Below, piece by piece: positions 1 to 64,000 of a stretch of 64,000 nucleotides of DNA. Below the pieces are notes generated by a model that was not told the origin of the DNA, did no database searches, and was given only the letters and a program-made list of their open reading frames with translations. How positions within the stretch are numbered: the stretch's first letter is position 1; every line of letters begins with the position of its first letter. The position numbers and the translations under genes are program-made. Location: positions 62,001 to 126,000 of the forward strand of contig JACQEZ010000020.1 in the NCBI GenBank assembly GCA_016200325.1. The letters are read 5' to 3'. The stretch comes from Candidatus Manganitrophaceae bacterium (lineage in GTDB: Bacteria; Nitrospirota; Nitrospiria; SBBL01; Manganitrophaceae).

Positions 1-1
1 T

Positions 2-2923
2 CTAAATGTCCCCTCGAGTATTCAGGGGTATGCTTCCAGCTTTTATCCAACCCCGACGAATTGCTCTCCTCCGGCCGGATGTACGACTGATCATCAAACA
101 GCTAGCCATAACCATGCCACCGTTTCGAATCATTTTGATAACTGTTCCATCTATTATGGGGGTGATGGTACGGCTGGTAATACCCCGAAGAGTGATCCAT
201 GTGCCTCGTCCGGCTCTCATTATTTGGACGATGTCGCCTATTGGGCCCATACCACCGATCTTCGGCCCGATTCGGGAAATATATTGGGCATCAATGAATC
301 GCCGACCGCTCAGCGGTTGACTGGGATGCAGACTCTAACGATCTATCCCTTCTTTGCCTTTGGGACCGGCGCCAACATCCTCAAAGCAGCGGCCAAGATG
401 GGAGGGTTTATCGACCTTGATGGCGACGGAAAACCGTTCGATGACGGTACCTGCGGAACGGCCCACCCGAACTCCCTCTGTAAGGAGTGGGACAAAGATG
501 GAGATGGGGTTCCAGATACCTACTTTGAATCTTCGGATGCGTTTGATTTAAGGGCGCGCCTCATGGCAGCCATCACTGATATTCTACAGAAGAGCGCATC
601 GGGGACATCGGTCTCCGTATTGGCGACCTCTTCTACCGGGGAAGGAGCGATTTACCAGGCTTACTTCTATCCTTCCGTATTTGAGGGAATTGATCAAATC
701 TCCTGGCTCGGTTATCTGCAAGGTCTCTTCTTTGACACCAGTGGCCAACTGCGGGAAGATACCAATGCCGACGGTAAATTGGTCTTAAGTCAAGATAAGA
801 TCATTGAAACCTATTTCGATACGACCAATCTTGAGACTCGGGTTCGACGGTACGATGTCGATTCGAACGGGAATAGAACCGGCACCCCCGAGATTATTGG
901 ATTAAAAGAGTTGAAACCGATTTGGGAAGGGGGGAAAACCTTGGCCAAACGGAACCTCTCTACAAATCCGAGAACGATCAAAACTTGGATCGATTCAAAT
1001 AATAATGGAGCAGTGGATTCGGGTGAATTTATCGATTTCAGCACTACGAATGAATCAACGCTGAGACCCTATCTGCGCGCTGCCAATTCAACAGAAGGGA
1101 CCAATATCATTAATTTTATCCATGGGAATAAAATAACCGGATACCGGCTTCGAGAGGTGACGGTGGATGGCGTTGCAAATAATACTTGGCGATTGGGCGA
1201 TATTATCTATTCAAGTCCGGTTTCCGTCGGCGCGCCCGCGGAGCGCTTTGACCTAAAAAACCAAGATTCAAGTTACACGCTATTTTATAATAGATATAAA
1301 AATAGAAGGCATGTCGTCTATGTGGGGGCCAATGACGGAATGTTGCATGCCTTTAATGCCGGATTTTTCCATCAGGGAGACGATCCCTCCACTGCGAATG
1401 TGGTGGAGCACAGTTGGTTCACGACCGACAGCCATCCCTTAGGCGACGAACTCTGGGCTTTTATCCCAGAGTCGCTTCTTCCGCACCTAAAGTGGCTGAC
1501 TGGCACCGATTATGACAGCGGTCAGCATGTCTACTTTGTAGACGGATCGCCGAGAATCATGGATGCTCAGATCTTCACCGCGGAGGCAATTTGTGCAACA
1601 AATGCCAATGATTCAGGATGTATTCACCCCGGCGGCTGGGGAACCGTACTCATTGGGAGTATGCGACTCGGAGGAGGTGTAATCAAAACGGACCTGAATG
1701 GAAATGGCAGTGATACCGACTCGGGAGAAGATCGCTTCCGCTCAGCCTATTTTATGATGGATATCACAAATCCGGAGGCCACGCCGACGCTCAAATGGGT
1801 TTTTAAGGATAGCGACCTCGGTTTCACCACCAGTTGGCCCTCAGTCATGCGATTCAATTCGACGACATGGTATATGACCGTTGGGTCTGGCCCCCTGACA
1901 TATAAAGGGGAGCGTGAAAAATCATTATCCACAAATCGGTTCGAATCAACAGTCAGTGAGTATGGCCAGATTTATGTGGTGAATCTGAGCACAGGGGCAT
2001 TGGTACGGAAGATCACCGTGAACAACACCGACCGGTATGCCTTTATGGGAGATTCCACAGTATATGATTGGCCTCAAAACTATGTATCGGATGTGCTCTA
2101 CATCGGAGAGATCTATTACTCGTCGGGATGGAAAGGAAAGATGTTCAGGCTCCTGACCTATGGGAATTCGGATCCGACAACCTGGGTGTTGTCTACCCTC
2201 TTTGACGCCGGCAAGCCGGTCCTGGCTAAACCGACCGCCACGACCGACAAATCCAATAGACTTTGGATTTACTTCGGAACGGGGCGGTTCTTCAGCGGTG
2301 GCACGAACAGCGATCAGAGCGATACCTCTGCCCAAGCGCTTTATGGAATCAAAGAATCGAGTCCAAACGGTTGTTGGAGCAACGCATGGAAAGCAAACTG
2401 CAGCTCTACAATAGCAAGCACCTCTCTTCTGGATGTAACGAGCGCTTCAGTAGCTGTCGGCGGGGGACTCACCTGTGGCTCTTGCGGTGCGACTACTTTG
2501 ACCGGATTGGTGAGCAATGTGATTAATTCATCTACCAGCGAGAAGGGGGGGTGGGTGATTAATCTTTCAGGCGGGGAGCGCGTCATTGTCGAGTCAACGG
2601 TTCTTGGCGGAATTGTGGCTGCAACAACCTACACCCCTGATTCCAATGTCTGCGCTTCTCAGGGGACCAACACCCTTTATGCGATGTACTTCGAAAGCGG
2701 AACTGCCTATTCAGGCAGTGTCATCGGCACAACTGGGTCAACAGTCAACCGGACCATGAGCCTTGGACGCGGAGTCGCCTCTAAGGTGAACGTCGTGGTG
2801 AGCAACGAAACCACGACCGGTTTTGTCCAAAGCAGCACAGGGCAAATCATTCAGATCGAGGGGATTACAGTAGCCACCAGTGTCCGATCTGGGATGCGTA
2901 TTTTGAGGGAGAAAGCAGATTGA
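2..2923 (+). CDS. PilY1-like type IV pilus tip/assembly protein, 5' partial
   Basis: The frame is open from base 2, so the gene begins upstream and about 973 residues of its C-terminal part are present. PilY1 proteins sit at the pilus tip or cell surface and help pilus extension, adhesion and mechanosensing. The hallmark C-terminal beta-propeller is visible: VVYVGANDGMLHAFNA, an EDRFRSAYFMMDITNP strand, and FGTGRFFSGG near the end. Several Asp-rich loops (DLDGDGKPFDDG, DKDGDGVPD, DTNADGK, DSNNNGAVDSGE, DLNGNGSDTDSGED) resemble EF-hand/dockerin calcium sites, and PilY1 is known to be calcium-regulated. The TTG at 224 is internal and is not the real start. The stop overlaps the next gene by four bases (TTGA), which suggests translational coupling. 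Confidence 0.85.
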   Translation, partial: LNVPSSIQGYASSFYPTPTNCSPPAGCTTDHQTASHNHATVSNHFDNCSIYYGGDGTAGNTPKSDPCASSGSHYLDDVAYWAHTTDLRPDSGNILGINESPTAQRLTGMQTLTIYPFFAFGTGANILKAAAKMGGFIDLDGDGKPFDDGTCGTAHPNSLCKEWDKDGDGVPDTYFESSDAFDLRARLMAAITDILQKSASGTSVSVLATSSTGEGAIYQAYFYPSVFEGIDQISWLGYLQGLFFDTSGQLREDTNADGKLVLSQDKIIETYFDTTNLETRVRRYDVDSNGNRTGTPEIIGLKELKPIWEGGKTLAKRNLSTNPRTIKTWIDSNNNGAVDSGEFIDFSTTNESTLRPYLRAANSTEGTNIINFIHGNKITGYRLREVTVDGVANNTWRLGDIIYSSPVSVGAPAERFDLKNQDSSYTLFYNRYKNRRHVVYVGANDGMLHAFNAGFFHQGDDPSTANVVEHSWFTTDSHPLGDELWAFIPESLLPHLKWLTGTDYDSGQHVYFVDGSPRIMDAQIFTAEAICATNANDSGCIHPGGWGTVLIGSMRLGGGVIKTDLNGNGSDTDSGEDRFRSAYFMMDITNPEATPTLKWVFKDSDLGFTTSWPSVMRFNSTTWYMTVGSGPLTYKGEREKSLSTNRFESTVSEYGQIYVVNLSTGALVRKITVNNTDRYAFMGDSTVYDWPQNYVSDVLYIGEIYYSSGWKGKMFRLLTYGNSDPTTWVLSTLFDAGKPVLAKPTATTDKSNRLWIYFGTGRFFSGGTNSDQSDTSAQALYGIKESSPNGCWSNAWKANCSSTIASTSLLDVTSASVAVGGGLTCGSCGATTLTGLVSNVINSSTSEKGGWVINLSGGERVIVESTVLGGIVAATTYTPDSNVCASQGTNTLYAMYFESGTAYSGSVIGTTGSTVNRTMSLGRGVASKVNVVVSNETTTGFVQSSTGQIIQIEGITVATSVRSGMRILREKAD

Positions 2924-3837
2924 AGAAGAAGCTTATTATCCCAGTTCTTGTCCTCATGGTAGGATTTTGGCTGATCTTTGGAAGAGAGAGTGAAATGATG
3001 CTCTCTTCGGCTGGTGGGAGCGGTAACCTGCCTCCCAAAATTAGCCAAATCGAGATTACCCCGCCGACACCCGATCTCCAATCAGTTCTCACTGTTCAGC
3101 TCCAATCTGAGGACCCGAACCACGATCGGGTCACCTATCGTTACCAGTGGTTTGTGAACGATAAAGAGGTGGGTGATCAGCCGGTTCTTCCGTTAGCGGG
3201 TTTTCGCCAAGGTGATTTGGTCTCGGTCAAAGTGGTACCGTCGGATGGAAAGAGCCAAGGCGACCTGGTGCAGAGCTCACCCGTCAGAATAGGAAACAAT
3301 CTTCCCGTGATAAAAGCGATCAAGCTCGTCCCTGAAGTTTTAAAGGCCGGTCAGGGGGTCCATGCCGAGGTCGACGGTTTCGACAAAGAAGGAGATGTCG
3401 TCCGCTACACCTATCAATGGTATATCAACGACCAACCGATCGACGGAAATAATCAAGCAGATCTGGATGGAGCGAACGTCCACAGCGCTGATAGAATTGC
3501 CGTCAAGGTCACCCCCTCCGATTCTTCGTCAGAGGGGGTTCCCCAAACAAGCCGCATCAGTGTCGTCATTAATCAAGCCCCCGAAATCACTTCTTTCCCC
3601 CCCACCGAAGTGGTGGAAGGCCAATATCGTTATCAAATTATCGCCAATGATTCGGATGGAGATCCTCTGAATTATCACCTCATCGAGGCTCCCGCCGGAA
3701 TGATTTTGAACCCAACCTCGGGGCTCCTCGAATGGAGTGTGAAAGAGCTCCCGGAAAAAAAAGTGAGCGTGAAGATTCAAGTCGATGATGCTAAGGGGGG
3801 GAAAAGCATCCAGCAGTTCGTCATACAAGCCGGATAG
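2920..3837 (+). CDS. Exported protein with tandem Ig/cadherin-like domains
   Basis: 305 residues starting at a TTG that overlaps the stop of the PilY1-like gene. An N-terminal hydrophobic segment (LIIPVLVLMVGFWLIF) acts as signal anchor or signal peptide. After it come three repeat units. The first two share the pattern D-x-x-x-D-x-V-x-Y-x-YQW-(F/Y)-(V/I)-ND (YRYQWFVND near residue 73, YTYQWYIND near 163). The third is a putative-Ig/cadherin-like module with NDSDGDPLNYHL and a G-L-L-E-W strand. Such modules are common in pilus-associated or surface adhesion proteins. Coupling to the PilY1-like gene suggests a partner in pilus or surface assembly; this is inference. No enzyme motif was seen. 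Confidence 0.75.
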   Translation: MKKKLIIPVLVLMVGFWLIFGRESEMMLSSAGGSGNLPPKISQIEITPPTPDLQSVLTVQLQSEDPNHDRVTYRYQWFVNDKEVGDQPVLPLAGFRQGDLVSVKVVPSDGKSQGDLVQSSPVRIGNNLPVIKAIKLVPEVLKAGQGVHAEVDGFDKEGDVVRYTYQWYINDQPIDGNNQADLDGANVHSADRIAVKVTPSDSSSEGVPQTSRISVVINQAPEITSFPPTEVVEGQYRYQIIANDSDGDPLNYHLIEAPAGMILNPTSGLLEWSVKELPEKKVSVKIQVDDAKGGKSIQQFVIQAG

Positions 3838-3979
3838 GCGCATGCTCTTATCTGATCGTCGGAAATCCTTTTTTAAAACGGTAGGCTGTTAACCGTCAGG
3901 AGCTGCCTATCTATAGCGGCTCTTCCCTTAGCGCTTATTCAGTGTTCGGTGTCTCTCCGCCTCTTATGGATGACGCTCC

Positions 3980-4008
3980 TTGTATTTTGAAAGGGGGGTT
4001 GTTATAAT
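3980..4008 (+). promoter_or_regulatory. Sigma70-type promoter of phoH
   Basis: TTGTAT, 17-base spacer, TATAAT. Transcription would start near 4015, giving a leader of about 45 bases that carries an AGGAG about 13 bases before the TTG start of phoH. It lies in the 221-base gap after the Ig-domain gene. Confidence 0.65.
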
Positions 4009-4058
4009 GAGCCTGCGTAATATGCTCGATTATCAGGTCTAGGAGAATTCATCTTTAA

Positions 4059-5042
4059 TTGAAAAAACCAGTTGTTGGAAAAGTTACTTTACAGGAAGGA
4101 ACCGACACCGCCGCGCTCTATGGCAGCTATGATCGTCACATTAAGATGATTGAGCGGGCCTTTGAGGTGAGGTTGACGGCCAGAGGAGGAGAGATCACGA
4201 TTGAAGGAGAGCCGGAACAGGTTCAACATGCCGAGAAGGCGATCTCCGACCTTGCCAACCTCGCAAGAGATGGTTTCCGCGTCACAGCGGAAGATGTCAA
4301 TTATGCCATTCAATCGTCCCAGCAAAATCCCCCTGCTTCAGTTCGCGAGATCTACCAAGATGCCATTCCCGTTTTAGGGAAAAAGAAACTCATCGCACCA
4401 AAATCGCCGGCACAAAAAGAATATTTCGAGAGCATTCGAAAATACGATATTGTCGTCGGAATCGGGCCTGCCGGGACTGGCAAGACCTATTTGGCGATGG
4501 CGATGGCGGTCTCCGCTTTTTTGAAGAAAGAGGTCAATCGGATTATCTTGGCGCGTCCGGCGGTCGAAGCGGGAGAAAAGCTGGGGTTCCTTCCGGGCGA
4601 TTTGGTGGAGAAGGTCAATCCTTATCTGCGGCCGCTTTACGATGCCCTCTATGACATGATGGAGGTCGAGCGGGCCAATCGTCTTCTCGAACGCGGAGAT
4701 ATTGAAATCGCCCCGCTTGCTTTTATGCGCGGTCGAACCCTCAACGACGCTTTTATTATTTTGGATGAGGCCCAGAATGCGACCGCCGAGCAGATGAAGA
4801 TGTTTCTCACCCGGTTGGGTTTCCGTTCCAAGGCGGTGATCACGGGAGATATTACTCAAATCGATCTTCCCGTTGAGCGGGTGTCGGGCTTAATCGAGAT
4901 CCAATCGATTTTGGAAGACGTCTCGGCGATTAAGTTTGTTTACTTCAGCGAGAAGGACGTCATACGACATCGGCTTGTCCAGGAAATTGTGAAAGCATAC
5001 GAGCGATATGAAGGGAAAGGGGGAAGGTCAAAAAAGAAATAG
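4059..5042 (+). CDS. PhoH family ATPase (PhoH-like)
   Basis: 327 residues, full length for the PhoH/YbeZ family. The N-terminal 80 residues form the KH-like region (GGEITIEGEPEQVQHAEKAI). The ATPase core has Walker A GIGPAGTGKT (134-143) and Walker B FIILDEAQN ending at 240. In many bacteria this gene (ybeZ) precedes ybeY, as here, and the pair is linked to RNA handling and ribosome quality control. The TTG start is supported by the conserved N-terminus and an upstream AGGAG, though the spacing of about 13 bases is long. A terminator follows, so ybeY may also have its own transcription. Confidence 0.93.
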   Translation: MKKPVVGKVTLQEGTDTAALYGSYDRHIKMIERAFEVRLTARGGEITIEGEPEQVQHAEKAISDLANLARDGFRVTAEDVNYAIQSSQQNPPASVREIYQDAIPVLGKKKLIAPKSPAQKEYFESIRKYDIVVGIGPAGTGKTYLAMAMAVSAFLKKEVNRIILARPAVEAGEKLGFLPGDLVEKVNPYLRPLYDALYDMMEVERANRLLERGDIEIAPLAFMRGRTLNDAFIILDEAQNATAEQMKMFLTRLGFRSKAVITGDITQIDLPVERVSGLIEIQSILEDVSAIKFVYFSEKDVIRHRLVQEIVKAYERYEGKGGRSKKK

Positions 5043-5065
5043 ACGGTCCTTATCTCTATTGCCGT

Positions 5066-5099
5066 ATGACCTCAAGGGCTTGGGGTCATTTTTTATTTT
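5066..5099 (+). terminator. Rho-independent terminator after phoH
   Basis: Arms ATGACCTCAA (5066-5075) and TTGGGGTCAT (5080-5089) pair with one G-T wobble around a GGGC loop. A run of six T follows at 5089-5094. It separates phoH from ybeY. Confidence 0.75.
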
Positions 5100-5189
5100 C
5101 TGTCACCGTTCTCATCTCGAACCATCCCGCGATCGTCCAGCGGGCAGAACGCCTGCTTCTCACTGTTAGGGAATTGTCAGCGGCATTTC

Positions 5190-5630
5190 ATGCAGATCTT
5201 CATTCAAAATAAGCAAAGAACGCACCGAATCAACCAGAGAAATATCTCAAAATGGCTCCGCCAGATTTTACTGTTGCAGAAGTGCGAGAAGGCGGAGATT
5301 GGGGTGATTTTTGTGAATGACCGGCAGATTCGAACTTATAATCGCGATTATCGTAGGAAGGATAAACCGACCGATGTCTTGTCCTTCTCGATGCGGGAGG
5401 GAATGGGCGGAGCGCTTCATCCGGAATTCCTGGGCGATGTCATGATCTCTTTAGAGCGCTCTGCCGAAGAGGCATCGATGTATGGTAGGGCCCCCAATGA
5501 GCAGCTTTTAATCCTTCTGATCCACGGCGTGCTCCATTTGTTGGGCTATGACCACGAGCGTTCCAGTCAGGAGGCGCGTCGGATGCAGCGGAGGGAGCAT
5601 CTTTTGTTCAAACGGATCTATCAGCAGTAA
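5190..5630 (+). CDS. ybeY: Endoribonuclease YbeY (rRNA maturation factor)
   Basis: 146 residues, typical length. The zinc-binding active site H-x3-H-x5-H is intact as HGVLHLLGYDH (His112, His116, His122). The upstream family signature KPTDVLSFSM is also present. YbeY processes the 3' end of 16S rRNA and takes part in ribosome quality control in the cytoplasm. It follows phoH, the usual partner, but a terminator stands between them. No clear ribosome binding site precedes the ATG. The next gene starts six bases after the stop. Confidence 0.95.
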   Translation: MQIFIQNKQRTHRINQRNISKWLRQILLLQKCEKAEIGVIFVNDRQIRTYNRDYRRKDKPTDVLSFSMREGMGGALHPEFLGDVMISLERSAEEASMYGRAPNEQLLILLIHGVLHLLGYDHERSSQEARRMQRREHLLFKRIYQQ

Positions 5631-5635
5631 TCTCG

Positions 5636-5992
5636 ATGTCGTTCGACCGAATTCTCCGACGGATTGTTGACGAAACAAGTGAGGCGATCGGCGCCATCTT
5701 CATTGATCGAGAAGGCGAAGCGATTGCCCACTATTCAACACGCTCGGGTGATGAAATGAAATTGGTCGGCGCCCACTATGGTATCATCTGGCTGGAATTA
5801 GAGACAGTGGTACAGCAATATCTGAAATCGTCGATCAGTGAAACGATATTGACTTTAGAGCGAGGGATCTGTCTGCTGCGGCCGCTGCAAGGGGAATATC
5901 TGCTTCTATTGGTGATTGCTCCTTCCGGCGGAATGGGGCAGGCCAGGCGTTGGTTGAGGTGGGCGGCGAGCGAAATTCAATTGGAACTTTAG
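5636..5992 (+). CDS. Roadblock/LC7-like domain protein
   Basis: 118 residues. The pattern IVDETSEAIGAIFIDREGEAIAHY, a long central helix and a C-terminal LLLLVIAPSGGMGQARRWL strand-helix fit the Roadblock/LC7 fold. Bacterial members often modulate small GTPases such as MglA, or act as small regulatory dimers. No GTPase of the MglA type is next to it; the neighbouring GTPase is FtsY. It is packed between ybeY (5-base gap) and ftsY (about 50 bases), so it is probably co-transcribed with both. The fold call rests on sequence pattern only. Confidence 0.6.
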   Translation: MSFDRILRRIVDETSEAIGAIFIDREGEAIAHYSTRSGDEMKLVGAHYGIIWLELETVVQQYLKSSISETILTLERGICLLRPLQGEYLLLLVIAPSGGMGQARRWLRWAASEIQLEL

Positions 5993-6043
5993 ATTCGGAA
6001 AAGCGGACCAACCCTTCCGTTAAAATCTACTATCGAGGAGAAA

Positions 6044-6997
6044 ATGGCTGAAAGCCTTTGGGGAAAACTGGGAAAGGGTCTGGCCAAGACGAGAGAATTC
6101 CTTTCCTCCGGATTGGAAGCGGTCTTTTTAGACCAGCCGAACGTCAGCCCTGAAATGCTCGATCGTTTGGAGGAGCTTCTCATCGGGTCCGACTTGGGGA
6201 TGGAAGTGACCGATCGGTTGATGACCGGGCTGAAAGCATCCGTCGAACGGAAGGAGATCTCGAATCTTCCTTCGTTGAAGAAAAAGCTCAAATCGTATCT
6301 GGTGATTATCTTGAACAAAGGGATCCCTCAAAAGCTGCCGGCGACCCCACCGGTGGTCAGCCTCTATGTCGGCGTGAATGGGGTCGGTAAAACCACTACC
6401 ATTGCCAAGCGCGCCCAGCAGCTGACCCGGGAGGGAAAGAGTGTCCTCCTGGCGGCTGCGGACACCTTCCGCGCGGCGGCGGGCGAGCAGCTGGTGATCT
6501 GGGGAAGCCGCGTCGGCGTCGATGTGATCCGTCATCAGGAAGGGGCCGACCCCGCCGCGGTCGCCTTCGATGCAGTCAGCGCGGCGGCGGCCCGCAAAAT
6601 CGATTATGTTCTCATCGACACGGCGGGACGGCTGCAGACCAAGAGCAATCTCATGGAAGAGTTGAAGAAGATCAGACGGGTCGTCTCCAAGGCTGTCCCG
6701 GAGGCGCCTCATCAACGGATCCTGGTCCTCGACGCCACCACCGGTCAAAATGCCCTCTCCCAAGCGCGGCTCTTCCATGAAGCCATTGAGGTGACAGAAG
6801 TCATCCTGACCAAATTAGACGGGACCGCCAAGGGAGGAATCATCGTTCCGATTGTCGAGACCCTCTCGGTTCCGGTCACCTATGTCGGTGTCGGCGAAGG
6901 GGTTGATGATCTCATCCCATTCGACATCGAATCGTTTGCGGCGGGGATGTTCGACGAAACGGAAATCTTAAAGGGACATGAAAGTACGAAGCAGTGA
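6044..6997 (+). CDS. ftsY: Signal recognition particle receptor FtsY
   Basis: 317 residues. The SRP-type GTPase NG domain is complete: G1 GVNGVGKTT (110-118), LLAAADTFRAAAGEQL, DTAGR (192-196) and TKLDG (256-260). It receives SRP-ribosome complexes at the inner membrane for co-translational insertion. The long acidic N-terminal A domain of E. coli FtsY is missing; only a short N-terminal helix (MAESLWGKLGKGLAKTREFL) precedes the N domain, as in many compact FtsY proteins. A good GAGGAG precedes the ATG. The gene converges with the minus-strand GGDEF gene 23 bases downstream. Confidence 0.97.
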   Translation: MAESLWGKLGKGLAKTREFLSSGLEAVFLDQPNVSPEMLDRLEELLIGSDLGMEVTDRLMTGLKASVERKEISNLPSLKKKLKSYLVIILNKGIPQKLPATPPVVSLYVGVNGVGKTTTIAKRAQQLTREGKSVLLAAADTFRAAAGEQLVIWGSRVGVDVIRHQEGADPAAVAFDAVSAAAARKIDYVLIDTAGRLQTKSNLMEELKKIRRVVSKAVPEAPHQRILVLDATTGQNALSQARLFHEAIEVTEVILTKLDGTAKGGIIVPIVETLSVPVTYVGVGEGVDDLIPFDIESFAAGMFDETEILKGHESTKQ

Positions 6998-7020
6998 TTG
7001 CGGTTTCCGTCGCTCTGATC

Positions 7021-9042
7021 CTAAGAAAAGAGATCGGTGCTGAAGGGAACCGCTCTGTTTTTTCCGTAGAGCTTGGCTTTATAGAGCGCCCGATCGGCGT
7101 TTCGGATCAGCTCCTCAAATGTTTCGGCATCGTCCGGAAAGCTGGCCAATCCGATGCTGACGGTGAGATGCGGCAGATCGGCATATTTTTTTTGTAACGT
7201 CTCGTTCCTTTCAATTTCTCGACACAATCGCTCTGCGATCATCAGGGCATCTTCCTTGTTTGTCTGAGGAAGGATAATCGTAAACTCCTCCCCCCCATAA
7301 CGCGCCGCGACATCGATTGCCCGAATGTAATTCCTCAAGGCCTGTCCGAGCCGAACCAAGATTTCGTCTCCCCCCAGGTGTCCGTATGTATCGTTGAATT
7401 TCTTGAAATTATCGATATCAATGATAATCAAAGACACCGGAATCCGGTGTCGTCGGGATCGTTCGATCTCCTCGGTCAGACGCTCCTGAAAATAACGGCG
7501 ATTGAGGAGACCGGTCAATGCGTCGGTGATCGAGATCTTTTTTAGCGCCTCCGTCTTTTCATAGAGCTCGGATCGCTCAATCGCGATCGAAACGTAATTT
7601 CCGACCGCTTGAAGCAGCTGAAGGTCTTCCTCAGAGAAAACTTCCCCGGTGATTTTATCCGCCAGGTTGATCACGCCGATCGTCCGATTCCTAAGTCTCA
7701 GCGGCACACTTAAAAAGGAGGCGGTCCGGTATCTCGGCCGAGATTCCTGCCGAATGCGTGGATCCTGATTCAGATCTTGCACCAAGAGGGGAATGCCGGT
7801 TTGATAAACCTGTCCGGCAATCCCCTCGCCGGGCCGTTGATTAAACATTTCGTAAACCGATTTGTTGATCCCACGCATCGCTTTAACAGAGAGCTCTTTT
7901 TTGTACTCATCCAGGACCATTAGTGAGCCTTGTTCCGCCTGAAGCAGCTGCAGCGTATGCTCCAAAATGGAGCTGTGAAGATGATCGAGATAAAGGGGCG
8001 AGTCGGTCATCATTGTCAGGTTACATAGAGCGGCCATCCTCTTTCTCTGCTCTGCAAGCTGACTCTGGAGCTCGAGGCCTTCGACGGCGGCGCCTGCCTG
8101 CCTGCAGAAGGCTGCGATCATTTCGGTATCTTCTGTCCTGAGGAGCGTATCAAAGATTGCAAGGGTCGTCTTTGAGTTCCGTCCTTCAAAGACAGGGAAG
8201 AGATAACAAGAGGTAATATCGGCCGGGAGTTTTGATTTCAGAAGATCAAAGGTGACATCGTTAAAGAGAAAAGGCTCCCTCTGAATTCCCTGCTGGAGGA
8301 GGTCAAACAGCGGCTCGGATTCCAGGAGTTGCTCTTTCTTTTCTCCGAAGGCAACCACCCCGTGATGGGCTCCCCGTTTGTTGATCTGGTGGAAGAGGGC
8401 GGCGCTTCTTAAGCTGAAGAGAATGCCGAGGGTATTCAACAGGACGGTGTAAAGGTCGGTCAGGCTGGCAGCATCCTTAAACTGATTGCTGACCTGAAGT
8501 AAGGTGGTAAGATAGGCCGTTTTTGACTGGTATCGGCCACGAAGGTGAATATTTTCAAGCAGCGCGGTTCCGAGTGTCTGGACGTTTCTTGCAATTTCTT
8601 GGAACGCTTCGGATGACGTAACTTCATCGGTTTCTAGCGCGGCGGGGAGCTTATCTTGGGGGAGGCCCCATTGGGAGGCATCCTGTCTGAACCGGAGGTA
8701 TTCCTCGTTTTGATGATAAACTTTTCCACCGACGATTGCATAGCTGATCTCAGGAGAGATCCGAATCGGAATGATAAAGTAGTTGAGGTTTGCTTGGCAG
8801 CGGGAAAAGGTGATCTGATCGGTTTGGATCGCCAGATCGACCTGTTGTGCGAACGTATTCTGACAGAGCGATTCCCGCTCCGTCTCATGTACTAGGTGAC
8901 ACAGCGTATGCTCACGGGTGACCGGTGTGCAGGGCCGGTGTTTAGAAGGGTCGTAAACAACAAGGGAAAGGCCGCTGAGAGAAGACAGGGAGAGCTGAAC
9001 TTCTTCCCATTTATGTTTACTTAAGTCTATGTAACCTTGCAT
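7021..9042 (-). CDS. PocR-GAF-GGDEF diguanylate cyclase
   Basis: 673 residues. Domains in order: an N-terminal PocR-type sensory domain with conserved cysteines (about 1-140, including TLCHLVHETERESLC and FSRCQANLNYF), a GAF-like region (about 170-330), a second GAF domain (about 345-490, EQGSLMVLDEYKKELSV and PGEGIAGQVYQTG), and GGDEF (about 510-670). The active site is GGEEF. An RxxD inhibitory site (RAID) lies exactly five residues upstream, so product feedback is expected. It likely makes c-di-GMP in response to a small ligand or redox signal. No ribosome binding site precedes the ATG. A TATCGT hexamer ends eight bases upstream of the start, but no good -35 was found. Confidence 0.9.
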   Translation of the reverse strand: MQGYIDLSKHKWEEVQLSLSSLSGLSLVVYDPSKHRPCTPVTREHTLCHLVHETERESLCQNTFAQQVDLAIQTDQITFSRCQANLNYFIIPIRISPEISYAIVGGKVYHQNEEYLRFRQDASQWGLPQDKLPAALETDEVTSSEAFQEIARNVQTLGTALLENIHLRGRYQSKTAYLTTLLQVSNQFKDAASLTDLYTVLLNTLGILFSLRSAALFHQINKRGAHHGVVAFGEKKEQLLESEPLFDLLQQGIQREPFLFNDVTFDLLKSKLPADITSCYLFPVFEGRNSKTTLAIFDTLLRTEDTEMIAAFCRQAGAAVEGLELQSQLAEQRKRMAALCNLTMMTDSPLYLDHLHSSILEHTLQLLQAEQGSLMVLDEYKKELSVKAMRGINKSVYEMFNQRPGEGIAGQVYQTGIPLLVQDLNQDPRIRQESRPRYRTASFLSVPLRLRNRTIGVINLADKITGEVFSEEDLQLLQAVGNYVSIAIERSELYEKTEALKKISITDALTGLLNRRYFQERLTEEIERSRRHRIPVSLIIIDIDNFKKFNDTYGHLGGDEILVRLGQALRNYIRAIDVAARYGGEEFTIILPQTNKEDALMIAERLCREIERNETLQKKYADLPHLTVSIGLASFPDDAETFEELIRNADRALYKAKLYGKNRAVPFSTDLFS

Positions 9043-9253
9043 GAAAAATCACGATAATGATTAATGATTTCGGTTGGTTGTTACTTTTCTGCCGTTTAGG
9101 AGGAGAGGATGGGGAATAAATGCCCTACCGTATTCTCTTGATGCCTTATATACTGAGATCCTTTTCGAAGTCAAGTTAAAAGATAGGCAGCGCGATTTTG
9201 GTGTGTTATTATACAAAAAAGGAAGCAGATAAGGAACGATTATAACGATTATT

Positions 9254-11251
9254 ATGAGCACTTTCAAACTTCATACACATTTTAGCCCGCGGGGCGACCA
9301 GCCGAATGCCATCCGGGCGCTCTCGGAAGGGGTCCGACGCGGCGATTTGCACCAGGTCCTGTTGGGGGTGACCGGTTCCGGCAAGACATTTACCCTGGCG
9401 AATGTCATCGAACAGATTCAAAGACCGACGCTGGTGATCGCCCACAACAAGACTTTGGCGGCGCAGCTCTACCATGAGTTTAAAACCTTCTTTCCAGAGA
9501 ATGCGGTGGAGTATTTCGTCAGCTATTACGATTATTATCAGCCCGAAGCGTATCTTCCAACGACCGATACGTACATTGAGAAAGATTCTTCAATCAATGA
9601 CGCTATCGATCGGATGCGCCACTCCGCCACGCGCTCTCTTCTGGAGAGAAACGACATTATCATCATCGCCTCGGTCTCCTGCATCTACGGCCTCGGTTCG
9701 CCTGAAGCGTACCATGACATGCTCGTTTATCTGGAAGAAGGAAAAGAGATGGAGCGGGACCAGGTGTTGAAAAAGCTGGTCGAAATTCAGTATGAGCGGA
9801 ATGATTTTGATTTTTATCGGGGGACTTTTCGCGTCCGAGGGGACATGATTGAGATCTTCCCGGCCTCTTCAGAGGATCGCTGCATTCGGGTCGAATTCTT
9901 CGGCGATACGGTTGAGGCGATCTACGAGGTCGATCCGCTGCGGGGCACGGTGATTCAGCGCCTTCCGAAAATAGCCATCTATCCGGGGAGCCATTATGTC
10001 ATTCCTCCGGACCGGGTCAATACGGCCCTTCAAGGGATTGAAGAGGAGCTGCAGGGGCGGATCAAATATTTTCGCGATCGGAAAATGCTTTTGGAGGCGC
10101 AACGGATTGAGCAGCGGACCGTCTTCGATCTGGAGATGATCCGAGAGGTCGGCTATTGCCAAGGGATTGAAAATTACTCCCGCCATCTCTCGGGGCGCAC
10201 GCCCGGGCAGCCGCCGCCGACGCTCCTCGATTACTTTCCGGAAGATTTCCTCCTGGTCATCGATGAAAGCCATGTCACGATCCCGCAGGTGGGCGGAATG
10301 CAGGAGGGGGATCATGCCCGCAAAGTGAACCTGATCGAATATGGATTCCGTCTCCCCTCTGCATTTGACAATCGACCGCTTAAATTCGGGGAATTCGAAG
10401 AATTTATGCGGCGCGTGATCTATGTCTCGGCGACACCCGGCCCGTATGAGATGGAGAAGGCGAAAGGACGGATCGTCGAGCAGGTGATTCGACCGACCGG
10501 TCTGATCGACCCGGAAGTGTTCGTGCGGCCGGCGAAAGGACAGGTTGACGATTTACTCGAAGAGATCCGAAAGCGGGTGGCCCGGTCGGAACGGGTCCTG
10601 GTGACGACCCTGACCAAGCGGATGGCTGAGGACCTTACCGAATACTATCAAGAGATCGGGCTCAAAGTCCGATATCTCCATGCCGACATCGAAACGATGG
10701 AACGGATGGAGATCATTCGGGATCTTCGTCTTGGGAAATTCGATATTTTGGTCGGGATCAATCTCCTGCGCGAAGGGCTCGACCTCCCGGAGGTCTCGTT
10801 GGTGGCGATCCTCGACGCCGACAAAGAGGGGTATCTTCGCTCCCATCGCTCCCTCATCCAAACGGCGGGAAGGGCGGCTCGGAATCTGGCCGGACAGGTG
10901 ATTTTGTATGCCGACACCATGACCCGATCGATGAGAATGATGATCGATGAAACGAATCGCCGTCGCAGCATCCAGATGGCCTATAACGTGAAGCATGATA
11001 TCACGCCGCAATCGATCCAAAAGGCGATCCCCGAAACGCTTCGCGAAATGGTCGAGGCCGATTATTATACTGTTCCGGTTGCGGCCGAAGAGGGGGAGCC
11101 GTATATCCCCGAGCACGAACTGCCGCGGGTCATTCAAGGTCTCGAACGGGAGATGAAGGAGGCGGCGAAGCGCCTTGAATATGAGCGGGCGGCCGAGCTC
11201 CGCGATCGGATCAAGCGATTGAAAGAGATGGAAATGGGATTGCCGAAATAA
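9254..11251 (+). CDS. uvrB: UvrABC system protein B
   Basis: 665 residues, full length. Walker A GVTGSGKT (39-46), the damage-probing beta-hairpin region [12 protein letters not shown] (from residue 91), helicase motifs such as [12 protein letters not shown] and QTAGRAARN, and a C-terminal UVR motif ([21 protein letters not shown]) for UvrC/UvrA contact. UvrB verifies DNA lesions in nucleotide excision repair. It stands alone; uvrA and uvrC are not in the window. AAGGA lies 18 bases before the ATG, which is far. TATAAC ends seven bases before the ATG, but without a convincing -35. Confidence 0.98.
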
Positions 11252-11301
11252 TCCGGTCGATCTTTATCGCGACAGGGCGATAAATGGGATAAATGGATCG
11301 A

Positions 11302-11571
11302 TCAGGCCTGTTTATAAGTATAGATTCCGAGAATGATTCCGAGCAGGCTAAGCAGGTTGACATGAAAGGTAAAGCCGAACGTGAATGTGACCAGATGAAG
11401 ATCGAAGGTAAACGGAGGGGTCACCCCGACGTGATATCCTTTCAGGAATACATCCCTTAGGAAACCGGAGGGAGAGAAGAGAAGAAGGACCTCTCCCAGC
11501 ACGCCGCCTAAGAGGCCTCCTGCCAAGATGAAGAAGATGAGCAACCAAGGTGTTCTTTTTAATACAGCCAT
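11302..11571 (-). CDS. DUF4321 family small membrane protein
   Basis: 89 residues with two hydrophobic segments: an N-terminal WLLIFFILAGGLLGGVLGEV helix and a C-terminal FHVNLLSLLGIILGIYTY helix. The pattern (RTPWLL, GGLLGGVLGE, a central aromatic stretch, FTFGFTFHVNLLSLLGI) fits DUF4321, a family of unknown function. It converges with uvrB across 50 bases that contain a short hairpin (TTTATCGC 11263-11270 with GCGATAAA 11277-11284) without a T-tract. It has its own strong promoter. Confidence 0.7.
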   Translation of the reverse strand: MAVLKRTPWLLIFFILAGGLLGGVLGEVLLLFSPSGFLRDVFLKGYHVGVTPPFTFDLHLVTFTFGFTFHVNLLSLLGIILGIYTYKQA

Positions 11572-11586
11572 CGTTTTTCCTCTGAA

Positions 11587-11615
11587 AAGCTATCTTTTTT
11601 TGGCCCCATTGTCAA
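11587..11615 (-). promoter_or_regulatory. Promoter of the DUF4321 gene
   Basis: On the minus strand: TTGACA (11610-11615), 17-base spacer, TAGCTT (11587-11592). The predicted start of transcription leaves a leader of only about eight bases. An AGAGGA lies shortly before the ATG. Confidence 0.65.
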
Positions 11616-11663
11616 GTAAGATTTCTGGGGCTCCCAAAGAAGCCCTGTTTAGCCCTTCTTCCA

Positions 11664-11692
11664 TTGACACACCTATTTTAACCAGGTATCTT
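11664..11692 (+). promoter_or_regulatory. Promoter of GAF-GGDEF gene, predicted leaderless
   Basis: A perfect TTGACA, 17-base spacer and TATCTT. The -10 ends only eight bases before the ATG at 11701, and no Shine-Dalgarno sequence lies between, so the mRNA would start at or next to the start codon. Confidence 0.65.
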
Positions 11693-11700
11693 TAGCCTCA

Positions 11701-12807
11701 ATGAAAATCAACCTGCTGGACAATCGACATCTAAATGTTCTGTTGAGCCGGGAGAGGCTGCGAAAAGGCCCCGATCGAGAGCCGGCGCTCGACCTAATGT
11801 TGAAAGAAATCCTCCGTAAAGCGAATCAGTTCGTTCCGTCGGAGGCCGGATCGATCCTCCTGGATGATCCGATTAAAAAAAGGGAGTGGCCGATCTCTCC
11901 GGAACTGGTTTTCGTCGCTTGCTTCGGACCGGGCTCTTCACGGCTTCCCGGTCTTCGCCTTCCGGTCACGACCAGCATCGCCGGAGCAACCTATCTCTCC
12001 GGAAAACCCTATTTAAGCAAGAACGTCAACCGGGATAAAATGTTTTATTCAAAGATCGATCAGATCAGCCGATTTCAGACCCGGTCGATCATCTGTGCCC
12101 CGATCTTTGTCGAACATTCGACTTATGGCGTGATTGAGTTGATTAATCGCAAAGAGCAGACCAATTTTACCGAGGAGGAGCTCAAGCTCCTGGAGATCTT
12201 CGCCGGTTATACGTCCACTTTAATCCAGAATGTTTTGGATGCCCGAAAACATATCGAATTGGCGAAGCGGGACGGCTTGACCGGGCTCTTCAATGATCGC
12301 TACTTTCATACCAAGTTGGAGAGAGAGGTCCGTCAGGTAAAAAAGGGATCGCACGATTTGATCCTCCTCTTCATGGATATGGATCATTTTAAGCAAGTCA
12401 ACGACCAGTTCGGTCATCTGACCGGAAGCCATATCCTTCAAGAGGTGAGCGAGATCCTACAGCGGGTTGTTCCTTCTCGTGGGACAACGATCGCCCGGTA
12501 CGGCGGCGATGAGTTCGTCATCATCTTCTCGCAGACGACGCTGGAAGAGGTGGTCCAGGTCGCCGACCGGATTCGAACCGCGATTAAAAAATTCCCATTC
12601 AGCACCGTTCCGATTCATGAGAAAGCGAAGGCCGAATTCATCCAGGGGCTCTTGACCTGCAGTATCGGCTTGGCCTCTCTCAGACGGCACATCAAAAGCC
12701 TCTCCTCCAACAGCAACATCCGCCACCTTCTTATTCGAAAAGCCGACGCGGCGATGTATACCGCCAAAGAAAAGGGAAAAGATCGGATCTGCATCGCACT
12801 TCCCTGA
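11701..12807 (+). CDS. GAF-GGDEF protein (putative diguanylate cyclase)
   Basis: 368 residues. An N-terminal GAF domain (about 10-180; SEAGSILLDD, ICAPIFVEHSTYGVIELINR) is followed by GGDEF (about 190-365; DGLTGLFNDRYF, DMDHFKQVNDQFGH and the active site YGGDEF). The position of the inhibitory RxxD site reads SRGT, so product inhibition is probably absent, unlike the GGDEF protein at 7021. It likely synthesises c-di-GMP under control of a small-molecule-binding GAF domain. The promoter layout predicts a leaderless mRNA beginning at this ATG. Confidence 0.9.
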   Translation: MKINLLDNRHLNVLLSRERLRKGPDREPALDLMLKEILRKANQFVPSEAGSILLDDPIKKREWPISPELVFVACFGPGSSRLPGLRLPVTTSIAGATYLSGKPYLSKNVNRDKMFYSKIDQISRFQTRSIICAPIFVEHSTYGVIELINRKEQTNFTEEELKLLEIFAGYTSTLIQNVLDARKHIELAKRDGLTGLFNDRYFHTKLEREVRQVKKGSHDLILLFMDMDHFKQVNDQFGHLTGSHILQEVSEILQRVVPSRGTTIARYGGDEFVIIFSQTTLEEVVQVADRIRTAIKKFPFSTVPIHEKAKAEFIQGLLTCSIGLASLRRHIKSLSSNSNIRHLLIRKADAAMYTAKEKGKDRICIALP

Positions 12808-12841
12808 TAGGTCTATCTCTTCTCCCGCTTGTTCTTCGTTC

Positions 12842-12871
12842 TTGCTTCGCTCCTTCAAGATTCCCTATAAT
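12842..12871 (+). promoter_or_regulatory. Promoter of AsmA-family gene
   Basis: TTGCTT, 18-base spacer, TATAAT. The leader before the GTG at 12897 would be about 20 bases. Confidence 0.55.
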
Positions 12872-12896
12872 TAGTCTTAGGTGAAACCTTTTTTCG

Positions 12897-14591
12897 GTGA
12901 TTGAGATGAAGAGAAGCGGAAGACGGATCGCAGGAATCTTTTTTGTTTTACTTTTCGTTCTTTCGATCGTTCCTTTCCTCATCGATCTCTCTTTCCTCAA
13001 ATCCCGTTTTCTGCCGCAGGTCGAGGCCGCGCTCGGCCGGAGTGTCGATGTCGGAAGCATTCGGCTCTCCGCCTGGCCGTTTGGAATCCGGCTAAAAAGA
13101 GTGGTGATTCGGGATGATCCTCAATTTTCATCCGAAGATTTTGTGAAGTCGGATGACATCGTTCTAAACCTCCGCTTTTTCCCGCTTCTACAGAAACGGA
13201 TCGAGGTGGAACAACTCCTTCTGCATCGCCCGGAGATCCGCCTGATCCAAGACCAGAGCGGTCGTTGGAATACCTCGACGCTCGGAAAGGGGACCGAGAA
13301 AGAAGCGCAGCCGTCGCCGGGCGCCCCCCCCAAAGAGCGCCGTCCCCTCGGCGTTGCCGCCGATCGATTGACGATTAAAGAGGGAAAGGTCATTTATCTG
13401 AAGCGTTTGAAAGAAGGGGCGCCGTTGACCGTCTCCGCCGAGAAAATCGATTTAAATGTCACCGATCTCCAATTGGGAAAGACCGCATCGATCGCGCTGA
13501 AAACACGCCTCGAGCCGAAAGGGGAATCGGTCCATTTGGAAGGGCGGATCGGGACGTTGACCCCCGCCCTGCGGCCCGAATTGATTGAGCTCTCCGGTGG
13601 CATCGGCCAGAACGACTTGAGGCTTCGAGGCGGATTTCAAAAGGGCCGTCTGTTGCTGATGGTCAACTCGGAGCAGATCGACCTGGACGAATTGATGCTG
13701 CTCCTTCCGCAGACGGCGTCGTCTCAAGCGAGCCCCGCCCGCTCTTCGGATCGTTCCTCCGCATCCGTTCCGGTGGAGGTTGCTTTCAACCTCAAAAAGG
13801 TCCGGATCAAGGGAATTGAAGCGAGTGACCTTTTGGGAAAAGCAACGATGGACCGAAAGGGAACAAGCATCCAAGGGCTGGAGGGCCGGATCTGGGGCGG
13901 CCGCTTCGCCGGCTCGGCTCGAATGGAGACGGCGGCCACCTTTCCCTTTAATACCACCTTCTCACTTCAAGAGGTGGCGCTCGGTCCGCTGGTGAAGCAA
14001 TTCGTGCCGGTGAACCCTGACCTCTTCTCAGGGGCGGCTTCGGTGAAGCTTGCGCTACAGGGAAAGGGGGGAAGCTGGGAAGCATTGGCAAAAACATTGA
14101 CCGGGGAGGGGGAGTGGGAGGTCGGCGCGGGAGAGATTAAGAATTTCAATTTGGTGAAGGAGTCGCTTTCAGTCCTCCGGACGCTCGATGTGGTTCAATT
14201 GCCATTAGAGTCGAAGACCTCCTTCTCTTCGGCAAAGGGCGCCTTCCGAGTCGACGCAGGCCGTGTGGAGTTGGAGAACCTCTTGATGAACAGCCCGCTC
14301 TTTCAGCTGGTCGGGAAGGGAGAGATCGCCGTCGACGGTGCGTACCAACTTCTAGGGAACATGGTGTTGGCCGAGTCGATGACGAAGCAGATCCGGAAGA
14401 CGCCGGCTGGATCGCTCCTCCCGGCGCAAGGCGGTCGACTGGCGGTTCCCATCGAGATCACAGGAACCCCGCAGCGTGTTCACCTTGCTGTCCGGGAAGA
14501 GGCATTGAAAGAGGCCACTGCGAAGAAGTTACGCAAGCAGCTTTCAGACAAGCTTGAAAAAGAAGGGTTGGGGGGACTTCTGAAAAGATAG
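12897..14591 (+). CDS. AsmA family inner-membrane/periplasmic protein
   Basis: 564 residues. One N-terminal membrane helix (IAGIFFVLLFVLSIVPFLIDL) is followed by the AsmA signature (LKSRFLPQVEAALGRSVDVGSIRLS with the WPFGIRLKRVVI strand) and a long beta-rich periplasmic body. A C-terminal AsmA block contains EGEWEVGAGEIKNFNLV and the motif SPLFQLVGKGEIAVDGAY. AsmA-like proteins are thought to bridge inner and outer membranes for lipid transport or outer-membrane homeostasis. The start is GTG 12897 or ATG 12906; neither has a strong ribosome binding site. Convergent with the histone gene. Confidence 0.85.
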   Translation: MIEMKRSGRRIAGIFFVLLFVLSIVPFLIDLSFLKSRFLPQVEAALGRSVDVGSIRLSAWPFGIRLKRVVIRDDPQFSSEDFVKSDDIVLNLRFFPLLQKRIEVEQLLLHRPEIRLIQDQSGRWNTSTLGKGTEKEAQPSPGAPPKERRPLGVAADRLTIKEGKVIYLKRLKEGAPLTVSAEKIDLNVTDLQLGKTASIALKTRLEPKGESVHLEGRIGTLTPALRPELIELSGGIGQNDLRLRGGFQKGRLLLMVNSEQIDLDELMLLLPQTASSQASPARSSDRSSASVPVEVAFNLKKVRIKGIEASDLLGKATMDRKGTSIQGLEGRIWGGRFAGSARMETAATFPFNTTFSLQEVALGPLVKQFVPVNPDLFSGAASVKLALQGKGGSWEALAKTLTGEGEWEVGAGEIKNFNLVKESLSVLRTLDVVQLPLESKTSFSSAKGAFRVDAGRVELENLLMNSPLFQLVGKGEIAVDGAYQLLGNMVLAESMTKQIRKTPAGSLLPAQGGRLAVPIEITGTPQRVHLAVREEALKEATAKKLRKQLSDKLEKEGLGGLLKR

Positions 14592-14689
14592 GCGATTCGC
14601 TGAAGATCCCCGTGACGTCATTTATCATGAAGTTGTAGACGGTTTCGTTCGAGAAGTTCTGACCATGCTGGAATCGATCAGGTCGTCAC

Positions 14690-14872
14690 TTAGGCGAGGT
14701 CTCGCTCCTTAACCGTCTTCCGTTTATCTGCCTTCGCCCGCTCTATCGCTTCTAAGCAGAGCTTTTCAACACGCTGGCTGAGCGCCTGGAGAAACTCGGC
14801 TGACGTATTAAATTCGGACTTCTCTCGAACCAGCTTTTTGACCTTTGAACTGACCACCAAGATTTCGGACAT
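14690..14872 (-). CDS. Bacterial histone-fold protein (Bd0055-like)
   Basis: 60 residues. A short N-terminal VVSSKVKKLV helix, the NTSAEFLQALSQRVEKLCLEAI central helix and a final KRKTVKERDL stretch match the histone fold. RKTVK..D is the same motif that precedes the last helix in archaeal histones (RKTV at 51-54, Asp58). It resembles the single-fold histone of Bdellovibrio more than the doublet archaeal-type proteins. The last helix is very short. It would bind and coat or bend DNA. AGGAGG lies six bases before the ATG, so the gene is well translated by prediction. It is monocistronic, convergent with the AsmA-family gene. Confidence 0.82.
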   Translation of the reverse strand: MSEILVVSSKVKKLVREKSEFNTSAEFLQALSQRVEKLCLEAIERAKADKRKTVKERDLA

Positions 14873-15262
14873 CCATCTCCTCCTTCAACAGTTAATCGGA
14901 CCAGATCGCATATTCGGATAACAGGTCAGGTATCGGGTTCGTCCCATAAAGATCCTTGTTCAAAAAAATGGTAGCATGAAAGAAGGCGTGATCGCAACCG
15001 GAATTATTCAACCAATACAGAGAGGCCGGTGTTTAAACCACCCTGGATTTCGTCGAATCTTTCATTAAAAATAAGACTCACTTGCGAGGATTATTTGTCG
15101 AATTCAATCGACGCCGCTTCCCTCCGGAGGAGGAAGAGAACGGGTTTTGATCCTCTGGACCAAAGGTTTTATATGAATAAAGAGATGAATTTCATGGCTA
15201 TTTTATCAGACGCACAGAAGAACCTTGCATTTTCACATCTGAAAATGTAATATATCTGCGAT
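14873..15262. other. 390-base divergent intergenic region
   Basis: Lies between the histone (minus) and helicase (plus) genes. It contains the helicase promoter at its right end. An open frame at 15029-15250 has no recognisable protein features or ribosome binding site and overlaps that promoter. No clear -35/-10 pair was found for the histone gene. Confidence 0.5.
15225..15253 (+). promoter_or_regulatory. Promoter of DEAD-box helicase gene, predicted leaderless
   Basis: TTGCAT, 17-base spacer, TAATAT. The -10 ends nine bases before the ATG at 15263, with no Shine-Dalgarno sequence in between. Confidence 0.6.
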
Positions 15263-16531
15263 ATGCCTATAGAATTTCGAACGCTGCCGATTCCTCCCCT
15301 CGTCCTTGAGGGAATAGAATCTCTCGGTTTTAAAGAGTGCACTCCGATCCAGGAGCAGACCCTTCCGCTTACATTGGCCGGTAAGGATGTGGCCGGACAG
15401 GCCCAGACCGGCACCGGTAAGACTGCCGCTTTTTTAATCGCCCTCTTTTCCCGTCTTTTGAAAACGGAAGCCTCTCCTCCGACCAAACTCTCCTCTCCGC
15501 GGGCGATTGTGATTGCTCCGACGCGAGAGCTGGTGGTTCAGATCGCCCGAGAGGCCACTGCGCTTGGGCGCAAGACCCCTTTCAACATCCAGGCGGTGTA
15601 CGGCGGGATCGACTATCAAAAGCAGCGTTCAATGTTGGGTGAAGGGGTGGATCTGCTGATCGGAACCCCGGGCCGACTGATCGATTACTACAAGCAGAAG
15701 GTCTATGATCTCCGGAGGACCGAGGTGTTGGTCATCGATGAGGCCGACCGGATGTTTGATATGGGATTTATCGCCGATCTTCGCTTCCTGATGCGCCGTC
15801 TTCCTCCTTATCACAAACGTCAGTCGATGCTTTTTTCCGCCACATTGACCCACCGGGTGATGGAACTCGCCTATGAGCATATGAACAACCCGGTGAAGAT
15901 CGAGATCTCTCCGGAGCAGATTACCGCAGAAAAAGTGGAGCAGACCCTCTTTCACGTTGAACGTTCCAGAAAGTTTTCGCTTCTATTGGGCCTACTCAAA
16001 AGAGAGGTATGGGAGCGGGTCCTCATTTTCGTCAACACCAAAGGACAAGGAGAGGTGCTGGCCAATCGATTAACCGAGCAGGGCTACCCTTCCAGGGCGA
16101 TCACCGGAGACCTGCCGCAGAAGCAGCGGATGAAGGCGCTGGAGCAGTTTACGGACAGAAAGGTTCCGATCTTGGTTGCGACCGACGTCGCTTCAAGAGG
16201 GCTTCACATCGAAGGGGTGACCCTCGTGGTCAATTACGACCTTCCTCAAGATCGAGAGGCCTATGTCCATCGGATCGGCCGGACCGCCCGGGCCGGCGCC
16301 GCCGGCAAAGCGTTCAGTCTGGCGGATGAAGAGTATGTGATGGGGCTCGAAGAGATTGAGGCCTACATCGGGCAGAAGATCCCGGTCGAATGGCCGGAGG
16401 ACGAGCTCTTCGTTCAGCCGAAATCGATTCCTCATTCAGAGAGAACGCCAAGGAAGCCCCCGGCGCATCCCCCTTCAAATCGAAGGGGTGGTGGACGGCC
16501 TCCTTCTCCGAGGAGACGGGATCCCCGATAG
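15263..16531 (+). CDS. DEAD-box ATP-dependent RNA helicase (RhlB/RhlE-like)
   Basis: 422 residues. Motifs in order: Q motif (FKECTPIQEQTLP), I AQTGTGKT, Ia PTRELVVQ, Ib TPGRLIDY, II DEAD within VIDEADRMFDMGF, III SAT, IV-V (VLIFVNTKGQGEVL, ATDVASRGLHI) and VI HRIGRTARAG. The DRMFDMGFIADLRFLMRRLP stretch is close to RhlB. A basic, Pro/Arg-rich tail (about 390-422, RRGGGRPPSPRRRDPR) probably binds RNA. It remodels RNA in degradosome or ribosome assembly pathways. The promoter predicts a leaderless transcript. Confidence 0.95.
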   Translation: MPIEFRTLPIPPLVLEGIESLGFKECTPIQEQTLPLTLAGKDVAGQAQTGTGKTAAFLIALFSRLLKTEASPPTKLSSPRAIVIAPTRELVVQIAREATALGRKTPFNIQAVYGGIDYQKQRSMLGEGVDLLIGTPGRLIDYYKQKVYDLRRTEVLVIDEADRMFDMGFIADLRFLMRRLPPYHKRQSMLFSATLTHRVMELAYEHMNNPVKIEISPEQITAEKVEQTLFHVERSRKFSLLLGLLKREVWERVLIFVNTKGQGEVLANRLTEQGYPSRAITGDLPQKQRMKALEQFTDRKVPILVATDVASRGLHIEGVTLVVNYDLPQDREAYVHRIGRTARAGAAGKAFSLADEEYVMGLEEIEAYIGQKIPVEWPEDELFVQPKSIPHSERTPRKPPAHPPSNRRGGGRPPSPRRRDPR

Positions 16532-16597
16532 ACGATTTCTCCGCACCGCTTTAAGTCGGTCCGACCCCTTTCATTTTTATCCCTTAATTGATCTTCT

Positions 16598-17251
16598 ATG
16601 AAACGCGGTCCCGGTTTCATCCTCAATGTTTGGCATCTTCTCGGCCTTGGTTTCTGGCACTTTATTTTTAAGTGGCTCAATCGGGTCGAGGTCGTCGGCG
16701 GGGAGCATATCCCGAAGCGGGGTGAGGAGGGGGTCATGCTCCTTTACAACCACATCTCCGCGGTTGATCCTTTTCTGGTCGGCGCAACGGCCATGCCCTT
16801 TTTTTCGCCGGTCTGGTGGCGGGCGCCGGCAAAAGAGGAGCTTTTCAATATTCCAATCATCCGGGGCATCCTCGCCTCGTGGGGGGCTTTCCCGGTGCGG
16901 CGGGGAAAACGGGATTTGGAGTCAATCCGCAAGATGGTGGAGATGTTGTCGCATTCGGTGGTGGTCATTGCTCCGGAGGGAAAACGCTCCGACGATGGAC
17001 AGCTCCAACGGGGGCGAGCCGGCGTCGGAAAAATCCTCCATGAGGCCCGTCCACAAAAAGTCATCCCGGTTCGGATGCGAGGGGTGGAGACGATCCTGCC
17101 GAGAGGAACGATCCTTCCACGCCTCGGCAGGCGGACGACGATTACTTATGGGCCGCCGATCGATCTCACCCATTATTACAATCTCCCTGATTCGGTCGAA
17201 ACCTCGCAGCAGATCGTCGATTTCGTTATGCAGGAAATTGCCAAACTTTAA
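16598..17251 (+). CDS. 1-acyl-glycerol-3-phosphate acyltransferase family (PlsC-like)
   Basis: 217 residues. The acyltransferase motif HX4D is NHISAVD (His52, Asp57), and the substrate motif APEGKRSDDG follows around residue 126. An N-terminal hydrophobic helix (ILNVWHLLGLGFWHFIFKWL) anchors it at the inner membrane. It likely acylates lysophosphatidate or a related lysolipid. The next gene, mtgA, begins 26 bases downstream, so envelope lipid and peptidoglycan functions probably share a transcript. No ribosome binding site is evident before the ATG. Confidence 0.88.
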   Translation: MKRGPGFILNVWHLLGLGFWHFIFKWLNRVEVVGGEHIPKRGEEGVMLLYNHISAVDPFLVGATAMPFFSPVWWRAPAKEELFNIPIIRGILASWGAFPVRRGKRDLESIRKMVEMLSHSVVVIAPEGKRSDDGQLQRGRAGVGKILHEARPQKVIPVRMRGVETILPRGTILPRLGRRTTITYGPPIDLTHYYNLPDSVETSQQIVDFVMQEIAKL

Positions 17252-17277
17252 GGCCCCGGCGTCACTGGAAGAAGCGG

Positions 17278-18042
17278 ATGGCAAGAAAACGGAGGAAGGT
17301 CGGGCCGATCGTCGGGTGGATCCTCCTGGTCGTCCTGATCTTTGTCACAGGTTATTTTGTCCGCTTTTATCTTGAGATCGGGCGCCTGGCCCGGAGGAAT
17401 CCAAGCACGACCGCTCTTATCGAAATGCGCCGTCTGGAGCGGGGAGACAAAGGAGCCCGCGCCCCGCTTCCCAATCATTGGCATCCCCTTTCCCAGATCT
17501 CGCCGAACCTGCAGCATGCCGTTGTCGTGGCGGAAGATGCCCGTTTTTACCAGCATCGGGGTTTTGATTGGAATGCGATTCTGGAGGCGGCAGGGCGTGA
17601 TTGGGAGGCGAAATCGTTTGAATACGGAGGGAGCACGATCACCCAACAGCTCGCAAAAAATCTCTATCTTTCTCCGGACAAGAATTTTTTTCGGAAGGTC
17701 AAAGAGGCGTTGATCACGTCGGCCCTGGAGACACGTCTTTCAAAACGACGGATCCTTGAAGTCTATTTGAATGTCGTCGAATGGGGGGATCAGATTTACG
17801 GCGCGGAGGCGGCGTCCCGCGATTATTTCGGGAAACCGGCCGCTGCTCTCACACCGGAAGAGGCGGCGTTTCTGGCGGCGATCTTACCGGCGCCCCGGTA
17901 TTACCATCGCCATCGGACGACCCCGTATATTCGGAAGCGGAGCGAGGTCATTCTTCGGGAGATGAAGCGGCGTTATCCGGAGAGCGGTCCGGAGCGGGAG
18001 AACGGGTTTGAAGAGACTTCTCAATCGGAGCGGAGATCGTAA
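17278..18042 (+). CDS. mtgA: Monofunctional peptidoglycan glycosyltransferase MtgA
   Basis: 254 residues. An N-terminal membrane helix (IVGWILLVVLIFVTGYFV) precedes a GT51 domain with the catalytic VAEDARFYQHRGFDW motif (Glu86), GGSTITQQLAKNLYLS (from residue 117) and LEVYLNVVEWG. It has no transpeptidase domain, which defines the monofunctional class. It polymerises lipid II into glycan strands in the periplasm. GGAAGAAG lies just before the ATG. Confidence 0.95.
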   Translation: MARKRRKVGPIVGWILLVVLIFVTGYFVRFYLEIGRLARRNPSTTALIEMRRLERGDKGARAPLPNHWHPLSQISPNLQHAVVVAEDARFYQHRGFDWNAILEAAGRDWEAKSFEYGGSTITQQLAKNLYLSPDKNFFRKVKEALITSALETRLSKRRILEVYLNVVEWGDQIYGAEAASRDYFGKPAAALTPEEAAFLAAILPAPRYYHRHRTTPYIRKRSEVILREMKRRYPESGPERENGFEETSQSERRS

Positions 18043-18057
18043 GCGTTCAATCCGGAT

Positions 18058-18398
18058 CTATTCCTGAAACTCTTTTGCCATCTCGATATGGGAGAGCGTA
18101 ATAAAGTAGTTTTCTTCGTCAAGCGGCTCGGAGAACTCAACCCCGAGCGGTCTGAAGATGGCCGAAGTTTTTCGCCCAGCGGATCACCCCTTTCATCGAT
18201 TCCGAATAGATGTTTCCCTGTTCATCGTTGAAGTAAAAGGTGAGCAGGACCGCGCTCTTGATCGCGAGGGGGGTCAGACAGCAAAGGCCGACCCCCGTTG
18301 TAGCTGAAGTTCACGGCGACCCCATCGGTGCGGAAGTCGCTCGATTCAATTTTTGTCTCAATGAAAAGGCTATAGCGTTTTAGTCTCCGTTGGATCAT
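18058..18398 (-). pseudogene. PilZ-domain gene interrupted by two +1 frameshifts
   Basis: No intact frame spans this stretch, but three consecutive minus-strand frames together encode a PilZ domain. The first gives MIQRRLKRYSLFIETK and ends in VNFSYNG. The second continues with VGLCCLTPLAIKSAVLL and MKGVIRWAKNFGHL. The third gives GVEFSEPLDEENYFI and ends in KEFQE plus stop. RxxxR (RRLKR) and (D/N)xSxxG (NFSYNG) are the c-di-GMP-binding motifs. Total length is 341 bases, exactly two more than 113 codons, so two extra bases explain the break. Both shifts lie at runs of G (near 18292 and 18142), so assembly or sequencing error is as likely as real decay. AGGAG precedes the ATG. Confidence 0.75.
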
Positions 18399-18415
18399 AC
18401 GCTCCTATTTTCGGA

Positions 18416-18820
18416 TCAGACAACCGGTTGCTCTAATAGAACGATCTCTTCCCCATCCGGTCCCGCGATCATGGCCGCCCGCTCTCCAGGGACCGGCTCG
18501 TAAGGGGCCTTGATCAAGACGGCCTTCGACTCGATCAGCCGGCGAACCGCCTCGTCTAAATTTTCAACCTGAAAACCGATTGAGAGAGGTCCGACCGTGT
18601 TTGGACTCCATCGCTGGGCCAGCGACTGGCCCGGCTTGCCGCTATAAAGCTCGATTCGGCCGGTTCCGGAATCGAGCCAGACGATTCGTCGCCCTTTGGG
18701 GGTCCGCTCCTCTTTAAGCCGGCGGAGTCCAAGCACCTTCTCATAAAAATCAACGGAACGGTCAAGGTCGGAGGCCTGAATGGCGATGTGATGCATCTGG
18801 AAAGGATGGTTCGACGGCAT
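18416..18820 (-). CDS. VOC family (glyoxalase/bleomycin-resistance-like) protein
   Basis: 134 residues. The vicinal oxygen chelate pattern is clear: MHHIAIQASDLDRSVDFYEKVLGLRRL at the N-terminus, GRIELYSG mid-protein, GFQVENLDEAVRRL in the second beta-alpha unit and AMIAGPDGEEIVLLEQP at the C-terminus. His10/11 and the C-terminal Glu are likely metal ligands. The substrate is unknown; it could be a methylmalonyl-CoA epimerase, a glyoxalase I or another VOC enzyme. AGGA lies about eight bases before the ATG. It is followed immediately by the broken PilZ gene. Confidence 0.82.
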   Translation of the reverse strand: MPSNHPFQMHHIAIQASDLDRSVDFYEKVLGLRRLKEERTPKGRRIVWLDSGTGRIELYSGKPGQSLAQRWSPNTVGPLSIGFQVENLDEAVRRLIESKAVLIKAPYEPVPGERAAMIAGPDGEEIVLLEQPVV

Positions 18821-18848
18821 CGATTTTCCTAAGGGATCATGATGGGAA

Positions 18849-18857
18849 AGTATAACA
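18849..18857 (-). promoter_or_regulatory. Extended -10 promoter of the VOC gene
   Basis: On the minus strand TG-T-TATACT, an extended -10 element. No strong -35 was found. The leader would be about 20 bases, with AGGA before the start. Confidence 0.45.
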
Positions 18858-18900
18858 TATCAACGCTGCCGAAATGGAATCAGATTGACATCGGTGTTCA

Positions 18901-18929
18901 TTGAAAATGAAAATCAGGGGTGCTAGATT
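18901..18929 (+). promoter_or_regulatory. Promoter of the alpha/beta hydrolase gene, predicted leaderless
   Basis: TTGAAA, 17-base spacer, TAGATT. The -10 ends eight bases before the ATG at 18938, and no Shine-Dalgarno sequence lies between. Confidence 0.55.
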
Positions 18930-18937
18930 AAATCTTG

Positions 18938-19720
18938 ATGTCTGAAAAGCGAGTCACAATTCAGGGGGCGTCGATTCGATACCTCGAAGAGGGATCGGGG
19001 GAACCGATTCTCCTTCTCCCTTCCTCCGCCGGCCGCGCGACCGAATACCAGGAGCTGATCCCGCTTCTGTCGAGGCGACTTCATGTCTACGCGGTCGACT
19101 ATCCAGGGTTCGGCCGCTCAGACCCCCTTCCCGGCATCGAGGGGACCGAGGATCTGGCGGCATTTATTCTCGGATGGCTGGACGCGGTCGGCCTTCGGAA
19201 AACGCATCTGGTCGGATTTTCCCTGGGGGGTTGGATCAGTCTTCTCCTGGCGCTGGCACATCCGGAGCGGATTGAAGCCCTGATCCTGATCGCCACCTCC
19301 GCCGGGCGGCTTCCCGATGTGCCGATCGTCAGCCCTTCCGGAATGAATTTTAAGGAGATCCTCGATCGGTTTTACCATCGCAATGAAGTCCGGGAGAAGT
19401 TGGCGCGACAGCGACGGACCCTGGAAGAACGGGAGGAGGTCCTCCGCTCCTCTCAGGCATTGGCCCGTCTGGTGAAACAAAAGAAGATCATCCCGGAGCT
19501 CCATCACCGACTGAAGGAGATCCGCCTCCCCACCCTGATCCTCAGCGCCGACCATGATCGAGCGATCCCACCGGTATACCAAGAACGTCTTCATTCAGGT
19601 ATACTTTCATCGAAGCGCGCCACGTTTATCGAGACCGGCCATGCCATCGTCGCAGAGCGTCCCGATGAATTGGCGGCCGAAATTCTTACTTTCATTGAGG
19701 AGAATCCCCCGGTGCATTGA
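18938..19720 (+). CDS. Alpha/beta-fold hydrolase
   Basis: 260 residues. The nucleophile elbow is GFSLG (Ser95). The acid is in SADHDRAIP and the catalytic His in ETGHAIVAERP, giving an intact Ser-Asp-His triad. The N-terminus has GSGEPILLLPSSAG, the oxyanion region, and VDYPGFGRSD. A carboxylesterase or C-C hydrolase role is likely; the substrate cannot be told. The ATG at 18938 is chosen over the TTG three bases upstream because of the promoter position. It is divergent from the VOC gene. Confidence 0.88.
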   Translation: MSEKRVTIQGASIRYLEEGSGEPILLLPSSAGRATEYQELIPLLSRRLHVYAVDYPGFGRSDPLPGIEGTEDLAAFILGWLDAVGLRKTHLVGFSLGGWISLLLALAHPERIEALILIATSAGRLPDVPIVSPSGMNFKEILDRFYHRNEVREKLARQRRTLEEREEVLRSSQALARLVKQKKIIPELHHRLKEIRLPTLILSADHDRAIPPVYQERLHSGILSSKRATFIETGHAIVAERPDELAAEILTFIEENPPVH

Positions 19721-19780
19721 TTTCATCCCTCGGATGAAATAGAATGCGTTCCAATCTCGGGGACCCAAGCGGAGAGAGCA

Positions 19781-20602
19781 ATGAGATGCCGCGAACTGAA
19801 GGAACACCTCCCGGCCTATCTGAGGGAGGAGGTTCCCCCCGATTTACGTCAACGGATCAAATCCCACCTGCGGGGATGTAAGAAATGCAAGGCCGGCATG
19901 GAAGAGATGAAGGCCGACACGGTTGCGCCCATGGGGAAGAAAGAGAGGACTGCTTTTCCTCGCCTGGAGGTCTCCACGGCTTCTGCAGAGGAGAGCGCGT
20001 CTCCATCGACCGAGAAAGAGGGATTTTCTTCCGGTCTGAAATATCCGATTCCGGTGGCGGCGATGGCCCTTCTGGTGATAGGGGGAGTCTATTTCTATCA
20101 ACGGGGCGGATCGGATCTGAAGGCGGATCCTTCCGCAATGGAAAAGGAAGCAGCACCGGTGGTTGAAACCGCAGGCACTCCCTCGCCCTCTGAAACCGCA
20201 GGAAAGGGACCGAGCCAAACGCCGGCTTCGGCGGCACCTGTGGTTCTCGTGACCGAGGCCCCTCCCACGCCGCCGGTAAAGGTTCAAAAGGCCGAATCCC
20301 GTTCTCTCCCGCATGCGGAAGGCCGATCGACGGTCGGGAAAATAATGGAGATGAAACTCCTACTCATTTCCCGAGATGTGACTGCCGTGGCGGAGCGTGT
20401 TGAGTCACATGCCGCGGCGGCGTCAGGCAAGGTGTTGAAGAAAAATCAGAATGAGATGGAGATGAGACTGGTTCTCCTGGTGCCGGCCGAGCGGTATGAA
20501 GGCTTCCTCGAATCGCTTCAGTCGCTCGGATTGGTGAAGGAGCTTTCCAAGAAGCCTCCCCCGCCCCACGGTCCTGTGAGGGTAGCGGTGACCATCCAAT
20601 AA
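19781..20602 (+). CDS. Anti-sigma-factor-like membrane protein with zinc-finger (zf-HC2) N-terminus
   Basis: 273 residues. The N-terminal MRCRELKEHLPAYL and SHLRGCKKC segments supply the Cys/His set of a zf-HC2 anti-sigma domain (Cys3, a His, and C-x2-C). A single membrane helix (YPIPVAAMALLVIGGVYFY, about 88-106) leads to a Pro/Ala-rich periplasmic linker. The C-terminal domain (about 185-265, KLLLISRDVTAVAERVESHA, VPAERYEGFLESL) resembles the DUF4349 type. No ECF sigma factor gene is adjacent, so the partner is unknown. GGAGAGAG precedes the ATG. Confidence 0.7.
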   Translation: MRCRELKEHLPAYLREEVPPDLRQRIKSHLRGCKKCKAGMEEMKADTVAPMGKKERTAFPRLEVSTASAEESASPSTEKEGFSSGLKYPIPVAAMALLVIGGVYFYQRGGSDLKADPSAMEKEAAPVVETAGTPSPSETAGKGPSQTPASAAPVVLVTEAPPTPPVKVQKAESRSLPHAEGRSTVGKIMEMKLLLISRDVTAVAERVESHAAAASGKVLKKNQNEMEMRLVLLVPAERYEGFLESLQSLGLVKELSKKPPPPHGPVRVAVTIQ

Positions 20603-20734
20603 GCGGGCCGTCGGCAGGTAAAACGATTTTTCCTTCCTTATTCTTATTTTCTAAAAATTAATTCAAAAAAATAAAACTTTCAGTGATCGGCTTTATATAT
20701 AAAATATGCAGCCGATTGCTTGTTTGGGTGATGT

Positions 20735-22225
20735 ATGGAGCAAGGCCAGCAAAAGATCAGATCGATGTGTGCCGTCGGATTGATTGTCTATTTCATCTAT
20801 CTGGGGGCGGTGACCCTGGCGCCGTTCGATTTTCAGGAATTTTCCCAAATGCATCCCTGGGAGCGCGCTATTTCTCTATCGGCCTCCGATGTCATCTTGA
20901 ATATTATTCTCTTCCTCCCGCTCGGCGGGCTTCTCTATGGAATTTTTAAAGAGGGTTCGAACGGCCGTCGGCTTCGGGCGGTGCTCTTTATCGCGGCGAT
21001 GACGAGCCTCTCAATCGAGATCGCTCAGCTTTTTCTTCCGGAGCGGTACTCTTCTTTCAGCGACCTTTTGACCAATTCCCTCGGGGGCGGAATCGGTTTC
21101 TTCCTGGTTTGCAGAGGGGTGAGTCGAGGCTGGGCCCGACGGTTATGGAATCATCACCGGAAGTTCGCGAAGACGGCGCTTCTCCTCTATATGGGATTGC
21201 TCCTTCTGCTCGCGGGGAGTTCTTTGGAAAGGTTAAACCAGTGGGGATCGGGCGCTTCTCTTTGGGTTGGAATCGATCCGGCAGCGGAGGACGGATGGGA
21301 GGGAACGTTCTACTTTTTGGCGGTCTATGCTGAAGCGTTTGATCCGGCGCGCGTTCAAAATCATTATCAGGCCGGCGTTGCATCGGAGCGGGAGGTCTCT
21401 CTTCGGGATGCTCCGCTCGTCCTTTATACCTTTGATGAGCAGGAGGGGAACCTCGTTCACGACCACGCTCTAAAAATGCCGCCGCTCGATCTGCAACGAT
21501 TGGGCGATAAAGGGAGGTGGCTCACTCCTTCCGGTTATGTTTTTGACGGATCGACCGGTTTCCGCAGTCTCGCACCGGCTGAGAAGGTGATGAAGTCGCT
21601 TGCAGCCGGACATCGGTTCACGCTGGAGGCTTGGATCGACGCCAAGCGATTTGACTATGACCAGGCGGGGCATTTGATTTCATTGATTAGGGGAACGAAT
21701 AAAGAATACTTCATGCTTCAACAAGCGGCGACGGAAATTACATTTGAAGTCCGAAATCGGACCAAACGGGGATGGCTCGATGGGGGCAAACTTGAGACCT
21801 TCCGGTTGCGCCTCCCGCGCCCCATGAACCCGGCCCATGTAATGGCGGTCTATGATTTCGGGAGGACATTTGTTTATGTAAATGGGACGCTCGCCGCGGA
21901 AGCCATCTTGACCGACGGGCTTTTTCTCCTAACCGACCGGCTTGCTTTTCGAACGACGCGGCCCGGCGAATGCGCATTTTTAGGGGGGCTTCTGTTTTGG
22001 CCGATCGGCTTTCTGGCCGGCATTTCATATTATCCTCGGTCGAAAAGGGCCTCCGCATTAGTGGTCTTCTCTTTATGGATATTTGTTTTCGCAGTCCATC
22101 TGCTCGAAGGTCGCCATCCTCCGACCCTTTTTACCGGCGGTTTCATCGCAATTCCTTTTGGTATCGTCCTGATCGGCGTTCTCATGGGAAGGATGACGGA
22201 AATACAGCTGCCGAAGACAATGTAA
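20735..22225 (+). CDS. VanZ-like membrane protein with internal LamG/concanavalin-like domain
   Basis: 496 residues. The N-terminal 130 residues are VanZ-like: DVILNIILFLPLGGLLYG, TSLSIEIAQLFLPERYSSFSDLLTNSLGGGIG. A membrane helix near 148-165 follows. Then comes a LamG-type beta-sandwich (about 225-415; VLYTFDEQEGNLVHDH, FTLEAWIDAKRFDYDQAG, VMAVYDFGRTFVYVNG), likely periplasmic. Three membrane helices close the protein. VanZ proteins are linked to glycopeptide tolerance or envelope processes of unknown chemistry. The LamG part suggests carbohydrate binding. No ribosome binding site is evident at the ATG. Confidence 0.8.
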   Translation: MEQGQQKIRSMCAVGLIVYFIYLGAVTLAPFDFQEFSQMHPWERAISLSASDVILNIILFLPLGGLLYGIFKEGSNGRRLRAVLFIAAMTSLSIEIAQLFLPERYSSFSDLLTNSLGGGIGFFLVCRGVSRGWARRLWNHHRKFAKTALLLYMGLLLLLAGSSLERLNQWGSGASLWVGIDPAAEDGWEGTFYFLAVYAEAFDPARVQNHYQAGVASEREVSLRDAPLVLYTFDEQEGNLVHDHALKMPPLDLQRLGDKGRWLTPSGYVFDGSTGFRSLAPAEKVMKSLAAGHRFTLEAWIDAKRFDYDQAGHLISLIRGTNKEYFMLQQAATEITFEVRNRTKRGWLDGGKLETFRLRLPRPMNPAHVMAVYDFGRTFVYVNGTLAAEAILTDGLFLLTDRLAFRTTRPGECAFLGGLLFWPIGFLAGISYYPRSKRASALVVFSLWIFVFAVHLLEGRHPPTLFTGGFIAIPFGIVLIGVLMGRMTEIQLPKTM

Positions 22226-22556
22226 TGAGGCTGACGCTGGCTGGTTCTATTTATCGGTTTACCGGTTTCCTTTTGCACACTCCTTCTCTTATATATCCCG
22301 AAACGTAAAAAAAATAACCACTGAATTATTTGTCTCTCCTCATTTGAACCGTGGGGATATGAGCTGGGCCGCTCAATGGGGTCTGCACCGACATTGCTAG
22401 GCAGAGTATCGGGCATAAGACTTGCTCATACTCAAAGAGGCTTACAGGAAACGAACAGCTGGACATTCACGCTATAAGCCCGCTTCGTTTTGCCGTGTAG
22501 TGGAATAGACCGGTCACCCATAATGATGGTTATTAAAAGTGAAAGGAGGAATCTCA
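22226..22556. other. Intergenic region of about 330 bases
   Basis: Between the VanZ-LamG gene and the Ser/Gly-rich secreted protein gene. An A-rich tract lies near 22306-22316. No open frame, clear promoter or stable hairpin was recognised. The last 15 bases hold the AAAGGAGGA ribosome binding site of the next gene. Confidence 0.5.
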
Positions 22557-23039
22557 ATGAAAAAAAGTCACGGAATTTGGATTGCAATGCTCGCTACCGC
22601 ATTTATTATTTATGGAGGAGCGTCGGCCTTTGCACAGCCTTCCGTTGGAAGCGGGGACAATTCTACGTCGCCGGGTGGGGTCTCCCCGAATGAGGATAAA
22701 GGAGGGGGTAAGAGCAATTGCGCGCCGGGCGCATCCGATCCACTCTTACAACGGGAGCAATCAAAAGGGGATTTAGGCAATGGCAACGGAAGTTCTTCGG
22801 GATCCCATCAGGGAGCAATGAGCGGCAGCTCGAGTTCGGGAAGTTCTTCTAACTCTCTCGGAAGCGGATCTTCTCCTGGTTCGGCCCAGGGCGGTTCACA
22901 AGCGGATAAAGGGGGAGCGGGGGCGAACGATCCCTGTCCTCCATCCTCCACCGATCGTGGCGCCTCGGGGGGAGGAACCTCGGGAAGGAGTCCTTCCTCC
23001 GGAAGCAACTCCAGCACTTCGGACAGCATGTCGAAGTGA
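22557..23039 (+). CDS. Secreted low-complexity Ser/Gly-rich protein
   Basis: 160 residues. MKKSHGIWIAMLATAFIIYG plus ASAFA forms a signal peptide with likely cleavage after AFA. The mature part is almost entirely Ser, Gly, Asn and Pro with two cysteines (SNCAPGASDP and NDPCPPSS). It is predicted to be disordered and extracellular or periplasmic. AAAGGAGGA at 22542-22550 fixes the start at 22557 rather than the in-frame GTG at 22539. A strong terminator follows. It has no recognised family; it may be a surface or matrix component, but this is only inference from composition. Confidence 0.7.
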   Translation: MKKSHGIWIAMLATAFIIYGGASAFAQPSVGSGDNSTSPGGVSPNEDKGGGKSNCAPGASDPLLQREQSKGDLGNGNGSSSGSHQGAMSGSSSSGSSSNSLGSGSSPGSAQGGSQADKGGAGANDPCPPSSTDRGASGGGTSGRSPSSGSNSSTSDSMSK

Positions 23040-23054
23040 AAAGAGGTTCAGGAA

Positions 23055-23092
23055 AGGAGCCGCGGCCGAAGCTGCCGCGGCTCCTTTTTTTA
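23055..23092 (+). terminator. Strong rho-independent terminator
   Basis: A perfect 12-bp stem, AGGAGCCGCGGC (23055-23066) and GCCGCGGCTCCT (23074-23085), with a seven-base loop and a run of seven T. Confidence 0.93.
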
Positions 23093-23150
23093 CCTGTTTT
23101 CGGTTTTGCTGAAATAGTCGGTCGGACTTTGTCCATAATTCCATGTTGGT

Positions 23151-23179
23151 TTGCGCTTTATCCGCTTCTCGGATATTAT
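23151..23179 (+). promoter_or_regulatory. Promoter of the PilB/GspE-like gene, predicted leaderless
   Basis: TTGCGC, 17-base spacer, TATTAT. The -10 ends eight bases before the ATG at 23188. No Shine-Dalgarno sequence precedes that ATG. Confidence 0.55.
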
Positions 23180-23187
23180 TTACTCTG

Positions 23188-25077
23188 ATGAAAGAGCCAT
23201 CCTTTACAAAAAAGCGTTTGGGCGATCTCCTTTGCAATGCCGGTTTAATTACAGAGGACGATCTTCAGAAGGCCATTGATGAGAAGGGGCGGACCGGTAA
23301 ACGGATGGGGGAGGTGCTGATCGAGCTCGGTTTGGTGACCGAATTTGATATCGCCAACACGCTCGCGCAGCAGCTCGGTATTGAATACCTTCCAATGGAG
23401 ACCACCCAGATTGAACCCGAAGCGATCACGCTGATTCCTGAGAATCTTTCTAGGAAATATCTCTGCATTCCGGTCAGTATAAATAAAAGACAAATTTCTA
23501 TGGCGATGGTCGACCCATTGGATTATGAGTGTATTAAAGACATCGGCTTTCACACCGGCTTGCAAGTCCGACCCCTCATCTCTACTCGGAAGGAAATTTT
23601 AAAAGCAATTGAGCAGCACTATCATCTCGATGATTCGTTCGAAAGCATCGTTGATGAAACGGCCGATGTATTTAAGGAATCTTATCTCGAAATCTTTCCT
23701 GCCATTTCTCAATCCGAGATGACCTCCTCTGATGACTTAAAAGACAAGAGCCAGATCGCTCCGGTTATCCGGCTCTTTAACCTGATCTTTATTCGGGCCA
23801 TCAAGGCTCGGGCCAGTGATATCCATATCGACTCTCAGCGGGCCAAGGTCTCAATCCGCTTTCGAGTGGATGGTCTTTTGAAATCGGAAATGGAGCTTCC
23901 AAAATGGGTCCAGGGGGCCCTGATCTCTCGAATTAAAGTTCTGGCATCTCTTGATATCTCTGAGCGTCGTCTTCCTCAAGACGGGGCGATACGCGTTCGG
24001 CTCGACAATCGAGACATCGACCTCCGGATCGCAACCTTACCGACCCATTATGGAGAGAAAGTGGTGATCCGAATTTTGGATCAGCTTTCAACGCAAGTAA
24101 ACTTGGAGAATCTGGGGCTTTCAGAGGCCGACTATCGCCAGCTTCTTCAGTTTACACAAAAACGACAGGGGATTCTCCTCGTAACCGGGCCGACCGGAAT
24201 GGGCAAGACCTCGACCCTCTATTCTCTTATTAATAAAATTCGTTCGGAAGCGGTCAATATTATGACCGTGGAAGATCCAATCGAATACAATATCGAAGGG
24301 CTCAATCAGATCCAAGTGAAGCCCGATATCGGCCTGACTTTTGCGAATTGCCTTCGATCGATCCTCCGACAAGATCCGAACGTGGTTTTGGTTGGGGAAA
24401 TCCGAGATTTAGAAACGGCGGAAATTGCCTTCCGTGCCGCGATGACGGGCCACTTTGTGATCAGCACCCTGCATACCAACGATTCCGTCGCGACCATTGT
24501 ACGCCTGGTCGATATGGGAATCCCCCGGTATATCATTTCGAGCGCGCTGGTTGGAATCGTTGCGCAACGCCTTGTTCGGGTGATCTGCCCTCAATGCAAA
24601 ATTGAAGTGCAGGGCGCAATGGAAGGGGCGGAGCGGCTCAACAGAAAAAAAGATACGGAGCAAATCACCCAGTTATACCGAGGCAAGGGATGTAACCATT
24701 GCAATTTTACCGGCTTCTACGGCAGAACCGGTATCTTCGAAGTTCTCTCTCTCGATTCTAAAATTAAAGAAATCATCGCTTCCGGGGGGACAGAGGACGA
24801 AATTTATCGGGCGGTAGAAGATCAAGGGGTCACGTCAATGGGTGAAGATGGACTCCGAAAAATAAAAGCAGGAATCACAACGCTTGAAGAGGTCCTTCGG
24901 GTCATTGAAGTGGAGGAGGAAGTCCGGATCCTCTGCCCTCGTTGCGAACAAGCGATTCATGTCGATTTTATTGTCTGTCCGCACTGCCGTTATGAGGTTC
25001 GATCAAACTGCATCTCTTGCAGAAAGCATCTTCAGCCGGAATGGCAAATCTGTCCCTACTGCGGAAAAGAACGCTAA
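23188..25077 (+). CDS. PilB/GspE-family assembly ATPase with C-terminal zinc ribbons
   Basis: 629 residues. The N-terminal MshEN-type domain (about 1-150, RLGDLLCNAGLITEDDL) is followed by the secretion ATPase: Walker A GPTGMGKT (334-341), Asp box MTVEDPIEY, Walker B LVGEIRDLETA and His box STLHTND. The usual tetracysteine is C467/C470 with C502/C505. Beyond the normal end lie four extra CxxC pairs (583/586, 597/600, 608/611, 622/625), forming an added double zinc ribbon. It powers type IV pilus or type II secretion pilin assembly. No pilC or pilT lies beside it. The upstream in-frame ATG at 23143 precedes the promoter, so 23188 is preferred. Confidence 0.92.
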   Translation: MKEPSFTKKRLGDLLCNAGLITEDDLQKAIDEKGRTGKRMGEVLIELGLVTEFDIANTLAQQLGIEYLPMETTQIEPEAITLIPENLSRKYLCIPVSINKRQISMAMVDPLDYECIKDIGFHTGLQVRPLISTRKEILKAIEQHYHLDDSFESIVDETADVFKESYLEIFPAISQSEMTSSDDLKDKSQIAPVIRLFNLIFIRAIKARASDIHIDSQRAKVSIRFRVDGLLKSEMELPKWVQGALISRIKVLASLDISERRLPQDGAIRVRLDNRDIDLRIATLPTHYGEKVVIRILDQLSTQVNLENLGLSEADYRQLLQFTQKRQGILLVTGPTGMGKTSTLYSLINKIRSEAVNIMTVEDPIEYNIEGLNQIQVKPDIGLTFANCLRSILRQDPNVVLVGEIRDLETAEIAFRAAMTGHFVISTLHTNDSVATIVRLVDMGIPRYIISSALVGIVAQRLVRVICPQCKIEVQGAMEGAERLNRKKDTEQITQLYRGKGCNHCNFTGFYGRTGIFEVLSLDSKIKEIIASGGTEDEIYRAVEDQGVTSMGEDGLRKIKAGITTLEEVLRVIEVEEEVRILCPRCEQAIHVDFIVCPHCRYEVRSNCISCRKHLQPEWQICPYCGKER

Positions 25078-25131
25078 CGCTTACTCCCTTCTCGAATCAA
25101 CCACCCGGATAAAATCCTTCATCAATTGATG

Positions 25132-25155
25132 GGGGGCTGATTTTCATCAGCCCCC
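25132..25155. terminator. Hairpin between convergent genes, possible terminator
   Basis: A perfect 10-bp stem (GGGGGCTGAT with ATCAGCCCCC) and a four-base loop lie between the PilB/GspE gene and the convergent secreted-protein gene. No T-tract follows on either strand, so its activity as an intrinsic terminator is uncertain. Confidence 0.45.
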
Positions 25156-25166
25156 GTGAAATATCC

Positions 25167-25724
25167 CTAGAAACCGGTTGCCGAGAACCAAGCCCCCGTC
25201 GGAGAGGTCACAAAGATGATGGGTGCAATACATGGTTTGGGAAGGGCGATCTTTTCTTTAATGTTGGAATCTCCCAGGGTGTTGGCGGGGAACAATCCTG
25301 TTTGGACATTGGCGATAATGGGAGTGCCTGTATTATCGACCGACATACAGCTTACGATTGCGCGGAAGTTGGGGGCCGGATTGGTTCCGTTAAAGGGAGC
25401 GACCGGAATGACTAATCCTCGAACCCTCACCCTCAATGTGCCATCCGCCTTTAATATCCCCCTTGCGTCGGAGAGGACCCAGGGGAGTCCGCCGCCGGTG
25501 ATCCCTCGAATGGGGTTTGCCGTTCCGGTGAAGGGGGGATTGACGCCGACCATCGTCTGAAACCGTAAGATCGTCTGATTTCCCGAGTCGGTTAAGAGAT
25601 CTGCCTCGTTCGTTTCCTGTTCATTTTGTACGGTCTCGTCACTAGAGAGTTCTTTTGCTTTAACCGTTCCGGCATGGATGCTGAGAAGAAGAGAGACCAA
25701 TGCGATAAACATGAGCTTTTTCAT
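25167..25724 (-). CDS. Secreted protein of unknown function
   Basis: 185 residues from the ATG at 25724, which has an ideal AGGAGG seven bases upstream. MKKLMFIALVSLLLSIHAGT plus VKA is a signal peptide. The mature part contains FQTMVGVNPPFTGTANPI, GGGLPWVLSDARG, LRVRVRGLVIP and FRAIVSCM, with two cysteines that may form a disulfide. The compact beta-rich pattern looks like a conserved family of exported bacterial proteins, but I do not know a function. It converges with the PilB/GspE gene. A longer in-frame start at 25784 has no ribosome binding site and breaks the signal peptide. Confidence 0.75.
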   Translation of the reverse strand: MKKLMFIALVSLLLSIHAGTVKAKELSSDETVQNEQETNEADLLTDSGNQTILRFQTMVGVNPPFTGTANPIRGITGGGLPWVLSDARGILKADGTLRVRVRGLVIPVAPFNGTNPAPNFRAIVSCMSVDNTGTPIIANVQTGLFPANTLGDSNIKEKIALPKPCIAPIIFVTSPTGAWFSATGF

Positions 25725-25761
25725 GGAGCACCTCCTGTTTTTGTTCAGATCTTCAGGTTCG

Positions 25762-25884
25762 CTAGGATGACTTGAAATACTCAATCAGTAATGACGTATT
25801 TCCATTCGAAGTGTCAATATAAATATCGTCCGGCGTTTCCGTGCGAACAACCGCTGCTCGATTCACTCGTAACGAACCAGCCAT
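25762..25884 (-). CDS. Possible 40-residue small protein
   Basis: An open frame of 40 residues (MAGSLRVNRAAVVRTETPDD at the start, SLLIEYFKSS at the end) lies just upstream of, and on the same strand as, the secreted-protein gene. The composition looks protein-like and the region is otherwise gene-free. No Shine-Dalgarno sequence precedes the ATG and no family was recognised. It may be a leader peptide, a remnant, or chance. Confidence 0.28.
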   Translation of the reverse strand: MAGSLRVNRAAVVRTETPDDIYIDTSNGNTSLLIEYFKSS

Positions 25885-25914
25885 GTCTAATAAAATAAAT
25901 AGTTACTATTAATA

Positions 25915-25943
25915 TTGACTTCACACCACCGCACCAGTAAAAT
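25915..25943 (+). promoter_or_regulatory. Promoter of the PrmC-like gene
   Basis: TTGACT, 17-base spacer, TAAAAT. Transcription would start near 25950, leaving a leader of about 70 to 115 bases depending on the start codon used. The rest of the gap from 25725 to 26065 holds only the possible small frame on the minus strand. Confidence 0.6.
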
Positions 25944-26065
25944 CGAAAATTCAGGCCCGGTATTTTCCGTAATAAGATGCGGCGCTTATAACCTCCACAT
26001 CTGAAGAGCGGTGCGTTTTGTCGGGGAGGTCTTCGGCGCAGTTAACAGATTTCATTGAGTTGCCA

Positions 26066-26962
26066 ATGGTTTCTACAACGCTTTATCAAGATCTTGTTCA
26101 GAAAATTTCCATTCACTTAAACTCTCTTCCGGATAAACCGGAAGAAACGCCCGACTATATCGTGCGTGCCCTGTGGCATATGGCCGCCGGTGTTCCGATG
26201 TCGATTCAGCGCGCCAGCGAGGTCCCGCTTCCGGAGCTCGACGATCTTGCGGCGGCAAAGCTACACGAGTTGGTGGCGCAGCGAGAGGCCGGGGTTCCTG
26301 TTGCGTATCTGACGGGGCGGCAGCGTTTCATGGGGTTAGAGTTGCTTGTGAACCGCGGCTCCTTAATCCCACGTAAGGAGACCGAACTTCTCGGTCAGTC
26401 CGCTGTGGAGATATTGCGCCGGCTGGCCAATCTACGAAATGATGTTACGGCGATTGATATCTGCACCGGCTCCGGCAACTTGGCGGTCGCGCTGGCTCAT
26501 TATGTGCCGCAAGCGCGTCTCTATGCCTCGGACCTTTCCCATGAAGCGGTCGAACTCGCCAGACAAAATGTTTGGCACCTCGGACTGGAAGGAAGGATGG
26601 AGGTATGGGAGGGAGACCTTTTGGCCCCCTTTGAAAGTGAGTTGTTCTATGGAAAGCTGGATCTGATTACCTGCAACCCTCCCTATATCTCCAGCCGAAA
26701 AGTCGATACCATGCCGGAAGAGATCATCGACCATGAGCCGAGGATGGCGTTTGACGGGGGTCCCTTTGGAATTAAGATCGTCAACCGTTTTATCCAAGAG
26801 GCGCCACGCTTCCTTCGGAAGGAGGGCTGGATTGCTTTTGAGGTCGGTTTGGGCCAAGGTCCGGCGATTCTGCAGCGGCTGGAGCGGAATGAAAAGTTTC
26901 GCCAGACCTATCCTATCACCGACAGCGCGGGGAACATTCGGGGGGTGATGGCTTCTATTTAA
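26066..26962 (+). CDS. HemK/PrmC-family N5-glutamine methyltransferase
   Basis: 298 residues from the ATG at 26066 (a TTG at 26018 is also in frame; neither has a strong ribosome binding site). The N-terminal helical domain leads to the family stretch GVPVAYLTGRQRFMGLEL and LIPRKETELL. The SAM-binding motif I is AIDICTGSGNLAVALAH, and the catalytic NPPY motif is TCNPPYIS. PrmC methylates the GGQ glutamine of peptide-chain release factors. The usual neighbour prfA is absent, so a different protein substrate cannot be excluded. Confidence 0.85.
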   Translation: MVSTTLYQDLVQKISIHLNSLPDKPEETPDYIVRALWHMAAGVPMSIQRASEVPLPELDDLAAAKLHELVAQREAGVPVAYLTGRQRFMGLELLVNRGSLIPRKETELLGQSAVEILRRLANLRNDVTAIDICTGSGNLAVALAHYVPQARLYASDLSHEAVELARQNVWHLGLEGRMEVWEGDLLAPFESELFYGKLDLITCNPPYISSRKVDTMPEEIIDHEPRMAFDGGPFGIKIVNRFIQEAPRFLRKEGWIAFEVGLGQGPAILQRLERNEKFRQTYPITDSAGNIRGVMASI

Positions 26963-27052
26963 GTCGCACTCATCCGCGAACTCTCTCAATCTGAATTTTA
27001 GAACGTTCTCAAGAAAGCCTTTCCAAGTCGTAAAAATCTTCCAGTCTTCCTC

Positions 27053-27355
27053 TCAGCCGGTCCATTCAATCTCGACCGTCAGTCCGATCTGTTGCAGAAC
27101 AGCGGCGACATGTTCACAGCGCTCGAGCAGACCGGTATAACAGACTGCACGTCCCTTCAAATGGGCTTCCAGGGTAATCTCGACGGCTCTCTCCAGCGCA
27201 ACCCCGGTCGCCTTTTGAACCTGAAGAATCACCTCATCAAAACTGTGCAGATCATCGTTATAGAGGATCACATTCCAAGGGAGCTCTTCTTCGACCTCGT
27301 TTTTAGCGTCTGAAATTGTCTCGACCTCAGGAAGGTCAAGAACCTCCGTGCTCAT
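27053..27355 (-). CDS. clpS: ATP-dependent Clp protease adaptor ClpS
   Basis: 100 residues. The core [18 protein letters not shown] and [20 protein letters not shown] are the ClpS signature, including the N-degron pocket region. It delivers N-end-rule substrates to ClpA/ClpC. GGGAG lies four bases before the ATG at 27355, which is chosen over the in-frame start at 27370. The first 20 bases overlap the end of the upstream thioredoxin-domain gene, so the pair is translationally coupled. No clpA is in the window. Confidence 0.93.
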
Positions 27356-29435
27356 GCGACTCCCTTGCAACGAGTTGCTCTCGGATCACCTTCCACTCGG
27401 TCAGCGGCGGAGAGCAGGTGAACTGGTGGCAGAGGTAAACGGTCGGCTTGTTGTTCAACATCTTTTTCCCTTTTACCGGGTCGGGGAGAGGAGTCCCTTC
27501 CGGCTGATTCGGATCGACCCGGAAGAGGACCTTGTTCGGAAGATAAAGCTGAGCGAGATTCGAGATAAGCCGTTCCGTTTCACCGTCGTTTGCCGGGCCG
27601 ATCACGACAATTTCCTTCGGTTGTCGAAGATAGAAATCGGCGGCGCCAATCATGCTGCCGGTCGCAAAAACGTTTTCCTCCATCGATGCTGCGAAGAGAC
27701 GAATTGTCTTCTCCCCCTTTTCATGGTAGGAGCGATCTCCCGTAATATGGAAGAGCCGAAGGAGGGCCTGTGCGGCGACGGCATTTCCCGAAGGGATCGA
27801 TTGATCGGTGGCCGACTTGTAGCGGGCGATCAGAGACTCGTGATCTGTTGAAGTGAAGAAAAATCCTCCCGCCGCGTCATCCCAAAATTGATCGATCAGC
27901 CGGCCGATTAAACGCTCTGCCCGGTCAAGGTAAACCAGATTGCCGGTTGCTTCATAAAGATCAAGCGATGCGTCTATAAAGAAGGCATAGTCGTCGAGAT
28001 AGCCGTTGAGCTTTGCGATGCCATCTTTAAATGTCCGGAGGAGCCGTCCGTCTTGATAAAGGCGGTTCCAGATGAAATCGGCCGCTTTCGCCGCTGCGAC
28101 CAGATAGCGTTCGTTTCGGGTGACGTTGTATCCCTGGACGAGGGCGCCGATCATCAAACCGTTCCAACTGGTCAAAATCTTTTCGTCGCGAAAGGGTTTC
28201 GGACGTTTCTCCCGCTCGACGAAGAGTTTCTTCTTGGCATCGGCAACCATCTGCTCGAGTTCCTCGGTCGTTTTCCCGATCTCCTTTGCGAGAGGGTCGA
28301 TCGGCTGACTGATATGGAGGATGCTCTTCCCTTCAAAGTTTCCCGCAGGGGTCACGCCGAAATGACGGCAGAGAACGGTTCCAATCTCCTCTCCGACGAT
28401 CGCTTGGATCTCCTGCGGCGTCCAGACGAAGAATTTTCCTTCCTCTCCTTCGCTGTCGGCATCTTGTGTGGAGTAAAAGGCGCCGTTTGGATCGGTCATC
28501 TCGCGGAGGACATATTGGAGGATCTCCTCGCCGATTTGGCGATAGAAAGCCTGGCCGGTGGCCTGATAAGTGGCGAAGTAGAGGCGGGCGAGCTGCGCGT
28601 TGTCATAGAGCATCTTTTCGAAATGGGGGACCAGCCATCGGTCGTCCGTAGAGTAGCGATGGAAGCCGCCGCCGAGCTGGTCGTAGATTCCCCCCCAGGC
28701 CATCTTTCCAAGGGTGTAGGTCACCATCGTCCGGTAGCTTTCCTCGCCGCTCTCTTGATAGCGGCGGAGGAAGAGATGATACGCAGGGGTGTTCGGAAAC
28801 TTCGGCGATCCCCCAAATCCGCCATGTCGGGTGTCGAATATCTGTCCCAGGCTCTCGGCCGCCCCCTGCAGGAGGTGCCGATCGATCTCCTTGCCGCTCG
28901 CTGCCGCCTCGCCTCCCGACGTCGCGCTGAGCGTCTGCTGAACCTCTCCGGCCGTCTTCAAAATCTCATCCTGTTTCTCGCGGTAGGTATTTGAAACAAT
29001 CTCCAGGAGCTTTGGAAAACCGGGAAGGCCATATCGGTCTTCCGGCGGAAAGTAAGTCCCGCCGTAGAAGGGGACCTTCTCAGGGGTGAGAAACATCGTC
29101 AGCGGCCAGCCTCCGCCTCGGCGAATGAACAGCTGAACGGCGTTCTGATAGATCTGATCGAGGTCCGGCCGCTCTTCGCGGTCGACTTTTATATTAACGA
29201 ACTGCTCATTCATGACCTGAGCGGTTTCTTCATCTTCAAACGACTCGTGCGCCATGACATGGCACCAGTGACAAGCCGAATATCCGATCGAGAGGAGGAT
29301 CGGTTTATTTTCCGCTTTTGCCTTCTCGAGTGCCTCTTCACCCCAGGCGTACCAATCGACCGGATTGTGCGCATGCTGGAGAAGGTAGGGACTGGTCTCA
29401 TGGATTAAACGATTGGTGTGCTTGGGTTGTTCCAT
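27336..29435 (-). CDS. Thioredoxin-domain protein of the YyaL/SPATA20 family (DUF255)
   Basis: 699 residues, the usual length. The N-terminal DUF255 thioredoxin-like domain has [21 protein letters not shown] and [20 protein letters not shown] with a CHWC redox-type pair. The rest is an (alpha/alpha)6 barrel of the glycosidase/epimerase superfamily ([58 protein letters not shown]). The biochemical function is not settled for the family. AAGGAAG precedes the ATG. It is the first gene of a two-gene unit with clpS. Confidence 0.93.
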
Positions 29436-29471
29436 AAAGACTTCCTTTCAGACGAGAGGTACGCTTTTCAC

Positions 29472-29501
29472 ATATTAAAACGCCTTGGATTCATTTGTAA
29501 A
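29472..29501 (-). promoter_or_regulatory. Promoter of the YyaL-clpS unit
   Basis: On the minus strand TTTACA (29496-29501), 18-base spacer, TAATAT (29472-29477). The leader would be about 30 bases and carries AAGGAAG. Confidence 0.55.
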
Positions 29502-29575
29502 TAGAAATGGTGGCGATGGCAAGTAAAGCCATTATTCTCAGGGCAGAGCGGTTATCCTAAAGGAATATCTCTTCC

Positions 29576-29604
29576 TTGACAGGTCTCTAAACCTCGATTA
29601 CCTT
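29576..29604 (+). promoter_or_regulatory. Promoter of the RskA-like gene
   Basis: A perfect TTGACA, 17-base spacer, TACCTT. The leader of about 33 bases carries AAGGAGG before the ATG at 29644. Confidence 0.65.
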
Positions 29605-29643
29605 TTACTCTAAACTCTTTAACGGAGCTAAAGGAGGCGGGGG

Positions 29644-30528
29644 ATGGATCACCTTGATGTGGAAGGGGAGACGCAGGTCGGCGTGGTTGGAGAGGTCGAT
29701 CCTCAGAAAACGATTCCGGAGAAAATCCCTTCAAAACCAAAGGAAAAAGGAAAGCCTGGATCGCGCCTTGTCTGGCTCGTTCCTGCTTTCATCCTGGCGC
29801 TGATTTCGCTGGGGGCGCTTCAGTATTATCAATCCCAGCAGGAGCTCGATGGTTTGCGACACCTCAACCGAGGCTTGCGATCTGAAAACGATGCGAAGGA
29901 GAAGATGATTGCAGCGCTCGGCAAAGAGGTCAAGGGGCGCGACGAGATGCTTCTACAGACGAAAGCGGAGGCGAGTCAATTTAAAAATCAGATGGAGACG
30001 ATGCGACTGGCTTTAATGGATCGGGATGGACAGATTCTTCGTCTTCAACAGATCTCCGATTTTCGAATCAAGCTTCCGAAGAAAGTACGTGATCTCCAGA
30101 CGCAGCTCGTTCAGAAGCAGATTGAAAACGTCTCTCTTCAGAAAATGGTTTCAGACCAAGCAGAATGGCTGCGGACGCTCTCCGCTTCATCGGCCAAGAT
30201 CGTTCGGATGGCCGGCCCGAGAGAAGGAGGACCCGTCGGTGGATTTGTGGCGTTTGATCCGAGCAAGCAGGCCGCCGTTTTTTACGGGTTCGGTTTGTCG
30301 CGGCCGCCTGCAGGAAAGGTTTACCAACTTTGGGCGATCGGCAATGCGCCGGTGAGCGCCGGCCTCTTTCAGCCGTCGGGGGATCGGACCGCACTCGTAA
30401 AGACCCCGAAGCTGCCGACCGCAGAGGGAATCAAGCAATTCTCAATCACAGTTGAACCGATTGGAGGGAGTCGCCAGCCGACCGGACCGGTGACTTTCAG
30501 CGGGACGATTGGGGTGTCTCCTTCCTAA
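29644..30528 (+). CDS. RskA-like (anti-sigma-K C-terminal domain) membrane protein
   Basis: 294 residues. A cytoplasmic N-terminal tail of about 40 residues precedes a single membrane helix (LVWLVPAFILALISLGALQYY). A long coiled coil follows (about 62-175), and then an RskA-type C-terminal beta domain (about 200-294: AAVFYGFGLSRPPAGKVYQL, WAIGNAPVSAGLF, FSITVEPIGGSRQPTGPVTF). In true anti-sigma factors the N-terminal tail binds the sigma factor, but here it lacks a zinc finger and no sigma gene is adjacent. The last 32 bases overlap the end of the convergent thioredoxin gene. Confidence 0.75.
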   Translation: MDHLDVEGETQVGVVGEVDPQKTIPEKIPSKPKEKGKPGSRLVWLVPAFILALISLGALQYYQSQQELDGLRHLNRGLRSENDAKEKMIAALGKEVKGRDEMLLQTKAEASQFKNQMETMRLALMDRDGQILRLQQISDFRIKLPKKVRDLQTQLVQKQIENVSLQKMVSDQAEWLRTLSASSAKIVRMAGPREGGPVGGFVAFDPSKQAAVFYGFGLSRPPAGKVYQLWAIGNAPVSAGLFQPSGDRTALVKTPKLPTAEGIKQFSITVEPIGGSRQPTGPVTFSGTIGVSPS

Positions 30529-30901
30529 TTTGGGAGGAGCGCGATTCATCGGTTTTATCTTCTTCTCTTTCGATCGTTTTCGGTCGGAGGGCTTTCTCAA
30601 TGGCCGACTGGATGACGCTCTTCTTCCCAAGGCCGCCAATGAACTGGACGAATTTTCCTTTTGAAAAGAAGGCAAGCGTCGGAAGGCTGGAGATTTCATA
30701 TTCAGCCGGGATTTGATAATTTTCTGTGACATCCATCTTGTAAATCGCGATCTCTTCCCCCTGCTCCTCAGAAAGCTGATCGAGCTCATATAAAAGCACC
30801 TTGCAGTTCCTGCAGGTCGGAGACCAAAACGCCACCAGCACCGGGACGGAGCTGGTTTCAATCATTTGATCAAAAGAACGATCGGTTATCTCGGGAATCA
30901 C
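30497..30901 (-). CDS. Thioredoxin family protein with CRNC active site
   Basis: 134 residues. The thioredoxin fold is clear: VPVLVAFWSPTCRNCKVLLY, IYKMDVTENYQIPAEYEISS, cis-Pro in LPTLAFFSKG and a C-terminal GGLGKKSVIQSAIE helix. The active site is C-R-N-C rather than C-G-P-C, so the redox potential or partner likely differs. There is no signal peptide, so it acts in the cytoplasm. AGGGAG lies about ten bases before the ATG. The 3' end overlaps the convergent RskA-like gene by 32 bases. Confidence 0.85.
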   Translation of the reverse strand: MIPEITDRSFDQMIETSSVPVLVAFWSPTCRNCKVLLYELDQLSEEQGEEIAIYKMDVTENYQIPAEYEISSLPTLAFFSKGKFVQFIGGLGKKSVIQSAIEKALRPKTIEREEDKTDESRSSQIRKETPQSSR

Positions 30902-31005
30902 CGTGTATCTCCCTTTATGCAGAGTGGCAATTCGTTACGTCCAATGATATACTCCCTCCCGCTGATTGCATCCCATTCGCATTCATAGATTAGAAAGGAT
31001 TCGAT

Positions 31006-31236
31006 ATGGATCGTCCCAAGATTATCGGAATGAAGGAGATGAATGCCATTTTTGGTGTCACCGACCGGCTTGGTATTTCGCGCGAGGCGATCGTCGTTCC
31101 GCTCGGACCCCAATCTCCGGGTCGGATTCGCTCACTCCCGAACGGAAAGTTTGAGATTACGGTTGATGCCGATCAGCCGATCGAAACGTGGCTGCCGACG
31201 TTAGAGAAAGAGCTGCTCAGCCTCCTGGACGGATAA
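31006..31236 (+). CDS. Small conserved-looking hypothetical protein
   Basis: 76 residues. AAAGGA lies about seven bases before the ATG. The sequence (MKEMNAIFGVTDRLGISREA, SLPNGKFEITVDADQPIETW, LPTLEKELLSLLDG) looks like a small alpha-beta domain and has balanced composition. I do not recognise the family. It is cytoplasmic by prediction and lies between two minus-strand genes. Confidence 0.55.
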   Translation: MDRPKIIGMKEMNAIFGVTDRLGISREAIVVPLGPQSPGRIRSLPNGKFEITVDADQPIETWLPTLEKELLSLLDG

Positions 31237-31252
31237 TCTTCTGCCGGAGGGT

Positions 31253-31735
31253 TTACCCTTCATTCACGCTCGGCCTGAGTTTGGCTTGAAAATATTTCTC
31301 GCCGGTTGCAGTCAGATACCAGGTCTTCATCCCCCCTTGTTTTTGATTTCCCTCCGCGAGCCAACCGTTTCGAGCGCAGCCGGCCAAAACATCGGAGAGG
31401 TTCTTCGGTTTTTCTGCGCGGCACTTGGCGAGACGGTCGGCGATATCCTGGATGGTAAAAAGCGGCAGTTTCTCGCCATGGAGGAGATGGTAAGCAATCG
31501 TTACGACGGCGTCGGTATAGGCCCTCGGATGTACTGCCGAAAAGAACTCATTAATCGGGGGAAGTGAAGTGGGTTGTAGATTCGACCGCGGTTGTGGTCT
31601 CTCCCCCAGGTCTGTCCCCTGTCGAAGAAGCTCTTTTAAGAGGATCTCAAAAGCGATTGCGCGATAGGGCTCCTCGAACTCTTGGACGCAATCAATTGCT
31701 TGCCGAATACTGGTTTTAATCTTCTCGTTTTCCAA
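31253..31735 (-). CDS. Hypothetical protein with winged-helix-like C-terminus
   Basis: 160 residues from a TTG with AGGGAG about seven bases upstream. The C-terminal half (IQDIADRLAKCRAEKPKNLS, VLAGCARNGWLAEG, GMKTWYLTATGEKYF) fits a winged-helix DNA-binding fold: helix, recognition helix, then a beta wing. The N-terminal half is helical. A perfect TATAAT sits at 31763-31768 on this strand, without a good -35. The gene is divergent from ligD across 280 A+T-rich bases. A regulatory role is possible but not shown. Confidence 0.55.
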   Translation of the reverse strand: MENEKIKTSIRQAIDCVQEFEEPYRAIAFEILLKELLRQGTDLGERPQPRSNLQPTSLPPINEFFSAVHPRAYTDAVVTIAYHLLHGEKLPLFTIQDIADRLAKCRAEKPKNLSDVLAGCARNGWLAEGNQKQGGMKTWYLTATGEKYFQAKLRPSVNEG

Positions 31736-31976
31736 AGAGGCTCCCTGCCACGCAACCAGCTCATTATATATGATTCGGCCGTTAAATCACTAAGAAAAAT
31801 GCGTTCTCGGCACCCGATTCATCGATTAAAATTTGTGTGAACCTGTGACTCAACCTCTTCCATTTTAATCTATTATATCTGAAGATCTCCTTTCTTATCA
31901 ATCCATTGTGTTGCTAGTTTATTTTCCTAGTCCTTCCTAGATAAATACTCCATTGGTACTATATACCGCGCGGCAC

Positions 31977-32006
31977 TTGATCTTCGTTCCCTCTTCATTC
32001 TAGGAT
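31977..32006 (+). promoter_or_regulatory. Promoter of ligD-ku overlapping an inverted repeat
   Basis: TTGATC, 18-base spacer, TAGGAT. The -10 ends nine bases before the ATG at 32016. The AGGA inside the -10 could also act as a weak ribosome binding site if transcription began further upstream. Confidence 0.45.
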
Positions 32007-32022
32007 AAAACTAGAATGAAGA
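31992..32022. repeat. Perfect 12-bp inverted repeat over the ligD start codon
   Basis: TCTTCATTCTAG (31992-32003) and CTAGAATGAAGA (32011-32022) are exact reverse complements, separated by GATAAAA. The repeat covers the -10 element and the ATG, so it could be an operator for a dimeric repressor or an mRNA hairpin that hides the start codon. Confidence 0.8.
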
Positions 32023-34493
32023 AACGGAATCCACTTCTTACATACCAACAAAAGCGAAATTTCTCCGCGACTCCGGAGCCCTCGGGAGCCGTCTCCTCTA
32101 AACGCAAACGCGCGGTTTTAGGGAATCGGTTTTCGATTCAAGAGCACCATGCCAGACGGCTCCATTACGACCTCCGCTTGGAGATGGAGGGGGTGCTGAA
32201 GTCATGGGCGATGCCGAAAGGCCTCCCCGAATCGGAGCAGGAGAGGCGTTTGGCCGTCCGTACGGAGGACCATCCGCTCGACTATATCGACTTCGAGGGG
32301 ATCATCCCAGAAGGAAATTATGGCGGCGGGAAGGTGGTCCTCTGGGAACTCGGAACCTACCGGATTCTCTCCGGCGATTTGAACAAGGGAAAGTTGACCT
32401 TCGCCCTCTCGGGCCGTCGGCATCATGGCCAGTACACGTTGGTTCGCACGGAGCGGAAGGGAGAGAAGGAGGCTTGGCTCATCATGAAGACCGGATCGCC
32501 GCTGCCGAGCGGGGAGGACCGAATCCCTTCTCCTTTCGCTCCGATGCGGGCCGCTCTCGGTGATGCCCCTTTTACCGGGTCGGACTGGTTCTTCGAGGAG
32601 AAATGGGACGGCGTCCGCGCCGTGGCAAGGCTGATTCGGAGAGGGAACAAAGTCCAAATCGACCTTTGGGGGAGAAACCTCTCCCGGTTTGAGTCGCACT
32701 ATCCCGAGGTCATTGAGGGGCTGCGCGCGTTAATGGACACACATGATTCAATCAATTCGCTGATCCTCGACGGCGAGATCGTGGCGCCGGATGAAAACGG
32801 CCAGCCCTCTTTTCAGCGGCTCCAGCACCGGATCCATTTGACCGACCCCCGCGAAATTGAGGTCGCGCGCAATCAGATCCCGGTGACTTATCTTCTCTTT
32901 GACCTTTTATACGTCAATGGAAAGTCTTTAACAGACGCGCCGCTTCTTTATCGAAGGGAACTTCTCGACGCCATATCACTCCCGGCGTCGATTCGGTTAA
33001 GCACGTTCCATCCGGACGGAATGGCTCTTTTCGATGCGCTCCGGAAAAAGGGTGGGGAGGGAATCGTCGCAAAGAGAAAGGAGAGCCGCTATATTTCCGG
33101 GAGACGGAGCCGAGAATGGATCAAGGTCAAGATCGTCCAGGAGCTCGATTGTGTCGTCGCCGGTTGGACCGAAGGGCGTGGAAACAGGTCACACACCATC
33201 GGCGCACTCCTGCTCGGACTCTATGAGGGAAAAAGGCTCAAATACATCGCCCATACCGGAAGTGGTTTTGACGGTGAGATGCTGCGATATGTTGAAACAA
33301 CATTATGCTCTCTCGAAATCGACCGATGTCCATTCGACTCCCGTCCGAAAACCAACGCCCGCGCCCACTGGGCGGCGCCGCGGCTGGTCGCCCGGGTGAA
33401 ATTTACCAACTGGACCGACGACCGCCACCTTCGCGCGCCGATCTTCCTCGGGCTTCGTGATGACGTCACGCCGGAAGAGTGCCGCTTTGAGCAGAGCGTC
33501 ACGCCGGAAGTGATTTCCTCCGAGGAAAAAGAAAAGCGCAAGGAGGCGATCTGGATCGGCGAGCGGGTGGCTGTTCAGTTCGAGGGGAATCGACTGGAGA
33601 TGAGCCACCTCGAAAACCGCTTCTGGCCGGAGCGCGGTTACACCAAAGCTCACCTCATCGATTACTATGTGCAGGTCGCTCCCTTCCTCCTCCCTCATTT
33701 GGCCGACCGGCCGCTCACATTGATTCGGTTTCCCGAGGGAATCGAAGGAGCGTCCTTTTATCAGAAAGATTGGAAAGAGGAGGCGCCTCCCTGGGTGAAG
33801 CGGGTGACGATTGAGACGGAAGAGGAAACGATGCGGAGGATGGTCGTCTGCAACAATGCGTCGACCCTTGTCTGGCTTGCCAATCTCGGCAACATTGAGC
33901 TTCACCCCTCTTACAGTCGGATCGATACCGGGGTGGAGGGGTTCGAGCGACCTGATTTTATCGTCTTCGATATCGACCCTCCCAAACCGGAGAAAGGGGT
34001 TCTCTGGGATCGATTCGTTCAGGCGGCGGAGGTCGCCCTCTGGGTCAAGGAGGTCCTGGATCGCCTTGGTCTGCACGGTTATCTCAAGACGACGGGGAAG
34101 ACGGGCTTACACTGTTTTGTGCCGATCATTCGAAAATACACATATGATCAGACACGCCAGTTTGCTCGGATCATTGCCGAACAGATTCAGGCGGAGCATC
34201 CGAGGCGGGTGACCACCGCTTGGCAGAAGAGAAAACGGGAAGAGAAGGTGCTCGTCGATTTTAATCAAAATGCCAGGGGAAAGACGCTTGCGTCGATCTA
34301 CTCGCCGCGCGCCGTGCCGGAGGCGACCGTGTCGGTTCCGATCGCCTGGGAGGAGCTTCCGAAGATCGATCCGCGTGACTTCACGCTGGAGACGGCGGCC
34401 GACCGAGTCAAGATAATGGGAGATCTTTGGGTGGGGATCCTCGATTCACCGCAAGATCCTCAAAAGGTTCTTAATCGGCTTCATCATATATAA
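32016..34493 (+). CDS. ligD: Multifunctional DNA ligase D (phosphoesterase-ligase-polymerase)
   Basis: 825 residues with all three activities. An N-terminal 3'-phosphoesterase domain (about 1-160; RFSIQEHHARRLHYDLRLEM, DFEGIIPEGNYGGG) is followed by the ATP-dependent ligase (about 185-490; EEKWDGVRAVARL with catalytic Lys196, LDGEIVAPD, EGIVAKRKESRY). Then comes the archaeo-eukaryotic primase-type polymerase (about 520-825; NRFWPERGYTKAHLIDYYVQ, FDIDPP metal site, TTGKTGLHCFVPI). It repairs double-strand breaks with Ku by non-homologous end joining. ku starts 14 bases downstream. Confidence 0.97.
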   Translation: MKKRNPLLTYQQKRNFSATPEPSGAVSSKRKRAVLGNRFSIQEHHARRLHYDLRLEMEGVLKSWAMPKGLPESEQERRLAVRTEDHPLDYIDFEGIIPEGNYGGGKVVLWELGTYRILSGDLNKGKLTFALSGRRHHGQYTLVRTERKGEKEAWLIMKTGSPLPSGEDRIPSPFAPMRAALGDAPFTGSDWFFEEKWDGVRAVARLIRRGNKVQIDLWGRNLSRFESHYPEVIEGLRALMDTHDSINSLILDGEIVAPDENGQPSFQRLQHRIHLTDPREIEVARNQIPVTYLLFDLLYVNGKSLTDAPLLYRRELLDAISLPASIRLSTFHPDGMALFDALRKKGGEGIVAKRKESRYISGRRSREWIKVKIVQELDCVVAGWTEGRGNRSHTIGALLLGLYEGKRLKYIAHTGSGFDGEMLRYVETTLCSLEIDRCPFDSRPKTNARAHWAAPRLVARVKFTNWTDDRHLRAPIFLGLRDDVTPEECRFEQSVTPEVISSEEKEKRKEAIWIGERVAVQFEGNRLEMSHLENRFWPERGYTKAHLIDYYVQVAPFLLPHLADRPLTLIRFPEGIEGASFYQKDWKEEAPPWVKRVTIETEEETMRRMVVCNNASTLVWLANLGNIELHPSYSRIDTGVEGFERPDFIVFDIDPPKPEKGVLWDRFVQAAEVALWVKEVLDRLGLHGYLKTTGKTGLHCFVPIIRKYTYDQTRQFARIIAEQIQAEHPRRVTTAWQKRKREEKVLVDFNQNARGKTLASIYSPRAVPEATVSVPIAWEELPKIDPRDFTLETAADRVKIMGDLWVGILDSPQDPQKVLNRLHHI

Positions 34494-34507
34494 CCAAAGG
34501 GGAGACC

Positions 34508-35311
34508 ATGGCACCACGTTCTTTTTGGAAAGGCTCGATTACCTTCGGATTAGTCAATATCCCGGTGAAACTCTACACCGCGACGGAGGACCGTCCGATT
34601 AAGTTTCATCTCCTCCACAAGGAATGTAATAATCGGATTCAGTATAAGAAATATTGTCCGAATTGCCGCCGGGAAGTCTCTCAGGAGGAGCTTGTTCGCG
34701 CCTACCCTTATTCCAAGGATCAATTTGTTATTTTGGAAGATGCAGACTTTGAAAAAGCTGATGAAACGCTTTCCCGGACGATTGAGATTATTAACTTTGT
34801 CACCTTCCAGGAGGTCGATCCGATCTACTACGATCGCGCTTATTACGTGGTGCCGGAAGAGGCGAGCGCCAAGGCGTATCTTCTCCTCCGGGAGGGGATG
34901 AAGAAAACCGGCCAGGCAGCGATCGGCCAGCTGGCGCTTCGAGAGAAAGGGCATCTCGCCCTTCTTCGACCGCTGGGCGACGCCATCGGTTTGGAGACTC
35001 TCTATTATCCGGAGTCGATCCGCACGGTTGAAACATTATCGAAAGAGATCCCGTCGAAGGTCGATCTGAAGCCGAAAGAACTCGATATGGCGATCGAGCT
35101 GATGAAGCAGCTGTCGGTGTCGTTTGATCCAAAGGCCTATCGCGATACTTATCGAGAGAAGCTGATGGAGGTGATTCATAACAAGATTGAAGGAAGGGAA
35201 ATTACCGTGACCCATCCGACCAAAGCGCCCACCCTTGATTTGACCGAAGCGCTCAAGGCGAGTTTGGCCCGGACCCGCGAACGGCCGAAAGCAAAGCGGA
35301 AGACTGCGTGA
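34508..35311 (+). CDS. ku: Non-homologous end-joining protein Ku
   Basis: 267 residues. The signature RSFWKGSITFGLVNIPVKLYTATE opens the protein. A CxxC-containing insert (YKKYCPNCRREV) and the core DPIYYDRAYYVVPEEASAKAYLLLREGM follow, ending in a short basic tail (RTRERPKAKRKTA). Ku homodimers encircle DNA ends and recruit LigD. AGGGGAGA precedes the ATG. It forms an operon with ligD and converges with the HAD phosphatase gene, four bases away. Confidence 0.97.
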   Translation: MAPRSFWKGSITFGLVNIPVKLYTATEDRPIKFHLLHKECNNRIQYKKYCPNCRREVSQEELVRAYPYSKDQFVILEDADFEKADETLSRTIEIINFVTFQEVDPIYYDRAYYVVPEEASAKAYLLLREGMKKTGQAAIGQLALREKGHLALLRPLGDAIGLETLYYPESIRTVETLSKEIPSKVDLKPKELDMAIELMKQLSVSFDPKAYRDTYREKLMEVIHNKIEGREITVTHPTKAPTLDLTEALKASLARTRERPKAKRKTA

Positions 35312-35315
35312 GCTG

Positions 35316-35975
35316 TCAGTCGTTGGGTGGGATCAGCTCTTGAAAGTCGACCAGCGCTGTAAATTGATTCGATGCGCGCGGCGCGACACGGCTGCTGGCA
35401 TAGCTTTTAAAAAGGAGATGTTTGATGCCGAATGTGTATGCCGCGAAGAGAACATCTTCATTGTCGTCTACAAAGAGGGTTCTCTCCTTATTAAATTGAA
35501 GGACCCGTTCGGCGCCTCGCCAGAAATGAACTTCTTCTTTCGGTAATCCGATGTCGCTGGAGCAGAGAATCGTGTCAAAGTAGGGACCGAGGTTGGTCTG
35601 ACCCAGCTTGATCTGCACCGTTTTCGGGTGGGCGTTGGTAACCAAAGCGATTTCTTTCTTCTCCTGTCGAAGGAACTGGAGGAACGGCTCCACTCCCGGA
35701 TGTACTTGTACCCGGCTGCAGATTCCCTCCTTGAGCCGAACGACGTCGAGCCCCAGTCGCTTAGACCAGTAATGAACGTCGGTCCAGTTGATCGTTCGCT
35801 CTTGGGCGCGATAGGCGGCGGTGAGTTGCCGCTTTGCCTCTTCGGTCGACATTTTATTTCGCTCGGCAAACTTCTCGGGGATCAGCTCTTCCCAGAAGTA
35901 ATCGTCGAAATACTTGTCTAGGAGGGTTCCATCCATATCCAGCAGGACGGAATCGATCTCACTCCATCGAACCAT
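35316..35975 (-). CDS. HAD-superfamily hydrolase (YrfG-like nucleotidase/phosphatase)
   Basis: 219 residues from the ATG at 35975, which has AGAAGGA six bases upstream; the in-frame start at 36005 lies within the upstream gene and lacks one. Motif I is LLDMDGTLLD, motif II is ALVTNAH, and motif IV is LFVDDNEDVL. DMDGTLLDKYFDDYFWEELI is close to GMP/IMP nucleotidase YrfG. It likely dephosphorylates a small phosphorylated metabolite in the cytoplasm. It is second in a two-gene unit, ten bases after the diiron-oxidase-like gene. Confidence 0.85.
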   Translation of the reverse strand: MVRWSEIDSVLLDMDGTLLDKYFDDYFWEELIPEKFAERNKMSTEEAKRQLTAAYRAQERTINWTDVHYWSKRLGLDVVRLKEGICSRVQVHPGVEPFLQFLRQEKKEIALVTNAHPKTVQIKLGQTNLGPYFDTILCSSDIGLPKEEVHFWRGAERVLQFNKERTLFVDDNEDVLFAAYTFGIKHLLFKSYASSRVAPRASNQFTALVDFQELIPPND

Positions 35976-35985
35976 ATGATTCCTT

Positions 35986-36753
35986 CTAAGGTTTGTGTCG
36001 GTCATCGTTCCGGCGAATTTTTATCGCTTTGGCAATTCCGTCGCGATAGGAAAGCCAGAGTTCCAATGACCGACGAAGCCGATCGTAAATCCGTTTTCGG
36101 GCGGCGCGGGAGGGGGTGTTCCGTAAGACCATCTCCCAAGCATCGCCTCGGTGTCCCCTTTCCACCTGGTGGTGGGCGCGAATGAGATCCAGCGCGGCGG
36201 GGGAGACCTGATGATGTCGGACGAGGAAATGATTTCGAATGACCTCTTCAATCGGCGATGGAGCGGGCGGGTTTTCACTGATCTCTTTTCGATCGCGGAT
36301 ACTTCCTTCAACGAAGATCGTGATTACGGCAATCCCCTCAATCCAGTCTGCAGAAAGGGTGACCTCATCGAGCCACCGACGGTATCGGCGGCTTTCCGGC
36401 AGAAGCGCGATTGGATCAAACTCCTCCTTGCGAAATCCAAGTCCTTCCATCATCCGTAAAAAAAGGGTCGGATGGGGCTTGCCGAGACTTAATCCTCCCG
36501 TTTCCTCCTCATATAAATTGGTCGCGAGGGCACGGCGCGCTTCTGCCGATGGGGTTTTCGAATAAATGCGGCCGATAAAAAGGGGAAAGTCACGGACGTA
36601 GACGGCATATTCCTGTTGATAATGGAGTTTCAGTTGCGTACGGGTGATTTTGGGACCGATCAGATCGCTCCAGGCCCAATGGTTTTTCTGGTCCATGATC
36701 GATAAGAGCTGTTCTTTAAAGTTTTCTTCCGTCCAACGATCGTGCCGAGCCAA
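35986..36753 (-). CDS. Haem-oxygenase-like diiron protein (PqqC/CADD/TenA-like)
   Basis: 255 residues from a TTG at 36753. AAGGAGG lies five bases upstream of this TTG, and the promoter at 36794-36822 excludes the longer frame from 36867. The helical fold shows likely metal ligands: Glu in NLYEEETGG, His in GKPHPTLF, Glu in ITIFVEGSIRD, and H-x3-E-x2-H in AHHQVERGHRGDA. The last motif carries Glu where CADD-type enzymes usually have Asp. Members catalyse oxidative reactions in cofactor or natural-product pathways. It is co-transcribed with the HAD phosphatase and divergent from an FAD monooxygenase. Confidence 0.75.
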   Translation of the reverse strand: MARHDRWTEENFKEQLLSIMDQKNHWAWSDLIGPKITRTQLKLHYQQEYAVYVRDFPLFIGRIYSKTPSAEARRALATNLYEEETGGLSLGKPHPTLFLRMMEGLGFRKEEFDPIALLPESRRYRRWLDEVTLSADWIEGIAVITIFVEGSIRDRKEISENPPAPSPIEEVIRNHFLVRHHQVSPAALDLIRAHHQVERGHRGDAWEMVLRNTPSRAARKRIYDRLRRSLELWLSYRDGIAKAIKIRRNDDRHKP

Positions 36754-36793
36754 TGCTCCTCCTTCAAATCGGGATGCCAATGAGACGAGCATC

Positions 36794-36822
36794 AGTGTAT
36801 TCAAAACTTTGATAATCGTCAA
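36794..36822 (-). promoter_or_regulatory. Promoter of the diiron protein-phosphatase unit
   Basis: On the minus strand TTGACG (36817-36822), 17-base spacer, TACACT (36794-36799). The leader of about 35 bases carries AAGGAGG before the TTG at 36753. Confidence 0.65.
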
Positions 36823-36879
36823 TGTGTAAGCCCGATCGATTCTACCGGGCCTTCTTACGAACCTCACAATAATCGATGC

Positions 36880-36908
36880 TTGACGCTAGGATTTGGCTAA
36901 AGTAGAGT
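36880..36908 (+). promoter_or_regulatory. Promoter of the FAD monooxygenase gene
   Basis: TTGACG, 17-base spacer, TAGAGT. It places transcription near 36915, with an AAGAGG ribosome binding site before the ATG at 36932. The -35 matches that of the divergent gene (also TTGACG). Confidence 0.65.
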
Positions 36909-36931
36909 ATGATTTTCTAAAGAGGAAGGAG

Positions 36932-38212
36932 ATGGTAGAAGACCAAAAATGGGACCTGGTCCTTGTGGGCGCCGGGGCCGGCGGACTGGTTCTCGCATTG
37001 ACGCTGGCAGAGAAAGGGTTCCGGATTGCTGTTATTGATCGCCAAGTCGATCCAGCCCCACTCCCTCGAGGAGAGATCGTTCAACCGAACGGCCTTCGAA
37101 TTCTCGATCAGTTGGGTGTTCTCTCTAAGCTGCTTGAATCGGATATCTATCGAAACGAACGGGTCGATTTTTATCAGGCATCCGGACCGCACCTTTGTAC
37201 GGTCGACTATCGGACGCTTCCTATCCTTTATAATTATTCGTTAATATTGCTTCCTGACGTGATCCAGAAGGTGCTGTTGGAGCGGGTCCGGGCTTCCTCC
37301 AATATTACCCTCTTCGGAGGGGTTCTCTTCAAAGAACTCCTTCATGAACGGGAGGGTGTTGCAGGGGTGGTGGCGGAGCATCAAGGCGTGTTGCGCCGTT
37401 TTCTTGCGCCCATGGTCGTGGGGGGAGACGGGGTGCGCTCGGCGGTTCGTACAGCGCTTCGGATCCCGCATAAACTCCATACCTATGTCGATGGATATCT
37501 TACGATGGTGGTCGATCGTCCCTCCGGTTTTAGGGGAGAGTCGCGCTACTATCTCGGTCAACGAAAGATTTTTGGTGCCTTCCCTGTCTCGGAAGAGAAG
37601 CTCTATCTTTTCTTCATGATTCCCTCGAATCGGTTAGACGGATTTCGCCAGCGGGGGATCGGCGTCTTCAAGGAAGAGATTCTCTCGTTTCACCCTTCCC
37701 TTCGCGCTCTCCTCGAGGGACCGATTAAGAAGGTCACTTCTTGGGAAGAGATCGCTTATATGCCTTGTTTTCGCGTCCAATGCAAGCGATGGGTGGCCAA
37801 TGGAGCGGCCCTTATCGGGGATGCAGCGCATGCGATGAACCCCCATGTCGCACAGGGCAGAAACGCTGCCATGGAGGATGGGGTGATTCTCGCCGAGGTC
37901 CTGGAGGATTGTTTTAGAGCAGGAGATTTCTCCAAAGCAGCCTTGGCCTTATATGAAAAGAGGCGCCGTTCGACGGTGGAAGGGCTGCAGCGGATTGGTG
38001 ACGAAATGACCTGGCTCTGGAACAGCGGCTTCCCTCCCTCTGTTTGGGCACGCGATCGAATTTTTCAATCTGTTCATCAGAAGCGGGACCTCCATGACAA
38101 AATGCTATCCAACATCGCAGGTCTCCATCAGAGACCGTTTGATCTCTTCGACCGTTGGCGAGCACTTCATTTGTGGGGTCCCCTCTCGCCCTCCATCGAC
38201 AGGCGGTATTAG
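36932..38212 (+). CDS. FAD-dependent monooxygenase/oxidoreductase (UbiH/PHBH-like)
   Basis: 426 residues from the ATG at 36932; the frame extends to a TTG at 36893, but that lies within the promoter. The dinucleotide-binding motif is DLVLVGAGAGGLVLALTLAE with VIDRQ at the end of the second strand. The second FAD motif is ALIGDAAHAMNPHVAQGRNA near residue 305. A DG-type motif (VVGGDGVRSAVR) is also present. It belongs to the aromatic-ring hydroxylase/ubiquinone hydroxylase class. The substrate is unknown; its divergent placement next to a diiron oxidase-like gene suggests a shared pathway. Confidence 0.88.
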   Translation: MVEDQKWDLVLVGAGAGGLVLALTLAEKGFRIAVIDRQVDPAPLPRGEIVQPNGLRILDQLGVLSKLLESDIYRNERVDFYQASGPHLCTVDYRTLPILYNYSLILLPDVIQKVLLERVRASSNITLFGGVLFKELLHEREGVAGVVAEHQGVLRRFLAPMVVGGDGVRSAVRTALRIPHKLHTYVDGYLTMVVDRPSGFRGESRYYLGQRKIFGAFPVSEEKLYLFFMIPSNRLDGFRQRGIGVFKEEILSFHPSLRALLEGPIKKVTSWEEIAYMPCFRVQCKRWVANGAALIGDAAHAMNPHVAQGRNAAMEDGVILAEVLEDCFRAGDFSKAALALYEKRRRSTVEGLQRIGDEMTWLWNSGFPPSVWARDRIFQSVHQKRDLHDKMLSNIAGLHQRPFDLFDRWRALHLWGPLSPSIDRRY

Positions 38213-38254
38213 TCCTATTTGGGATGAATCGTCTATCGAAAAACCGTGTATGAT

Positions 38255-38283
38255 TTGACATTTACCGCTTTCTCGGATACCTT
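38255..38283 (+). promoter_or_regulatory. Promoter of the TPR lipoprotein gene
   Basis: A perfect TTGACA, 17-base spacer, TACCTT. The -10 ends eight bases before an in-frame GTG at 38292, and 38 bases before the ATG at 38322 that has its own AGGA. Confidence 0.65.
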
Positions 38284-38321
38284 CAAATCGAGTGAATAAA
38301 TTACAGAAAATAGGAATTCCA

Positions 38322-40607
38322 ATGTTCTCGATGAAGCGGTTAACGGCTGAAGGACTCTCACTTATCCTCTTACTGGTGGTCTTCTCTTCCTGTTCCATGG
38401 GGGAGGCAAAAAAGGAGAAGCATTACAAAAGGGGAGTCGACTACGTTGCTCACGAAAAGTATTCCGAGGCGGCTGTCGAGTTTAAGAATGTCCTTCAGAT
38501 CGATCCGCAACATACCGATGCAAAATACCAGCTGGGACTGGTTTATCTTAAATTGGGTGGGTTGGTCAACGCACGGAATGCCTTTAAGCTGTTAAGCGAG
38601 GTGGTGCAAAAAAAACCGGATCTTGTTGAGGCGCAGGTGCGGCTTGCGACCCTTTATTTGGCTTCCGGTGATCTTAAAAGTGCGAAGGAAAAAGCTGAAT
38701 TGGTGCTTCAGAAGAAGCAGGGCAATCCGGATGCGCTGTTGGTGTTGGCGAGAATCGCGCAACGTGAGGGGCGCCTGGATGAAGCGGCACAAACCTATCA
38801 AAAAATTCTCGATCTCGATCCGAAGCGGCTGCAGACATATTATGAGTTCGCCGGGCTCTACCTTCTGAAAAAAGATTCGGCGTCTGCCGAATCGCTTCTC
38901 CAAAAAGCGCTTTTGCTCGATCCCCAATCCGTTGAAAGTCACATTAACCTTGCCCGATTTTATCACTATAATCATCAGCCGAAAGAAGCGGAATCGTTTT
39001 ATCTGAAAGCCATCTCGATCTCGCCGAAAAGTAAATCGCTCTATTTTGCGTTGGCCAATTTTTATATGCTCGAAAAGCGGACTGAAGAAGCAGAGAATCG
39101 ATTGATAGAGGCGACCGGCCTCGATTCGAAAGATCCGGACCCCTTTATTGCACTAGGTGATTTTTATTTGAATTTCCATAAGGCAGAAGGGGCGGAGAAG
39201 GCGTATCGCCAAGCAAAAGAGGCGCGACCGGATGGAATGCTCAGTCGAAAAAAACTGGGGGATCTTTACTTAACGCAAGGGAAAAAGAATGAAGCAAGCG
39301 GGATCATCGATGAGATCTTGTCCAAAAATGGAAGTGATCCGGAGGGGCTTTTACTGAAAGGGCGTCTTCTTCTCGCAGAGAATAAAAGCGGTGAAGCGGT
39401 GATTCAACTAAGAAAGGCGATTGAGATCGAGCCGATGCTTTATTCCGGACATTACTATTTGGCCTTGGCGCACATGGCTGATCATGATCTACAACAGGCA
39501 AAGTCGCAATTTTCGGAGGCCATAAAACAGAATTCCAAAGACATGCGTTCTCGGCTTGCATTGGCGGAACTCCTTCTGCAGTCGCGTTCATTCGACCCGG
39601 CGATTTCAGAAGCCGAGCGGATTATTGAATCCGATCCCTCCGTTGTTAAAGCCTATCTGATTCTCGGAGATGCCGCTGTATCTCGGGGCGATGTTAAAAA
39701 AGGAGAGGGCGCCTATCAAAAGTTTTTGACATTGGCGCCTAAAGAGCCGATCGGCTACTATCGCCTTGGGCTTATTCGGCGCGCTCAGAAGAAAGAGCAA
39801 GAGGCATTGACTTTCTTTGAGAAGGCGCTTTCGATCAATGTTAACTATCCCGATGCTCTTTCTCAGATTGTGGCAATTCACCTCTCTAAAGGAGAGGGAG
39901 ATAAAGCGCTCAAGCGGGTGACGGCCCAGATCGATGCCTCGCCTCGGAATCCGGTTTTCTATAACCTTCTGGCAAAATTGTATGCATCCAAAAAAGATTA
40001 TAAGCGGGCGGAGGAGAGCCATCGAAAAGCGATTGACCTTGATCCGACCTACCTTGCCTCTTACCTTGACTTAGGGAGTCTGTATGCCCAGGCCAAACAG
40101 TTTGATCAGGGGCTGCAGAAATTAGATGAGGCGCTTAAAGTCAATCCGAACGTTGCGCAAATTTATATGACTCGAGGTGTTATTTATGAAACACAACAGA
40201 AGTACAGTCAGGCTCAGAAAGAATATGAAAAAGCACTCCAAATCGATCCAAATTTCGCCCCGGCAGCAAATAATCTGGCTTGGATTTATGCAGAGCAAGG
40301 TGGAAATATTGACCGTGCATTGACATTGGCCCAGATGGCGAAAGAAAAATATCCCGAAGATCCTGCGGTTTCCGATACACTCGGTTGGATATATTACAAA
40401 AAGAATGTATTTATCAAAGCGGTCTCTTTGCTGGAAGACAGCGTAGAAAAGCTGTCTCAGAATCCCGTGGTTCGTTATCACCTTGGGATGGCCTATTATA
40501 AGAATGGGCAAAAGGCCCTTGCGAGGAAGGAACTCGCTGAATCGTTGAAATTAGGAAAAACTTTTGTCGGGTCTGATGAGGCGGAAAAAGTACTAAAAGA
40601 ATTGTAA
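38322..40607 (+). CDS. TPR-repeat lipoprotein of the exosortase/PEP-CTERM type (PrsT-like)
   Basis: 761 residues. MFSMKRLTAEGLSLILLLVV plus FSSC is a lipoprotein signal with the acylated Cys near residue 24. The rest is tandem tetratricopeptide repeats, roughly 18 to 20, for example VDYVAHEKYSEAAVEFKNVL and DPNFAPAANNLAWIYAEQGG. Such long TPR lipoproteins mark exosortase-linked polysaccharide loci and probably scaffold export at the outer membrane. The ATG at 38322 has AGGA six bases upstream; a GTG at 38292 would add ten residues and would be a leaderless start. The gene heads the polysaccharide region. Confidence 0.85.
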   Translation: MFSMKRLTAEGLSLILLLVVFSSCSMGEAKKEKHYKRGVDYVAHEKYSEAAVEFKNVLQIDPQHTDAKYQLGLVYLKLGGLVNARNAFKLLSEVVQKKPDLVEAQVRLATLYLASGDLKSAKEKAELVLQKKQGNPDALLVLARIAQREGRLDEAAQTYQKILDLDPKRLQTYYEFAGLYLLKKDSASAESLLQKALLLDPQSVESHINLARFYHYNHQPKEAESFYLKAISISPKSKSLYFALANFYMLEKRTEEAENRLIEATGLDSKDPDPFIALGDFYLNFHKAEGAEKAYRQAKEARPDGMLSRKKLGDLYLTQGKKNEASGIIDEILSKNGSDPEGLLLKGRLLLAENKSGEAVIQLRKAIEIEPMLYSGHYYLALAHMADHDLQQAKSQFSEAIKQNSKDMRSRLALAELLLQSRSFDPAISEAERIIESDPSVVKAYLILGDAAVSRGDVKKGEGAYQKFLTLAPKEPIGYYRLGLIRRAQKKEQEALTFFEKALSINVNYPDALSQIVAIHLSKGEGDKALKRVTAQIDASPRNPVFYNLLAKLYASKKDYKRAEESHRKAIDLDPTYLASYLDLGSLYAQAKQFDQGLQKLDEALKVNPNVAQIYMTRGVIYETQQKYSQAQKEYEKALQIDPNFAPAANNLAWIYAEQGGNIDRALTLAQMAKEKYPEDPAVSDTLGWIYYKKNVFIKAVSLLEDSVEKLSQNPVVRYHLGMAYYKNGQKALARKELAESLKLGKTFVGSDEAEKVLKEL

Positions 40608-40754
40608 AGAAAAGATTTACTAAATCTAAGTCCAAAGTCTTTTAATATTATAAGCATATGAATTTATTGAATATTATTTTTATTAAGAGAGGTCCACATC
40701 GCGTTTGATCTTATACCTTGTATGTGCAACTGAGATATAAAAAGCGTCAAAAAA

Positions 40755-40783
40755 TTGACTTTTTATGCGGTTCATGTTATTTA
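40755..40783 (+). promoter_or_regulatory. Promoter of the LuxR-type regulator gene
   Basis: TTGACT, 17-base spacer, TATTTA with an extended TG (TGT before the -10). GTCAA at 40746-40750 and TTGAC at 40755-40759 make a small inverted repeat over the -35, which may be a binding site. Moderate match. Confidence 0.4.
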
Positions 40784-40805
40784 GGTATATTCCTGGGATT
40801 TTGAA

Positions 40806-41960
40806 GTGGTTAATACGATGGTTCCTATTCAAATGCGACTTTCAGCACATTTGAGGAAGTTGAACTCCGAAGACTATGAGTTGGATGCTCTTTTTAATGA
40901 AGTTTTCTCAACCATTCAGAACGAGATTCCCTTTCATGCCGGGTGGTTTTTCCCTATAAACCCCGATACGCTGCAGCCAATTAAATTTTCCAAGAAAATA
41001 TGGAAAGGAGTTGCTCCACCGGAGATGAATGGCACTCATTCAGCGCCGTCCCTTTTTCCATCCATTCGCCAACTGCTGCAGAGAGGGTCTCTCTGTACCA
41101 GGGGGGAGGAGTGGTGGACCCACTCTCAACTTGCCGATCATCCAATTTATCAGAAGACCCTAAAACCAAACCGGCTATACTTTGCCTTGATCCTTCTCTT
41201 TCTTGATAATGAAAAAAAATGTCGCGGTTATAGTGTTTTTTGGAGGGAGAGACTTAAAGGTGCCTTTGCAAATAAAGATCTTGAGACATTAACGGTGGTC
41301 GCTCCAATTGTGGGAAGCTATTTGAAAAAAAATCCGGTGCAGCAAGCCTCCATTTCCGAGGTCACTTCAGACATTACTGAAGAGGAGCTTCATGTTTTGG
41401 TTCGGCGACGTGCTCAACCCGGCATTCTCATTTTAAGTCAGCATGGACAGATTCTATACGTGAATCATGATGCAAAGAATCTTCTGGAGGGTCTCACTTT
41501 AAAAACCCCCCCTCTTCCCCAGCACCAGTCTCTTCCTGAGATTATTTATCAACTTTTTATTCAGTTTAAAGAAATAGTGGGTGAGAATGGACAAGAATCG
41601 GCAATACCGACTGCTAATCGGGTCTGTATTCATGAGGGAGTCGTTTTCCTTTTTCGGGCGTTATTGTTACAAAAACAGGGTGCCAACCGGGATACAATGC
41701 ACATTATGATCCTAATTGAGAAGGTCTCACAAGGCGTCCGTATCGATCAATTTGTCCAATCAACTCACTTGACAAAACGTGAGCAGGCAGTTGTGCGTCT
41801 TCTTTTAGAGGGAAAAACAAATAAAGAAGTGGCTTCGTGTATGAATATCGGTGAATATACAGTAAAAGATCATGTCAAACGGATTATGAAGAAGTTGAAT
41901 GTTACCACCCGTGCTGGCATCGTGGCGAAGGTTCTTCATCAACAGCTTCCCGCCTCCTAG
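40806..41960 (+). CDS. LuxR-family transcriptional regulator with N-terminal sensory regions
   Basis: 384 residues from GTG 40806; ATG 40818 is an alternative. The C-terminal HTH is typical of LuxR/NarL: LTKREQAVVRLLLEGKTNKE, VASCMNIGEYTVKDHVKRIM, KKLNVTTRAGI. The N-terminal 180 residues resemble a degenerate GAF-like sensor. The middle (about 200-300, PGILILSQHGQILYVNHDAK) is PAS-like. No receiver domain or phospho-acceptor is visible. Its place between the TPR lipoprotein and the polysaccharide operon suggests control of that locus, where many exosortase systems carry the PrsK/PrsR pair instead. Confidence 0.85.
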   Translation: MVNTMVPIQMRLSAHLRKLNSEDYELDALFNEVFSTIQNEIPFHAGWFFPINPDTLQPIKFSKKIWKGVAPPEMNGTHSAPSLFPSIRQLLQRGSLCTRGEEWWTHSQLADHPIYQKTLKPNRLYFALILLFLDNEKKCRGYSVFWRERLKGAFANKDLETLTVVAPIVGSYLKKNPVQQASISEVTSDITEEELHVLVRRRAQPGILILSQHGQILYVNHDAKNLLEGLTLKTPPLPQHQSLPEIIYQLFIQFKEIVGENGQESAIPTANRVCIHEGVVFLFRALLLQKQGANRDTMHIMILIEKVSQGVRIDQFVQSTHLTKREQAVVRLLLEGKTNKEVASCMNIGEYTVKDHVKRIMKKLNVTTRAGIVAKVLHQQLPAS

Positions 41961-42402
41961 TTATTTCTAAATACCTTAGGACTTCGTTAAAACCTGTAAA
42001 GCAGACAGTTTTTGCTTAGATCTTAAGATGAAAATACGTTTAGGGGAGTGGTTTATTCTAGGTAAGTGGTGTGTAGAGTCTGATAAGGTGCTGGAATCTT
42101 CAATTCCAATCTTGTCTTAAAAAATGGTTTTAATTCAAAGATACTGTCTCCCCCCTCTTTTGAGGGGATTGATCTTTCAGGAGTTATCGCTTAAATTGAC
42201 TGAAGCTTAATCGTGTCGTACAAGTATATCATTAACCCTTCCGATGCTCCTGGATGGGCGTCTTTATAAGGTGACATACAAAATGTATATCACCTTTTTA
42301 AATGTCTAGCGATTTGAATTAGAGTTTTAAGGAAAGTAGATACCGCACCATTTTATTCTATTTTGGGATACAATTAACTTTATATAGATATAGGAAGAGA
42401 GC
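41961..42402. other. 442-base A+T-rich intergenic region with a large hairpin
   Basis: Lies upstream of the PilZ gene and the export operon. It contains the near-perfect dyad at 42268-42296 and a small CCCCTC/GAGGGG hairpin near 42153-42168. No open frame with protein-like features was found. TATATAGATATAG lies just before the PilZ ribosome binding site, without a clear -35. Confidence 0.5.
42268..42296. repeat. 29-bp dyad-symmetric element
   Basis: AAGGTGACATACA (42268-42280) and TGTATATCACCTT (42284-42296) pair at 12 of 13 positions around AAA. TTTTTA follows. It could be an operator for a dimeric regulator such as the adjacent LuxR protein, or a distant terminator of the luxR transcript. 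Confidence 0.65.
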
Positions 42403-42708
42403 ATGGTAAAAGAAATCGATCGGGAACGGAGGGGCACAGAAAGGTATGGGCTTCGGACGAGGGTGACTTATGAAGCTTCTGCGGGATTGGATTTGAGAGA
42501 AAAGGTGCATGCCGGAAAAACGATCAATATCAGCAGCGGAGGGTTCTGCCTGAGAACCGATACGCCTTTAATCCAATCCCAGATTATCCGTGTGAGTATG
42601 CCAGTTCCGAGGGTGAATGCTGTTTCTCCGACATTGGCAGAGGTTTGTTGGGTTGAAGGAGCCAAAAGACAAAAAGGATATTGCGTCGGTCTCAGATTTC
42701 TCTTATAG
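42403..42708 (+). CDS. PilZ domain protein (c-di-GMP receptor)
   Basis: 101 residues, a single PilZ domain. The c-di-GMP motifs are intact: the Arg-rich RRGTER (RxxxR) near residue 9 and TINISSGG ((D/N)xSxxG) near residue 43. VCWVEGAKRQKGYCVGLRF completes the barrel. It likely senses c-di-GMP and acts on the polysaccharide machinery encoded just downstream. AGGAAGAGAG precedes the ATG. A hairpin follows the stop, and the export operon starts about 190 bases later. Confidence 0.85.
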   Translation: MVKEIDRERRGTERYGLRTRVTYEASAGLDLREKVHAGKTINISSGGFCLRTDTPLIQSQIIRVSMPVPRVNAVSPTLAEVCWVEGAKRQKGYCVGLRFLL

Positions 42709-42714
42709 AAAGAA

Positions 42715-42746
42715 AAAGGGTAGCGATGGCCAGATCGCTACCCTTT
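42715..42746 (+). terminator. Hairpin after the PilZ gene, possible terminator
   Basis: A perfect 13-bp stem, AAAGGGTAGCGAT and ATCGCTACCCTTT, with a six-base loop. Only three T follow, so it may be an attenuating or stabilising hairpin and not a full terminator. Confidence 0.55.
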
Positions 42747-42781
42747 CGGTTCCTAAGTAAGGATTGAGCATCCCATAAGGA

Positions 42782-42859
42782 GGGGGTATCTCCGAAGAGG
42801 AAGATACAAGTCTTGTATATCATTTCAGAAGACTTGTGTCAATATCCCCTCTTCCGGAG
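42782..42859 (+). promoter_or_regulatory. Structured leader upstream of the polysaccharide export operon
   Basis: Several complementary segments can pair in competing ways. CTCCGAAGAGG (42790-42800) pairs with CCTCTTCCGGAG with one bulge. ACAAGTCTT (42806-42814) pairs exactly with AAGACTTGT (42829-42837). GTATCTCC can instead pair locally with GGAAGATAC. The layout suggests a regulated leader RNA, but no known riboswitch class was recognised. Confidence 0.4.
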
Positions 42860-42901
42860 TCAAATTGGGCGAGGGGATTTTTTATTAATTTTGGAGGTAG
42901 C

Positions 42902-43525
42902 GTGATCAGGGCAATCCGATATTTGGTTTTTACTTTATTAGGGCTCACCCTTATTATTAATAGCGGATGCGCAACAAAGCATAAGCCCCACTCTTCTACG
43001 GCAGACCTCCAGGAAAGCCATGAAGCAATGCTCTCTTCCACGGGAGACTTTGTTTTAGGAGCGGAGGATGTAATCGAAATTCTGGTATGGAAAAATGATG
43101 CGCTTTCACGACAAGTTTTTGTCCGGCCGGATGGAAAAATATCTCTTCCTATTATTGGAGAGTTACAAGCGGCGGGTCTTACACCGACTCAGCTGCGCGA
43201 TTCAATTAAAGAGCGGTTGCAAGAATATAAAGAGACTCCTGAGGTGTCGGTTATTATTAGAGAAGTAAATAGTTATGCGGTATTTGTCCTGGGTGAGGTG
43301 GCTCATCCAGGCAAGCTTCAGCTTCGCAGTAAAACGACGCTGCTTCAAGCCCTCTCTTTAGCCGGCGGATTCACCCAATATGCCGACACAAGTGGAATTC
43401 TCCTTCTAAGAAGGTCGGGTGGGGGCGAAGAGCGAATACGAATCAGCTATAGCGACATCATTAAAGGGAAGAATACAGAGGGTAATCTCCTCCTGCAAAG
43501 AGGCGATACTATCTTGGTTCCCTAA
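42902..43525 (+). CDS. Polysaccharide biosynthesis/export lipoprotein (Wza-like, exosortase type)
   Basis: 207 residues from GTG 42902, with GGAGG four bases upstream; the frame is open from 42836 but that part lies in the structured leader. A lipoprotein signal (LVFTLLGLTLIINSGC) precedes a Poly_export domain (GAEDVIEILVWKNDALSRQV, FVRPDGKISLPIIGELQAAG) and a SLBB domain (VFVLGEVAHPGKLQLRSKTT, LLQALSLAGGFTQYAD). It is the outer-membrane export component. It lacks the large C-terminal part of E. coli Wza. First gene of the export operon. Confidence 0.92.
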   Translation: MIRAIRYLVFTLLGLTLIINSGCATKHKPHSSTADLQESHEAMLSSTGDFVLGAEDVIEILVWKNDALSRQVFVRPDGKISLPIIGELQAAGLTPTQLRDSIKERLQEYKETPEVSVIIREVNSYAVFVLGEVAHPGKLQLRSKTTLLQALSLAGGFTQYADTSGILLLRRSGGGEERIRISYSDIIKGKNTEGNLLLQRGDTILVP

Positions 43526-43566
43526 TAAACTTTCCGAACGAGGATTATAGAGGATTATAAAGGAAT

Positions 43567-45198
43567 ATGGAAGAAACAGGGCTGGATCTGAAGGAACTGC
43601 TCTTTAATTATCTTGGAATGGCGCGGCGACAGAAAGTTTGGATTATTCTGCCTCTGTTTGCAGGAATTATTATTTCCGTCGTTTTAATTTTGAAACTGCC
43701 TAAGTTTTATCGGTCGACCACTTTTATTCTCGTTGAGGGGCAAAAGGTGCCGGAGGAATATGTTAAGTCTGCAGTCTCCGGTTCAGTAGAAGGACGTCTC
43801 TCGACGATTCAACAACAAATTATGAGTCGTTCCCTCCTCGAAAAAATTATACAAAAATTGGGACTCTACTCGGATAAATCAAGGACCACCACCGAAGAGA
43901 TCATCAATCAGATGAGAAGCAATATCGAGGTCAAGACGACAGTTGCAAGAAATAACAACATAGACGCCTTTTCGCTTTCATATCAAGGGAGAGATCCTGT
44001 AACGGTAATGAATGTGACAAATGAGCTTGCCTCACTTTTTATCGAAGAGAACCTGAAGATCCGTGAGCAGTTGGTTGAAGGAACCACTGAGTTTCTCGAT
44101 AATGAGCTGAAAAGTTTGAAAGAAACACTCGAGCGGCAGGAGGCTCAAATCAGCGGGTTCAAGCAGGTGAATATGGGTGAGCTTCCCCAGCAGATGGAAG
44201 CGAATCTGCGGTCACTTGACCGAATGCAGTCGGACTTGATGTCAACACAACTCGCCAAACGTGCTGCGCAAGATCGGAGGATGGTTCTTGAGAAGACGCT
44301 TGAACTGACTAAACAGCGAGTTGAAGAGATGGTAAAGCGAGGGGAAATCGACCAGGAGACCCCGCTACCCTCTGGCCTCTCTCTTCCTCAAATGGAAAGA
44401 GCTCCCTCTCCGATGATGCTTAAATTAATTCAAAAGAAGTCAGACCTGGCCAACCTCCAAACCGAGTATAAGGAAAATTATCCTGACATTATCATGCTTA
44501 AGCGGGAGATTCAGGAATTGGAGGACCAAGTTGCGCAGACTGAACTGAGCGAGGCCGCTAGTCCGGGGACTGAATCAAGAGATTTGCCGACCAACAGGGC
44601 TCAGACCCGACCGCGATTGAATTTTGACGTGGATCGCTTACATATTGCAGAGCTTCAGAAGCAGATTCAGACAGTTGATGTGGAAATGGCCACGCTTAAG
44701 GATAGAGAACAAAGTCTTCAGAAACAGATCCATGTCTTCGAGAAACGAGTTGAAAACGTGCCGGCACGCGAACAGGAATTAGCTATACTAGAAAGGGATT
44801 ATGAAAATACCAAGAAGAATTATCAGGCCCTTCTGGATAAAAAGCTGAATGCAAAGATCTCCGAGAATCTTGAAAAGCGACAAAAGGGAGAGCAGTTCCG
44901 GATTTTGGATCCAGCCAATCTTCCTGAAAAACCATATAAGCCGGAGCCGATGAAGATCGGATTGGCCGGGATCGGCCTTGGATTGGGAATCGGGCTGGCT
45001 TTGGCTTTCTTTAGAGAGAAACTCGACAATTCTATTAAAAGAGCGGAAGAAGTGGAACGAATTACATCTGTACGAGTCTTGGCTTCAATCCCTGATTTTG
45101 ACGAGGAGCTAAAGATATTTGAAAAGTATGTCAGTCAAACAACTGCGAAGCGAGAGAAATCCCATGAGAAATCTAATGACAAAACGAATTATCCCTGA
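43567..45198 (+). CDS. Polysaccharide chain-length determinant (Wzz/GNVR type, exosortase-associated)
   Basis: 543 residues. An N-terminal membrane helix (VWIILPLFAGIIISVVLIL) and a second near residue 470 (IGLAGIGLGLGIGLALAFF) flank a long periplasmic coiled coil. The GNVR-type region near the C-terminus has PAREQELAILERDYENTKKN and LDPANLPEKPYKPEP. It sets chain length and works with the tyrosine kinase encoded next, in the bipartite Wzc arrangement. It overlaps the kinase gene by 35 bases. Confidence 0.92.
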   Translation: MEETGLDLKELLFNYLGMARRQKVWIILPLFAGIIISVVLILKLPKFYRSTTFILVEGQKVPEEYVKSAVSGSVEGRLSTIQQQIMSRSLLEKIIQKLGLYSDKSRTTTEEIINQMRSNIEVKTTVARNNNIDAFSLSYQGRDPVTVMNVTNELASLFIEENLKIREQLVEGTTEFLDNELKSLKETLERQEAQISGFKQVNMGELPQQMEANLRSLDRMQSDLMSTQLAKRAAQDRRMVLEKTLELTKQRVEEMVKRGEIDQETPLPSGLSLPQMERAPSPMMLKLIQKKSDLANLQTEYKENYPDIIMLKREIQELEDQVAQTELSEAASPGTESRDLPTNRAQTRPRLNFDVDRLHIAELQKQIQTVDVEMATLKDREQSLQKQIHVFEKRVENVPAREQELAILERDYENTKKNYQALLDKKLNAKISENLEKRQKGEQFRILDPANLPEKPYKPEPMKIGLAGIGLGLGIGLALAFFREKLDNSIKRAEEVERITSVRVLASIPDFDEELKIFEKYVSQTTAKREKSHEKSNDKTNYP

Positions 45199-45868
45199 GT
45201 TTGAAGAGGAGGGACGAGAGGAACTAGTAACCCTTGCTCGTCAAATTTCTCTTTCTTCAGACCGATATCGGATGCTGTTTGCCAGGATAGATCAACTTTG
45301 CCGTACGCCGGAGAAAAAGATGATCGCCTTGACAAGCTCTGTTAAAGGGGAAGGAAAAACCACCACGTCGGCTAACTTGGCAGTCGTCTGTGCCAGGGAT
45401 TTTGGAAGAAGATGTCTTATCGTGGATGGAGATTTTAAAAATCCCTCGGTTGCAAGGGCATTTGGTATCGCGCAAGAGCCGGGGTTGATTGATGTTATCG
45501 AAGGAAAACTTCAGTTGGGCAGCGCCTTGAGGAAGGGACCTATTGAGAATTTAGCGATTTTGCCGATGGGCCGGCGGGGTAAAGAGAGCAATATTTGGAC
45601 AACAGAGGAAATCAAACATGTGTTGACGGAGGTTCGCGCCTGGTTTGATTACGTTTGGATCGACGCGCCGCCTATTCTTCCACTTTTCGATATGAGCCTA
45701 ATCTCTGAAGCGGTGGATGGCATTGTTCTTGTTGTTCGGGCGGGAGAGGTGCCAGAGCAGGTACTTGCCCAAGCCGTTAAATCGCTCGGTTCGGCAAAGT
45801 TAATTGGAAGTGTTTTGAATCGGGCCAAGATGGAATGGCCCTCTCGGTACTATGAATACGGGTATTAA
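45164..45868 (+). CDS. Exopolysaccharide tyrosine-protein kinase (CpsD/CapB-like)
   Basis: 234 residues from ATG 45164 (the frame opens at 45119). The BY-kinase motifs are Walker A TSSVKGEGKTTTSANLA (about 57-73), A' LIVDGDFKNP and B VWIDAPP. A tyrosine cluster ends the protein (RYYEYGY), the usual autophosphorylation site. It controls polymer length with the chain-length protein whose gene it overlaps. Confidence 0.9.
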   Translation: MRNLMTKRIIPEFEEEGREELVTLARQISLSSDRYRMLFARIDQLCRTPEKKMIALTSSVKGEGKTTTSANLAVVCARDFGRRCLIVDGDFKNPSVARAFGIAQEPGLIDVIEGKLQLGSALRKGPIENLAILPMGRRGKESNIWTTEEIKHVLTEVRAWFDYVWIDAPPILPLFDMSLISEAVDGIVLVVRAGEVPEQVLAQAVKSLGSAKLIGSVLNRAKMEWPSRYYEYGY

Positions 45869-45941
45869 TTTCATGAACTTATTGACTAAACGTGAAATCT
45901 CATTCGATGCATCTGGACTCTCTATATAGGTGGATTTAGAT

Positions 45942-47279
45942 ATGATTCGGATCTTCAACAGATATCTTCCGATACGGGACACCCTCTACTTCATTCTGGA
46001 AAATGCATTATTTCTCCTTTTTTTAATGTGGGCGACAATGAAAAGTGGAGGCTGGGAAAGCTTCATTATCGTTCCATTAGTCGTTCAGGCATCCCTTTAT
46101 TATAATGAACTCCACCCTTCATTCCCTCGCTTCTCTCTAAAGGAGTTCTGGGTGAAGCATTTAAGGGCAGTTCTGCTGGCAGCCGGAATCTTGGCTGTGA
46201 TCTACATGCTCACCCCAGTTGATGTTGTGTCATGGAGAAGTTTCTGGGCTCGTCTGGCGCTTTTTCCTGTTGTGCTCATTGGCCTTCGGCTCGGATATCA
46301 GACGCTGGTTGCGGCATATCGTTTAGACACCTCAGTGCTTATCATCGGTTCCGGTCCGTTGGCCAATCTCTTAATGGAGACCTTGACACATAATCGTCAT
46401 CTGGGATATCGACCGCTCCACTTTAAGTGGAGTCTAGACGCACCGGATAAGCTGGGTGAAGAGTGGGAGAGACTGGGGGGGCTCCTCATTGATCATCGGG
46501 TATGGAAAGTTGTCATTGCCCTCAACGATAGAAGACGACAACTTCCGGTTGAGGCGCTCCTCAATCTTCGAGTTCAAGGGGTGGAAGTTGTAGAGGGGAT
46601 CTCTTTTTACGAACAAATCTCCGGAAAGATTTTGGTTAAGCCCCTACGGCCGAGCAGCTTGATCTTTAGTGAAGGGTTTAATCGAATGAGCATTATGCGG
46701 GCGGCAAAGCGTTCCCTTGATATCCTGCTTGCTCTGGTTGGTCTAACCCTTTCGTTGCCGATCTTCTTGATTCTTGGAGTTTTAATCAAGCTTGATTCGA
46801 GGGGACCCATACTTTATCAGCAAGAGCGGGTAGGGGAAAAAGGAAAGACGTTTATGGTGATTAAATTCCGCTCAATGCGCCAAGATGCGGAGATAAAAAC
46901 TGGGCCGGTCTGGGCCAGCGAAAATGATCCGCGGGTGACGCGGCTGGGAAGAATAATGAGATTACTCCGTCTTGATGAAATTCCACAGATGATTAACGTT
47001 TTGAGAGGGGAAATGAGCTTCGTTGGCCCCCGTCCAGAGCGGCCGGTTTTCGTAGAACAGCTTCGAAAGAAAATTCCTTATTATGACCTCCGGTTTACTG
47101 TAAAACCTGGACTGACAGGGTGGGCTCAAATCAAATACCAATATGGCGCGACCGAAGAAGACGCTTTAGAAAAGCTTCAATATGACCTTTATTATATCAA
47201 ACACCTCTCCCCCCTCTTTGATTTAACCATCGTCATGGAGACCATTCAAGTTATTTTAGGAGGCAAAGGAGCGCGATGA
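45942..47279 (+). CDS. Undecaprenyl-phosphate sugar-1-phosphate transferase (priming enzyme)
   Basis: 445 residues from ATG 45942, with AGGTGG eight bases upstream. Four N-terminal membrane helices and a CoA-binding-like middle part precede the bacterial sugar transferase domain: RSLDILLALVGLTLSLPIFL, KFRSMRQDAE, RLLRLDEIPQMINVLRGEMS, FVGPRPERP and KPGLTGWAQI. It attaches the first sugar phosphate to undecaprenyl phosphate at the inner membrane, starting repeat-unit synthesis. Length and domain order match the WbaP/exosortase-locus type. Confidence 0.93.
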   Translation: MIRIFNRYLPIRDTLYFILENALFLLFLMWATMKSGGWESFIIVPLVVQASLYYNELHPSFPRFSLKEFWVKHLRAVLLAAGILAVIYMLTPVDVVSWRSFWARLALFPVVLIGLRLGYQTLVAAYRLDTSVLIIGSGPLANLLMETLTHNRHLGYRPLHFKWSLDAPDKLGEEWERLGGLLIDHRVWKVVIALNDRRRQLPVEALLNLRVQGVEVVEGISFYEQISGKILVKPLRPSSLIFSEGFNRMSIMRAAKRSLDILLALVGLTLSLPIFLILGVLIKLDSRGPILYQQERVGEKGKTFMVIKFRSMRQDAEIKTGPVWASENDPRVTRLGRIMRLLRLDEIPQMINVLRGEMSFVGPRPERPVFVEQLRKKIPYYDLRFTVKPGLTGWAQIKYQYGATEEDALEKLQYDLYYIKHLSPLFDLTIVMETIQVILGGKGAR

Positions 47280-47325
47280 AGGGGAGTAGGTATCAAAGAC
47301 TTCGAGCGGAAGGACGGATAACGGA

Positions 47326-48552
47326 TTGAGGCGACGCAATACCCGATACCTGATTTTACTCCCAAGGGAATTCAAGGGCTGGGTGCGAGAGGGTATCTCA
47401 ATTTGTTTCCTCCTCATTGTTCTTCAGGAAAGTGCACAAGGATTCGTTACTTTAACACCTTCTATGGCCCTTTCGGAAAGATATACAGATAATTTTTTCT
47501 TCACCGAAATTGAGGCCAATCGCGAAGGTGATTTCACAACAACAGTAGGTCCTCAGTTGACATTGTCTGCTGAAAATAGAAACTTAAATATGTCCGCTAG
47601 GTACCAGGGAAATGCCGAGTTCAATATACGCCATCCGGAAGAGAACCGATATGGCCAAACTCTCTCAATGGACATCGTAATGCCGTCCATTTCGGAGATC
47701 AGGGGACTCGATCTACACATCACGGAGAGTGTTGCTTATGTTCCGGAGCTTCCCGCCTTCTCTTTCGGGAGGAGCGGCCCTTTACCGGTGGAAGCGAATC
47801 AGGGTATTCAGGTTGGACGAACGGATACTTTTAGAAACCGAGCAGGGGTTACCCTCGGCTATGGTTGGACCTCTCTATTCAGCACGGCACTTTCCTATTC
47901 TTACTTGACCAATCAATACCGGGGAGGAACCCTCGAGGATTATATCGTCCACCAAGGGGGGATAAACGGAGTTTATCAGGTGTCTCGGCGCATGCAATGG
48001 ATAGCCTCCTATGATGCTTCCGTAACCAATTATGAGAAGGCCGATTCAGTCGCCGTTCACAATTTTCATCTCAGTGACCGTTATCAAATCAGCCCGACGT
48101 TCACAGCGAGCGTTGGGACGGGTGTTGCGGTTATTCCGGGAGGAGAGACTCAGTGGACTTTGAGTGCGGAAGTTGGGGAGACCGGTCCTTTTAGGACGCT
48201 CTCGTTTCAATATATCCGTGGGATTGGAACGGGAGGCGGGGTTACCACGACGGCCACCCTCAGCCAAAATCTAGTAGGACAGGTCATACAAACTTTAAGC
48301 AGGTCCGCCTCTGCCACACTTCGTCTGGGCTATGGTGTTAATGAAGCCCTTTCTGGGCCCGCTGTGAAGATCTCCACTCAGGAGTTCGGGGCTGGAATCC
48401 AAATAAGTTTCCTTTCTTGGCTGAGTGGAGGGGTGAATTATTCCTATTTGAACCAGCGAACGGACGGAGGGATGACCATTCAGGATGCCCACAGAAATCT
48501 AATAATGGTTAATCTAACTGCCACGGCGCTCCCGTTGAGGATCATGCAATGA
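47326..48552 (+). CDS. Outer-membrane beta-barrel protein of exosortase loci
   Basis: 408 residues from TTG 47326. A signal peptide (GISICFLLIVLQESAQG) is followed by alternating beta strands with aromatic girdles throughout (SERYTDNFFFTEIEANREGD, LNMSARYQGNAEFNIRHPEE, SWLSGGVNYSYLNQRTDG). The pattern fits the barrel protein that recurs in PEP-CTERM/exosortase polysaccharide loci, possibly a polymer-secretion porin. It overlaps the deacetylase gene by four bases (ATGA). Confidence 0.75.
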   Translation: MRRRNTRYLILLPREFKGWVREGISICFLLIVLQESAQGFVTLTPSMALSERYTDNFFFTEIEANREGDFTTTVGPQLTLSAENRNLNMSARYQGNAEFNIRHPEENRYGQTLSMDIVMPSISEIRGLDLHITESVAYVPELPAFSFGRSGPLPVEANQGIQVGRTDTFRNRAGVTLGYGWTSLFSTALSYSYLTNQYRGGTLEDYIVHQGGINGVYQVSRRMQWIASYDASVTNYEKADSVAVHNFHLSDRYQISPTFTASVGTGVAVIPGGETQWTLSAEVGETGPFRTLSFQYIRGIGTGGGVTTTATLSQNLVGQVIQTLSRSASATLRLGYGVNEALSGPAVKISTQEFGAGIQISFLSWLSGGVNYSYLNQRTDGGMTIQDAHRNLIMVNLTATALPLRIMQ

Positions 48553-49475
48553 AGATGGAAACGCGAAACAGGGTCAAAGAGAAAGAAGTCATGTTAAATG
48601 CACTGACAATTGATGTAGAGGATTATTATCAGGTCTCTGGTTTTGAATCTCATGTCCGGTTTGATCAATGGCCAAATTATGAGAGTCGCGTGATTGGAAA
48701 TACATGGCGCCTTCTTGAAATGCTCCATTTTCATCGGGTAAAGGCTACTTTTTTTGTATTGGGTTGGATCGCGGAACGCTATCCGGAGATTGTCTTGGCC
48801 ATTCAGAAAGAGGGACATGAAGTTGCGTCGCATGGCTATCAACACCGCCTTGTCTATTCAATGGGCAGAGAGGAATTTTGGGAGGATACAAAACGAGCTA
48901 AAGGGATTTTGGAAGACCTATGCGGTGTGCCTATCGTCGGCTATCGGGCGGCCAGCTATTCTATTATTGAGGAAACTCTTTGGGCTATTGATACTTTACA
49001 GGAGTTAGGATTTCAATACGACTCCAGTATTTTTCCGATTCATCATGACCGCTATGGAATCCCCAATGCATCCCGCTTTCCTTATTATCATATGCTCTCG
49101 GAGGGTCGTAAGCTTCTGGAGTTTCCATTATCAACGGTCCGGCTTCTGGGACGAAATGTTCCGGTTGCCGGAGGTGGATATTTCCGCCTGTTCCCTTACC
49201 GGTTTATTCAGTGGGGCATTCAGAGAATTAACGAGCGGGAAAACGCGCCGGCCGTTGTCTATTTGCACCCGTGGGAAATTGACCCCGGTCAGCCACGGAT
49301 CAACGGAGGCCGACTTTCAAAGTTTCGGCATTATTTGAACCTCCACAAAATGGAGTCCCGTCTGAGGCAGCTTCTTCTCGACTTTCGCTTCGTCCCCTTA
49401 CAGCAGCTCAAGCTGGAGATTGAACGGGATGGCCGACCTGTCGCTCCCGAAATGGAAAAGAGTATTCAACACTAA
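48549..49475 (+). CDS. Polysaccharide deacetylase, exosortase-associated (NodB-type)
   Basis: 308 residues. NodB motif 1 is ALTIDVEDYYQ (Asp22, Asp25), and motif 2 is SHGYQHR (His95, His99). FVLGWIAERYPEIV and GYRAASYSI provide further family strands, and VVYLHPWEIDPGQPR is the C-terminal motif with a catalytic His. A C-terminal extension is typical of the exosortase-associated subclass. It removes acetyl groups from the polymer or its precursors. An internal ATG (MLNALTIDV) is an alternative start. There is no signal peptide, so it acts in the cytoplasm. Confidence 0.92.
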   Translation: MKMETRNRVKEKEVMLNALTIDVEDYYQVSGFESHVRFDQWPNYESRVIGNTWRLLEMLHFHRVKATFFVLGWIAERYPEIVLAIQKEGHEVASHGYQHRLVYSMGREEFWEDTKRAKGILEDLCGVPIVGYRAASYSIIEETLWAIDTLQELGFQYDSSIFPIHHDRYGIPNASRFPYYHMLSEGRKLLEFPLSTVRLLGRNVPVAGGGYFRLFPYRFIQWGIQRINERENAPAVVYLHPWEIDPGQPRINGGRLSKFRHYLNLHKMESRLRQLLLDFRFVPLQQLKLEIERDGRPVAPEMEKSIQH

Positions 49476-49524
49476 ACTGTGACAGTCGTTTTCCACTGAC
49501 CCCGAGGTCAGGTAAAGAGGATAA

Positions 49525-51510
49525 ATGTGCGGTATCGCCGGAATTTGGAATTTTAAATCAAAGGCCCCCGTTAATCCGATGCTGTTGAGCCGGATGGTGG
49601 AAATGCTTCATCATCGGGGTCCGGATGACTCAGGGATATATCTCTCTGGAGATCTTGGACTGGGGCATACGAGGCTCAGTATCGTTGACCTTTCCGGTGG
49701 ACATCAGCCCATGTCCAATGAGGATGGCACGATTTGGGTCGTATTTAATGGAGAAATTTATAATTATCCCGAGCTTCGATCGGCATTGATTCAAAAGGGA
49801 CATACCTTTAAAACCCACTCGGACACGGAGGTCATCGTCCATGCCTATGAGGAAGCGGGAGAGAATTGTGTAAAGGGATTTAATGGTCAGTTCGCCTTCG
49901 CTCTCTGGGACGGCCGGCGCAAGGAACTTCTATTGGCGAGGGATCGGATGGGAGTTCGCCCGCTATTCTATGCCGAGCACGGCGGAGCTCTTCTCTTCGG
50001 TTCCGAAATCAAAGCGCTTTTTGAAGGGTCGACTCTTCCGAGAGAAATTGACCCGTTTGCAATCGATCAGATCTTTACATTTTGGTCTCCCATTCCGCCG
50101 AGAACCGGGTTTCTCGGTATTAACGAACTGCCCCCCGGCCATACAATGACAATAACCGAGCGGGGAATACGGTTCAATCGTTATTGGAAATTGGAATTCC
50201 CCTCTTGTGAAGCAAAGTTTCAGGCGCGCTCTTCCAATCCCGACAAATGGTATATGGAGCAGCTGATGGGCCTCCTTGACGATGCCGTTCAGATCCGTCT
50301 GCGTGCCGATGTTCCGGTAGGGGCATATCTCAGTGGGGGGCTTGATTCCTCGATCATTACGGCCCTTTGTCGCCGACGAATTCACGAGCGATTAAAGACG
50401 TTCTCAATCGGCTTCGAGGCCCAGGAGTTTGATGAGACTACTTTCCAATCAACGATGGTTCGCCATCTCGGCACTGAACACCATGCGTTTCTTTGTCGAA
50501 GTGAAGAGATTGGGCGGTCTTTTCCCGATGCCATCTGGCATACGGAGCGACCGGTCATTCGGATGGCTCCAGTACCGATGATGCTCCTTGCGCGCGGCGT
50601 GAGACAGGAAGGAATTAAAGTTGTATTAACAGGGGAAGGGGCGGATGAAGTTCTCGCCGGGTATGATATCTTTAAAGAAGCGAAGGTGCGGCGGTTCTGG
50701 GCGCAGGCGCCCCATTCAAAATGGAGACCGCTTTTGCTGCGGCGTCTCTATCCCTATCTGTCCGGAATGCAGGGTCAAGCCGCCTCATATTTAAATTCTT
50801 TTTTCGGGCAAGGGCTTGAAAAGACGGACGATCCATTCTATTCCCACCGACCCCGCTGGCAGGTAGCCGGACCCTTAAAGTCTCTCTATGGAGAGACCAT
50901 GCGGGAGCGGCTCAAAGAATATGATCCAGTCGCTGAATTGCGCGAGCAGCTTCCTTCGGAGTTTGAGAAGTGGCATCCCCTCTCTCAGGCTCAGTACTTA
51001 GAGTCGTCCTATCTTCTTCCGGGATATATTCTTTCTTCTCAGGGAGATCGAATGGCAATGGCCCACTCGGTAGAGGGCCGTTTCCCCTTCTTAGATCACC
51101 GTGTGATTGAATTTGCCGCCACGATCCCGCCTCATCTGAAGCTGCGGCGTTTGAGAGAGAAGCATATTTTGAGAGAGGGAGCCCGAGATCTTCTGCCCGA
51201 GAGCATCGTTGATCGGGTGAAGCAGCCATACCGTGCACCGGACCATGCCTCGCTCTTCCCGGGAGGAAAAGCACTCGATTATGTAGAGGAGTCGCTCTCG
51301 CCGGACGTACTGACGGAGGCCGGTATTTTTACATCTCGACCGATCCAAACACTCCTCTCCAAGTGCCGTCGGCAGGAGACGCTTGGGATGCGGGATAGCA
51401 TGGCACTGGTCGGATCACTCTCGGTGCAGCTCTTACATCAGCAGTTTGTGAGAAAAAAGACGGAGTATATAAAGCCGGCCCCCCTTATGGGCAATATCCA
51501 TTCAATTTAA
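49525..51510 (+). CDS. AsnB-type glutamine amidotransferase (exosortase-locus asparagine synthetase-like)
   Basis: 661 residues. The class II glutaminase begins MCGIAGIWNF with the nucleophilic Cys2, followed by HHRGPDDSG and FNGEIYNY. The synthetase half has the PP-loop YLSGGLDSSIITAL and GEGADEVLAGYDIFK. In these loci the enzyme is thought to amidate a sugar acid or another acceptor, not to serve asparagine supply. AGAGGA precedes the ATG. It is followed by an ACP and AMP-ligase pair. Confidence 0.93.
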   Translation: MCGIAGIWNFKSKAPVNPMLLSRMVEMLHHRGPDDSGIYLSGDLGLGHTRLSIVDLSGGHQPMSNEDGTIWVVFNGEIYNYPELRSALIQKGHTFKTHSDTEVIVHAYEEAGENCVKGFNGQFAFALWDGRRKELLLARDRMGVRPLFYAEHGGALLFGSEIKALFEGSTLPREIDPFAIDQIFTFWSPIPPRTGFLGINELPPGHTMTITERGIRFNRYWKLEFPSCEAKFQARSSNPDKWYMEQLMGLLDDAVQIRLRADVPVGAYLSGGLDSSIITALCRRRIHERLKTFSIGFEAQEFDETTFQSTMVRHLGTEHHAFLCRSEEIGRSFPDAIWHTERPVIRMAPVPMMLLARGVRQEGIKVVLTGEGADEVLAGYDIFKEAKVRRFWAQAPHSKWRPLLLRRLYPYLSGMQGQAASYLNSFFGQGLEKTDDPFYSHRPRWQVAGPLKSLYGETMRERLKEYDPVAELREQLPSEFEKWHPLSQAQYLESSYLLPGYILSSQGDRMAMAHSVEGRFPFLDHRVIEFAATIPPHLKLRRLREKHILREGARDLLPESIVDRVKQPYRAPDHASLFPGGKALDYVEESLSPDVLTEAGIFTSRPIQTLLSKCRRQETLGMRDSMALVGSLSVQLLHQQFVRKKTEYIKPAPLMGNIHSI

Positions 51511-51558
51511 GAGAAATTTATAGGCGAGTTTATCAATCCTATTTAAGGGAGAGCTGTC

Positions 51559-51831
51559 TTGGCAGAACAATTGATCGATCAGGCATTACGCCATTTTATT
51601 ATTGAAAATTTTCTCTATGGAGAAAAAACGGCGGTACTGAAGGATGATGATTCCTTATCGGAAAAAGGGATTGTCGATTCGACAGGCGTTTTAGAGCTGA
51701 TTTCTTACGTTGAAACGGAATTTGAGATTGCTGTGAACGATGAAGAGATTGTTCCGGAGAATTTTGACTCCATCGCAAACCTGACCCGTTATGTCCAAAA
51801 GAAGCGGAGTGGAGATCCTCATGCAGCTTGA
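51559..51831 (+). CDS. Acyl carrier protein-like protein
   Basis: 90 residues from TTG 51559 with AGGGAGA upstream. The 4'-phosphopantetheine site is GIVDSTGVLELI (Ser41), in the usual DS context. The final helices (YVETEFEIAVNDEEIVPENF, IANLTRYVQKK) are typical of a carrier domain. It overlaps the AMP ligase gene by 11 bases and is most likely its partner for loading an acyl or amino-acyl group that is moved to the polymer or to a protein. Confidence 0.88.
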   Translation: MAEQLIDQALRHFIIENFLYGEKTAVLKDDDSLSEKGIVDSTGVLELISYVETEFEIAVNDEEIVPENFDSIANLTRYVQKKRSGDPHAA

Positions 51832-53392
51832 AGAATTTCTAGAGCAGTCGGCCCTCCGCCTGCCGCAGAAGGTAGCGCTTGTCTCTGAAGGCAAACGGTA
51901 TACCTATGCGGATCTGGACCAACTCAGCAACAGGCTGGCACAGGTCCTAATGATGGAAGGGGTACGGCGCGGCGACCGTGTCGCTATTTTTCTGGAAAAT
52001 TCGGCCGAGGCCGTGATTTCGATCTTTGCAGTTCTGAAGATGGGTGGTGTTTTTCTGGTAATTAACCCGAGCACGAAGGCAGATAAGCTTGCCTATATTT
52101 TAAACGACTGTAGGGCCGTTGCAATCATTTCGCACACCAAAATGGAACCGGTTGTTTCTGCCATTGAGAGTCAGGTCAATTCTCTCTCTTTCACTATATT
52201 GATCGGATCTGAAAGGTCTGAGACACCGACTTCCCATATAAAACGATTAGATTGGGGAAAAATATTAACCGCATTAACCGGAATAGCTGATCAACGCCCG
52301 ATTAAGAACGCCATTAATATCGATCTTGCAACGATTATATACACCTCCGGCTCGACAGGATTTCCAAAAGGGGTCATGATGACCCACCTCAACATGATTA
52401 CTGCCGCGACGTCAATTACACAATATCTGGAAAATACCGCTGATGACATTATCCTCAGTGTTCTTCCACTTTCTTTCGACTATGGATTGTATCAGGTTTT
52501 GATGGCGTTTAAAATCGGAGCGACGGTGATATTAGAAAAATCATTTGCCTATCCTATCGTCATCCTCGAAAAGCTCTCTGAGGAAAGGGTAACCGGATTT
52601 CCGATTGTTCCAACCATGGTGGCGATTCTTCTACAAATGAAGGGATTGACTCCAGGACGTTTCCCGAAGCTGCGCTATATGACGAATACTGCCGCCGCGC
52701 TTCCTCCTGCGCATATCAGAAGGCTCCGTGAGCTCTTTCCAACAACCCGGATTTATTCAATGTATGGTCTGACGGAGTGTAAACGGGTGGCTTATCTTCA
52801 TCCCGATCAGCTGGACAAACGGCCGACCTCCGTTGGGAAGGCGATTCCCAATACGGAGGTTTATATTGTGAATGACCGCGGAGAACGGGTGGCGCCGGGA
52901 GAAATCGGTGAGCTTGTGATTCGGGGGGCGCATGTTATGAAGGGATACTGGGAGCGTCCGGAAGATACCGACCGTGCTTTAAAACCAGGGCCGCTCCCGG
53001 GCGAAAAGGTTCTCTATTCGGGCGATCTGTTCAAGACAGATGAGGAAGGATATCTTTATTTTATCGGACGTAAAGACGATATCATCAAAACGCGTGGAGA
53101 GAAAGTAAGCCCTAAAGAAATCGAGGCGGTTGTTTACAGTCTGCCGCAAGTCGCCGAAGTCGCCATCATCGGCGTTGAGGACCCGGTTTTGGGTCAGGCG
53201 ATTAAGGCGGTGATTGTATTGTCAAAGGACGCTGTTGTGACGGAGCAGGATATATTACGCCACTGTAGGGCGAATCTTGAAGATTTCATGATACCCAAAT
53301 TCATTGAGTTTAGAGAGGCGCTGCTGCCTAAAACCGGAACCGGAAAGATTAGTAAGCGAGAACTGAGCATTGCCAAAGGAAAAGGGGAATGA
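51821..53392 (+). CDS. AMP-dependent acyl-CoA/ACP ligase of exosortase loci
   Basis: 523 residues from ATG 51821, with GGAG six bases upstream; the longer frame from 51791 overlaps the ACP gene further. ANL adenylation motifs: IIYTSGSTGFPKGVMM (P-loop), YSMYGLTECKRVAYL, YSGDLFKTDEEGYLYFIGRK and KTGTGKISKREL with the catalytic Lys. It activates a carboxylic acid as an acyl-adenylate and probably loads the adjacent carrier protein. The substrate is unknown. Confidence 0.92.
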   Translation: MQLEEFLEQSALRLPQKVALVSEGKRYTYADLDQLSNRLAQVLMMEGVRRGDRVAIFLENSAEAVISIFAVLKMGGVFLVINPSTKADKLAYILNDCRAVAIISHTKMEPVVSAIESQVNSLSFTILIGSERSETPTSHIKRLDWGKILTALTGIADQRPIKNAINIDLATIIYTSGSTGFPKGVMMTHLNMITAATSITQYLENTADDIILSVLPLSFDYGLYQVLMAFKIGATVILEKSFAYPIVILEKLSEERVTGFPIVPTMVAILLQMKGLTPGRFPKLRYMTNTAAALPPAHIRRLRELFPTTRIYSMYGLTECKRVAYLHPDQLDKRPTSVGKAIPNTEVYIVNDRGERVAPGEIGELVIRGAHVMKGYWERPEDTDRALKPGPLPGEKVLYSGDLFKTDEEGYLYFIGRKDDIIKTRGEKVSPKEIEAVVYSLPQVAEVAIIGVEDPVLGQAIKAVIVLSKDAVVTEQDILRHCRANLEDFMIPKFIEFREALLPKTGTGKISKRELSIAKGKGE

Positions 53393-53499
53393 GACGTTAT
53401 TATGATCGGGCGCAAAAGCGCATAGAGTGTATAACTTTAAGCCTCAATTCGTATTGGTAATTTTAGATCAGATCTTTGTTTTTTATAAGGATATAGCCC

Positions 53500-54726
53500 A
53501 TGTTATATCAGACGATAAAAACATCTAATAAAGTTAAATCTACCCTCATCAATTTCCAATATTTTTCTCATTTAATCCGGCGTTCCCGCAATAATATTTT
53601 ATATGGTGGCTGGCTAGGCCATCAGAACTTTGGGGATGAGGCCGTTTTCTCCGGAATACAATCTCTTTTTTGGGAACATCGTACCATTTTTAATTCGGAC
53701 GGTGTAGATCGGCTTCTGCTCTCGGACCACGTTAAGGAATATTGTTTTTCAGACTTCATGATCGGGGGAGGGACGCTTATCAACCGGAGCAAGTGGCGGT
53801 TCTTGGGAAATCTCCAGAATGCCGTCCGGCGGAACAAAGAGATCCTGGTATTTGGGACGGGTGTGGCAAACCCGGATTTTTGGATGGGGCGCCGAGATGT
53901 GTGGCAGGACAGTTCCGAGTTCTGGAAGGGAATTCTAAAAGATGCTTCATTCGTCGGGGTTCGGGGCCCTTCGTCCCAGGAAATCCTGTCCAGTTGGGGG
54001 ATTCCCGACGTTAAAGTTATTGGTGATCCTGTATTAGTCTATGGAATCGAGCACCCTTCAACAGAAGAGCCTCAGAAAAGGCTTGGTCTTAATTGTGGGG
54101 TGACGAGAAATGTATTGTGGGGAAAGAGCGACGAAAATGTGATCGTCTTCTTTTCAGATCTCTGCAAATATTTTAGGGAAAAGGGATGGGAAATATCCTT
54201 TTTCAGCGTTTTCCCGGAAGATACCCGGTTCATCCGAGAGGTGATTCGACGGTATAACCCAGACGAACCCATTGAGGTATTCGAGGCTTATCTTCATTCC
54301 ACTGAGGATGCATTGAAATACTTCGAAAAAGTCGATGTCTTCCTCGGCGAGAAATTACATTCTTGTGTCGCTGCGGCTTGTACCTACACCCCTTTTGTTA
54401 CACTCGAATATCGGCCGAAATGTCTCGATTTTGCAAAAAGCGTGGGAATGGAAGCGTGGTGTATGAGAACGGATCAGCTTAATCTAATGGATTCGGTGTC
54501 AAAGGTGGAAGAAATTTATAACCATTGCCGGACCTATCGAAGCCATCTCTACTCGGTCGTTGCCAAATATAAGAAGAAGCTCTGGGAAAGTACCATTAAA
54601 ATCCTCTCTTCAAAAATTATACTCCTTATCACCCCGCTTTTGGACGCAGAAGCAAGCTCTGCACTGCTTGATTTACTTATAGATCAGGAAGCGATTTTGA
54701 AGCTCACTTCCATGATATCCATGTAA
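53500..54726 (+). CDS. Polysaccharide pyruvyl transferase-like protein
   Basis: 408 residues. YGGWLGHQNFGDEAVFSGIQ near the N-terminus and FMIGGGTLINRSKWRF are the family signatures. GVRGPSSQEILSSWGI, VKVIGDPVL and DVFLGEKLHSCVAAACTYTP follow. Family members add pyruvate ketals to sugars of surface polymers. AAGGA lies before the ATG. The 107 bases upstream separate it from the AMP ligase gene and contain only a short GCGC-AAAA-GCGC hairpin. Confidence 0.85.
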   Translation: MLYQTIKTSNKVKSTLINFQYFSHLIRRSRNNILYGGWLGHQNFGDEAVFSGIQSLFWEHRTIFNSDGVDRLLLSDHVKEYCFSDFMIGGGTLINRSKWRFLGNLQNAVRRNKEILVFGTGVANPDFWMGRRDVWQDSSEFWKGILKDASFVGVRGPSSQEILSSWGIPDVKVIGDPVLVYGIEHPSTEEPQKRLGLNCGVTRNVLWGKSDENVIVFFSDLCKYFREKGWEISFFSVFPEDTRFIREVIRRYNPDEPIEVFEAYLHSTEDALKYFEKVDVFLGEKLHSCVAAACTYTPFVTLEYRPKCLDFAKSVGMEAWCMRTDQLNLMDSVSKVEEIYNHCRTYRSHLYSVVAKYKKKLWESTIKILSSKIILLITPLLDAEASSALLDLLIDQEAILKLTSMISM

Positions 54727-54735
54727 TAACTATCC

Positions 54736-55743
54736 ATGATGGAGCGTAAAGGAATGTCGCTTTCATTCTCATCAGAGGTCCTAAAAATTGATCCGCTCAA
54801 AGAGGCGCAGCAGATCGAAGCAGGTGTTCGGGAATTGGTCTTTAAGCGTCTTCGCCGGAAAGGGATTGTGGTCGGTCTTTCGGGTGGAATCGACAGCAGT
54901 GTTGTGGCGACCCTCGCTGTTCGGGCCCTGGGAAAGGATCGCGTTTTGGGTCTTTTTATGCCGGAGAGCGACTCTTCCGACGACAGCTTACGATTGGGGC
55001 AGGCGGTCGCTGATTCGCTTGGAATCAAAACTGTATTGGAGGATATCGCTCCCATTCTGAAAGCATCCGGCTGTTATACTCGTCGAGACGAGGCGATTCG
55101 GAGCGTCCTTCCAGAATACGGCCCGGAATACAAGTGCAAAATCGTTCTCCCCAACGTGTTAGAGGGAGGGAGTTACGCCCTTTTCTCCGTTGTGGTTGAG
55201 TCTCCCGCGGGTGCTCAAACCAAGGCCAGGCTGACGGCGGAGGCTTATTTAGGAATCGTCGCTGCTACGAACTTTAAGCAGCGGACTCGTAAAATGATCG
55301 AATATTACCATGCTGACCGACTCCAATATGCCGTGGCGGGAACCCCTAATCGCCTGGAGTATGACCAAGGATTTTTCGTTAAGAATGGAGATGGCGCTGC
55401 CGATTTGAAACCGATTGCCCATCTCTATAAAACACAAGTTTATCAGTTGGCCGCCCATCTCGGTGTTCACGAAGAAATTCAGAAACGCCCTCCTACGACC
55501 GATACTTATTCATTACAGCAATCTCAGGAGGAATTTTATTTCTCACTTCCTTACGACAAAATGGATCTTTGCTTGTATGGGAAAAACCGTGGCATCCCCT
55601 GTGAAGCCGTGGCGCCCGCTGTCGGGCTAAAAACGGAGCAGGTCGAGCGTGTCTATCGAGACATTGACTCCAAACGAAGCGCGACGCGATATCTTCACCT
55701 GAAACCCCTTCTGATAGAAGGAGTTGATGAGGTTTCTTCTTAA
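54736..55743 (+). CDS. NAD+ synthase family protein (ammonia-dependent type)
   Basis: 335 residues. The N-type ATP pyrophosphatase loop is GLSGGIDSSVVATLAVRAL, and AGTPNRLEYDQGFFVKNGDG, ADLKPIAHLYKTQVYQLA and KRPPTTDTY complete the NadE pattern. No glutaminase domain is present. The ATG at 54736 or 54754 may be used; the second has GGAG nine bases upstream. Its position inside an exopolysaccharide locus raises the possibility of an adapted amidation role in place of, or beside, NAD synthesis. The neighbouring exosortase gene overlaps its end by 17 bases. Confidence 0.85.
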   Translation: MMERKGMSLSFSSEVLKIDPLKEAQQIEAGVRELVFKRLRRKGIVVGLSGGIDSSVVATLAVRALGKDRVLGLFMPESDSSDDSLRLGQAVADSLGIKTVLEDIAPILKASGCYTRRDEAIRSVLPEYGPEYKCKIVLPNVLEGGSYALFSVVVESPAGAQTKARLTAEAYLGIVAATNFKQRTRKMIEYYHADRLQYAVAGTPNRLEYDQGFFVKNGDGAADLKPIAHLYKTQVYQLAAHLGVHEEIQKRPPTTDTYSLQQSQEEFYFSLPYDKMDLCLYGKNRGIPCEAVAPAVGLKTEQVERVYRDIDSKRSATRYLHLKPLLIEGVDEVSS

Positions 55744-57325
55744 ATCGGCAATCGTAATGATGCGATCCACTGGGGAATCTATTCTGAACACTCGAGTAAG
55801 AAACTACTGGCAGATCAATCGGCCGGCATTGACCTCGGGCCTGATTTTGACCGCTGCATTTTTCTTTTGTTATGCCGGCGTGCTCAAATTCATGATCAGC
55901 CAGTGGTGGAACAATGACATGTATTCATATGGCTTTTTAATCCCTGTAATCAGTCTCTATTTGATCTGGGCTCGCTGGGAGCGGTTAAAATGTATTGAGG
56001 TTGCCTCGGATTTCTGGGGTGGAATCACGGTTCTGGGTGCCGGCTTCTTACTGCTGATTTTAGGCCATGCAGCAAAAGTTCTCCTCATTCAGGAACTTTC
56101 ATTAATCGTTACATTAACTGGAGGAGTTCTCCTGGTTCTCGGAAGGAGATATCTAAAGGTTTTATTATTCCCGATCTCTTATCTCCTATTCATGGTTCCT
56201 ATTTGGGACTTCATTACCGATCGGCTTCATTTCCCCTTTCAACTTTTCTCATCAACGATCGGGTTAACGTTAATGCAGGCCGTCGGACTTCCGGCATACC
56301 GGCAAGGGGTCTTTATAGAATTGCCGAATGTGACCTTAGAAGTAGCGAAAGCGTGCAGTGGAGTAAATTACCTGATTGCTGTAATCGCGGTTGGAATTCC
56401 GATTGCCTATCTCTCTCTAAAAGGATGGATCAGAAGGACCGTTTTGGTTGGAATGGCCGTGTCGATCGCCATCCTGGCGAATGGTATCCGTGTGGCGCTC
56501 ATTGGAACTCTCTCATACTATGGGTTAAGCGGAGAGGGGGATATCCATGGTCCATTGCATATCCTGCAAGGAATGTTTGTTTCAGTGATCGGTTATGCAG
56601 CGATCTTCGGAGGGGTTTGGGCTTTGTCTCCAATTCCACCGTCTGGTACACATCGAGAGGGTGGGCAGGACTCAGGAGAGGTTTTTCAACCTGCGTCGGA
56701 CAGACCGGTCGTTTCGGCTGTGGTTATTTCGCTTGCTTTCGCATTGCTCCTCGCCGGGAGCTATGTTCATTTTTACCGTCCGGCGGGAGTGCCTCTCAAG
56801 AAAGAGCTCAAGTTTTTCCCCTATGAAATTGGAGAATGGAGGGGGAGAGATGCGGAGCCAAGTCCGGGTTTTCTCAACCAGCTTGAAGCGAAACAGACCC
56901 TTTCGCGAGTCTATCGCAATGTATCAGGGGAAGAGGTTCATCTTTACATTGGATATTTTGATATAGAAGATCAAGGAAAGAAACTGATTAGTTACAAAAC
57001 GGATCGGCTTTTCCAAGGCATGTCGGAGGTGGAGGTCAATGCGGGTCACGAGATCATCCATGTTAATAAGCAAATTCTTCAAGAGGCAGATCGCCGCAAG
57101 CTTGTTTTATTTTGGTATGACCTCAACGGCAAAGTGGTGACAGATCGATACCGTGCCAAGCTCTATACAATGTGGGATACGCTGATTCACCGGCGGAGCA
57201 ATGGGGCGATCGTTCTTCTTTCAATAAATCTTCCTTTCACCGATGATATGGACCACACTCCTGCGATAAACCAGTTGGGTTCAGAAATTTATCCGGAATT
57301 GACTCACTATTTTCCAAAGGATTAA
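55727..57325 (+). CDS. Exosortase fused to EpsI domain (XrtA-like)
   Basis: 532 residues from ATG 55727, which has AAGGAG three bases upstream; TTG 55724 is also in frame. The N-terminal part has about eight membrane helices with the catalytic set Cys210 (AKACSGVNYL), Arg255 (LANGIRVALIG) and His274 (GDIHGPLHILQG). After a short linker and another helix (VVISLAFALLLAGSYVHFY), the C-terminal half is an EpsI domain (FFPYEIGEWRGRD, SYKTDRLFQGMSEVEV). It is a membrane transpeptidase that processes PEP-CTERM proteins. No substrate is encoded in the window. Confidence 0.95.
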   Translation: MRFLLKSAIVMMRSTGESILNTRVRNYWQINRPALTSGLILTAAFFFCYAGVLKFMISQWWNNDMYSYGFLIPVISLYLIWARWERLKCIEVASDFWGGITVLGAGFLLLILGHAAKVLLIQELSLIVTLTGGVLLVLGRRYLKVLLFPISYLLFMVPIWDFITDRLHFPFQLFSSTIGLTLMQAVGLPAYRQGVFIELPNVTLEVAKACSGVNYLIAVIAVGIPIAYLSLKGWIRRTVLVGMAVSIAILANGIRVALIGTLSYYGLSGEGDIHGPLHILQGMFVSVIGYAAIFGGVWALSPIPPSGTHREGGQDSGEVFQPASDRPVVSAVVISLAFALLLAGSYVHFYRPAGVPLKKELKFFPYEIGEWRGRDAEPSPGFLNQLEAKQTLSRVYRNVSGEEVHLYIGYFDIEDQGKKLISYKTDRLFQGMSEVEVNAGHEIIHVNKQILQEADRRKLVLFWYDLNGKVVTDRYRAKLYTMWDTLIHRRSNGAIVLLSINLPFTDDMDHTPAINQLGSEIYPELTHYFPKD

Positions 57326-57328
57326 GAA

Positions 57329-58495
57329 ATGAATCATGTTCCGAATCAGATTTCCCTTCCCGAAGGCTGGGAGGCGGAAATTTATCGAGATTGGAATTTT
57401 CCTGCTGAAGTCATCGAGAGGTGGAAGACGCTCGCGGAGCGCCAGGGAGATATGGGGCTCTTCGTCGGCGCCGGCTGGTTCGAGAGTTGGTCAAAGGCTT
57501 TCGGCTCAAAAGAAAAACTGCTGATTATGATTTTAAAAAAAGAGGGTGAGACGAAGGCCATTTTTCCCTGTTGTATTGATTCGTCTTCAGAAGAGAGCCC
57601 GAAGCGAATTGGATCTCTAACGAATGATCACACCTGCTATTACGATTTCATTATTGAGGCGGAAACTCGGGAAGAAGCGTTGGCTCATTTTATGGGAGTA
57701 TTGCGGCGGCTCACCTCCCACGAAGTATTTTTCGAATATATACCCTCCTCCGGAGAAAATGTGAATTCATTCCTCCGGTTGTTGCGTCATCATTGGACAC
57801 CCTTTCATATATACTCAGGTCCCTGGGCCCCGTGGCTGGAACTATCAGGCGATTGGGAACGGTTTTCCAGCGCGCTGCCGGGACGTTTGAGAAACACACT
57901 CAAACGATGCCGAAAAAAAGCCGAGGAAAAGGGGAAGCTTCAGTTTGAAGTGATCCGAGAGAGTCAGCAATTAGATGACATCTTGGATGTTTTGTTTGAA
58001 ATTGAATCTCGAAGCTGGAAGGGAAAAGGCGGGACTGCAATGAAATCGGATCCGGAGGCGGAGCGTTTTTATCGAGAGCTTGCTCATTGGGCAATGACAG
58101 AGGGGTGCTTATTTCTGTTTCTCCTCAAGCTCGATGGCGTTCCGATCGCCGGCAGCTTTTGTCTCTCTTCTGGCAAGACCGTATTTTTGTTGAAGCCAGG
58201 ATACGACGACTCCTTCAGTGCTCTTTCACCCGGGAGTCTTCTCCAGGCGGAGGTCTTAAAGTATCTTTTTATGCTGCCGGAGATTTCGGTCTACAATTTC
58301 CTCGGTGCCTGCGATCGCTGGAAGACGGAGTGGACATCGACGGCGGGAAACGTAGGTTCACTCAAGGTCTATCCTAGGTCATTAAACGGATGGGGTCGCT
58401 ATGTTTTGAAATATGGATGGAAGGATCTCCTGAAGCGATCTCCCGCCTTTCGTCGAGCGAAAAATAATATCGATTCGAAAGAATTGTCGTCATGA
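57329..58495 (+). CDS. FemAB/GNAT-like acyl or aminoacyl transferase (first copy)
   Basis: 388 residues. WFESWSKAFGSKEKLLIMIL near the N-terminus and the C-terminal GNAT-type half (FYRELAHWAMTEGCLFLFLL, GVPIAGSFCLSSGKTVFLL, KPGYDDSFSALSPGSLLQAE) fit the GNAT-fold family PF13480. Such proteins recur in exosortase polysaccharide loci and may modify the polymer or a carrier. It starts three bases after the exosortase stop and overlaps the next gene by four bases (ATGA). Confidence 0.82.
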   Translation: MNHVPNQISLPEGWEAEIYRDWNFPAEVIERWKTLAERQGDMGLFVGAGWFESWSKAFGSKEKLLIMILKKEGETKAIFPCCIDSSSEESPKRIGSLTNDHTCYYDFIIEAETREEALAHFMGVLRRLTSHEVFFEYIPSSGENVNSFLRLLRHHWTPFHIYSGPWAPWLELSGDWERFSSALPGRLRNTLKRCRKKAEEKGKLQFEVIRESQQLDDILDVLFEIESRSWKGKGGTAMKSDPEAERFYRELAHWAMTEGCLFLFLLKLDGVPIAGSFCLSSGKTVFLLKPGYDDSFSALSPGSLLQAEVLKYLFMLPEISVYNFLGACDRWKTEWTSTAGNVGSLKVYPRSLNGWGRYVLKYGWKDLLKRSPAFRRAKNNIDSKELSS

Positions 58496-59586
58496 ATACA
58501 AGAATGAAGGTTACCGAATTGACATCACAAAAAGAGCCGACAAAGTCGAGTGGCTATTCCGGATATCCTTATTCTCATCTTCCATTCCTTCGCTGTAAGA
58601 TAGACGGAGGCAAATTCCAGGTCGGTAAGGTATCCGATGGATCACCCCGCTTTATCCGAGAAGGCTCACTGCTTTGTTGCACCTGCGATCGGTCGTATCC
58701 GATCGTAGATGGGATCGTTTGTATGTTGGATCAGAAGGAGCTGGACGCCGAAGGGGTCCATGAGCTCCAAATGAGAGACGAGTATAGCGCGGCCCCGCCG
58801 GAATTCGAAACCTCCCCCTGGGAGGAGTATTGGGATCAATTGGAAACTGCTCCAACGTTGGCGACATTGAATCTCACCGAAGACTCGGCCTTGCTGGAGT
58901 TCGCCTGCGGCACGGGGCGATACACAACCAAACTCGTTGGTCGGTGTCGCACATTCGTCGCAGTCGATTTTTCAATGGGGTCGCTCCGTGCGTTGGCTGC
59001 AACACTCCCTTCTGACACCGAAATCGGTTTGGTGCAAGCGGATATCACGCGGCTTGTTCTATCGCCGCAAAGCTTTGATCGGGTCTTGTCGACGACCTGT
59101 CTCGATAACCGTGAACAGAGAATGGCAATGCATCGCCTTGCCGCCGATGCACTCGCCGAAAAAGGCCGGTACGTTTACAGCATCGAGTTTTATAATTTGC
59201 GAATCCGATTACTCGGACTGCCGCGGGCCCAAAGATACACGCCGGGGGGGATGCTTTTTTGCAATCTGGACAAGAATGAAGTAATCCGGGAAACGGCTCC
59301 CTTCTTTGAGCACCTGAAGGTCCGACCGATTCAGGTGGCCATTCCGCTGGCGAGGTTCCTGACATACAAATGGCGGGTGATTGTCGCAAGAGTTTTTGAG
59401 AAACTCCCTTTCACACGCGATCTCGGAACCCTTCTCCTTATCTCCGCCGAAAAACCGATACGGCCGATTGAAGAGGGACAATATTCGCCCGGAAACAAGT
59501 TTGCCAAGGCGATATACCGCTGGTACTATAAGGTTGATCCGGGAACGGAGTCGAAGGAAGTGCAAGCGGAAAGACAGGCGAAATAA
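58492..59586 (+). CDS. SAM-dependent methyltransferase with N-terminal zinc-binding (Trm112-like) segment
   Basis: 364 residues. The N-terminal part has a Cys set (FLRCKIDGGKF, SLLCCTCDRSYPIVDGIVCM) of the Trm112 type that often precedes class I methyltransferases. The SAM motif is ALLEFACGTGRYTTKLVGRC with FVAVDFSMGSL. VLSTTCLDNREQRMAMHRLA follows the family arrangement. It likely methylates a sugar intermediate. It overlaps the gene before by four bases and the glycosyltransferase gene by one (TAATG). Confidence 0.85.
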   Translation: MNTRMKVTELTSQKEPTKSSGYSGYPYSHLPFLRCKIDGGKFQVGKVSDGSPRFIREGSLLCCTCDRSYPIVDGIVCMLDQKELDAEGVHELQMRDEYSAAPPEFETSPWEEYWDQLETAPTLATLNLTEDSALLEFACGTGRYTTKLVGRCRTFVAVDFSMGSLRALAATLPSDTEIGLVQADITRLVLSPQSFDRVLSTTCLDNREQRMAMHRLAADALAEKGRYVYSIEFYNLRIRLLGLPRAQRYTPGGMLFCNLDKNEVIRETAPFFEHLKVRPIQVAIPLARFLTYKWRVIVARVFEKLPFTRDLGTLLLISAEKPIRPIEEGQYSPGNKFAKAIYRWYYKVDPGTESKEVQAERQAK

Positions 59587-60605
59587 TGAATGACCTCTCC
59601 ATTTCCATCGTAATCCCGACTTATAACCGCGCCGGACTCGTTCCTCGGGCCATCGCCAGCGCGCTTGCTGCGTCGGGGCCGGACGATGAGATTATTGTTG
59701 TGGATGACGGTTCCACCGATCAAACAGAGGAGGCGATCGCCCCCTTTATAAAAAAGATTCGATATCTCAAATTATTGAACGGCGGTGCCGGCCGAGCCCG
59801 GAATATCGGTATTCGGGAATCAAAAAAGCCGTTGGTTGCTTTCCTCGATTCGGATGATGAATGGATGCCGGATAAGCTCCAACTGCAACGCGGGTTAATG
59901 GCATCCCGTCCCGACCTCTTATTTTGCTTCAGCGACTTTGCGGTTCGGTATCGCTCCGGTGAGGAGCATCGTCGGTATCTGATTAATTGGCATCAAGATC
60001 TCCGCAGCTGGAATGATATCCTCGGCTCCGGCATCGCTTTTTCGTCCTTCTCTCCGCTGCCGTCAGGCCGAGCCGATTTCTCCGTCCATATGGGAGACCT
60101 CTTTCCTTCTCAAATGGCGGCGCTCTATGTTTTCACCAGCACGCTTCTGGTCCGACGTGAAGCGGCAGGGGGAGCGCTACGCTTCGCGGAGGACATCCAC
60201 ATCTACGAAGATTGGGAATGTTATGGACGACTTGCCCAGGCCGGCCTTGCCGCTTATCTTGATTGTGAGACGACCTGGAATCACGGGCATGAGGGGCCTC
60301 GTCTAACGGATGCCCATGCGTTTGACAGCGCCACCGCCCGTATAAAGGTGCTCGAACGGGTCTGGGGAAGCGATCAGGCGTTTCTTGAAAAACAGGGCGA
60401 TCGCTATCGAGAGATATTGGCAACGCAGCGCGTTATCCGGGCAAAAGAACTGCTTTGCATGGGAAGAACCCGAGAGGCCGGAACGGAGCTCCAGCTGGTC
60501 GAAAATGCCCCGCTTTCCTGCCGCCTATTGGCCTCCCTTCCGGGGCCGCTGGTTCAAAGCCTTCTCAGCATGCGGCAGTCCTTTCGCGCAAAGCCGGCAG
60601 GATAA
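59586..60605 (+). CDS. Glycosyltransferase family 2
   Basis: 339 residues. GT-A fold: SISIVIPTYNRAGLVPRAIA, DEIIVVDDGSTDQTEEAIAP, GGAGRARNIGIRESKKP and the DxD-type metal site FLDSDDEWM. IYEDWECYGRLAQAG gives the acceptor/catalytic ED region. It transfers a sugar from a nucleotide-sugar donor during repeat-unit assembly at the inner membrane. Its ATG overlaps the previous stop. Confidence 0.93.
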   Translation: MNDLSISIVIPTYNRAGLVPRAIASALAASGPDDEIIVVDDGSTDQTEEAIAPFIKKIRYLKLLNGGAGRARNIGIRESKKPLVAFLDSDDEWMPDKLQLQRGLMASRPDLLFCFSDFAVRYRSGEEHRRYLINWHQDLRSWNDILGSGIAFSSFSPLPSGRADFSVHMGDLFPSQMAALYVFTSTLLVRREAAGGALRFAEDIHIYEDWECYGRLAQAGLAAYLDCETTWNHGHEGPRLTDAHAFDSATARIKVLERVWGSDQAFLEKQGDRYREILATQRVIRAKELLCMGRTREAGTELQLVENAPLSCRLLASLPGPLVQSLLSMRQSFRAKPAG

Positions 60606-60606
60606 C

Positions 60607-61692
60607 ATGAATCGGTCTTATCAAATAACCGTTGTTGAATCACTTGAAAAAATGGCGGAGTTAGGGGGCGCCTGGAACGCGCTTCTAAATGAGTCGCGAT
60701 CGAATACGGTCTTTCTGTCGTGGGAATGGTTATATACATGGTCGGAGTGTTTTCTGAAATCGGACCGGCGTCTTTTCGTCCTTCTTATTTATAAAGAAGA
60801 GGAGCTCGTCGGTATTGCGCCCTGGTGTATTCGCCATATCCGATCTTATGGTTTTTCCATGAGGAAGATTGAGTTTTTGGGGATCCCCGAGACCGGGTCC
60901 GATTATCTTGATGTTTTTGCAAAGCGGGGGAAGGAAAAGGAGGTCGCCGAACAGATCTATCACTTTCTCCATAATTCGACCTCTTTTTGGGACAGCTTGG
61001 CCCTTCATGACCTTGCTTCCGATTCACTCTTTCTTCTTCACTTCATGAATCAGGTGGAAAAAGATGGAAAATATGGCGAGCTTCGCCATGGTCCCTACTG
61101 CCCGTCCATCGCGCTTCCTCAAACGATTGATGCCTTCAAATCTCGGCTTTCTCGGAATCGAAGAGAGCAGTTTTCAAGGCATCTTCGCCTTTTGCGGAAG
61201 ACCGGCGAGGTAACTCACCGTGTCGATCTTTCCGGAGAGGTTGCACCCGTACTGAAAGATTTCTCCCGGATGTACGAGCAGAGATGGGGGGCTGCCGACG
61301 GCTTGTTTCATTTTTTGGACAAGTTGATGATACGGAGCGAAGAGAAAAACTGGCTTCAGCTCGATTCCCTTAATGTGGGGGGTAGGAATATTGCCGGGCT
61401 ACTCCACCTCCGGTATGGGAAAACGCTGTCGATGTATTTAATGGGGGTGGATCATTCTTTCGACAAAAGTATCAGCATCGGGAATATCTTGGTCGGCCTT
61501 TCGATAGAGAAGGCCATTGCAGAGGGATTTAGCAAATACGACTTTCTAAGGGGGGACGAAGAGTATAAATTCCATTGGTCCAATGATGGAAAACGGGCGG
61601 TCCACCTTTACTGTTACGGAAAAAGGGCGGCTCCATTGATCTCGATGACCGGCCAATTTATAAAATCAATCGCTAAAGTCTTGATGAGATAA
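60607..61692 (+). CDS. FemAB/GNAT-like transferase (second copy)
   Basis: 361 residues from ATG 60607, with AGGA four bases upstream; the frame is open further upstream inside the glycosyltransferase gene, but that part is a shadow. WEWLYTWSECFLKSDRRLFV and the C-terminal half (NVGGRNIAGLLHLRYGKTLS, YLMGVDHSFDKSISIGNILV, YDFLRGDEEYKFHWSNDGK) match PF13480. It belongs to a block with the other two FemAB-like genes. Confidence 0.82.
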   Translation: MNRSYQITVVESLEKMAELGGAWNALLNESRSNTVFLSWEWLYTWSECFLKSDRRLFVLLIYKEEELVGIAPWCIRHIRSYGFSMRKIEFLGIPETGSDYLDVFAKRGKEKEVAEQIYHFLHNSTSFWDSLALHDLASDSLFLLHFMNQVEKDGKYGELRHGPYCPSIALPQTIDAFKSRLSRNRREQFSRHLRLLRKTGEVTHRVDLSGEVAPVLKDFSRMYEQRWGAADGLFHFLDKLMIRSEEKNWLQLDSLNVGGRNIAGLLHLRYGKTLSMYLMGVDHSFDKSISIGNILVGLSIEKAIAEGFSKYDFLRGDEEYKFHWSNDGKRAVHLYCYGKRAAPLISMTGQFIKSIAKVLMR

Positions 61693-61696
61693 TTTG

Positions 61697-62728
61697 ATGG
61701 CTGTGTGTTTATTCCAACCTAAAGATCAACCTCGCTGGGACGAGTTTGTGAAGCACTCTCCGGAGGCGACCCTCTACCATCAAATCGGCTGGAAAGAGGT
61801 GATCGAAAAGAGCTTCGGCCAGCGGGGGTATTATTGGCTCGCGGAGGATCCGACTGGAAAAATAATAGGGATTCTTCCGGTGGTCCATCTGAAGAGCCTT
61901 CTCTTTGGCAGCTTTATGGTGTCGCTCCCTTATTTTAATTACGGCGGGGTTTGCGCCCAGGAGGACGGCACCTGCATGGAATTGATGGATGCGGCGATAG
62001 AGGAAGCGAAGAGAGCAGGGGCAGCGCACATTGAATTCCGACATCAGATGCCGATCGAAACCGACCTTCCGGTAAAAACGGCGAAGGTGTCGATGCGGCT
62101 CGAGCTGCCGGCCAGTGCCGATGTGCTCTTTCAATCATTTGATGCGAAGCTTCGAAGCCAGATTCGAAGGCCGACCAAAGAGGGGATGGAGGCGACGATC
62201 GGCGGGGTGGAAGCGCTTGATTCATTCTACGATGTTTTTTCCAAGAACATGCGAGATCTTGGAACCCCTGTCTATTCCAAATCGTTTTTCAAAAATATTA
62301 TGGACGTATTTCCGGGAATCAGCTGGATCTGCACCGTTTATAAAGAGGGTGTTCCGGTCGCTTCCGGTTTTTTGCTGGGGTTCAAAGAGACGCTCGAAAT
62401 TCCGTGGGCCTCTTCCCTCTCAGAATACAATCGGTTTAGTCCGAACATGCTCCTTTACTGGACCGTCCTCAAGTTTGCGTGTGAAAGAGGATTTAAAACC
62501 TTCGACTTCGGTCGGTCGACGGAGGGGGAAGGGACCTATCGATTTAAGGCGCAGTGGGGGGCGAAGCCGGTGCCACTTTACTGGCACTATTGGATTGGGA
62601 AGGAAGGAAAGCTTCCGGAGCTCAATCCGAAAAATCCGAAATACAGTGCGGCAATCAACCTCTGGAAGAAGCTCCCGGTCGGTTTGACCAAGATGATCGG
62701 TCCATTGATTGTGAGGAATCTTCCATGA
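61697..62728 (+). CDS. FemAB family protein of exosortase loci (third copy)
   Basis: 343 residues from ATG 61697, four bases after the previous stop. PRWDEFVKHSPEATLYHQIG, FNYGGVCAQEDGTC, QSFDAKLRSQIRRPTKEGME and FDFGRSTEGEGTYRFKAQWG are typical of the FemAB-related subgroup found in PEP-CTERM/exosortase systems. It may attach an acyl or amino-acyl group to a glycan. It overlaps the aminotransferase gene by four bases (ATGA). Confidence 0.87.
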   Translation: MAVCLFQPKDQPRWDEFVKHSPEATLYHQIGWKEVIEKSFGQRGYYWLAEDPTGKIIGILPVVHLKSLLFGSFMVSLPYFNYGGVCAQEDGTCMELMDAAIEEAKRAGAAHIEFRHQMPIETDLPVKTAKVSMRLELPASADVLFQSFDAKLRSQIRRPTKEGMEATIGGVEALDSFYDVFSKNMRDLGTPVYSKSFFKNIMDVFPGISWICTVYKEGVPVASGFLLGFKETLEIPWASSLSEYNRFSPNMLLYWTVLKFACERGFKTFDFGRSTEGEGTYRFKAQWGAKPVPLYWHYWIGKEGKLPELNPKNPKYSAAINLWKKLPVGLTKMIGPLIVRNLP

Positions 62729-63954
62729 AGGTGCGTCGGACCATTCCTCCCGCGGCGGCGCCGCTTTCTTGGAGCGACCTTTGGTATGGATTGATCGGCT
62801 CCTTTTTTCAGGATAAGGCGATCGCTCGGTTTGAGGAAGAGATCAAAACATACTTTGGTGTAAGGTATGTTTTCCCGGTTTCCTCCGGAAAGGCCGCGCT
62901 GGCTTTGATTCTCCAAGCCCTCCGATCGCTCTCTTCAAGAAGGGAAGTGATTATTCCGGCCTATACCTGTTATTCCGTTCCTTCGGCTGTCAGAAAGGCC
63001 GGGCTGAAGGTGATGCTATGCGATATTGATCCAAAGACCTTTGATTTTAATCACCGGTTTCTAGAGCAGGCCATCACGGAAGAGACCCTCTGTGTTGTTC
63101 CGAGTCACCTTTTCGGTATTCCATCCGCGACAGATGAAATCAACCGGCTGGCCCGGCAGAAGGGGGCCTATGTCATCGAAGATGCGGCCCAGGCGATGGG
63201 CGGCTCCGACCGAGGACGGAAGCTTGGGACCATCGGGGATGCCGGCTTCTTCAGCCTTGGACGAGGGAAGAACATTACCTGTGGATCGGGGGGGCTGATC
63301 CTGACGAATTCAGAGCCGATCGCCGAGGCGATTTCCGCCTATTACGCTACTGTTGAAACGCCGGGACTCGTTGAGACGTGGAAAGAGTTTTTGGAAGTGG
63401 CAATCATGGTTTTTTTTATCCATCCGGCCTTGTACTGGTTTCCGGCAGGATTGCCGTTTTTGAAGCTGGGTCAAACTTTTTATCATGAAACGTTCCCGAT
63501 CAAAAAGATGTCTGGGATGAAAGCAGGCCTGTTGCGAGGATGGAGAGCACGCCTGGAAGAGTCAAATCGAAAGCGGTTTGCGACGGGTGCCGATTTTCGT
63601 GCGCGGCTTCCTTTATCGAACGTTCCGACCTCGGCTGCTCCTTACCTTCGTTTTCCGGTTTTGGTCGACGATCGAGAGATGCGGGACCGCATCTTTGCCG
63701 TGTCTCAGGAGCGGGGGTTGGGGGTCAGCCTCATGTATCCGACGCCGATTCATGAGATCAGTCAAATCTGCGATGCTTTCGAACACGCCGCTTTTCCGGG
63801 CGCGACGGAGATTACGGACCGGTTATTGACCTTTCCAACCCATCCATTGATCTCGGAAAAAGATAAGGATGCGATCATCGCCCTTTTTGATAAGACACCT
63901 TGTAACGAAGATCGATCCTCTGCCGACAGGGGAAAGGTCACGGTCGGTTGCTGA
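62725..63954 (+). CDS. DegT/DnrJ/EryC1/StrS-family aminotransferase
   Basis: 409 residues from ATG 62725, which overlaps the previous stop. FPVSSGKAALALILQAL, VIIPAYTCYSVPSAVRKAGL, YVIEDAAQAMGG and GFFSLGRGKNITCGSGGLIL show the PLP fold; Lys182 is the expected Schiff-base residue and Asp153 contacts PLP. These enzymes usually make amino sugars for surface glycans from keto-sugars. The stretch before Lys reads SLGRGK in place of the usual SFHPxK. Confidence 0.85.
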   Translation: MKVRRTIPPAAAPLSWSDLWYGLIGSFFQDKAIARFEEEIKTYFGVRYVFPVSSGKAALALILQALRSLSSRREVIIPAYTCYSVPSAVRKAGLKVMLCDIDPKTFDFNHRFLEQAITEETLCVVPSHLFGIPSATDEINRLARQKGAYVIEDAAQAMGGSDRGRKLGTIGDAGFFSLGRGKNITCGSGGLILTNSEPIAEAISAYYATVETPGLVETWKEFLEVAIMVFFIHPALYWFPAGLPFLKLGQTFYHETFPIKKMSGMKAGLLRGWRARLEESNRKRFATGADFRARLPLSNVPTSAAPYLRFPVLVDDREMRDRIFAVSQERGLGVSLMYPTPIHEISQICDAFEHAAFPGATEITDRLLTFPTHPLISEKDKDAIIALFDKTPCNEDRSSADRGKVTVGC

Positions 63955-63977
63955 ATCTTCGCGGAGACGCTTGTTAA

Positions 63978-64000
63978 ATGAAATTGATCGTTACCATCGA
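63978..64000 (+). CDS. Start of a further gene, cut by the window end
   Basis: An ATG at 63978 opens a frame reading MKLIVTI to the end of the window. This N-terminus is common in polysaccharide deacetylases, but too little is present to assign it. GGAGA lies about ten bases upstream. Confidence 0.35.

Follow-up and report, generated by a model that had tools for sequence, protein, structure and literature searches.

A small histone close to Bdellovibrio HBb in the manganese-oxidising Manganitrophus lineage

Introduction

Does a 60-codon reading frame in a Manganitrophaceae genome encode a genuine histone, and if so, of which kind, and how might it act in a cell that also has HU and IHF? The frame lies in the window, by which we mean the whole 64,000-nucleotide stretch of DNA that was analysed, and an earlier note had read it as a histone gene that could encode a main nucleoid protein. 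We find that the manganese-oxidising Manganitrophus lineage carries a genuine small histone close to Bdellovibrio HBb. Our preferred reading, to which we assign a probability of roughly 0.7, is that this is an HBb-type alpha3-truncated histone, a DNA-bending dimer and a nucleoid protein beside HU/IHF. The interpretation in the earlier note thus stood as to histone identity, motif, ribosome-binding site and short last helix, but not as to the rank of main nucleoid protein. The features of the locus are collected in Table 1.

Table 1. Features at the histone locus, with window positions and supporting evidence.
Feature	Position	Strand	Evidence
Histone gene, 60 aa, alpha3-truncated, HBb-like	14690..14872	-	ORF, phmmer, PF00808, AlphaFold2, Foldseek, VIA-align
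Shine-Dalgarno AGGAGG, six bases before ATG	14879..14884	-	sequence; orthologues; window ranking
Candidate sigma-70 promoter, overlaps upstream block	14968..14997	-	by eye
Conserved 38-base upstream block	14971..15008	-	alignment; unique match in window

Results

A real gene, resident in the genus

In the list of open reading frames, an ATG-started frame fills 14690-14872 exactly on the minus strand, which the earlier note had not specified, and encodes 60 residues (MSEILVVSSKVKKLVREKSEFNTSAEFLQALSQRVEKLCLEAIERAKADKRKTVKERDLA); the plus strand across these positions contains stops. Substitutions between orthologues are concentrated at third codon positions, and dN/dS is 0.015-0.14 in the orthologue pairs listed with measurable dS. 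On an HMM of Bdellovibrionota histones built without the window protein, that protein scores 89.5 bits, and sequences obtained by shuffling its residues about 5000 times reach at most 12.5 bits. Because of the low dN/dS and the synteny in five Manganitrophus genomes, we conclude that this is a real gene under purifying selection.

The host genome (4.21 Mb in 20 contigs, 99% complete) carries the histone on a 470-kb contig, in the order uvrB, GAF-GGDEF, AsmA-family gene, histone, DEAD-box helicase, acyltransferase and transglycosylase. The closest loci are in Candidatus Manganitrophus GAC4 (86% identical) and other Manganitrophaceae. This neighbourhood is common to five Manganitrophus genomes, one of them a single-contig assembly, which argues that the histone is resident and not a contaminant. 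The distribution of histones in bacteria is patchy, and contamination may account for some of the reports (PMC10627809), which raises the prospect that the frame is spurious, foreign to the assembly or a decayed import. We consider that vanishingly improbable: the conserved neighbourhood and the length of the contig speak against contamination, and a dN/dS far below 1 refutes a spurious or decayed frame.

The histone gene is a unit of its own, with one convergent and one divergent neighbour. Some genomes of the sister family keep the GGDEF neighbour, and no other context is shared beyond the genus; an operon function read from the neighbours was rejected on these grounds. A phage or plasmid origin was also rejected, since no relative was confirmed among viral contigs, a PHROG search with the histone gave no match, and the plasmid matches listed were haloarchaeal histones of the face-to-face type that cover about two thirds of the query with no more than 53% identity.

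Signals upstream of the gene

The Shine-Dalgarno sequence stands in the context GAAGGAGGAGATGG-ATG. By the energy of pairing with the 16S tail it comes fourth among the 42 genes called in the window, in agreement with the strong site claimed in the earlier note, and a purine-rich GGAG-type site is retained before the histone in the orthologues read. Further upstream, five of the six Manganitrophus genomes carry a single copy of the 38-base block, which in every case lies about 100 bases ahead of the histone ATG; in the sixth, which is 72% complete, neither block nor histone was found. The candidate promoter consists of TTGCGA, 18 bases and then TACCAT preceded by TGC (an extended -10), each hexamer matching the consensus at four of six positions. 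It fell below the threshold of the promoter scan and went unreported; the scan for intrinsic terminators and promoters gave no result and the Rfam search no match. Judged by inspection only, the block may hold a promoter.

Sequence comparison points to the HBb-type subgroup

The best PDB match in a phmmer search is HBb/Bd0055 (E 2.5e-18), gapless over residues 1-59 with 35 of 59 residues identical, followed by HTkC (E 6.9e-6) and HLp (E 5.7e-5). An HBb-type HMM gives the protein 89.5 bits and a face-to-face HMM, made from only 8 mostly haloarchaeal sequences, 69.4 bits, both models being built without the window protein. The HBb-type grouping reflects this top match and this higher HMM score; a tree built from 59 short sequences has poor resolution and does not settle where the Nitrospiria clade stands relative to the face-to-face histones. 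PF00808 is passed narrowly (22.7 bits against a cut-off of 21.4), and the NCBIfam model for archaeal histones gives a match that stays under its cut-off. A six-frame PF00808 search of the whole genome (G000) missed the histone, though the protein alone passes, and surveys that use PF00808 may therefore undercount such histones.

The predicted structure agrees. An AlphaFold2 monomer model from 38 sequences has a pLDDT of 86.8 and helices at residues 8-19, 25-48 and 56-58; it replaced a first model from 20 close sequences (pLDDT 75, helix 1 starting at residue 2) once Bdellovibrionota sequences had been added to the alignment. The monomer prediction thus has the three helices expected of a histone. 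Foldseek gives a TM-score to HBb of 0.90-0.94, normalised by model length. In structural overlays, HBb ranks first (Z 9.3-9.4; three of the four listed entries superpose over 57-59 residues at 0.8-0.9 A rmsd, 9EZZ chain B at 1.4 A), ahead of HLp (Z 8.2-8.3, 1.2 A), HTkC (Z 8.1, 1.1 A) and HMfA/B (Z 6.1-6.4, 1.8 A; HMfB at 6.1); Z-scores of this size can be unspecific in small helical proteins, and here the sequence comparison agrees with them. The best matches by both routes are histones and not an unrelated helical family, bearing out the reading as a stand-alone bacterial histone.

Alpha3-truncated histones are defined as having a histone fold with a helix 3 of just 3-4 residues and a helix 2 that is 4-5 residues shorter than that of nucleosomal histones (PMC11390915). 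In the window protein, helix 3 has 3-4 residues (56-58 in the final model, 56-59 in the first), and helix 2 (25-48) is shortened: four residues have to be inserted there when its profile is aligned to HmvA (8bdk), an archaeal histone. The last helix is therefore as short as the earlier note claimed, but this is no peculiarity of the protein, being a defining trait of all alpha3-truncated histones (PMC11390915). We conclude that the protein is an alpha3-truncated histone, most likely of the HBb-type subgroup.

HBb's DNA contacts are conserved

The residues through which HBb contacts DNA are T8, S9, K10, K12, K16, N22, S24, K52, T53 and R57 (PMC11317129). The window protein has S8, S9, K10, K12, R16, N22, S24, K52, T53 and R57 at these positions, so that eight of ten are identical and two are conservative replacements (T8S, K16R). 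None of S9, K10, S24, K52, T53 and R57 varies across 24 Nitrospiria sequences, and K12 and N22 hardly do. The R51-D58 clamp and D49 are conserved relative to HBb, as are V11, L31 and L38 of the handshake core, with I35 replaced by V and I59 by L. The RKTV...D motif named in the earlier note is present (R51, K52, T53 and D58) and, together with basic K10, K12 and R16 on helix 1, completes the HBb-type signature of an RKTxxxD motif and a basic first helix.

Because contacts, clamp and core are all conserved, a dimer that grips the DNA backbone and bends DNA is the most likely form of action. By homology, two chains would pair through their central helices in a histone handshake, and the dimer would hold the backbone without sequence preference, using the first turns of helix 1 (S8, S9, K10, K12 and R16) and the paired L1-L2 loops (N22, S24, K52, T53 and R57), with loop 2 probably braced by the R51-D58 clamp and D49. 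Such a dimer would bend DNA as in HBb, and in the cell may serve as an extra nucleoid-associated protein next to HU/IHF. Dimer state, DNA binding, bending and abundance are all inferred here; for HBb, bending, non-specific binding and importance have been described (PMC11317129, PMC10627809). The DNA mode of HBb is itself disputed, straight sheathed DNA or a straight filament (PMC10627809) standing against bending (PMC11317129).

Dimer or tetramer

In face-to-face histones, the dimer-dimer interface uses a conserved Arg and Asn located where helix 2 ends (HLp residues R49 and N53; PMC12701072). In the window protein this pair is incomplete: R45 occupies the R49 position, and D49 stands in place of the Asn. 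Position 45 is R or K in 22 of 24 Nitrospiria sequences, whereas almost every Bdellovibrionota sequence read has Ser there; the Asn position is mostly Asp across the Nitrospiria clade, as in HBb. The tail beyond D58 comprises 2-4 residues in Nitrospiria (two in the window protein) and one in haloarchaeal proteins, while the Bdellovibrionota histones that were read have six, of the IVIDHL type. A dimer-only assembly is uncertain because R/K45 and the missing IVIDHL-type tail resemble face-to-face tetramers.

In such an arrangement, as in Leptospira HLp, dimers would associate through helix 3 and the end of helix 2, giving a torus-shaped tetramer with about 60 bp of DNA wrapped on it. R45, which matches the tetramer arginine of HLp and HTkC, is consistent with this, as is a chain that stops two residues past D58, face-to-face histones likewise ending soon after that Asp. 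So are the scores on the small face-to-face HMM, 49-69 bits for Nitrospiria and 41-58 for Bdellovibrionota, and the presence of both R45 and N49 in a relative of the same order. We nevertheless regard a tetramer as unlikely for the window protein, which has D49 as HBb does, has R57 where HLp has T61, scores 20 bits lower on the face-to-face HMM than on the HBb-type HMM, and finds HBb first in both sequence and structure rankings. The HBb-like dimer is the reading that we carry forward.

The relative in question (L004, 5001-5180), from Nitrospirota, combines R45 and N49 with an otherwise HBb-like sequence. In a Lindowbacteria genome (G503), one histone is HBb-like and another carries the face-to-face R/N signature (L077 and L079). 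A more speculative proposal, and a doubtful one at present, is that the Nitrospiria histones form a distinct branch between HBb-type dimers and face-to-face tetramers, some of which (likeliest those with R45 and N49, such as L004) tetramerise and wrap DNA, enabled by the R/K45 face at the end of helix 2 and by the missing HBb tail. If true, a switch from dimer to tetramer could be traced within one bacterial order.

Distribution and coexistence with HU/IHF

Across the phylum sample, 17 of 396 genomes match, all in the same class, and no histone was found in the genomes sampled elsewhere in the phylum. The class has the histone in 26 of 270 genomes and the order in 14 of 18; the genomes listed for a large family (f5), which we take to be Nitrospiraceae, have none. 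In Bdellovibrionota, taken through the genome of L010, the count is 170 of 192.

One Manganitrophaceae genome has a second copy of the histone (L006:747-926, G400:C307) in which codon 33 is an in-frame TAG, reflecting either a decaying paralogue or a sequencing error. In another genome of the order (G291; L030/L068), a second histone has a Cys/His-rich N-terminal stretch before the fold and resembles the described ZZ histones, the whole protein lacking a Pfam match. Two Bdellovibrionota genomes (G642 and G645; L116:272-667, plus strand, and L117:280-669, minus strand) contain frames of 129-131 aa in which two complete HBb-type folds follow one another, both having RKTVM..D and the SK motif of helix 1; these single-chain doublets keep the DNA-binding residues, unlike the DUF1931 doublets as described in PMC12701072.

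The host genome has four HU/IHF-family genes, answering the check for HU or IHF that the earlier note had proposed, and all 40 relatives tested have 2-9 copies, with or without a histone. We therefore rejected the histone as an HU/IHF replacement and conclude that it adds to HU. Its suggested rank as a main nucleoid protein is neither supported nor excluded. The constant presence of HU/IHF, the four of 18 genomes of the order in which no histone was found, and the in-frame stop in one genome's second copy would fit a narrow or conditional DNA-binding role, as a low-abundance regulator or stress protein and not a chromosome-wide organiser. Against this stand the strong, conserved ribosome-binding site, strong purifying selection and the retained non-specific backbone contacts, and in Bdellovibrio the presence of HU does not keep HBb from being the most abundant nucleoid protein (PMC10627809); we judge a narrow role improbable, and retain the general nucleoid protein beside HU/IHF.

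Discussion

HBb-type histones now extend to Nitrospirota, a phylum unnamed in the main texts of the bacterial-histone papers: those of PMC11390915, PMC11317129, PMC10627809 and PMC12701072 contain no word beginning with Nitrospir, and their supplements may list it. Literature searches combining bacterial histones with Nitrospirota found no paper. Within one class, such histones are retained across several families alongside HU/IHF, and at the dimer-dimer surface the clade combines HBb-like positions with face-to-face-like ones, its natural variants there offering a short list for comparing dimer bending with tetramer wrapping.

Among known systems, the closest is HBb/Bd0055 of Bdellovibrio bacteriovorus (PDB 8FVX, 8CMP, 9EZZ, 9F0E), at 59% identity without gaps. 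The two share the three-helix fold, truncated helix 3, DNA contacts, R51-D58 clamp, D49 and handshake core; they differ in R45 for S45 and in a window chain that ends at residue 60 without the IVIDHL-type tail, and the window protein is more basic than the Bdellovibrionota sequences computed. With HLp of Leptospira perolatii (9QT0) and HTkC of Thermococcus kodakarensis (9F2C) it shares the truncated helix 3, the loop-2 R-x-T, a basic residue at the tetramer-arginine position and a short C-terminus, but it has Asp for the tetramer Asn, about 33-42% identity in structural alignments and a lower structural score. The archaeal nucleosomal histones HMfA and HMfB have the same fold and RKT...D motif, whereas helix 2 of the window protein is about four residues shorter than theirs and its helix 3 has three residues in place of about ten (PMC11390915).
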